DNA of 25,857 bases. Source: a virus. The stretch covers positions 1 through 25,857 of IMG/VR virus record IMGVR_UViG_3300042516_003390; one strand, 5' to 3'. A program made the position numbers and the translations under genes. Positions 1 through 25,857 of this stretch are shown here, piece by piece. The notes under the pieces are model-generated. The model made no database searches. It was given only the letters and a program-made list of their open reading frames with translations, and was not told where the DNA came from. The first letter of the stretch is position 1. Each line of letters begins with the position of its first letter.

Positions 1-1
1 A

Positions 2-643
2 GTATTCTTTGATGAGTTTGATGGGACAACTAATGATGTGATGCTTTGTCTTCGTGGAGTGATTGAGCAACTTCACAATAATGTATGCTTTATTTTTACC
101 TGCAATAATCTTAATAAAATTATTGAACCAATTCAATCAAGGTGTGTTGTTCTTAAATATACTCCCATTCCAAAGAATGAAAAACCTGAGATGATGGTAT
201 CTATTTTTAATAGAATGTCTCACATTCTTGACGAGGAAAATATTGAATATGATAAAAAAGTTGTAGCAGAACTTATCAAAAACTATTTTCCAGATACAAG
301 GCAACTACTCAATACTCTTCAAAGGTATTCTACGGGGGGTAAAATTGACTCAGGAATTCTTGCATCGTTCTCAGACATCTCAGTAAATGAACTCATCAAG
401 AACCTTAAAGAAAAGAACTTCACCGAAGTACGCAAGTGGGTGGTCTCCAACTTGGACAACGATGCTTCTAGTTTACTTCGTAGGGTGTATGACGCCTGTT
501 ATGATTGCCTTTCGCCCCAGTCTATCCCTGCTGCCGTTCTTGTTATTGCTAAGTATCAATACCAATGTGCGTTCGTGGCTGATCAGGAAATAAATCTTCT
601 TGCAGCATTAACTGAAATTATGTGTGAGTGTGAATTCAAATGA
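2..643 (+). CDS. 44: Clamp loader large subunit gp44, C-terminal part (5' end outside window)
   Basis: ATPase subunit of the T4-type sliding-clamp loader, which with gp62 opens and loads the gp45 clamp for the gp43 polymerase. The frame is open from base 2, so the N-terminus with Walker A lies upstream of the window. The visible 213 residues begin with the Walker B/DExx segment (VFFDEFDG). A sensor-1 strand (FIFTCNN) and an SRC arginine-finger motif (IQSRC) follow, in the order usual for AAA+ clamp loaders. The stop TGA overlaps the ATG of the next gene (ATGA). In T4 the next gene is 62; here four genes intervene. Family assignment is firm; only the fragment length is uncertain. Confidence 0.93.
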   Translation, partial: VFFDEFDGTTNDVMLCLRGVIEQLHNNVCFIFTCNNLNKIIEPIQSRCVVLKYTPIPKNEKPEMMVSIFNRMSHILDEENIEYDKKVVAELIKNYFPDTRQLLNTLQRYSTGGKIDSGILASFSDISVNELIKNLKEKNFTEVRKWVVSNLDNDASSLLRRVYDACYDCLSPQSIPAAVLVIAKYQYQCAFVADQEINLLAALTEIMCECEFK

Positions 644-834
644 AAGTCCCATCTAAATCTGATTTAATCCATTATAAAATTCAAGCAGCAATGCGTGAGC
701 ATGTTTTTGAAGAAGATCAAATGAAATATCTTGGTCTTCGTCATGATGGCAAACACTGGTATCTTGTTGGTGGAGAATATGAAGTATCCGCTGATCAATT
801 TGAAGAATTTGAAATGATTGAGGAATTAAAATGA
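640..834 (+). CDS. Conserved-type small protein of unknown function (64 aa)
   Basis: A 64-residue acidic protein with no recognisable catalytic motif. Its middle (HDGKHWYLVGGEYEVS) looks like a short beta-hairpin, and the C-terminus is Glu-rich (FEEFEMIEELK). The start overlaps the gp44 stop as ATGA and the stop overlaps the next start in the same way, so it is probably translationally coupled within the clamp-loader operon. Small genes between 44 and 62 are plausible in cyanophages, but I cannot name this one. Coding status rests on the exact overlaps and on codon use like its neighbours. Confidence 0.75.
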   Translation: MKVPSKSDLIHYKIQAAMREHVFEEDQMKYLGLRHDGKHWYLVGGEYEVSADQFEEFEMIEELK

Positions 835-1040
835 ATCCATATAAAATTAACAAAGCATCTCTTGTTGAAGTTCCAATCAAAACCACACCCGAAAATGTAA
901 AAGAGGCAAATGAAGGTCTCTTTCGTGCTAAAATGACTCTTCCTGCTGCCGCCAAGCACTGTGGCATGACGCAGAAGGAAATGAAACTTACATTCTTTGA
1001 ATACCTGAAGTATAATAAACCTGATTACAAGAATACTTAA
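831..1040 (+). CDS. Small protein of unknown function with a helix-turn-helix-like segment (69 aa)
   Basis: A 69-residue protein coupled to the preceding gene by an ATGA overlap. Residues of about 35-58 (LPAAAKHCGMTQKEMKLTFFEYL) read like a short helix-turn-helix, with an Ala-rich helix, a Gly/Met turn and a second helix, so nucleic-acid binding is possible but unproven. It is followed after 2 bases by the putative nuclease gene. I do not recognise the family. Its place between gp44 and a methylase/nuclease pair makes a DNA-metabolism role reasonable, by inference only. Confidence 0.72.
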   Translation: MNPYKINKASLVEVPIKTTPENVKEANEGLFRAKMTLPAAAKHCGMTQKEMKLTFFEYLKYNKPDYKNT

Positions 1041-1042
1041 TT

Positions 1043-1564
1043 ATGATGGACATCAAGCGTTGCAATCTTGCTGAATTTTTTGGTTGTGTTAAAGCAACTA
1101 ATACAAAGCAAATGAAATCTAATGTGTTTAAAACTTTCCGAACTTATCTTCAAGAAAAATCATTTGCGAAATGGAGTGACGGTCAATTAATTTATGTTGG
1201 AGATTATCAAAACGGAGTAGACTTTCTTTCTGAAGATGGAACTCCATTGGAAATGAAAGGAATGTTGAATATGTTTAATCAAAATGGATCAACAAAAGCA
1301 ATTGATTTGAAAAATTTCCGATCTGATAATAAAAATATTGATAAAACTTTTGAGTATATGCTTTTGGTTGATACTGAAAAGATGATAATTGCTGCTACTG
1401 ATTGGGATACTGTAAAATCACGTACATATTATACTCAAAAATCTCCTACGGCAAAGTTTAAATTGCAAGATGGGGATTATGAAGTTCTTGCTTATGACAT
1501 TGAACCCGCAGAAAAGTGCATTACTTCTTCTGAAATTCTTGATTCTGTGGAGCGTATTTTGTGA
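1043..1564 (+). CDS. Putative PD-(D/E)XK nuclease next to Dam methylase (173 aa)
   Basis: A 173-residue protein of no family I can name with certainty. Residues 58-73 (GVDFLSEDGTPLEMKG) match the spacing of a PD-(D/E)XK core: Asp60, then Glu70-x-Lys72 on a following strand. A beta-strand-like stretch (YMLLVDTEKMIIAATDW) lies at about 105-121. Two ATGs (1043 and 1046) are possible starts. The stop overlaps the adenine methylase start by one base (TGATG), so the two are probably co-translated. A nuclease coupled to a methylase suggests a restriction-modification pair. That is an inference from one motif plus context; an unrelated accessory protein is the alternative. Coding status itself is secure. 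Confidence 0.6.
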   Translation: MMDIKRCNLAEFFGCVKATNTKQMKSNVFKTFRTYLQEKSFAKWSDGQLIYVGDYQNGVDFLSEDGTPLEMKGMLNMFNQNGSTKAIDLKNFRSDNKNIDKTFEYMLLVDTEKMIIAATDWDTVKSRTYYTQKSPTAKFKLQDGDYEVLAYDIEPAEKCITSSEILDSVERIL

Positions 1565-2436
1565 TGAAATCTCTTAAGACGCCGCTCCGCTACCCAGGAG
1601 GTAAGTCCCGTGCTTGTGAAAAGATGGGACCTTACTTTCCAGATCTTCGCAACTATGATGAGTTCCGCGAACCATTTCTTGGTGGTGGAAGTGTTGCAAT
1701 TTATATCACAAAGAAATATCCTAATCTAGATATTTGGGTAAATGATCTTTATGAACCTCTTGTAAACTTCTGGCAACAACTCCAGATGTTTGGAACTGAT
1801 ATTAAAGATAGACTTGTAGATCTTAAGACGACAAATAATACTCCAGTCCTGGCAAAAGAACTTTTTCTTAAAGCAAAGGATCAAGTTAATGACAAAGATT
1901 TGCCAAGCATTGATCGTGCTATGGCTTTCTATATTGTCAATAAGTGTAGTTTCAGTGGTCTCACAGAGAGTTCTTCATTTTCTGAACAGGCATCCAATTC
2001 AAACTTCAGTCTGCGTGGAATTGAAAAATTGCCTGCGTATTCTTCGTTGATTTCAAAATGGCGTATAACTAATTACTCATACGACTATCTGATGGATGGA
2101 AACATGGGTGCTTTTATGTATCTGGATCCTCCTTATGATATTAAGGATAATCTCTATGGGCACAAGGGATCAATGCACAAAGGATTTGATCACGATAAGT
2201 TTGCTGCCGATTGTGATTCTAATAAAATGGATCAACTGGTAAGTTATAACTCCGATCAACTTGTAAAAGATAGGTTTAAGAACTGGAACGCTGCTGAGTT
2301 CGATCTTACTTACACAATGCGTTCTGTTGGTGAATATATGCGTGAGCAAAAACAACGTAAAGAACTCTTGCTTTTTAATTATGGAATTGAAGGACTGGTT
2401 AAACTCTATCAATCAAACGAAGAAAAATCTGATTGA
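1564..2436 (+). CDS. dam: Dam-type DNA adenine N6-methyltransferase
   Basis: An AdoMet-dependent adenine methylase of the T4/E. coli Dam (D12) class, expected to methylate GATC or a related site in phage DNA. Visible motifs in order: TPLRYPGGKSR near the N-terminus, motif I with FREPFLGGGS (about residues 34-43), a NDLYEPLV acidic-loop region (about 60-67), and motif IV DPPY (about 188-191). At 290 aa it is close to the usual family length. An in-frame GTG at 1561 is an alternative start, but ATG 1564 overlaps the upstream stop (TGATG). Its 3' end runs 56 bases into gp62 in a different frame. It sits where T4 has 44 directly joined to 62, so it is part of an inserted module. Specificity for GATC is inferred from the family. 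Confidence 0.9.
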   Translation: MKSLKTPLRYPGGKSRACEKMGPYFPDLRNYDEFREPFLGGGSVAIYITKKYPNLDIWVNDLYEPLVNFWQQLQMFGTDIKDRLVDLKTTNNTPVLAKELFLKAKDQVNDKDLPSIDRAMAFYIVNKCSFSGLTESSSFSEQASNSNFSLRGIEKLPAYSSLISKWRITNYSYDYLMDGNMGAFMYLDPPYDIKDNLYGHKGSMHKGFDHDKFAADCDSNKMDQLVSYNSDQLVKDRFKNWNAAEFDLTYTMRSVGEYMREQKQRKELLLFNYGIEGLVKLYQSNEEKSD

Positions 2437-2761
2437 TGAAGATCCTTCGCTTGAGAAGGAATATGCTCCATATATTATCAATAGATGTTTTTCTGGGCAC
2501 ATTGATTGTATTATGTTTGCGAATGAAATGAATCGCTATCATTTTCTTCCAAAGAAGATGCAATATGATTTTTTGCTAAATAGTCTGAGGAAAAAGAAGA
2601 GATTTTCTCCCTGGCTCCGACAAGATAAAATCAAAGATCTTGATTATGTTAAACGTTACTATGGTTATAGTAATGAAAAGGCAAAACAAGCTTTGAGGAT
2701 TCTTACTAAAGAACAACTAACATTTATTAAATCGAAATTTGAAACTGGAGGAACAAAATGA
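2381..2761 (+). CDS. 62: Clamp loader small subunit gp62
   Basis: The non-ATPase subunit of the T4-type clamp loader, partner of gp44. The recognisable core is YIINRCFSGHIDCIMFANEM followed by NRYHFLPKKMQ and a basic RKKKRFSPW stretch. The start is placed at ATG 2381 (MELKDWLNSIN), giving 126 aa. A longer frame opens upstream but adds residues with no resemblance to gp62. The chosen start lies inside the Dam gene, 56 bases before its stop, in another frame, so ribosomes finishing Dam could restart here. The stop overlaps the RegA start (ATGA), and a good Shine-Dalgarno for RegA (GGAGG) lies in its last codons. Confidence 0.88.
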   Translation: MELKDWLNSINQTKKNLIDEDPSLEKEYAPYIINRCFSGHIDCIMFANEMNRYHFLPKKMQYDFLLNSLRKKKRFSPWLRQDKIKDLDYVKRYYGYSNEKAKQALRILTKEQLTFIKSKFETGGTK

Positions 2762-3195
2762 GTGTCGTTCAAGAACCTGAAGTAAAGTGGACGCCCGATC
2801 AAATGGTTGAAGTGGTTCTTAATGAACCAGATGACTTTTTGAAAGTACGCGAAACTTTGACTCGCATTGGAGTCGCATCACGTAAGGAAAAGAAAATCTA
2901 TCAGTCTTGCCATATTTTGCACAAGCAAGGTAGATATTATCTCGTTCACTTTAAGGAACTGTTTGCTCTAGATGGTAAACACGCAAATCTTACTGTGAAT
3001 GATGTTCAGCGTCGTAATCGTATTGCTCAACTGCTTGCAGATTGGGGGTTAATTGGAATTGTAGATGCTACTAAAATTCAAGATATAGCTCCTTTAAATC
3101 AAATTAAAGTCCTTGCTTACAAGGACAAAGGAGATTGGATTTTAGAAACCAAGTATAATATTGGGAAAAAGGGAAAAGCGGTAGAAACCGAATGA
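2758..3195 (+). CDS. regA: RegA translational repressor
   Basis: Binds the ribosome-binding regions of phage early mRNAs and blocks their translation; in T4, 44 and 62 are among its targets. The sequence follows T4 RegA closely in order: EPDDFLKVRETLTRIG, YQSCHILHKQGRYYLVHFKE, then RRNRIAQLLADWGLI and a C-terminal KYNIG. At 145 aa it is longer than T4 RegA (122), with about 15 extra N-terminal and a few extra C-terminal residues. An internal ATG at 2803 would give a T4-like start, but ATG 2758 has the better context (GGAGG 7 bases upstream, ATGA overlap with gp62). It ends just before a strong terminator. Confidence 0.93.
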   Translation: MSVVQEPEVKWTPDQMVEVVLNEPDDFLKVRETLTRIGVASRKEKKIYQSCHILHKQGRYYLVHFKELFALDGKHANLTVNDVQRRNRIAQLLADWGLIGIVDATKIQDIAPLNQIKVLAYKDKGDWILETKYNIGKKGKAVETE

Positions 3196-3201
3196 TAAAG
3201 T

Positions 3202-3225
3202 GCGGGTTTTGCGACCCGCTTTTTT
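3202..3225 (+). terminator. Intrinsic terminator after regA
   Basis: A 6-bp GC-rich stem (GCGGGT 3202-3207 with ACCCGC 3214-3219), a 6-base loop and a run of six T. It begins 7 bases after the RegA stop and closes the clamp-loader operon. Confidence 0.9.
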
Positions 3226-3236
3226 ATTAAAAGTAT

Positions 3237-3242
3237 TATAAT
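3237..3242 (+). promoter_or_regulatory. Likely -10 box upstream of hsp20
   Basis: TATAAT at 3237-3242 just after the regA terminator. No TTGACA-like -35 sits 16-18 bases upstream (that position falls in the terminator stem). The same bases also match the late motif loosely (TATAATTA, one mismatch to TATAAATA). A start 7-10 bases downstream would fall at the base of the hairpin at 3247-3269. The promoter class is therefore uncertain. Confidence 0.45.
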
Positions 3243-3246
3243 TATA

Positions 3247-3269
3247 TGTGGACGCCGAAAGGGTCCACA
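3247..3269 (+). promoter_or_regulatory. GAAA-tetraloop hairpin in the hsp20 leader
   Basis: Perfect 7-bp stem TGTGGAC (3247-3253) with GTCCACA (3263-3269), a bulged G, two more C-G pairs and a GAAA tetraloop. It lies about 5 bases after a TATAAT box, so it would form the extreme 5' end of the hsp20 message. It resembles a 5' stabilising stem-loop; it does not overlap the Shine-Dalgarno at about 3290, so a simple thermosensor that hides the ribosome site is less likely. Confidence 0.6.
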
Positions 3270-3302
3270 CAACACAAACTCGCTTTTAAAGGAGCTACCA
3301 TA

Positions 3303-3743
3303 ATGACTAATCTTGCAACTTCAAGATTTAATTCTGCAGATCTTCCTGCGTTGATGGATAGGATCAACAAATATAGTATTGGAATGGATGAATATTTTGA
3401 TCGCATTTTCCATCTACATGAAACCACAACTAACTATCCTCCATATAATCTAGTTCAAGTCAGTAACGTAGAATCGCGTTTAGAACTTGCCCTTGCTGGA
3501 TTTAAGAAGAAAGAGGTTTATGTCTACACTCAAGACGGTAAACTCTTTATTGAGGGTCAAAAAGAAGATAAAGAAACGGAGTCCAACTATCTCCATAAAG
3601 GTTTGGCTCAACGGAGTTTTAAGAGAGCGTGGACACTCTCTGATGATACAGAAGTTAGATCAGTTGATTTTGAGGATGGTCTTTTGACTGTGACTCTTGG
3701 TAGAATTGTTCCTGATCATCATAAGCGCAAAGATTACCTATAA
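3303..3743 (+). CDS. hsp20: Small heat-shock protein Hsp20 (IbpA/IbpB-like)
   Basis: A cytoplasmic holdase chaperone common in T4-like cyanophages. The alpha-crystallin domain is clear: YPPYNLVQVSNVESRLELAL at 45-64, GKLFIEGQK at 79-87, YLHKGLAQRSFKRAWTL at 96-112 and DGLLTVTL at 125-132, with a short C-terminal tail containing RIVP. The length is 146 aa, about that of bacterial IbpA. The frame is open further upstream to 3246, but that ATG lies in the leader hairpin; ATG 3303 is preceded by AAAGGAG and gives the typical N-terminus. It lies between the RegA and polymerase operons, and its stop codon TAA forms part of a TATAAATA late promoter. Confidence 0.93.
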   Translation: MTNLATSRFNSADLPALMDRINKYSIGMDEYFDRIFHLHETTTNYPPYNLVQVSNVESRLELALAGFKKKEVYVYTQDGKLFIEGQKEDKETESNYLHKGLAQRSFKRAWTLSDDTEVRSVDFEDGLLTVTLGRIVPDHHKRKDYL

Positions 3744-3746
3744 ATA
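3739..3746 (+). promoter_or_regulatory. T4-type late promoter overlapping the hsp20 stop codon
   Basis: Exact TATAAATA at 3739-3746, the late motif read by the phage sigma (gp55-type) factor. Initiation is expected near 3752. The terminator at 3775-3815 lies just downstream, so the predicted product is a short RNA. Confidence 0.6.
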
Positions 3747-3751
3747 TAATT

Positions 3752-3815
3752 GAATATCGTCGGCGCTATGCCACGGGAGGTAACTGGCAAAATCCAGTTG
3801 ACACCTCCCTTTTTT
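3752..3815 (+). ncRNA. Candidate short late RNA (about 64 nt)
   Basis: Predicted only from signals: a TATAAATA late promoter directs a start near 3752, and an intrinsic terminator ends at about 3815, with no open reading frame or ribosome site between. The RNA would hold a small hairpin (GGC 3762-3764 with GCC 3770-3772) and the large two-part terminator stem. It could be a true small RNA or simply futile transcription. Confidence 0.35.
3775..3815 (+). terminator. Two-part intrinsic terminator after hsp20
   Basis: Outer stem GGGAGGT (3775-3781) with ACCTCCC (3803-3809), inner stem AACTGG (3782-3787) with CCAGTT (3794-3799), a 6-base loop, a 3-base bulge (GAC) and six T from 3810. The right arm contains the -35 box of the promoter that serves the next operon. 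Confidence 0.88.
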
Positions 3816-3826
3816 CGTACTATAAT
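3798..3826 (+). promoter_or_regulatory. Consensus sigma70-type early promoter of the replication operon
   Basis: TTGACA at 3798-3803, a spacer of exactly 17 bases, and TATAAT at 3821-3826: a perfect match to the bacterial housekeeping consensus, expected to be read by host RNA polymerase early in infection. The -35 box is built from terminator bases. First gene downstream is at 3851. Confidence 0.9.
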
Positions 3827-3850
3827 TTGAATACAAAGGAATGATTAGGT

Positions 3851-4318
3851 ATGTCCATTAAACTAGCGTTATTAAAAACGGGTGATACTATTATTGCTGA
3901 TATGAAAGAATTGGTCATTGAAGATAAAGTTCAAGGATATCTTTTATATCTTCCTCACAAAATATCAGTTGCAAAATCTGTTTTAATTACTGAGGAAAAA
4001 AATTCAGAGAATGGAGATGTTCCAGTTGAAGTCACATTATCACCTTGGATGTTATTGAGTTCTGATAGGAAAATTGCAATTACATCTGATTGGGTAGTAA
4101 CTGTTGTCAATCCTCTCGATACAATTATTGACATTTATAAAGAAAAAATTAGTGGTCTTGTTGAGCAAGAATTTGACCAATTAAATTTACCTGATATTGG
4201 AGATCCCAATTTAGATAATAATAGCAGTATATTTAAATCCACATATGACGAACCAACCTCAGACTCAGACTCAGACTCAAATTCAGAATCCGAATTTGAA
4301 GACTCTTATATTGAATAA
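3851..4318 (+). CDS. Unknown protein with Sm-like beta core and Ser/Asp-rich tail (155 aa)
   Basis: First gene after the early promoter. The N-terminal 110 residues read as a small beta-rich domain (IKLALLKTGDTIIADMKE, then VPVEVTLSP, RKIAITSDWVVTVVNP), somewhat like Sm/Lsm folds of conserved cyanophage hypothetical proteins. A charged tail rich in Asp, Ser and Glu (residues about 137-153) follows. The next gene has the same core arrangement, so the two look like paralogues. The tail is encoded by a short TCAGAC repeat which is also read in another frame as the start of the next gene. Function is unknown; being first in the replication operon suggests an early role. Confidence 0.8.
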   Translation: MSIKLALLKTGDTIIADMKELVIEDKVQGYLLYLPHKISVAKSVLITEEKNSENGDVPVEVTLSPWMLLSSDRKIAITSDWVVTVVNPLDTIIDIYKEKISGLVEQEFDQLNLPDIGDPNLDNNSSIFKSTYDEPTSDSDSDSNSESEFEDSYIE

Positions 4319-4553
4319 TAATACGTGCCTTATTTCTATTGTTGAAGAAGTTTATGCGGAACTTGGAGAACCTAATTGTAAATTGATCAATCCGTATGAA
4401 ATAATAAAAGAAGAAATTACGCATAATATTTCTTTAAAAGTTTGGCCAGATTATACAACACAGAGAGAAATTATGATCAGTTCTGAGCATATTTTAACTC
4501 TTGTTGAACCTTCTGAAAATATTATTAGAAAATACCTTGAATTAACTGCCTAA
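4245..4553 (+). CDS. Paralogue of the preceding protein, overlapping it out of frame (102 aa)
   Basis: Starts inside the 3' end of the previous gene and overlaps it by 74 bases in another frame; no clear Shine-Dalgarno is seen. A Gln/Thr repeat (QTQTQTQIQNPN) is followed by a core that lines up with the upstream protein: LKTLILNNNTCLISIVEEV against IKLALLKTGDTIIADMKEL, and ISLKVWPDY--REIMISSEHILTLVEPSENIIRKY against VEVTLSPWM--RKIAITSDWVVTVVNPLDTIIDIY. A tandem duplication with divergence is the simplest reading. The stop overlaps the gp43 start (TAATG). An internal start is possible, but no better ATG precedes the core. Confidence 0.72.
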   Translation: MTNQPQTQTQTQIQNPNLKTLILNNNTCLISIVEEVYAELGEPNCKLINPYEIIKEEITHNISLKVWPDYTTQREIMISSEHILTLVEPSENIIRKYLELTA

Positions 4554-5830
4554 TGAGATTTTACACTAACGTTCAAATGGTCGGGGACAACTTTCTTGTC
4601 CGTGGTTATGAAGATGGAAAACATTTCATGACCCGTGAGAAGTTTAACCCGACTCTTTTTGTCCCTGCCAATAAAAAAACTAAATACCAAACTTTAAATG
4701 GAGAATATGTAGAATCAGTTCAACCTGGATCTGTCCGTGATTGTAGGGAGTTCGTTAAAAAGTATGAGAATGTAGAAAACTTTAAAATCTTCGGAAATAC
4801 TCAATACATCTATCAGTATATTTCTGATATGTATCCTGAAGAAGAATTGAAGTTTGACATTAATAAGATTAAAGTAACTACTATTGATATTGAGGTTGCT
4901 TCTGAAAATGGATTCCCTGATGTAGAATCTGCTGCTGAAGAAGTTCTTTTGATTACTGTTCAAGATTATTCTTCAAAACAAATTAACACTTGGGGAAAGG
5001 GTCCCTTTCAAAATAAACAGAAGAATGTAAACTATCGTTCATTCTCAAGTGAGTATGATCTTCTGAATGATTTCATTAATTGGTGGATGATTGAATCCAA
5101 CACTCCTGAAGTTGTGACTGGGTGGAACAGCAAACTGTATGATATCCCTTATCTTGTTCGTAGAATTGATAGGGTTCTTGGTGAAAAACTGATGAAGCGT
5201 TTGTCTCCTTGGGGACTTGTTACTGAAGATGAAACTTATATCTCTGGACGTAAGCATCTTTGTTATGATATTGGAGGGATCTCACAGTTAGACTATCTTG
5301 ATCTTTATAAGAAATTTACTTATAAGGCACAGGAATCTTATCGACTGGATTATATTGCTGAAGTTGAACTGAAGCAAAAGAAACTAGATCACTCCGAGTT
5401 TGATACGTTCAAGGACTTCTATACCAAGGGTTGGCAGAAGTTTGTAGAGTACAATATCAAGGACGTGGAACTTGTTGACCGTTTGGAAGACAAGATGAAA
5501 CTGATTGAACTTGCGCTTACCATGGCATATGACGCCAAGGCAAACTATGAGGATGTATTTTCTCAAGTTCGTATGTGGGATACGATCATTTACAACTATC
5601 TGAAGAAAAGAAATATTGTTATTCCTCCTAAAGAACGTTCTGATAAAGACACCAAGTATGAGGGTGCTTATGTAAAGGAACCTATTCCTGGGATGTATGA
5701 TTATGTGGTAAGTTTTGACTTAAATTCACTTTATCCACACTTGATTATGCAATACGCAATATCTCCAGAAACACTTGTTGAAAAGCATGAACTTAATAAT
5801 CGTATTGCAGAGTTGGAAAAAATGTTGTAG
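4553..5830 (+). CDS. 43A: DNA polymerase gp43, N-terminal half (exonuclease domain and motif A)
   Basis: N-terminal fragment of the family B replicative polymerase. The 3'-5' exonuclease motifs are all present: Exo I DIE (Asp112, Glu114), Exo II WNSKLYD (about 191-197) and Exo III YNIKD (Tyr300, Asp304). Polymerase motif A, DLNSLYP, is at 389-395. The reading frame then stops at TAG 5828, 29 residues after motif A, where an HNH endonuclease gene begins. The rest (motifs B and C) is encoded from 6445. Joining the two frames at the repeated AAATGT restores an uninterrupted polymerase. The two halves probably assemble non-covalently, as described for split gp43 of some other T4-like phages. Confidence 0.93.
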   Translation: MRFYTNVQMVGDNFLVRGYEDGKHFMTREKFNPTLFVPANKKTKYQTLNGEYVESVQPGSVRDCREFVKKYENVENFKIFGNTQYIYQYISDMYPEEELKFDINKIKVTTIDIEVASENGFPDVESAAEEVLLITVQDYSSKQINTWGKGPFQNKQKNVNYRSFSSEYDLLNDFINWWMIESNTPEVVTGWNSKLYDIPYLVRRIDRVLGEKLMKRLSPWGLVTEDETYISGRKHLCYDIGGISQLDYLDLYKKFTYKAQESYRLDYIAEVELKQKKLDHSEFDTFKDFYTKGWQKFVEYNIKDVELVDRLEDKMKLIELALTMAYDAKANYEDVFSQVRMWDTIIYNYLKKRNIVIPPKERSDKDTKYEGAYVKEPIPGMYDYVVSFDLNSLYPHLIMQYAISPETLVEKHELNNRIAELEKML

Positions 5831-5843
5831 AATATCCTCATCT

Positions 5844-5851
5844 TATAAATA
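5844..5851 (+). promoter_or_regulatory. Late promoter of the HNH endonuclease
   Basis: Exact TATAAATA inside the cassette. Initiation is expected near 5857, about 20 bases before ATG 5877, so the endonuclease should be made late even though it sits in an early operon. Confidence 0.75.
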
Positions 5852-5876
5852 ATAATGTGTGGATACAATAAAACAA

Positions 5877-6443
5877 ATGCAACCAAAATTCAATATAACT
5901 AAAGAACAACTGAACCAACTTTATATTCTTGAAAATAAAAGTCGTAAAGAGTGCGCTGATTTTTTTGGATGCTCTGATCCTCTTATTAAACAAAAAATAC
6001 AAAAGTATGGACTCCAAAAACCTAAACATTTGGAGAATAAAAATAAAGAGAGAAAGGAAACTCTTTATTGTGAAAATTGCGGTTCTCCATTTATCGTAAG
6101 TAGGTTTAGGGCAATAAGTGAAAAATGGAAACTTCGTTTTTGTTCTCATTCTTGCTCTACTAAATTTAGATATTTGGGTGAAGAACATAAGAGGGCAGTT
6201 TTGAACTCTGTTGCTGCTCGTAGAAGATGTAGAATAAGAGATGCTTTTGATGAAACTGCAAATCAACAAAAAATAAATGAGATTTATTGTGAAGCAAAAC
6301 GATTAACAGAAGAAACTAATGTTCCTCACGAAGTAGACCACATAATTCCAATTTCAAAAGGAGGAAAGCATCACGAAGACAACTTGCAGATTATTACTAT
6401 GAGTGAAAACCGCAAAAAGCATACTAAAATTATGGAGAATTGA
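5877..6443 (+). CDS. HNH homing endonuclease (188 aa)
   Basis: Free-standing HNH nuclease expected to cut the uninterrupted gene 43 of competing phages. N-terminus: helix-turn-helix-like DNA-binding segment (about residues 8-44: TKEQLNQLYILENKSRKECA then CSDPLIKQKIQKYG). Middle: zinc-ribbon with CENC (65-68) and CSHSC (89-93). C-terminus: the HNH core HEVDHIIPISKGGKHHEDN with His155 after Asp154, Asn169 and Asn178. An upstream in-frame GTG (5859) is possible, but the predicted late start at about 5857 leaves no leader for it, so ATG 5877 is preferred. The 3' end supplies the GGAG for gp43B. No intein motifs are seen. Confidence 0.88.
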   Translation: MQPKFNITKEQLNQLYILENKSRKECADFFGCSDPLIKQKIQKYGLQKPKHLENKNKERKETLYCENCGSPFIVSRFRAISEKWKLRFCSHSCSTKFRYLGEEHKRAVLNSVAARRRCRIRDAFDETANQQKINEIYCEAKRLTEETNVPHEVDHIIPISKGGKHHEDNLQIITMSENRKKHTKIMEN

Positions 6444-6444
6444 A

Positions 6445-7791
6445 ATGTGGAAAGATATTCGTAAAATGACCCGTGAGGAAATTATAGAAGAACTTGAGGT
6501 ACTTAAACAGGTAAGAGAACTTTCTGCAAAGGTAAATGTAGATAAACTTCTCAAACAAGAGTTGGATTTGGAACCTTTGCGAAAGGTAAATCTCACTATG
6601 ACTGCGAATGGAGCACTCTATCATAGAGTGAAAGGTATGCTTCCGGAGTTGATGGAGAAGATCTATAATGAACGTGTGATCTTCAAGAAAAAAATGCTTG
6701 AGGCAGAACAAGCATATGAAAAGAAAAAGACGAAGGAATTGGAAAAAGAAATTTCTCGTTGCAACAACATCCAAATGGCACGTAAGATTCAACTTAACTC
6801 CGCTTATGGTGCTATTGGCAATCAGTATTTCCGTTATTTTAAACTTGCAAATGCAGAGGCAATTACCCTTTCTGGTCAAGTTTCAATTAATTGGATTATG
6901 AATAAGGTAAATGCTTATTTGAATAAAATTCTTAAAACTGATGGTGAAGATTATGTTATTGCTTCAGATACTGATTCTCTTTACGTTAATATGGGTCCTT
7001 TGGTTGAGAGTGTATACAAAGGAAGAGAGAAAACTACTCAAAGCGTTGTTTCGTTCCTTGATAAGGTCTGTCAGGTGGAATTTGAAAAGTATATTGAAAA
7101 TTCTTACGAAGAACTGGCGGAATATGTGAATGCTTATGAGCAAAAAATGATCATGAAGCGTGAGTGTATTGCCGAACGTGGTATTTGGACTGCAAAGAAG
7201 CGATACATTTTAAGTGTGTGGGATAGTGAAGGTGTTCGTTATGCTGAACCCAAACTTAAAATTAAAGGTATTGAAGCAATTAAATCTTCTACACCTGCCC
7301 CTTGTCGTAAGATGTTGAAAGAATCTTTTAATATCTTAATGAGTGGTACTGAAGATGATATGATTAAGTTTATTGATCAATGTCGTGAGGAGTTTAAATC
7401 CCTTCCCCCAGAACAAATTGCATTTCCTAGAACTGCATCTGATGTTCGTAAGTATCATTCTTCTTCCAATATTTACGCACCTAAAACTCCGATTCAAGTT
7501 CGTGGTGCATTATTGTTCAATCATTATGTAAAACAGAAAAATCTTACCAATAAGTATTCTCTGATTAATAATGGTGAAAAGGTTAAGTTCATTTTTCTAA
7601 AGAAACCAAATATTATTCAAGAAAATGTGATATCTTTTATTCAGCAGTTTCCTACAGAACTTGGTCTTGACAAATATATTGATTATGAACTACAATTTGA
7701 GAAAGCATTCTTGGATCCACTCAAAACAATTCTGAATATTATTGGGTGGCAAGAAGAAAAAACTATAAATCTTGAATCATTTTTCTTTTAA
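6445..7791 (+). CDS. 43B: DNA polymerase gp43, C-terminal half (motifs B and C)
   Basis: C-terminal 448 residues of the replicative polymerase, re-initiated at the ATG that in the intact gene would be an internal Met codon. GGAG at 6434-6437, within the HNH gene, serves as ribosome site. Motifs: B KIQLNSAYGAIGN (114-126), C SDTDSLY (Asp175, Asp177), KKRY (251-254) in the thumb-proximal region, and a C-terminal ESFFF resembling the clamp-binding tail of T4 gp43 (FDMFDF). The catalytic Asp residues are thus divided between the two products: motif A in the first, motif C in the second. The frame stays open upstream to 6403 within the HNH gene, but those codons are not polymerase-like. Confidence 0.93.
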   Translation: MWKDIRKMTREEIIEELEVLKQVRELSAKVNVDKLLKQELDLEPLRKVNLTMTANGALYHRVKGMLPELMEKIYNERVIFKKKMLEAEQAYEKKKTKELEKEISRCNNIQMARKIQLNSAYGAIGNQYFRYFKLANAEAITLSGQVSINWIMNKVNAYLNKILKTDGEDYVIASDTDSLYVNMGPLVESVYKGREKTTQSVVSFLDKVCQVEFEKYIENSYEELAEYVNAYEQKMIMKRECIAERGIWTAKKRYILSVWDSEGVRYAEPKLKIKGIEAIKSSTPAPCRKMLKESFNILMSGTEDDMIKFIDQCREEFKSLPPEQIAFPRTASDVRKYHSSSNIYAPKTPIQVRGALLFNHYVKQKNLTNKYSLINNGEKVKFIFLKKPNIIQENVISFIQQFPTELGLDKYIDYELQFEKAFLDPLKTILNIIGWQEEKTINLESFFF

Positions 7792-7925
7792 TGGAATTGC
7801 CTATTAATCAAAAAGAATTAGAGTATATAATAGACTCATTAAAAAATATTAATCCACAACTTTATGCTAAACTGTGGTCATATAAAGTAAATAATCTAAA
7901 GGAGGAAAAAAATGGATTTTCTTAA
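7791..7925 (+). CDS. Small conserved-type protein between gp43 and UvsX (44 aa)
   Basis: Starts within the gp43 stop (TAATG) and overlaps the UvsX start by 14 bases in another frame. The product begins [17 protein letters not shown] and contains [11 protein letters not shown]. It is mainly helical by appearance, with an aromatic-basic centre. The UvsX Shine-Dalgarno (AAAGGAGG) lies within its last codons, so its translation may control access to the UvsX ribosome site. Support is the exact coupling at both ends; function unknown. Confidence 0.68.
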
Positions 7926-8913
7926 AGACTTAATTAAAGAAGTTGGTGGAGAATACGCTTCTCTTGCTTCAGAAATAGATGAGACTGAGACTTATGTTGA
8001 TACAGGTTCGTACATTTTTAATGCACTGGTTTCAGGTAGCATATTTGGTGGTGTATCTGGGAACAAGATTACTGCTATTGCTGGAGAGTCTAGTACTGGA
8101 AAAACTTTCTTCAGCCTCGCCGTTGTTAAGAATTTTCTTGATACCAATCCCGATGGTTATTGTCTCTACTTTGATACTGAAGCTGCTATCACTAAATCTC
8201 TTGTAGAATCTCGTGGAATTGATACTTCTCGTCTTGTGGTTGTTAATGTTGTCACTGTTGAAGAGTTTCGTGGAAAGGCGCTCAAGGCAGTAGATATCTA
8301 CTTGAAAAAACCTTTAGAAGAACGTAAACCATGCATGTTTGTGCTAGACTCTTTAGGGATGCTTTCTACAGAAAAGGAAATTACTGATGCACTCAACGAC
8401 AAACAAGTTCGTGACATGACTAAATCTCAACTTGTCAAAGGAGCATTTCGTATGCTTACTTTAAAATTGGGTCAAGCAAAAATCCCAATGATTGTAACCA
8501 ATCATACTTATGATGTTATTGGTGCTTACGTTCCTACTAAAGAAATGGGTGGTGGTAGTGGTCTTAAGTATGCCGCTTCTAGTATCATTTATCTCTCAAA
8601 GAAAAAAGAGAAGGATGGAACGGAAATTGTTGGAAACATTATCAAAGCAAAGACTGCTAAGTCACGTTTGAGTAAGGAAAATAGGGATGTAGAGGTTCGT
8701 TTGTTTTATGATGAACGTGGTCTTGATCGTTACTATGGTCTTTTGGAACTTGGTGAGGTTGGCGGACTCTGGAAGAATGTAGCAGGACGCTACGAGATGG
8801 ACGGTAAGAAAATCTATGCCAAACAAATTCTAGCCAATCCAGAAGAATATTTCACTGAAGAAGTGATGAATAAATTGGATGAAATTGCAAAAAATCAATT
8901 TAGTTATGGTTGA
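7912..8913 (+). CDS. uvsX: UvsX RecA-like recombinase
   Basis: Strand-exchange ATPase that starts recombination-dependent replication and repair in T4-like phages. Walker A is GESSTGKT (58-65), a RecA-like YFDTEAA follows, and Walker B is CMFVLDS. The [12 protein letters not shown] stretch fits the DNA-binding L2/ATPase core region. The length of 333 aa is close to that of other cyanophage UvsX proteins and somewhat shorter than T4 (391). The start has a strong AAAGGAGG 7 bases upstream. It is followed by an oxygenase gene whose ATG lies 8 bases before the UvsX stop. Expected in the replisome with gp41 and gp43. Confidence 0.95.
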
Positions 8914-9463
8914 TCTAAGACACTTTATTAAGATCTATGAAAATGCTTTAGAACCTAATATTTGTGATACTCTTATTTCTATTTTTGATAGAAGTGAAAA
9001 TATGCACGAAAGATTTGATCAGCATGGGTATCCAAATTTCACACAATTTAATCTAACAAAAAATAAAGATATTTCGAGAGAAATTAATAAAGTTCATAAT
9101 TATATTGTCAAAAAAACAATTATCTATAAAAAGGTATACTATAATTATGTTGACCATAGAGTTTTTCCTGAAAAAAATTTATATGAACAATTTCGCATAA
9201 AAAAATATGAAGTTGGGGGTATTGATAGATTTGATACCCATGTAGATGTAATGGATTCAAATACTTCTATTAGGTTTTTATCATTTTTGTGGTATCTTAA
9301 TACTGTAGATGATGGTGGGGAGACTGTGTTCTCCGATTTAAAAATTTCCCCTAAAAAAGGAAATCTTTTAATATTTCCCCCACTTTGGATGTTTCCCCAT
9401 AAAGGAAATCCTCCTATTAGTGGACCAAAATATATTATGAGTGGATATTTGGAGTATATTTAA
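8906..9463 (+). CDS. 2-oxoglutarate/Fe(II)-dependent oxygenase, prolyl-hydroxylase-like (185 aa)
   Basis: Double-stranded beta-helix oxygenase of the P4H class. The iron ligands are visible: HVD (His112, Asp114) after RFDT and His165 in WMFPHKG. Lys175 in [11 protein letters not shown] is the likely 2-oxoglutarate anchor, spaced 10 from the distal His as usual. DDGGETVFS and KGNLLIFPP match the P4H core between them. The start at ATG 8906 overlaps the UvsX stop; an upstream ATG at 8879 is also in frame but deeper in UvsX. The stop overlaps gp41 (TAATG). The substrate cannot be read from sequence. The gene looks more AT-rich than its neighbours, consistent with later acquisition. Confidence 0.88.
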
Positions 9464-10866
9464 TGGAACGAATTGAAGAAACTATTCTTAGAAATTTAGT
9501 ATTTAATGAAACGTATTCTCGTAAGGTCATACCTTTTATTCAATCAGATTATTTTGAAAAAAAGACCGAAAAAGTTATTTTTGAAGAGATTGTCCAATTC
9601 ATTGTTAAGTATGGTTCGGCAATTACCATTGAAGCACTTAAAATTGAAATAGAAAATCGTACAGATTTAACCGAAGATCAAGTAAAGGAAATTCGGGAAA
9701 TTAGTAATTCTTTGAATGATTTTCCTGTAGAAAATAATTGGTTACTTGATATAACTGAAAAATGGTGCCGTGATCGTGCAATTTATATTGCACTTATGGA
9801 ATCTATCCATATTGCTGATGGTAATGATGAGAAAAAAACTAGAGATGCTATTCCAAATATTCTTTCGGATGCTTTAGCAGTATCTTTTGATAACAATATC
9901 GGACACGATTACTTAAATAACTATGAAGAACGATATGAGTATTATCACAGAAAGGAGGATAAAATTGAATTTGATCTTGAGTACTTTAACAAAATTACCA
10001 AAGGCGGTCTCCCTAACAAGACTCTTAATATCGCTCTTGCTGGTACGGGTGTCGGGAAGTCTTTATTCATGTGCCATGTTGCTAGCTCCGTCTTGCTCCA
10101 AGGGAGGAACGTTCTCTACATTACAATGGAGATGGCAGAAGAGAAAATTGCTGAACGAATTGATGCAAATCTCCTAAACGTCCCCATTCAGCAGTTGGAA
10201 GAATTACCAAAAACAACCTTCGAAAATAAAGTAACTAATCTTGCAAAGAAAACCAGTGGATCTCTCATAATTAAAGAGTATCCAACTGCTTCTGCCCATA
10301 GTGGTCATTTTAAGGCACTTCTCAATGAACTTGCACTTAAAAAGTCATTTAAACCTGATATTATTTTTATTGATTACCTTAATATTTGCTCTTCCAGCAG
10401 GTATAAAGGAAATAGCAATATTAACTCGTATACATTTGTCAAAGCAATTGCCGAGGAACTTAGGGGACTTGCTGTAGAATTCAATGTTCCTATTGTCTCT
10501 GCTACACAAACTACACGTAGTGGATATGGTTCTTCTGATGTTGAATTAACTGATACATCAGAATCTTTTGGTCTTCCTGCTACTGCCGATCTTATGTTTG
10601 CACTTATTAGCACTGAAGAACTTGAGCAGTTGGGGCAGATCATGGTAAAACAATTGAAGAACCGATACAATGACCCTACAATCTACAAGCGTTTTATTGT
10701 AGGTATTGATCGTGCTAAAATGCGTCTTTATGATTGTGAGCAAACTGCTCAAAATGATATACATAATTCTGGGCAGGAAGAAGATTATGAAAAATCTACT
10801 TCTTATTCAAAAAAGGGTGATTTGTTTTCATCAAAAGAAAAATTCGAAAAGTTTAAATTTGAATAA
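9463..10866 (+). CDS. 41: Replicative DNA helicase gp41 (DnaB-like)
   Basis: Hexameric 5'-3' helicase which unwinds the fork and partners with the gp61 primase. A helical N-terminal domain of about 150 residues is followed by the RecA-type core: Walker A AGTGVGKS (193-200), the TMEMAEEKIAERI segment with the catalytic Glu (about 221-233), Walker B IIFIDYLNIC (300-309), and VSATQTTRSGYGSSD, the DnaB H3-type motif. The length of 467 aa is the same as the usual T4 size. The C-terminal tail is charged and Ser/Lys-rich, as in T4. The start is the ATG in TAATG at the end of the oxygenase gene. Confidence 0.95.
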   Translation: MERIEETILRNLVFNETYSRKVIPFIQSDYFEKKTEKVIFEEIVQFIVKYGSAITIEALKIEIENRTDLTEDQVKEIREISNSLNDFPVENNWLLDITEKWCRDRAIYIALMESIHIADGNDEKKTRDAIPNILSDALAVSFDNNIGHDYLNNYEERYEYYHRKEDKIEFDLEYFNKITKGGLPNKTLNIALAGTGVGKSLFMCHVASSVLLQGRNVLYITMEMAEEKIAERIDANLLNVPIQQLEELPKTTFENKVTNLAKKTSGSLIIKEYPTASAHSGHFKALLNELALKKSFKPDIIFIDYLNICSSSRYKGNSNINSYTFVKAIAEELRGLAVEFNVPIVSATQTTRSGYGSSDVELTDTSESFGLPATADLMFALISTEELEQLGQIMVKQLKNRYNDPTIYKRFIVGIDRAKMRLYDCEQTAQNDIHNSGQEEDYEKSTSYSKKGDLFSSKEKFEKFKFE

Positions 10867-11427
10867 ATGATTTACGAAATACCAAACTTTTTAGATAATG
10901 AAACATGTGATATGTTGATAGACTATTTTAAAAATAGTAATCAAAGGAGTGAATGGCAAGAAGATAATTTTTTTCGTGGAAGAACTCTTTGTCCTTATGA
11001 AATAACTGACAATGTCATTCAAAAAAGAATGGAAGTTTTCAAATCTAAAACATTGCAGGAAGTATCAAGATTATTTCATGAAAAATATGTCTTTTTAGAA
11101 TTTTGGGATATTGTGCATTGGCCAGAAGGAATTAAAATGGAATCACATTCAGATAACACTTATCCTGATAAAACTCCAAGTAATTGTTTTCAGAGAGATT
11201 ATAGTTCAATATGTTATTTGAACCATGATTATAAAGGTGGAAACACTTTTTTTGTATATGAAAATAAAACATGTATTCCTCAAAAAGGAAAAATAATTTT
11301 TTATCCTTCAGGACTTCAATTTACTCATGGAGTTAGTAAAGTTACAGAGGGAAATAGATATACTCTTGCTAGTTGGTATAGCAATGATGAAAGATATATT
11401 TTAACCAGTAATTCCTATCAATTCTAA
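10867..11427 (+). CDS. 2-oxoglutarate/Fe(II)-dependent oxygenase (186 aa)
   Basis: Second oxygenase, next to the gp41 stop with no gap. Iron ligands: SHSD (His94, Asp96) and His154 in FTHGV; Arg164 in GNRYTLASW is the probable 2-oxoglutarate anchor at the usual +10 position. YKGGNTFF and KGKIIFYPSG match the beta-helix core. It begins with a typical IPNFLDNETCDMLIDYF cap shared by phage prolyl-hydroxylase-like proteins. Substrate unknown. It is not close to the first oxygenase beyond the core motifs, so recent duplication is unlikely. A consensus early promoter begins two bases after its stop. Confidence 0.87.
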   Translation: MIYEIPNFLDNETCDMLIDYFKNSNQRSEWQEDNFFRGRTLCPYEITDNVIQKRMEVFKSKTLQEVSRLFHEKYVFLEFWDIVHWPEGIKMESHSDNTYPDKTPSNCFQRDYSSICYLNHDYKGGNTFFVYENKTCIPQKGKIIFYPSGLQFTHGVSKVTEGNRYTLASWYSNDERYILTSNSYQF

Positions 11428-11428
11428 G

Positions 11429-11457
11429 TTGACAATTTTCAATTTATCGAATACAAT
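11429..11457 (+). promoter_or_regulatory. Sigma70-type early promoter upstream of mazG
   Basis: TTGACA at 11429-11434, 17-base spacer, TACAAT at 11452-11457. Start expected near 11464; the mazG ATG is at 11490. Confidence 0.85.
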
Positions 11458-11489
11458 TAAACTACACTAAGAAACAAAAAAATTATTTT

Positions 11490-11906
11490 ATGGAAACTGC
11501 AAAACACGTTAATTTTGATAAGTATGCTGAGTTTGTGGATGCCGTAACTTCCGATGCATCCAAAGACTTTCTTGCTCTTTCTGACCGTTTGGTTGAACTG
11601 GATGAGAAAGGTGCAAATATTGAACGTCTTCTGACTGCCTCCGTTGGTATTAATGCTGAGGGTGGCGAATTTATGGAAATTGTCAAGAAAATGATCTTCC
11701 AAGGAAAACCTTATAATGAAGACAATCGCGAGCATCTGATCATTGAACTTGGTGACATCATGTGGTACGTTGCCCAAGCATGTATGGCGCTTGGAGTCAG
11801 CATTGATGATGTAGTTGCTCGTAACGTTCAAAAACTTCTAAAGCGTTATCCTGAAGGTGCTTTTGATGTTTATTTCTCCGAAAACCGTGCTGCTGATGAC
11901 CGATGA
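11490..11906 (+). CDS. mazG: MazG-type nucleotide pyrophosphohydrolase
   Basis: Hydrolyses nucleoside triphosphates (in cyanophages possibly also (p)ppGpp, though this is debated) and is common in cyanomyoviruses. The metal-binding four-helix motifs are visible: EGGEFMEI (Glu57, Glu60) and ELGDIMWY (Glu86, Asp89), followed by NVQKLLKRYPEGAF, the usual C-terminal element. The length of 138 aa fits the phage form with an extra N-terminal helix. It follows its own early promoter. The stop overlaps the next ATG (ATGACT). Confidence 0.9.
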   Translation: METAKHVNFDKYAEFVDAVTSDASKDFLALSDRLVELDEKGANIERLLTASVGINAEGGEFMEIVKKMIFQGKPYNEDNREHLIIELGDIMWYVAQACMALGVSIDDVVARNVQKLLKRYPEGAFDVYFSENRAADDR

Positions 11907-12094
11907 CTAAAGAAAAACAAGTAACAATTAAAATGGATGTTCGTTCTGCTGCTGCAGTTCGCCAAATTCTTTTTGAATCTCAAAAAGGATATACCTATAA
12001 TTCGGAAAGTGTTCCTCCACGTATCTCTGATATTCGTTCTGTAATTCAAAATCTTGATGATAAAATTGGTGCAGTAGTTGCTGAAAATGTCTAA
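11903..12094 (+). CDS. Small protein of unknown function coupled to mazG (63 aa)
   Basis: A 63-residue protein overlapping the mazG stop by four bases. It has a beta-like start (KQVTIKMDVRSAAAV) and a helical C-terminal half ending IRSVIQNLDDKIGAVVAENV. No catalytic motif is evident. It overlaps the start of the third oxygenase by 8 bases. Family not recognised; the strict coupling supports it being a real gene. Confidence 0.72.
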   Translation: MTKEKQVTIKMDVRSAAAVRQILFESQKGYTYNSESVPPRISDIRSVIQNLDDKIGAVVAENV

Positions 12095-12695
12095 TTTTAT
12101 AGATTTTTATAAAATTAATCCAAAACTAAAACTTCTTCCTGAAAGATTTAATCTCATACATGAAGAATATGCTAAAAACAAAAACAATTTAGAATTTAAA
12201 GATTTTAGTAAAAAGCAAGAATATAGTATTGGAATTAGTAAAAAAGGACACCCAATATCCATTAATGAGTATCTCCACCAGGATAAAAAAACAAACTCCA
12301 TTGGGTGGCATATTTCCGCACTTTATGGAAATAGTACTGAGTATCTAAGAAATACTCAGTACTTACCAATACTTACAAAAACTTTAGAAGAAATTAATCT
12401 TCTTTCTATTTGTGCAATTAATTTGTTAGATCCCTCGTATTCTTTAGACTGGCACAATGATAATGATTATTTTCCAAACGTACCTACAGTAAGAATTCTT
12501 TGGGGTTTAGATGTTCCTTTAGAAAAGGATAAATACTCAATAATTCAACTTCAAGGTGAAGATAAAATTATTGAGACTAAAAAATTTGAAAATGGTGAAT
12601 TTTATATTTTTTTACCAAGTTTAACACATAGAGTAGAAAATACACTTTCACAATCTAGATCATTGTTGTGTATAGATGCTTTTTTGGGGAATTAG
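12087..12695 (+). CDS. 2OG/Fe(II) oxygenase-like, aspartyl/asparaginyl hydroxylase type (202 aa)
   Basis: Third oxygenase-like gene in 3.8 kb. The pattern LDWHNDND (His123, Asp125), His181 in LTHRVEN and Arg191 ten residues later matches the AspH/LpxO branch, where HxD and a distal H bind iron and an Arg binds 2-oxoglutarate. VRILWGLDVP before and FYIFLPSLTH around the second His fit the jelly-roll strands. ATG 12087 is chosen; an in-frame TTG at 12078 is weaker. The last ten bases overlap the first strand of a tRNA. The gene is very AT-rich. Substrate unknown; the AspH assignment is less sure than the oxygenase fold. Confidence 0.75.
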   Translation: MSNFIDFYKINPKLKLLPERFNLIHEEYAKNKNNLEFKDFSKKQEYSIGISKKGHPISINEYLHQDKKTNSIGWHISALYGNSTEYLRNTQYLPILTKTLEEINLLSICAINLLDPSYSLDWHNDNDYFPNVPTVRILWGLDVPLEKDKYSIIQLQGEDKIIETKKFENGEFYIFLPSLTHRVENTLSQSRSLLCIDAFLGN

Positions 12696-12756
12696 TTAAA
12701 CGGTATAACGGGTGCTTTGCAAGCACTTATTAGGAGTTCGATTCTCCTATTCTCCA
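12686..12756 (+). tRNA. tRNA-Ala (anticodon UGC)
   Basis: 71 nt. Acceptor GGGGAAT pairs with ATTCTCC (one G-U), D stem GTTA/TAAC, anticodon stem GGTGC/GCACT, loop TTTGCAA giving anticodon TGC, and T stem AGGAG/CTCCT with loop TTCGATT. No encoded CCA tail. Its 5' ten bases overlap the end of the preceding oxygenase gene, including the TAG stop. Confidence 0.92.
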
Positions 12757-12761
12757 TTTAT

Positions 12762-12834
12762 GCCCGTGTACTCCAACGGTAGAGAGGGTGGACTTAGAAT
12801 CCATACAGTGGAAGTTCAAATCTTCTCACGGGCA
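12762..12834 (+). tRNA. tRNA with anticodon UAG (nominally Leu), short variable loop
   Basis: 73 nt. Acceptor GCCCGTG/CACGGGC, D stem CTC/GAG, anticodon stem GTGGA/TCCAT, loop CTTAGAA giving anticodon TAG (codon CUA), T stem GGAAG/CTTCT with loop TTCAAAT, discriminator A. The variable loop is only 5 bases, whereas bacterial Leu tRNAs have a long variable arm. Cloverleaf firm; amino acid identity less so. Confidence 0.85.
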
Positions 12835-12856
12835 CTAAATAAAAATAAAAATAAAA

Positions 12857-14101
12857 ATGGCAAGTTACGGTTCCGATAACTGGAATAGGAATTGGAGAGG
12901 TAGTGATAAACAATCTGTAGTAAAAAAATCTTTTTCTTCTTATTATAAAAGAAATAAGAATGGTACTTTTTCTAGAGTTGGGAAATTAAATGAAGGGACT
13001 CCGATAGTTTATATTAACTCTCAAACTAAAGAGCATACGAGAGCGGCAATTAATATTTCTAATGATGAAGAAATTTATTATATTAATATTGACAATTTAG
13101 TAAAACCAATAACAAATGCAAGATCTAATCTTCCCTTAAATCCCAGTAGTTTTGGATTACAGGGAATTTATCCATCTGTTACTACATATTATAACGCTGT
13201 TGTTGAGGCATTAAACAACCGAAATGATATTGATGGTGAATTATTTGATTATTTGCATCAACTTTTAAATTATGCAAAAATAGGTTCTCATGATTATTCT
13301 GGAATTATGATGGATGGGTTTCCTTGGAATGAACTGGTCAAAGATTTTGGAGAAGTTTTAGGTCCAATAGTATGTGTTAAAAATAGAAGAGGACTATTGA
13401 GTAATATAATACCAACATTTGAACTTTCTTCTGCAAAAATTTTTATTCCATCATCTGGTGAACCCATTTATGATTATAAAATTATATCTGGAAAAAGTGA
13501 ACATTTAATATCTGCCAAGTCTGCAAGAGCAGTTACGAACCAAATTAAACCACAATATGCAATTCCAGTAGTTCGGGGAAAATTATCACAAATTTTATTA
13601 ATGTCAGATGCTTATAATTTATTGAATATATTGGCAAATTACTCAATTAAACAAGGTCCATTTTATGGTTGGCAACTTTTGCAAAATACTACTGATCTAA
13701 CTAGTGATGCCATTAATGATATGGAAAAAAATTATGCCCCAAGAAATAAAAAATCAATTGACCTAATTTCGGATTATGAATCTTGGAAACCATTTTTAAA
13801 CAAATATTTTTCTGGGAGAAAAAGAATTTCTTATGGGCAAGTTAGATATAAATGTGAACAATTGATTGAAACTAAGACTAAGACTGGAACCTTAAATATA
13901 AATCTTAAAGAAATATTTAAAGTGTATTTAAATGAATCTAGAGTTATCTTTGTTAAAACTGGTATAAACTCTAATACGGGTGTGCCATCTTTTACCGCGT
14001 CTGCTGGAGGTGGATCTACTCTGGTTAATAGACTTTATTTAAGATCATCAAATAGTTCTCCGACAAGACTTGGTGACAAAATAGGATTTCAGATAAGTTA
14101 A
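12857..14101 (+). CDS. Unknown protein, possible restriction-endonuclease-like fold (414 aa)
   Basis: Not recognised with confidence. The N-terminus is basic, Ser/Tyr-rich and polar (first 45 residues). The centre has a helix NELVKDFGEVLGPIVC (about 159-173) followed by strands, then GEPIYDYKIISGKSEHLISA ending in Lys221. The order (Glu-bearing helix, Asp206, then S-x-K with Lys221) resembles variant PD-(D/E)XK nucleases that use SxK. The C-terminal 100 residues are strand-rich, ending with a Gly/Ser-rich stretch. No Shine-Dalgarno is clear; the leader is an A-rich run after the second tRNA. Function as a nuclease is an inference; a virion or unrelated early protein is possible. Confidence 0.65.
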   Translation: MASYGSDNWNRNWRGSDKQSVVKKSFSSYYKRNKNGTFSRVGKLNEGTPIVYINSQTKEHTRAAINISNDEEIYYINIDNLVKPITNARSNLPLNPSSFGLQGIYPSVTTYYNAVVEALNNRNDIDGELFDYLHQLLNYAKIGSHDYSGIMMDGFPWNELVKDFGEVLGPIVCVKNRRGLLSNIIPTFELSSAKIFIPSSGEPIYDYKIISGKSEHLISAKSARAVTNQIKPQYAIPVVRGKLSQILLMSDAYNLLNILANYSIKQGPFYGWQLLQNTTDLTSDAINDMEKNYAPRNKKSIDLISDYESWKPFLNKYFSGRKRISYGQVRYKCEQLIETKTKTGTLNINLKEIFKVYLNESRVIFVKTGINSNTGVPSFTASAGGGSTLVNRLYLRSSNSSPTRLGDKIGFQIS

Positions 14102-14103
14102 TT

Positions 14104-14334
14104 ATGAATAATATAATATTAGAAATTATTAGTTCTTTTGAAAGTCGTTCAAAAACAAAGGCATTAAAATATGAAGATTTTCTTGCTCACGTTTATAAGA
14201 CTTTTGATGATAAAATAAATTCTTGTAAGATAGAAAAGTTAAAGAATAAATATAAAAAGATGAGAGTAGATGCTCTAAAATACATAGTTGCAAACGAAAA
14301 AACAATAGCAACTGAAATTTTTAAAAATAAGTAA
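14104..14334 (+). CDS. Small basic protein of unknown function (76 aa)
   Basis: Begins two bases after the previous stop and its own stop overlaps the next ATG (TAATG). It is a Lys-rich and entirely helical-looking protein (KIEKLKNKYKKMRVDALKYI in the middle) with no membrane segment. I do not recognise it. Tight packing supports it as a gene; a role as a partner of the 414-aa protein or a nucleic-acid-binding accessory would be guesswork. Confidence 0.7.
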   Translation: MNNIILEIISSFESRSKTKALKYEDFLAHVYKTFDDKINSCKIEKLKNKYKKMRVDALKYIVANEKTIATEIFKNK

Positions 14335-15614
14335 TGAAAAATTTTCTCCAATTTATCACAGAAGCTTCCAGAGCGGTTCAGCAAGCTCAGCGTATGGGAT
14401 TAGATACTGATGGGCATGGCGGATGGTATAAGAACGGTGAATTTGTAGCAAAAACTGTAAATGATGAATTAAAATTTTATAATAAGCGTCAGTCACCTGG
14501 AAAGGATCCTGCGCAAACAGAAAAAGAAAAGAATATTTCAAATCCAAATTTTGTTGATCCTTCACTTCAACAGCAGCAAGTCTTACCTTCCCAACCAATC
14601 GCTCAGGAATCTCCACCAGTAAATTATCTTCCCGTAGAAAAAACAAAGGGAACATTAACAGTTGTATATGGTAGGTTTAATCCTCCTCATATTGGGCACC
14701 TCGAGTTAATGGATACTGCTGCAGGCGTAGCTCAATCGGAAGGAAGTGATTATGTAATTATTCCTTCACGAACTCAGGATAGAAATAAAAATCCATTAGA
14801 TCCAGATACAAAAATATCAATAATGAGGCAAATGTTTCCACAGCATAGTGAGAGAATATTAAATGATTCAAATACGAGTACTATTTTTGATGTTTTAAAG
14901 AAAGCACATAATGATGGATATTCAAACGTGAGAATTGCTGGTGGACCTACTAAAATAAAAGAGTTTGAAAAATTGTCCAATAGTTATAATGGAAATCTTT
15001 ATCAATTTGACACTATTGAAGTAATGCCAATTGGTGAAAAGGACGCAGATTCTGATAAAGCCGAAGACCTTTCTGCTTCAAGAATGAGACTTGCTGCTGC
15101 GGAAAATGACTTTAAAACTTTTAGATCTGGGATGCCTCTAGAAATGAGACCAAAAGATGCAAGAGCAATTTTTGATGTTCTTCGCCAATCTATGGGTGTA
15201 GAAGATACTACTGTTGTTGAAGTTTGGAAAATAGCACCAAAACTTGATTGGAAAAATCTAAGAGAAAATTACATTCAGGAAAAAATTTATCAAGTTGGCG
15301 AATTAGTTGAAAATTTAAATACTGGTTTAACGGGACGTATCATTCGTAGAGGAACTAATTATTTAATTTGTGTGACTGAAGATAATATCATGTTCAAATC
15401 TTGGATTAAAGATGTTACGGAAGCCTATCAAGAAAAATTTGTTGATAGTATTGAAAGATCTCCTGGTAAACCAAACACACTAGTGGGAACTACTGGTTAT
15501 TTAAAGTATGTTGCTTCTATGTCTAAGGGACATGAGTCGGGTAAAGAGAATTTAGCATTTGGACAAAAGAATTTTGGTCTTAATTTCATAAATAAGTATA
15601 AGAAAAGTAAGTAA
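14334..15614 (+). CDS. Nucleotidyltransferase-like protein with capsid-targeting-like N-terminus (426 aa)
   Basis: Three parts. Residues 1-11 (MKNFLQFITEA) match the MKxxxxFIxEA pattern of T4 internal head proteins, which carry a capsid-targeting peptide. Residues 108-255 form a nucleotidyltransferase fold: GRFNPPHIGH (113-122) is the T/HxGH signature and SASRMR (247-252) the downstream ISxSxxR-type element, as in NMN adenylyltransferases and cytidylyltransferases. Residues 319-363 (YQVGELVENLNTGLTGRIIR then TNYLICVTED) look like a small SH3/KOW-type barrel. The Gln/Pro-rich stretch 73-100 is a linker. Substrate (NMN or CTP) cannot be told. Packaging into the head is inferred from the N-terminus only. 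Confidence 0.8.
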   Translation: MKNFLQFITEASRAVQQAQRMGLDTDGHGGWYKNGEFVAKTVNDELKFYNKRQSPGKDPAQTEKEKNISNPNFVDPSLQQQQVLPSQPIAQESPPVNYLPVEKTKGTLTVVYGRFNPPHIGHLELMDTAAGVAQSEGSDYVIIPSRTQDRNKNPLDPDTKISIMRQMFPQHSERILNDSNTSTIFDVLKKAHNDGYSNVRIAGGPTKIKEFEKLSNSYNGNLYQFDTIEVMPIGEKDADSDKAEDLSASRMRLAAAENDFKTFRSGMPLEMRPKDARAIFDVLRQSMGVEDTTVVEVWKIAPKLDWKNLRENYIQEKIYQVGELVENLNTGLTGRIIRRGTNYLICVTEDNIMFKSWIKDVTEAYQEKFVDSIERSPGKPNTLVGTTGYLKYVASMSKGHESGKENLAFGQKNFGLNFINKYKKSK

Positions 15615-15627
15615 TTTAAAACTTCTA

Positions 15628-16758
15628 ATGAAAAAAGAAATTTTTGAAGAGCAAGGTGGACCTCATCGCGGTCACGCTGCTGGTGATACTGATATAGAAA
15701 AACAAGCATCTCAACTTGCATCGGATGTAAAATATAAAGTTAAAAAAATGATGAGTGGAGTTACTAGAATGACTCCTGCACAAGTATCTCAAGCATATCT
15801 TCAACAACTGGCAAAATCTCCAGCACCCGCTATGGTTAAAGCATTGGCAAAGAAAAAACTCATGGGTAAATTAAATGAAGAATTTACAGTAGATGATATT
15901 GTAGAACAATCATTAATTTCTGCTCTTGAAAAAGTATTCGTGTATGGAATTAATGTTGTTGAATCTTTAGAAACTGATGAATATTTGTTGCAACTTGAAG
16001 AAACCGGAGAAAGAAAATATAAAGTAAGAGTCACTGATAAGAAAACTGGTAATTCATACATTCGTTATGCAACACGTTCAAAAATTTCTGAACTTCGTGC
16101 CAATCCAAATATTTCCTCTGTTGAAATGACTGAATACGGTACTCCATATGATAGTGAGGCAAGAGGTGGTAAGCAAACTGCAGCAGCAAAATCAGGCAGA
16201 GATTATGATGGAGATGGTAAAGTAGAAAGTGGCGCAAAGGAATATCGTGGTGCAGTTCATAATGCAATTCAGCGTCGCAAAGGTGGAAAACCAGATGGTA
16301 GAGATACCTCAAGTGTAAGAGAAGAGTTTATAAGTGAAGTTGATAAGAAAGAAAAAAAAAATAAAATTGATGTAATGCGTGGAAAAAATACTTGTGTAAA
16401 AGTTTTTCCAGATAGTCAAGTTCGTGAGAATACACAACTCGTGGAAAAATCAGTTAGTGTAAGTCAACAGCAAGCGGCAGGAGCAGCTCTTTCAGCAAAA
16501 AGAGGTGAAATTGACCCATCTGAATTAAAAGGTGCTTCTCTTGAAATGTATAAAACCATGACTGAAAAGCAACTTAGAGATTTTGCAAAAACTAAGCACA
16601 AAGGTCTTCCAGAAAAGGTGGAAGAGGAAACCTGTGGTTCTAAAGATTCTGAAGATACTCGTGATGATTATGCAAAGGTTAATATTATTAAAAACAAGAT
16701 AAGAGCAATGGGAGTTAAAAATCCTATTGTAATGGTTCGTGATAATGTAAAAAAATAA
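15628..16758 (+). CDS. Putative virion-associated protein with EF-hand-like loop (376 aa)
   Basis: Composite, highly charged protein. Residues 131-175 (KVRVTDKKTGNSYIRY onward) recur, to my memory, in marine T4-like virion proteins. A DYDGDGKVESGAKE loop (192-205) has the D-x-D-x-D-G spacing of a calcium-binding EF-hand, but Ala replaces the usual position-12 Glu. Residues 277-330 (SVSQQQAAGAALSAKRGEID through KTKHKGLPEK) resemble small DUF3008-type proteins. A GHAAGD segment lies near the start. No Shine-Dalgarno is obvious before the ATG. It follows the nucleotidyltransferase gene by 13 bases and is followed by late-promoter motifs. A structural or internal head role is likely but inferred. 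Confidence 0.7.
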   Translation: MKKEIFEEQGGPHRGHAAGDTDIEKQASQLASDVKYKVKKMMSGVTRMTPAQVSQAYLQQLAKSPAPAMVKALAKKKLMGKLNEEFTVDDIVEQSLISALEKVFVYGINVVESLETDEYLLQLEETGERKYKVRVTDKKTGNSYIRYATRSKISELRANPNISSVEMTEYGTPYDSEARGGKQTAAAKSGRDYDGDGKVESGAKEYRGAVHNAIQRRKGGKPDGRDTSSVREEFISEVDKKEKKNKIDVMRGKNTCVKVFPDSQVRENTQLVEKSVSVSQQQAAGAALSAKRGEIDPSELKGASLEMYKTMTEKQLRDFAKTKHKGLPEKVEEETCGSKDSEDTRDDYAKVNIIKNKIRAMGVKNPIVMVRDNVKK

Positions 16759-16761
16759 ATA
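16754..16761 (+). promoter_or_regulatory. Late-promoter-like motif (AATAAATA)
   Basis: One mismatch to TATAAATA, overlapping the stop of the preceding gene; a second copy lies 22 bases downstream and is better placed for the next gene. Confidence 0.4.
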
Positions 16762-16775
16762 TTGATCCTTTTGGG

Positions 16776-16783
16776 GATAAATA
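16776..16783 (+). promoter_or_regulatory. Late promoter upstream of the 57-aa gene
   Basis: GATAAATA, seven of eight bases of the late consensus; start expected near 16789, before GGAGG at 16804-16808 and ATG 16814. Confidence 0.6.
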
Positions 16784-16813
16784 ATTTAGGATACTCTTTA
16801 TACGGAGGACATC

Positions 16814-16987
16814 ATGGATGCACTAATTGCACTGGTAAAACCACTTATTCTTAAGTTGGCAACACATCCGGCAGTTAAAAATCTTGTGGTTGAACTTCTT
16901 GAAAAATATGTAAAAACAACTGATAATAGTATTGATGATATGGTTCTTGCCACAGTTAAAGAACTTCTCTTTAAACCACAAGAATGA
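16814..16987 (+). CDS. Small hydrophobic-helical protein (57 aa)
   Basis: ATG 16814 has GGAGG six bases upstream and a late-promoter motif before it. The product starts MDALIALVKPLILKLATHP and continues with amphipathic leucine-rich helices to LLFKPQE. The first 16 residues could sit in or on a membrane but are short for a full span. The stop overlaps the next start (ATGA). Unknown function; small late proteins of this size in phages include head accessory and lysis proteins, and nothing here decides between them. Confidence 0.75.
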   Translation: MDALIALVKPLILKLATHPAVKNLVVELLEKYVKTTDNSIDDMVLATVKELLFKPQE

Positions 16988-17148
16988 TTACGTGTTTAGT
17001 AACTAATTGGGGAGTAACTATTTTTCTTGGTCTACTGTTAACTGCTTCCGAATGGTTAGCAAAAACAAAAAGATTTGAGGAGAATGGATTGCTTGACTTG
17101 ATTACTCATTTTTTAAAAACTATCTTGTGGAAGGGAGACAAAAATTAA
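16984..17148 (+). CDS. Small single-span membrane protein (54 aa)
   Basis: Coupled to the preceding gene by ATGA. One clear membrane segment (WGVTIFLGLLLTASEWLA, about residues 9-26) has a basic side after it (KTKR) and a second hydrophobic stretch (LLDLITHFLKTILW) towards the C-terminus. The topology resembles small phage inner-membrane proteins such as holin or antiholin partners, but no family motif supports that. Its stop lies in the loop of the following terminator. Confidence 0.7.
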   Translation: MITCLVTNWGVTIFLGLLLTASEWLAKTKRFEENGLLDLITHFLKTILWKGDKN

Positions 17149-17163
17149 AGGTCTCCTTTTTTT
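17134..17163 (+). terminator. Intrinsic terminator fused to a late promoter
   Basis: Stem GGAGAC (17134-17139) with GTCTCC (17151-17156), extendable by G-U and A-T pairs, an 11-base loop that includes the stop codon, and a run of seven T. The last T is the first base of the TATAAATA at 17163. Confidence 0.8.
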
Positions 17164-17170
17164 ATAAATA
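17163..17170 (+). promoter_or_regulatory. Late promoter of the 193-aa virion gene
   Basis: Exact TATAAATA directly after the terminator T-run; start expected near 17176, with ATG at 17202. Confidence 0.8.
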
Positions 17171-17201
17171 TCAATAGAAAAAGAATTTATAGGTAAAACA
17201 C

Positions 17202-17783
17202 ATGGCTCTTTGGGGCAAAGCAGACGCTGTATATGCGACAGGAACAGTTACCGTAGATTTGTCTAATAAGACAATTACTGGATCTGGAACAACTTTTACC
17301 AATGCTTCGGTAGGTGATGTAATTTCAATCGGTGTTGGTAATACTTTTGGTCAAGCAGTAATTTCTGGTATTACATCCAATACTATTGTTTCTATTGCAT
17401 CAACACAATTCATTACTGGAATAGGAACTGTAGGTTTCGGTAGATTGGTTGGTGTTGCATATACCATTTCACAAAAACCAAAATATACTTTGGAAGACGG
17501 GCAGTATTTTGCTCCTGATGTAAAATCGAATAGATATTCTGCAGTATTTGGTGTAGATACTTATGAAGCTGCTGCTGCTAGTGCGGCAACTGTTGGTGGA
17601 AAAGCAGGAGCATATGGTGTTGCTCATGCTGGTTGGGTTGGAGTAACAACCTATGTAGATGCACAGGGTAATTTTAGAGTTAAGTCTGAAGTTCTTGTTG
17701 CAATGAGTGGTATTAGCTCAGGAACTCCTGCAGTGGGAACTTATGGAGATGCTGGTGATGATGCTAGAATGCCAGATAGCTGA
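17202..17783 (+). CDS. Putative virion structural protein (193 aa)
   Basis: Starts MALWGKAD and ends with a conserved-looking tail (YVDAQGNFRVKSEVLVAMSG, then GDAGDDARMPDS), a beginning and end that I associate with small virion proteins of marine T4-like phages. Residues about 13-75 form a Thr/Gly/Val-rich beta domain (TGTVTVDLSNKTITGSGTTF, GNTFGQAVISG) resembling an added capsid-surface or fibre-type domain. An Ala-rich segment (EAAAASAATVGG) follows. It has its own exact late promoter and upstream terminator, consistent with strong late expression as a capsid or decoration component. The exact role is not determined. Confidence 0.65.
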   Translation: MALWGKADAVYATGTVTVDLSNKTITGSGTTFTNASVGDVISIGVGNTFGQAVISGITSNTIVSIASTQFITGIGTVGFGRLVGVAYTISQKPKYTLEDGQYFAPDVKSNRYSAVFGVDTYEAAAASAATVGGKAGAYGVAHAGWVGVTTYVDAQGNFRVKSEVLVAMSGISSGTPAVGTYGDAGDDARMPDS

Positions 17784-17789
17784 TAATAT

Positions 17790-18161
17790 ATGAGATTTGA
17801 TGAGTTGAATGATAGCAATTACATGCTATTTGCTATAAAGTTCTATAATAATCCACAAGCAGTGACGAAAGATGATTTTGAAGATGATTTGAAAAGAATT
17901 AGATATGTTAAAAAACTACTTAAAAAGTATAAAAAAGACGGTATTTTAAAAGCACATCTAATTCTTAATCATCTTATTCTTCTTTTTAATGTATTTGATG
18001 ATGCTGCCGTTCCACTTTTGTTTTATAATTTGGAACAAGATCTTTGGCCAGCATTAAAAAGTTTTTTACTTTTTTTAAATAGGTTGCCGGAATATCCAAA
18101 ATCTCAAATTGACGATATTGAAAAGGATCAATATTGTGTTTCTATTTTAAATTCAATCTAA
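17790..18161 (+). CDS. Conserved-type cyanophage protein of unknown function (123 aa)
   Basis: Starts 6 bases after the virion gene. All-helical pattern: MRFDELNDSNYMLFAIKFYN, DDLKRIRYVKKLLKKY, HLILNHLILLFNVFDDAAVP and DLWPALKSFLLFLNRLP. The hydrophobic helices are amphipathic rather than clear membrane spans. No catalytic residues are identifiable. The stop overlaps the next ATG (TAATG), so the next small gene is coupled. I believe similar proteins are widespread in cyanomyoviruses, but cannot assign a role. Confidence 0.75.
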   Translation: MRFDELNDSNYMLFAIKFYNNPQAVTKDDFEDDLKRIRYVKKLLKKYKKDGILKAHLILNHLILLFNVFDDAAVPLLFYNLEQDLWPALKSFLLFLNRLPEYPKSQIDDIEKDQYCVSILNSI

Positions 18162-18367
18162 TGGATATAGACAAAATTATTGATATAATTCGTTGTATTA
18201 AAGAAGAGGGGGTGCCAACTATGAATCTTGGTGCTGGTCAAATTGCCGGTACAAAAGAGGCGGGTGATGATCCTCCAGTTGATTTGAGAAAAGGTAAAAG
18301 AAGAAATTGGAATCCATTTTTTAAAGATCTTGCAAGAATGCAAAGAAGAAAACCTCCAAAAATGTAA
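18161..18367 (+). CDS. Small Gly/Arg-rich phage protein (68 aa)
   Basis: Start chosen at ATG 18161 (MDIDKIIDIIRCIKEE), sharing TAATG with the previous stop; the frame is open 27 bases further upstream but only inside the previous gene. The middle (MNLGAGQIAGTKEAGDDPPV) and basic C-terminus (KGKRRNWNPFFKD, RRKPPK) match a pattern seen in small T4-like marine phage proteins near structural genes. Function unknown. The basic tail could bind nucleic acid or acidic proteins; that is inference. Confidence 0.72.
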   Translation: MDIDKIIDIIRCIKEEGVPTMNLGAGQIAGTKEAGDDPPVDLRKGKRRNWNPFFKDLARMQRRKPPKM

Positions 18368-18372
18368 ATAAA

Positions 18373-18789
18373 ATGTTTTCACAAGAATCAAAATTAGCGG
18401 TTCTTGAATCTAAACTCGGTATTTATGAAGACCTATCCCGCGAAATGTTATCAAAATTAGAGGCAGCAGTTGATAAAATTTCTGAGGGCAATTCCCGTAT
18501 TGCTACAATTCTCGCAAAACATGATGAGCGAATAGAACAAAGTATGAAAAATGATGCTCTTCTAGTTAAGATGATAGATGAAATGAAAGAAGATAATGAT
18601 AGAGAACATAAAGAAATAGCAGATAAGTTTGAAAAAATAGAAACAAAATTAGAAGATCTTAAAAAGTTTAGGTGGCAGGCAGGAGGAGTTCTTGCATTTG
18701 TAGTGGTTGGCATTGGAATCATGAATGCATTTGTTCCCAAACTCTTGACGGCATCCCCACAACAGGTTATAATAGAGCGCACGAGGTAG
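18373..18789 (+). CDS. Coiled-coil protein with C-terminal membrane anchor (138 aa)
   Basis: A long coiled coil (about residues 5-98, heptad-like LEAAVDKISEGNSRIATILA and DREHKEIADKFEKIETKLED) is followed by one membrane span (VLAFVVVGIGIMNAFVPKLL, about 105-124). A short tail follows. This topology is that of XhlA-type lysis accessory and some holin-associated proteins, but no signature proves it. The 3' end contains the -35 and -10 of the promoter for gp61. The Shine-Dalgarno is weak. Confidence 0.75.
   Translation: MFSQESKLAVLESKLGIYEDLSREMLSKLEAAVDKISEGNSRIATILAKHDERIEQSMKNDALLVKMIDEMKEDNDREHKEIADKFEKIETKLEDLKKFRWQAGGVLAFVVVGIGIMNAFVPKLLTASPQQVIIERTR
18745..18773 (+). promoter_or_regulatory. 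Sigma70-type early promoter of the gp61-nrdA-nrdB operon
   Basis: TTGACG at 18745-18750, 17-base spacer, TATAAT at 18768-18773, lying inside the 3' end of the coiled-coil gene. Start expected near 18780; gp61 ATG at 18802. Confidence 0.82.
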
Positions 18790-18801
18790 AAATTTTTTGT
18801 A

Positions 18802-19773
18802 ATGGATTTTGTTGATTCCAAGTATATTGGTTTAGTCTCATCACGTCTACAAAAATTTAAAAGGGTCAAATCGGATCTCTACAACTTCCGTTGTCCTATT
18901 TGTGGTGATTCTCAAAAAAACAAAAACAAGTCAAGAGGTTATATTTACACAGTAAAAAATAATACTAATTTCAAGTGTCATAACTGCGGTGCCAGTTTAT
19001 CATTCAACAACTTTCTTAAGGAAATAGATCTTAATCTGCATAAGCAATATACCTTAGAGAAATTTAAAGAAGGACATACAGGTAAAAATTTTGTGGTTGA
19101 GCAACCAAAGTTTGAATTTAAAAAACCATCGTTTAAAAAAAAGTTAGATCTTCCTAGAGCATCTGAAGTACCTATTGCTAGAGAGTATCTAGAAAAAAGA
19201 AAACTGAATCCAGAAAAGTTTTATTTTGCTCACAAATTCAAAGAATGGACAAACAATCAAAAACCTACTTTTGAATCAATTCAGAAAGATGAGTGTCGCA
19301 TTATTATACCATTATTTGATTCTGAAAATAATTTAATTGGATTTCAAGGAAGATCACTAGTTCCAAACTCTGTTAAATATATTACTGTGATGCTTTCGGA
19401 TGATGCGCCAAAAATTTACGGTCTTGACCAAGTGGATTCTTCGCAACCCATTTACATCGTTGAAGGACCCTTCGACTCCACGTTTGTACAAAATGCTGTT
19501 GCTATGTGTGGGTCCGACGTTGATATTAGGACGTTTGGTTGGAGCGATTATATTTACGTTTTTGATAACGAACCTCGCAATCGAGAAATCGTCAACCGAA
19601 TCGAAAAAACAATCAATAGAGGCGATAAGGTGATTATCTGGCCAACATCCATTGAGCAAAAAGATATCAATGATATGGTGCTCGCTGGACTTAACGTTAT
19701 GGATGTGTTAAAATCAAGTACATACACAGGCTTAGAAGCAAAAATTAAGTTTAACAACTGGAAGAAAATATGA
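18802..19773 (+). CDS. 61: DNA primase gp61
   Basis: Synthesises RNA primers for lagging-strand replication together with the gp41 helicase. The N-terminal zinc-binding domain has CPICGDS (31-37) and CHNCG (59-63). The catalytic Toprim region shows YIVEGPFDS (218-226) and VFDNEPRN (253-260), the acidic metal-binding motifs. At 323 aa it is close to T4 gp61 (342). The stop overlaps the nrdA start (ATGA), so priming and nucleotide reduction genes are translated together from one early promoter. Confidence 0.93.
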   Translation: MDFVDSKYIGLVSSRLQKFKRVKSDLYNFRCPICGDSQKNKNKSRGYIYTVKNNTNFKCHNCGASLSFNNFLKEIDLNLHKQYTLEKFKEGHTGKNFVVEQPKFEFKKPSFKKKLDLPRASEVPIAREYLEKRKLNPEKFYFAHKFKEWTNNQKPTFESIQKDECRIIIPLFDSENNLIGFQGRSLVPNSVKYITVMLSDDAPKIYGLDQVDSSQPIYIVEGPFDSTFVQNAVAMCGSDVDIRTFGWSDYIYVFDNEPRNREIVNRIEKTINRGDKVIIWPTSIEQKDINDMVLAGLNVMDVLKSSTYTGLEAKIKFNNWKKI

Positions 19774-22067
19774 GCAACGGAACGAAAGTCGTCAAAAGGA
19801 ACGGTAAAACTGAACCTCTTGATTTAAATAAACTCCACGTCATGGTGGAAGAGGCATGTAAGGACCTCGCAAATGTGTCTGCATCGCAAGTTGAAATGCA
19901 GTCTGGTATTCAATTTTATGATGGTATTACAACTGCAGAGATTCAAGAAATTTTGATTCGCTCTGCTTCGGATTTAATTGATTTAGACCATCCCAATTAT
20001 CAGTTTGTAGCAGCACGTTTGCTTCTGTTTGCTATTCGTAAACAGATTTTTGGACGTATGCACGAAGCACCAACTGTAAAGCAGCATATTGATCAATGTA
20101 TCAAAAACGGAGTTTATGATGCAGAAATTGCGGACCTCTATTCTGATGAAGAGTTTGATAAACTTCAGTCGTTTATTGATCATAGTCGTGACTATTTGTT
20201 CACTTATGCAGGTTTACGTCAAGTCGTTGATAAGTATCTCGTGCAGGACAGAAGCACTGGAGCACTTTATGAAACGCCACAGTTTATGTATCTTTTGATT
20301 GCGGCAACCATTTTCTCCAAGTATCCAAAGGAAACACGTTTAGACTACGTTAAAAAGTACTATGACGCAATCTCCAAACACAAAATCAACATTCCCACCC
20401 CAATCATGGCAGGAGTGCGAACACCGCTTAGACAATATGCTAGCTGTGTTCTTGTTGATGTTGATGACACCCTCGATAGCATCTTTACTTCTGATATGGC
20501 TATCGGCAGGTATGTTGCACAAAGGGCGGGAATCGGTATCAACGCAGGTCGCATCCGTGGCATCAACGCTAAAATCAGAGGTGGAGAAGTACAGCACACA
20601 GGTGTTGTCCCTTTCCTCAAAAAGTTTGAAGCAACTGTCCGATGCTGCACTCAAAATGGCATCCGAGGTGGATCAGCAACTGTCCACTTCCCCATCTGGC
20701 ACCAAGAGATAGAAGACATCCTAGTATTAAAAAACAATAAAGGAACTGAAGATAACCGTGTTCGTAAATTAGACTACAGTATCCAAATCAGCAAACTCTT
20801 CTATGAACGATTTATCCAAAACCGAGAGATCTCACTCTTCTCTCCACACGACGTTCCTGGTCTGTATGATGCTTTTGGTACTGATGGATTTGACGAGTTA
20901 TATGTATCTTATGAACGAGATACATCTATTCCAAGAAAAACTATCGGTGCTCAAGAACTCTTTCTGGATCTCCTGAAAGAACGTGCAGAAACTGGTCGTA
21001 TTTACATTATGAATATTGATCATTGCAATTCTCACTCTTCCTTCTTGGATAAAGTTGAGATGAGTAATCTATGCCAAGAAATTACTCTTCCTACTAAACC
21101 ACTTCAACATATTGATGATACTGATGGTGAAATCGCTCTCTGCATTCTTAGTGCAATTAATGTTGGTAAAATCCGTGACCTTGAAGACCTTGAAGTTCTC
21201 TGCGATCTTTCTGTGCGCTCTCTGGATGAACTTATTGATTTCCAAGGATATCCCGTCAGAGCAGCAGAAATCGCCACCAGAGCACGTCGTTCTCTTGGTA
21301 TAGGATTTATTGGTCTAGCACATTATCTCGCAAGACATGGCGAACACTATGATGATCCTGGTGCTTGGAAACTTGTTCACGATCTTACTGAAGCATTCCA
21401 ATATTATCTCATTCAGGCAACGGTCAATCTTGCGAAAGAAAAAGGTGCTTGCGAATATTCACACCGTACAAAGTATGGGCAGGGCATTCTACCGATTGAT
21501 ACATACAAGAAGGACGTTGATGAAATCGTCCCTAATGAACTGAAGTATGATTGGGATAATCTTAGGGAGCAAGTTAAGCAGTATGGTGTACGGAACTCAA
21601 CATTGTCCGCACAGATGCCATCGGAGAGCAGTTCCGTTGTGTCAAATGCAACCAATGGAATTGAACCACCTCGCGGATACTTGTCCATTAAGAAGTCGAA
21701 GAAAGGTCCACTTAAGCAAATTGTTCCGCAATATCAAACTCTTAAGAACAATTATACGCTTCTGTGGGATATGCCTAGCAATCGTGGGTATATTCATATT
21801 GTTGCTGTTATGCAAAAGTTCTTTGATCAAGCGATTTCTGGAAACTGGTCCTATAATCCAGAAAATTACCCAGATAATGAAGTTCCTACTTCAATAATGG
21901 CTCAGGACCTATTGACTACATATAAGTACGGTTGGAAAACCAGTTACTATCAAAACACTTATGATCATAAGACTGATGAGGTTGAAGAAACCAAACAGTC
22001 TCTTGAAAATTTAATTTCCGATATTCTAGAATCAGAGGAGGAAGATTGTGAGTCTTGTAAGATTTAA
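19770..22067 (+). CDS. nrdA: Ribonucleotide reductase class Ia, alpha subunit NrdA
   Basis: Reduces ribonucleoside diphosphates to deoxy forms for phage DNA synthesis. An N-terminal ATP-cone is present (VVKRNGKTEPLDLNKLH at 7-23, SQVEMQSGIQFYDGI at 39-53). Active-site residues visible: Cys226 in YASCVLVDVDD, and NLCQE (Asn433, Cys435, Glu437). The C-terminal redox pair is CESC (Cys760, Cys763), a CXXC in place of the wider spacing in E. coli. The length of 765 aa is normal, with no intron or split, notable because nrdA is a frequent homing target in T4-like phages. Coupled to gp61 at its start. Confidence 0.96.
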   Translation: MSNGTKVVKRNGKTEPLDLNKLHVMVEEACKDLANVSASQVEMQSGIQFYDGITTAEIQEILIRSASDLIDLDHPNYQFVAARLLLFAIRKQIFGRMHEAPTVKQHIDQCIKNGVYDAEIADLYSDEEFDKLQSFIDHSRDYLFTYAGLRQVVDKYLVQDRSTGALYETPQFMYLLIAATIFSKYPKETRLDYVKKYYDAISKHKINIPTPIMAGVRTPLRQYASCVLVDVDDTLDSIFTSDMAIGRYVAQRAGIGINAGRIRGINAKIRGGEVQHTGVVPFLKKFEATVRCCTQNGIRGGSATVHFPIWHQEIEDILVLKNNKGTEDNRVRKLDYSIQISKLFYERFIQNREISLFSPHDVPGLYDAFGTDGFDELYVSYERDTSIPRKTIGAQELFLDLLKERAETGRIYIMNIDHCNSHSSFLDKVEMSNLCQEITLPTKPLQHIDDTDGEIALCILSAINVGKIRDLEDLEVLCDLSVRSLDELIDFQGYPVRAAEIATRARRSLGIGFIGLAHYLARHGEHYDDPGAWKLVHDLTEAFQYYLIQATVNLAKEKGACEYSHRTKYGQGILPIDTYKKDVDEIVPNELKYDWDNLREQVKQYGVRNSTLSAQMPSESSSVVSNATNGIEPPRGYLSIKKSKKGPLKQIVPQYQTLKNNYTLLWDMPSNRGYIHIVAVMQKFFDQAISGNWSYNPENYPDNEVPTSIMAQDLLTTYKYGWKTSYYQNTYDHKTDEVEETKQSLENLISDILESEEEDCESCKI

Positions 22068-22089
22068 AACAGGTTTGGAGGATAAAAAA

Positions 22090-23232
22090 ATGGTTGAATC
22101 TATGACCGTTTTTAACTCTAATGAAGTAGATACCAAAAAGCAACCTATGTTTTTTGGGCAACCATTGGGAATACAAAGATACGATTCTTACAAGTATCCA
22201 ATTTTTGATAAACTAACAACACAACAACTGGGTTATTTCTGGAGACCAGAAGAGGTCTCCTTACAGAAAGATCGTGGAGATTATCAATCTCTTCGCCCAG
22301 AACAAAAACACATCTTTACCAGCAACCTGAAGTATCAGGTAATGTTGGATTCAGTTCAGGGTCGTGGTCCTGGTATGGCGTTCGCGCCTTACTGTTCCCT
22401 TCCCGAACTAGAAGCATGTATGAAAGTATGGGAGTTTATGGAAATGATCCATTCTCGCTCGTACACTTATATTATCAAGAACGTTTATTCAGACCCATCT
22501 GAAGTTTTTGATACTATTCTCAAAGAAGACCGTATCATGGAACGTGCCGTGAGTGTGACTCAGGCATATAATGATTTTATCAATAGTGCTCATCACTATG
22601 ATAATTCAAATGAATGGGTTCACGCATTGGAACAAGTACCATACGCACAAGAGGCAAGGTATGAACTCAAGCGCAAATTGTTCAGAGCAGTTGCAAACGT
22701 TAATATTCTTGAAGGTATTCGTTTTTATGTCAGTTTTGCTTGCAGTTTTGCATTTGGCGAACTCAAGCTTATGGAAGGAAGTGCAAAAATCATCTCACTA
22801 ATTGCTCGTGATGAAAATCAGCACCTGGTAATCACTCAGAACATTTTAAACAAATGGAAGGAAGGTGATGACCCTGAGATGGCACGTATTTCCAAAGAGG
22901 AGGAGCAGTGGGTCTACAAGACCTTTGAGAATGCTGTAAATCAGGAAAAACTCTGGGCAGAGTATCTGTTCAAGGACGGTTCTATGATTGGATTAAATGA
23001 TAAACTGTTACAGCAGTATGTTGAATGGATTGCGAATCGTAGAATGAAGGCAATCGGACTGAAACCTCTTTATAGTATCTCAGCAAAGAATAATCCTCTC
23101 CCTTGGACCGATCATTGGATCTCTTCTAAGGGACTTCAAACCGCCAATCAAGAAACAGAAAATGAATCTTACATTGTCGGTGGAATTAAACATGATGTTA
23201 CTGCTAATACTTTTAGTGATTTTAAACTTTGA
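22090..23232 (+). CDS. nrdB: Ribonucleotide reductase class Ia, beta subunit NrdB
   Basis: Diiron-tyrosyl radical subunit partnering NrdA. Start chosen at ATG 22090, preceded by TTTGGAGGATAAAAAA with an ideal GGAGG; a GTG at 22048 in frame would overlap nrdA but is poorer. Ligands visible: Asp87 in MLDSVQ, Glu118 and His121 in EMIHSRSY, radical Tyr125 in the same motif, Glu and His of ARDENQH. The length of 380 aa matches the family. Its TGA stop lies inside the TTGACA box of the next promoter. The T4 gene has an I-TevII-type intron; none is seen here. Confidence 0.95.
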   Translation: MVESMTVFNSNEVDTKKQPMFFGQPLGIQRYDSYKYPIFDKLTTQQLGYFWRPEEVSLQKDRGDYQSLRPEQKHIFTSNLKYQVMLDSVQGRGPGMAFAPYCSLPELEACMKVWEFMEMIHSRSYTYIIKNVYSDPSEVFDTILKEDRIMERAVSVTQAYNDFINSAHHYDNSNEWVHALEQVPYAQEARYELKRKLFRAVANVNILEGIRFYVSFACSFAFGELKLMEGSAKIISLIARDENQHLVITQNILNKWKEGDDPEMARISKEEEQWVYKTFENAVNQEKLWAEYLFKDGSMIGLNDKLLQQYVEWIANRRMKAIGLKPLYSISAKNNPLPWTDHWISSKGLQTANQETENESYIVGGIKHDVTANTFSDFKL

Positions 23233-23257
23233 CAATTACAAGAAACTGAAATATAAT
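23229..23257 (+). promoter_or_regulatory. Sigma70-type early promoter overlapping the nrdB stop
   Basis: TTGACA at 23229-23234 (contains the nrdB TGA), 17-base spacer, TATAAT at 23252-23257. Start expected near 23264, inside the loop of the inverted repeat 23240-23289. Confidence 0.85.
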
Positions 23258-23289
23258 ATTATATAAATACTATTAGAGTTCAGTTTCTT
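23240..23289 (+). repeat. 11-bp perfect inverted repeat framing two promoters
   Basis: AAGAAACTGAA (23240-23250) and TTCAGTTTCTT (23279-23289), 28 bases apart. The right arm ends 4 bases before the GIY-YIG ATG, so in read-through RNA from nrdB the stem would cover its ribosome-binding region. RNAs started at the internal promoters lack the left arm. Confidence 0.88.
23262..23269 (+). promoter_or_regulatory. Late promoter of the GIY-YIG endonuclease
   Basis: Exact TATAAATA, 5 bases after the early -10 box, in the loop between the inverted-repeat arms. Start expected near 23275, 19 bases before ATG 23294. Confidence 0.8.
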
Positions 23290-23293
23290 ACTT

Positions 23294-24025
23294 ATGTATT
23301 ATGTTTATGAATTAATAGACCCTAGAGTTAATCTTCCTTTCTATGTTGGAAAGGGAAAAAACGATAGGGTCTATTTTCATTTGTCTGAGAAATCAAGAGC
23401 AAAGAGTGATAATGAAAGAAAGTTCAACAAAATACAAAAAATAAGAAAAGAAGGATATGAACCAGAAATCAAAATAGTAGAATATTTTGAGAATGAAAAT
23501 GATGCTTATGTTTATGAAGAACAATTAATAAAAAAATATGGTAGATCAAGATATGATGAAAATGGAATACTAACTAACATTTGCGAAAGTTCTAGACCGC
23601 CAAAACATAAAGGTCGTACATATCAAGAAATATATGGAGATAAATGGGAGGAACAAATAGAAAAGAGAAGAAATCTACAAATTAAATCGGGTGGATATGG
23701 TCCAAAAAAACATACAGAAGAAACCAAGAAAAAAATAAGTGAAAAAGTAGCAGGAAAAAATAATCCAAGTTACGGTGTTCCTTGTAGTGAAGAAAGAAAA
23801 AGAAAAATAAGCGATAAAGCAAAACAAAGATATGAAAAAGGTTTCTTATCACCATCAGCAAAAAAATGGAAACTTATTTCTCCAGATGGGCAAGAATATA
23901 TAATTGTTGGTAAATTAAAACAATTTTGTAAGTTACATAATATTTCATATGCAACTATGTCTGCCGCAGTTAAATACAATAGAACTGGACCAAGAAGAAA
24001 TGGATGGACTATAAATGAACCCTAA
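23294..24025 (+). CDS. GIY-YIG homing endonuclease, free-standing (243 aa)
   Basis: N-terminal GIY-YIG nuclease domain: YVY (3-5), FYVGKG (16-21), Arg25 and the catalytic Glu at 75/76 in YVYEEQLIKKYG. Two NUMOD3-type DNA-binding repeats follow: HTEETKKKISEKVAGKNNP (140-158) and SEERKRKISDKAKQRY (165-180). The C-terminus (about 192-240, KLKQFCKLHNISYATMSAAV, NGWTI) is an IENR1/NUMOD1-like helix-turn-helix. It lies in the space after nrdB and does not interrupt it, as with the Seg enzymes of T4. The start has no strong Shine-Dalgarno. Lys- and Asn-rich, more AT-rich codon use than nrdB suggests recent arrival. The stop overlaps the 53-aa gene. Confidence 0.92.
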   Translation: MYYVYELIDPRVNLPFYVGKGKNDRVYFHLSEKSRAKSDNERKFNKIQKIRKEGYEPEIKIVEYFENENDAYVYEEQLIKKYGRSRYDENGILTNICESSRPPKHKGRTYQEIYGDKWEEQIEKRRNLQIKSGGYGPKKHTEETKKKISEKVAGKNNPSYGVPCSEERKRKISDKAKQRYEKGFLSPSAKKWKLISPDGQEYIIVGKLKQFCKLHNISYATMSAAVKYNRTGPRRNGWTINEP

Positions 24026-24176
24026 AATACTCAAAGATGATTCCAATTATGATGAATGGGTGGAACAAGATATCATAAATGCATATAAGAATGCAGCAGA
24101 AGCAGATGAGTTTCTGTTTGGGGATTATGACTATGAGACAGAATGGTTAGGTAAAAAAACTGATGATGTAAACTGA
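24015..24176 (+). CDS. Small acidic protein of unknown function (53 aa)
   Basis: ATG lies 11 bases before the GIY-YIG stop, in another frame. The product is acidic and aromatic (NYDEWVEQDI, DEFLFGDYDYETEW) with no known motif. Its TGA is the first part of the terminator stem. It may be the original neighbour of nrdB, separated from it when the endonuclease arrived; sequence alone does not prove this. Moderate support from its good codon pattern and the terminator placed exactly at its end. Confidence 0.6.
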   Translation: MNPKILKDDSNYDEWVEQDIINAYKNAAEADEFLFGDYDYETEWLGKKTDDVN

Positions 24177-24200
24177 GGGTCTTCGGACCCTCTTTTTTTT
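24175..24200 (+). terminator. UUCG-tetraloop terminator fused to a late promoter
   Basis: 7-bp stem GAGGGTC (24175-24181) with GACCCTC (24186-24192), TTCG loop, eight T. The last T begins TATAAATA. Confidence 0.93.
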
Positions 24201-24207
24201 ATAAATA
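24200..24207 (+). promoter_or_regulatory. Late promoter of the Pro/Ala-rich head-type protein
   Basis: Exact TATAAATA directly after the terminator; start expected near 24213, AAGGG at 24219-24223 and ATG at 24228. Confidence 0.8.
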
Positions 24208-24227
24208 TCTAAAAAAGTAAGGGATAA

Positions 24228-25649
24228 ATGAAGAGTTTTAGAGAGTTTATATTTATTGCGGAAACTGCTGCTAGTGAGGCAGGTCAATGGAAAAAAATGA
24301 ATGATGCTGATTTTGAGAAGTGGGTTAGTAGATTAGGTACTGAAGGTGAACGTGAAAATATGAGAAGAGCAAGGGCAAGGGTCAAAGCAAGAACTCAAAA
24401 TGTTTCTGGACAAGACGTAAGGGGTTCTAGATCTACACAAACACCACCTAGACAACCTTCAGGATCTACACAGTCCACACAAACACAAACCCAAACGCCC
24501 CCTAGAGGCGCTCAGACACGTACTCAAACGCCTCCTAGACAACCCTCAGGACCTACTCAAACACCTCCTAGAGGCGCTCAGACGCCACCTAGAAGTACCC
24601 AAACGCCTCCTAGACAACCCTCAGGTGCTACTCCACCACCTCCTAAACCACCTACTAGAAACGTTCCAGCACCTGCACCAACACCTGCCGCTGCGCCACC
24701 AAAGGGTCCAGGACTTCGTTCTCGTTTAGGTAGTGTTGCAGGTCCTGCGGCAAACGTTGCTGGTGCTGCTATGGATTATCAGGCAAGAAGAGAAGCAGGA
24801 CAATCAAAACAAAGAGCAGCAGGTGGTGCTGCTTCACAACTGGCAGGATATGCAGCAGCAGCAAAATTCGGGGCGATGGTTCCTGGACCACCAATTGTTA
24901 AAGGTGCTGCTGCACTTGCTGCAGGAGTTGCTGGTGCAGATGCTGCCGGAAAGGCATATGATTATGCAGCAGATAAAACCCGCCCAGCAAGACAAGAAGT
25001 TTCAAAAGCAACTGGATTTGATAAGTTCCAGCAAAAGAATGCATTAATTAAGCAAGGTGCTGGTCTTCAAAAAGCGCAGCAAACTGTAGATACCAGAGGA
25101 GCAAGACAAGTTGCTGCAAAGGCAGGAACTTATGGTGCAAGACAAGGATCTGCATTAACTGGTATTGGTGGAAAAACTACCACCAGTAAAGATGCCAAAG
25201 GTGCTGCATTCATGAGTACAGGTGCTGGAAAACAAAGACAAACCGTTCAACTTGCAAAAACTCAATTAGTTCGTGATCCAAAATCTGGTAAGCAAGTAGT
25301 TGGTGATTTAGCATATAAGGGAGGAAAACCAGTTTATCTTGCCAGACCTTCAGTTGCATCCAGAGACACAAGTCTTGGTGCAAGAGTTGGTAGGGCACTT
25401 AATATTGGTAGATATTCTAAGGCAGCAGAAACTCAAGCAGCAAAACAAGAGTATAGAACTGCTCTAAAGAATACGCAAACATATCAAAAGAAACTTGGTA
25501 TTACTCCAAAGGCAGCAACTGCTCAGAAACTTCCTGGACGTGGAGTTGGACCAGCAAAAGTTGGTCCTAAATTAGTTGGACCTAAAATTGTAGGGCCTAA
25601 AAAAGTAGGAACTGGTGCTAAACCATCAGCAACAGTAAAACCAGCATAA
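24228..25649 (+). CDS. Putative internal head protein, Pro/Gln/Ala-rich with repeats (473 aa)
   Basis: Late gene of unusual composition. Residues 1-12 (MKSFREFIFIAE) resemble the capsid-targeting peptide of T4 internal proteins, with a possible gp21-type cleavage after IAE. Residues 69-160 are a Thr/Gln/Pro/Arg-rich repeat region (TQTPPRQPSG and TPPRGAQT units). Residues 165-250 are Gly/Ala-rich with small-residue helices (VAGAAMDYQA, GAAALAAGVAGADAAGKAYD) that might associate with membranes. The rest is basic and Gln-rich, ending in VGPK repeats (PKLVGPKIVGPKK). Net charge is strongly positive, as expected of a DNA-associated head protein. No enzymatic motif is visible. A tail or tape-type component is the main alternative. 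Confidence 0.65.
   Translation: MKSFREFIFIAETAASEAGQWKKMNDADFEKWVSRLGTEGERENMRRARARVKARTQNVSGQDVRGSRSTQTPPRQPSGSTQSTQTQTQTPPRGAQTRTQTPPRQPSGPTQTPPRGAQTPPRSTQTPPRQPSGATPPPPKPPTRNVPAPAPTPAAAPPKGPGLRSRLGSVAGPAANVAGAAMDYQARREAGQSKQRAAGGAASQLAGYAAAAKFGAMVPGPPIVKGAAALAAGVAGADAAGKAYDYAADKTRPARQEVSKATGFDKFQQKNALIKQGAGLQKAQQTVDTRGARQVAAKAGTYGARQGSALTGIGGKTTTSKDAKGAAFMSTGAGKQRQTVQLAKTQLVRDPKSGKQVVGDLAYKGGKPVYLARPSVASRDTSLGARVGRALNIGRYSKAAETQAAKQEYRTALKNTQTYQKKLGITPKAATAQKLPGRGVGPAKVGPKLVGPKIVGPKKVGTGAKPSATVKPA
24432..24707 (+). repeat. Coding tandem/dispersed repeats (TQTPPRQPSG, TPPRGAQT units)
   Basis: Short near-identical DNA units such as CCTAGACAACCCTCAGG and CTCCTAGAGGCGCTCAGAC recur several times in this stretch, encoding the proline-rich linker. 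The unit order is irregular, suggesting slippage or unequal recombination. Confidence 0.8.
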
Positions 25650-25652
25650 TCA

Positions 25653-25664
25653 AATAAATAAATA
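25653..25664 (+). promoter_or_regulatory. Late-promoter-like motif (AATAAATA, two registers)
   Basis: AATAAATAAATA gives two one-mismatch versions of the late box, 23-34 bases upstream of the next ATG (25687). Confidence 0.45.
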
Positions 25665-25686
25665 TTAGTAAAAAGTATTATTTCTA

Positions 25687-25857
25687 ATGGAAAGATTAAC
25701 TGGCGGAAAGTACAGATCCTTTTTAGAATCATATGTTTCTATCTATGATAATGGAACTGATGATTTACAAGAGCAGGAAAATATTCAAGAATTTCTGCAA
25801 GTTATTGGTGAACTAGTTGAAGAAGGATATGATTTGAGTGAGTATACTTATGATGAA
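25687..25857 (+). CDS. Late protein of unknown function, N-terminal 57 residues (runs off the window)
   Basis: Open from ATG 25687 to the end of the window. The visible part begins MERLTGGKYRSFLESYVSIY and ends VEEGYDLSEYTYDE, an acidic helical pattern I associate with the N-termini of large cyanophage virion proteins. The gene follows a late-promoter-like motif and a likely head protein gene, so a virion role is reasonable. No Shine-Dalgarno is obvious (TTTCTAATG). Confidence 0.7.
   Translation, partial: MERLTGGKYRSFLESYVSIYDNGTDDLQEQENIQEFLQVIGELVEEGYDLSEYTYDE

Follow-up and report, generated by a model that had tools for sequence, protein, structure and literature searches.

How the enzymes carried in phage heads get there, and what they do on leaving, is a question that the gene at 14334-15614 of the window raises directly (the window being the entire virus record analyzed here, a fragment of 25,857 bases). 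It belongs to a core gene family of marine T4-like cyanophages whose presence in virions has been known from mass spectrometry since 2010, and whose entry route into the head had been left without an explanation; the N-terminal tag described below offers one. An earlier note on this DNA had proposed a nucleotidyltransferase that may be packaged in the capsid and injected. As relatives have been found in virions and the tag is common to other packaged enzymes, the enzyme is probably delivered to the cell with the phage DNA.

The gene and its setting

The ORF encodes 426 amino acids from an ATG start on the plus strand, with the same limits that the earlier note had assigned. The window reads, in order, a split gp43 DNA polymerase, UvsX, gp41, MazG, the block of interest, gp61 primase, nrdA, and nrdB, and the best protein matches are to S-SRM01 (59% identity) and P-SSM2 (57%); on this gene order and these matches, we place the window as a piece of a T4-like cyanophage-type virus (Kyanoviridae). 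No capsid or protease genes were found within the 25.9-kb window. By sequence comparison the gene is the cyanophage core gene T4-GC190, an assignment taken from the P-SSM2 record, where the orthologue PSSM2_194 is 57% identical over its full length. Its position in the block between mazG and gp61/nrdA agrees with the gene order of S-SCSM1, P-SSM2, and S-SM1. The protein also matches phrog_395 (E=2.5e-92) over residues 101-376, which span the catalytic and C-terminal modules, and homology to the T4-GC190/phrog_395 family extends to 528 phage records, in which its members are named "cyti(ti)dyltransferase" or NMNAT. The features of the locus are as follows.

12857-14101, plus strand: upstream gene, distant homologue of S-SZBM1_142 by sequence comparison, in the same syntenic block between mazG and primase
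14334-15614, plus strand: tagged nucleotidyltransferase of the T4-GC190/phrog_395 family, 426 amino acids (PF01467, phrog_395, P-SSM2 orthology)
14334-14363, plus strand: putative capsid-targeting tag MKNFLQFITE, residues 1-10, with a prohead-protease cut predicted after E10 (IpIII/IpII match, conservation, rule from PMC9026906)
14391-14501, plus strand: GHG module, residues 20-56, a predicted three-stranded sheet (HMM searches, AlphaFold model)
14640-15137, plus strand: nucleotidyltransferase domain, residues 103-268, with HxGH at 119-122, K152, SxSxxR at 247-252, and the GGPTK loop at 203-207 (profile matches, alignment, model, Foldseek)
15240-15419, plus strand: small C-terminal beta module, residues 303-362 (HMM; model strands at 324-357)
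15628-16758, plus strand: downstream gene whose product has a DUF3008 domain and is related to S-SCSM1_93 (domain search, sequence comparison)
17202-17783, plus strand: homologue of S-SCSM1_95 (tail fibre/virion protein), 40% identity, in the same syntenic block

In the matching block of S-SCSM1, genes 89, 90, 91, 92, 93, 95, and 97 are listed as virion proteins. Since the window holds homologues of genes 93 and 95, the block around our gene appears, by homology, to be a cluster of virion-protein genes set within the replication region. The product of 15628-16758, which has its DUF3008 region in common with the virion protein of S-SCSM1 gene 93, is a probable virion or prohead-core partner; the tag was not found in this ORF. 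Directly upstream of the block lie tRNA-Ala(TGC) and tRNA-Leu(TAG) (12685-12835), with a tRNA-Ala at the matching place in S-SCSM1. Late promoters were considered as support for late expression and rejected, since the window is AT-rich and its 14 ATAAATA matches are about what chance would give (12 expected). The DNA polymerase gene (4553-7791) is split into ORFs 4553-5830 and 6403-7791 around an HNH-like ORF at 5859-6443, and the polymerase of S-CREM2 is also split; an intron was considered here and gave no Rfam match.

An N terminus like those of T4 internal proteins

The first 12 residues of the protein (MKNFLQFITEAS) align without gaps to the N termini of T4 IpIII (MKTYQEFIAEAS) and IpII (MKTYQEFIAEAR), both read from the T4 record, which upholds the likeness to T4 internal proteins claimed in the earlier note. 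In T4, residues 1-10 of IpIII are enough for targeting, genetics places targeting at residues 4 and 7 and processing at residues 8 and 10, and the T4 protease gp21 cuts after L/I-x-E (PMC9026906). The position-by-position match between the window protein and IpIII includes these mapped targeting and processing residues, and MKNFLQFITEA accordingly carries an aromatic or hydrophobic residue at positions 4 and 7, L or I at 8, and E at 10. An AlphaFold model places a helix at residues 4-11, with low confidence.

As a positive control, a strict form of the tag pattern was searched in all six frames of 50 kb of T4 and recovered IpII and IpIII and nothing else; T4 IpI, whose propeptide is longer, escapes it. 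The same strict pattern occurs at five starts in about 407 kb, comprising two complete cyanophages and the window. The core pattern [FYL]..[FY][LIVMF].E was found 27 times inside proteins of three cyanophages (154,725 residues, or 1.7e-4 per residue), from which about 0.13 occurrences starting at residue 4 would be expected in about 721 genes and about nine were observed. Given this rarity of the strict pattern and the excess over expectation, the N-terminal tag is more than chance.

Of the 78 family sequences, 76 retain F4 and all retain F7; L or I stands at position 8 in 70, and E10 is likewise kept in 70, with positions 3, 5, and 9 variable. The codons at the conserved positions differ synonymously, which argues that the peptide rather than the DNA is kept (the sequences were preselected for the pattern, and only the synonymous variation is informative). 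In P-SSM4, S-RIM2, and ACG-2014a, the start MKKFSAFL.EA persists where the linker after the tag no longer aligns. A shortened tag (FQES) in 7 of 80 metagenomic relatives and a shifted tag in two others do not fit L/I-x-E at position 10. No such tag was found at the annotated starts of the homologues in Escherichia coli phage UB, Pseudomonas phage PAC2, and Pelagibacter phage HTVC008M, and the tag is thus a trait of cyanophage lineages.

Relatives in purified virions

Members of the family have been detected by mass spectrometry in purified virions of S-SM1 (named T4-GC190; 2010, PMC3037559), S-SCSM1 (ORF91; PMC9602691), S-SZBM1 (_140; PMC9146016), and S-CREM2 (ORF154; PMC10665884). All four are tagged, with the starts MKKFSAFLNEA, MKSFLQFLKEA, MRFRQFIIEA, and MKNFSSFLTEA, respectively. 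The S-PM2 orthologue is untagged and was undetected in the S-PM2 virion proteome, a weak negative given that this proteome also missed genuine head and tail proteins. The capsid proteins of S-SCSM1 and S-CREM2 read FLAEA-P and LLTEA-P, respectively, where gp21-type cleavage would be expected. The packaging proposed in the earlier note thus gains strong support from relatives, through these orthologues and through the same tag on other virion cargo of S-CREM2.

Two further virion proteins, S-SCSM1_97 (L088:43121-43306) and S-CREM2 gp160 (L092:14343-15236), bear a 24-residue copy of the N-terminal arm of the major capsid protein (50-75% identical), a possible capsid-arm mimic.

The same start on other cargo

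In S-CREM2, where a start-codon scan covered all but the first 3 kb, five annotated genes have the motif at their start (gp6, gp13, gp14, gp154, and gp175), and four of these five products were detected in virions; for all genes the figure is 52 of 221 (Fisher p=0.012). One of three tagged genes was detected in each of S-SCSM1 and S-SZBM1, where the enrichment taken alone is not significant (p=0.43 and 0.36), and pooling the three phages gives 6 of 11 motif-bearing genes detected (p=0.008), a figure that is indicative only, as it counts related genes and the pattern was drawn up with the window and T4 already in view. Three small tagged proteins encoded in the terminase/tail-fibre region, S-SZBM1_191, S-SZBM1_192, and S-SCSM1_30 (L084:22311-23125, L087:44215-44535), were undetected in virion mass spectrometry and are cargo candidates.

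The tagged S-CREM2 proteins detected in virions include the small protein gp13, the APH-like kinase gp14, and the SAM lyase-like gp6 (L106:838-2082; PF23780, E=2e-19), the last of which is, from its domain match, a candidate for an injected anti-restriction enzyme. The HNH/Cas9-like gp12, also virion detected, has LRFASFMAEA slightly internal, at residues 17-26. An HMM of the GHG module (family residues 12-56), searched against the ORFs of these phages, found gp12 (E=1e-13) and gp14 (E=2e-17, two copies) outside the family; beyond these, it returned one hit, at chance level (E=0.37). In S-CRM01, genes g127 to g131 form one contiguous island, in which the cytidylyltransferase g127 starts with MKLFNQFFKE, g129 with MKKLDQFLTE, and the kinase g130, which also has the GHG module, with MISFDQFLSE; g128 carries the GHG module, and g131 has a shorter tag-like start, MNFSEFLEA. 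A putative kinase has been reported in S-CRM01 virions.

The window itself holds a second tag-like start, at 24228-25649 (MKSFREFIFIAETAAS), with F4, F7, and then I-A-E at 10-12, on a Pro/Thr/Gln-rich protein of 473 amino acids whose only phage homologues found are in the Synechococcus phages DSL-LC02, DSL-LC03, and S-SRM01 (C-terminal half). From its start, this protein is a candidate for further head cargo.

The enzyme domain

The catalytic part matches PF01467 (CTP_transf_like, E=1.2e-7), and an AlphaFold model built on a 55-sequence alignment has pLDDT values mostly of 84-93 over the core of the nucleotidyltransferase domain; it shows the GHG module as a small sheet and the C-terminal module as a small beta unit. 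Foldseek matches the model to NaMN adenylyltransferases, one of which is the best match, and to PPAT, human NMNAT, and FAD synthetase, all at about 12-17% identity. The window protein has both the HxGH (H119-H122) and the SxSxxR (S247/S249/R252) signatures of NMN/NaMN adenylyltransferases, as well as K152. Across the 78 sequences, the GH of HxGH/TxGH, D149, K152, P154, S247, S249, and R252 are invariant, and the first residue of HxGH is H in 44 and T in 34. No relative of solved structure was found at E<=10 with the single sequence, and the best PDB profile match, a bifunctional NMN adenylyltransferase/Nudix hydrolase, is nonsignificant (E=0.22). The curated cut-offs of NMNAT-specific models were not reached (nadR, 18.2 bits of 341; bifunctional NMNAT, 15.7 of 403), and we therefore class the protein, on its modeled fold, as NMNAT/PPAT-like rather than as an NMNAT.

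In the window protein, the GGxDR loop reads GGPTK (D206T, R207K), with D kept in 75 and R in all of the other 77 members. The GGADR of the family has become GGPTK, GGPNR, and SGSKR in the window protein and the two relatives L002 and L007, respectively, and the same three proteins have D-K-x-E-D in a second loop where the family has E-G-V-E-G. These changes, at 14940-14954 and 15057-15068 in the window (residues 203-207 and 242-245), occur jointly in this subclade and suggest an altered specificity. In NMNATs, the Asp of the GGxDR region contacts the adenosine ribose, so that substrate or rate may differ in the window subclade; with GGPTK in this loop the enzyme may be less active or act differently, and we regard the activity of the subclade as uncertain. 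The domain had been called complete in the earlier note. The profiles and the model show that the domain is real, and its HxGH, K152, and SxSxxR signatures are in place, but the word "complete" needs correcting at the GGxDR loop.

The C-terminal module is the best-conserved part of the family (81% mean identity) and occurs as a separate gene in S-PM2 (S-PM2p141) and S-RSM4 (S-RSM4_062). These two genes, which match the module, are annotated as ribonucleotide reductase subunits in S-RSM4 and S-PM2 (L099:3031-3285, L100:4788-5063), and the annotation is probably an error. Two candidate relatives were set aside: the NARP1 enzyme Namat, which is Nampt-like, and the S-CBWM1 "NMNAT," which is distant in predicted structure (rank 50, 20% identity), probably reflects a separate recruitment, and was not counted as an orthologue.

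Proposed delivery and its alternatives

Tag-driven packaging with ejection is, in our judgment, the best explanation, and we hold it with good confidence. Targeting by the tag in cyanophages, cleavage, ejection, the substrate, and the presence of the protein in virions of the window phage are steps that we infer. The first 10 residues would act as a T4-type capsid-targeting sequence, with F4 and F7 binding the prohead core; a gp21-type protease would then cut after I-T-E at residue 10, leaving an enzyme of roughly 46 kDa loose in the head, from which it would exit with the DNA and act in the cell before phage gene expression. There, with its HxGH adenylyltransferase fold, it would most likely use ATP and (Na)MN to make NAD or the nicotinate precursor of NAD. 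As the tag, often with the GHG module, is common to other packaged cyanophage proteins, the enzyme would be one item of a cargo set, together with APH-like kinase, HNH/Cas9-like, and SAM lyase-like proteins, that is loaded by one route.

Virion detection would also result if the protein were an ordinary intracellular auxiliary metabolic enzyme, expressed highly and late, that sticks to virions, its motif having another role or being a habit of the lineage. The authors of the S-SCSM1 (PMC9602691) and S-CREM2 (PMC10665884) studies themselves warned of co-purification of abundant proteins, and just 2 peptides of the family member were counted in S-SZBM1 and 3 in S-CREM2. However, four independent proteomes find the family, replication proteins are nearly absent from the S-SZBM1 and S-CREM2 lists, unrelated virion-detected enzymes of S-CREM2 have the same N terminus, and conservation falls on the positions mapped in T4, so we regard adherence as very unlikely. 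The protein might instead be packaged through its tag and serve mainly in assembly, as a core or head protein, with catalysis secondary or lost in the window subclade. The conservation and separate existence of the C-terminal module would suit such a role, as would the departure of the GGxDR loop in the window protein, L002, and L007; the invariance of the GH of HxGH/TxGH, K152, and SxSxxR in 78 sequences is nevertheless hard to explain without catalysis, and we consider an assembly protein unlikely.

A packaged and ejected enzyme with another substrate, whether phosphopantetheine, a flavin, a nucleotide related to defence, or one used with CTP, would overlap with the explanation that we prefer and differ in its reaction. 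Foldseek puts PPAT and FAD synthetase next to NadD, the family has both HxGH and TxGH, and the sequence matches to NMNAT models are weak, all of which keep such a substrate a serious possibility, if somewhat short of an even chance; on the other side stand the best fold match and, for what its nonsignificant score allows, the best PDB profile match. NMN or NaMN as the substrate, judged by itself, we put at about even. From the modeled fold, we infer that NMN or NaMN is likelier than CTP: no CTP-using enzyme is among the 50 Foldseek matches listed, which does not bear out a CTP-dependent cytidylyltransferase. Of the NAD- or CDP-forming activity proposed earlier, the fold thus favors an adenylyltransferase of the NAD or CoA type and disfavors CDP formation.

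Significance and comparison with known systems

What this analysis adds is the recognition of the tag, of how well it agrees with T4 genetics, and of its presence on unrelated packaged enzymes. In a search mostly of literature outside subscription, nothing beyond a T4 review linked capsid targeting with cyanophages, and the tag as a common loading route looks undescribed. Once it is recognized, the protein becomes an injected enzyme open to testing, and other cargo (a kinase, an HNH protein, and a SAM lyase) can be picked out with nothing but the sequence. The tag also forecasts the cyanophage proteins that would be first to enter the cell, and reporter proteins might be brought into cyanophage heads by means of it. 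We advance only tentatively the wider idea of a general cyanophage cargo-loading system, in which an interchangeable N-terminal cassette (the tag, often with the GHG module) would load a changing set of enzymes that are injected before transcription to act against host defence and to reset cofactor pools, with the nucleotidyltransferase providing preemptive NAD synthesis against NAD-depleting immunity. If true, this set would include the nucleotidyltransferase, which belongs to the cyanomyovirus core, together with a protein kinase, a nuclease, and a SAM lyase.

The closest relatives of the window protein are the T4-GC190 members PSSM2_194 of P-SSM2, S-SCSM1_91, and S-SM1_190, which are homologous over their full length, tag included (57% identity to P-SSM2 and 45% to S-SCSM1), and lie in the same neighborhood between mazG and primase/nrdA; the window protein, L002, and L007 stand apart from the rest of the family by changes in two active-site loops that are conserved elsewhere. 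With the NadD and PPAT adenylyltransferases, the protein shares the HxGH nucleotidyltransferase fold and an SxSxxR-type second signature, but at 12-17% identity, and it adds the tag, the GHG module, and the C-terminal module. S-CREM2 gp14 and gp12 and S-CRM01 g127-g131 have the N-terminal tag and GHG module in common with it, whereas their catalytic domains differ.

T4 Alt, named as a precedent in the earlier note, is an ejected enzyme that consumes NAD and modifies RNA polymerase. As a packaged enzyme of a T4-like phage that is processed by gp21 (PMC9026906), it may fairly be cited as a precedent for ejection, although the window protein would make a dinucleotide, and the likeness is one of route, with no relation in sequence or fold claimed. 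For the tag, IpII and IpIII of T4 are closer: they have an N-terminal peptide of 10-12 residues with the same spacing and the same L/I-x-E rule as the window protein, yet where these internal proteins have 100 and 193 amino acids, respectively, the cargo here is an enzyme of 426 amino acids with extra modules.
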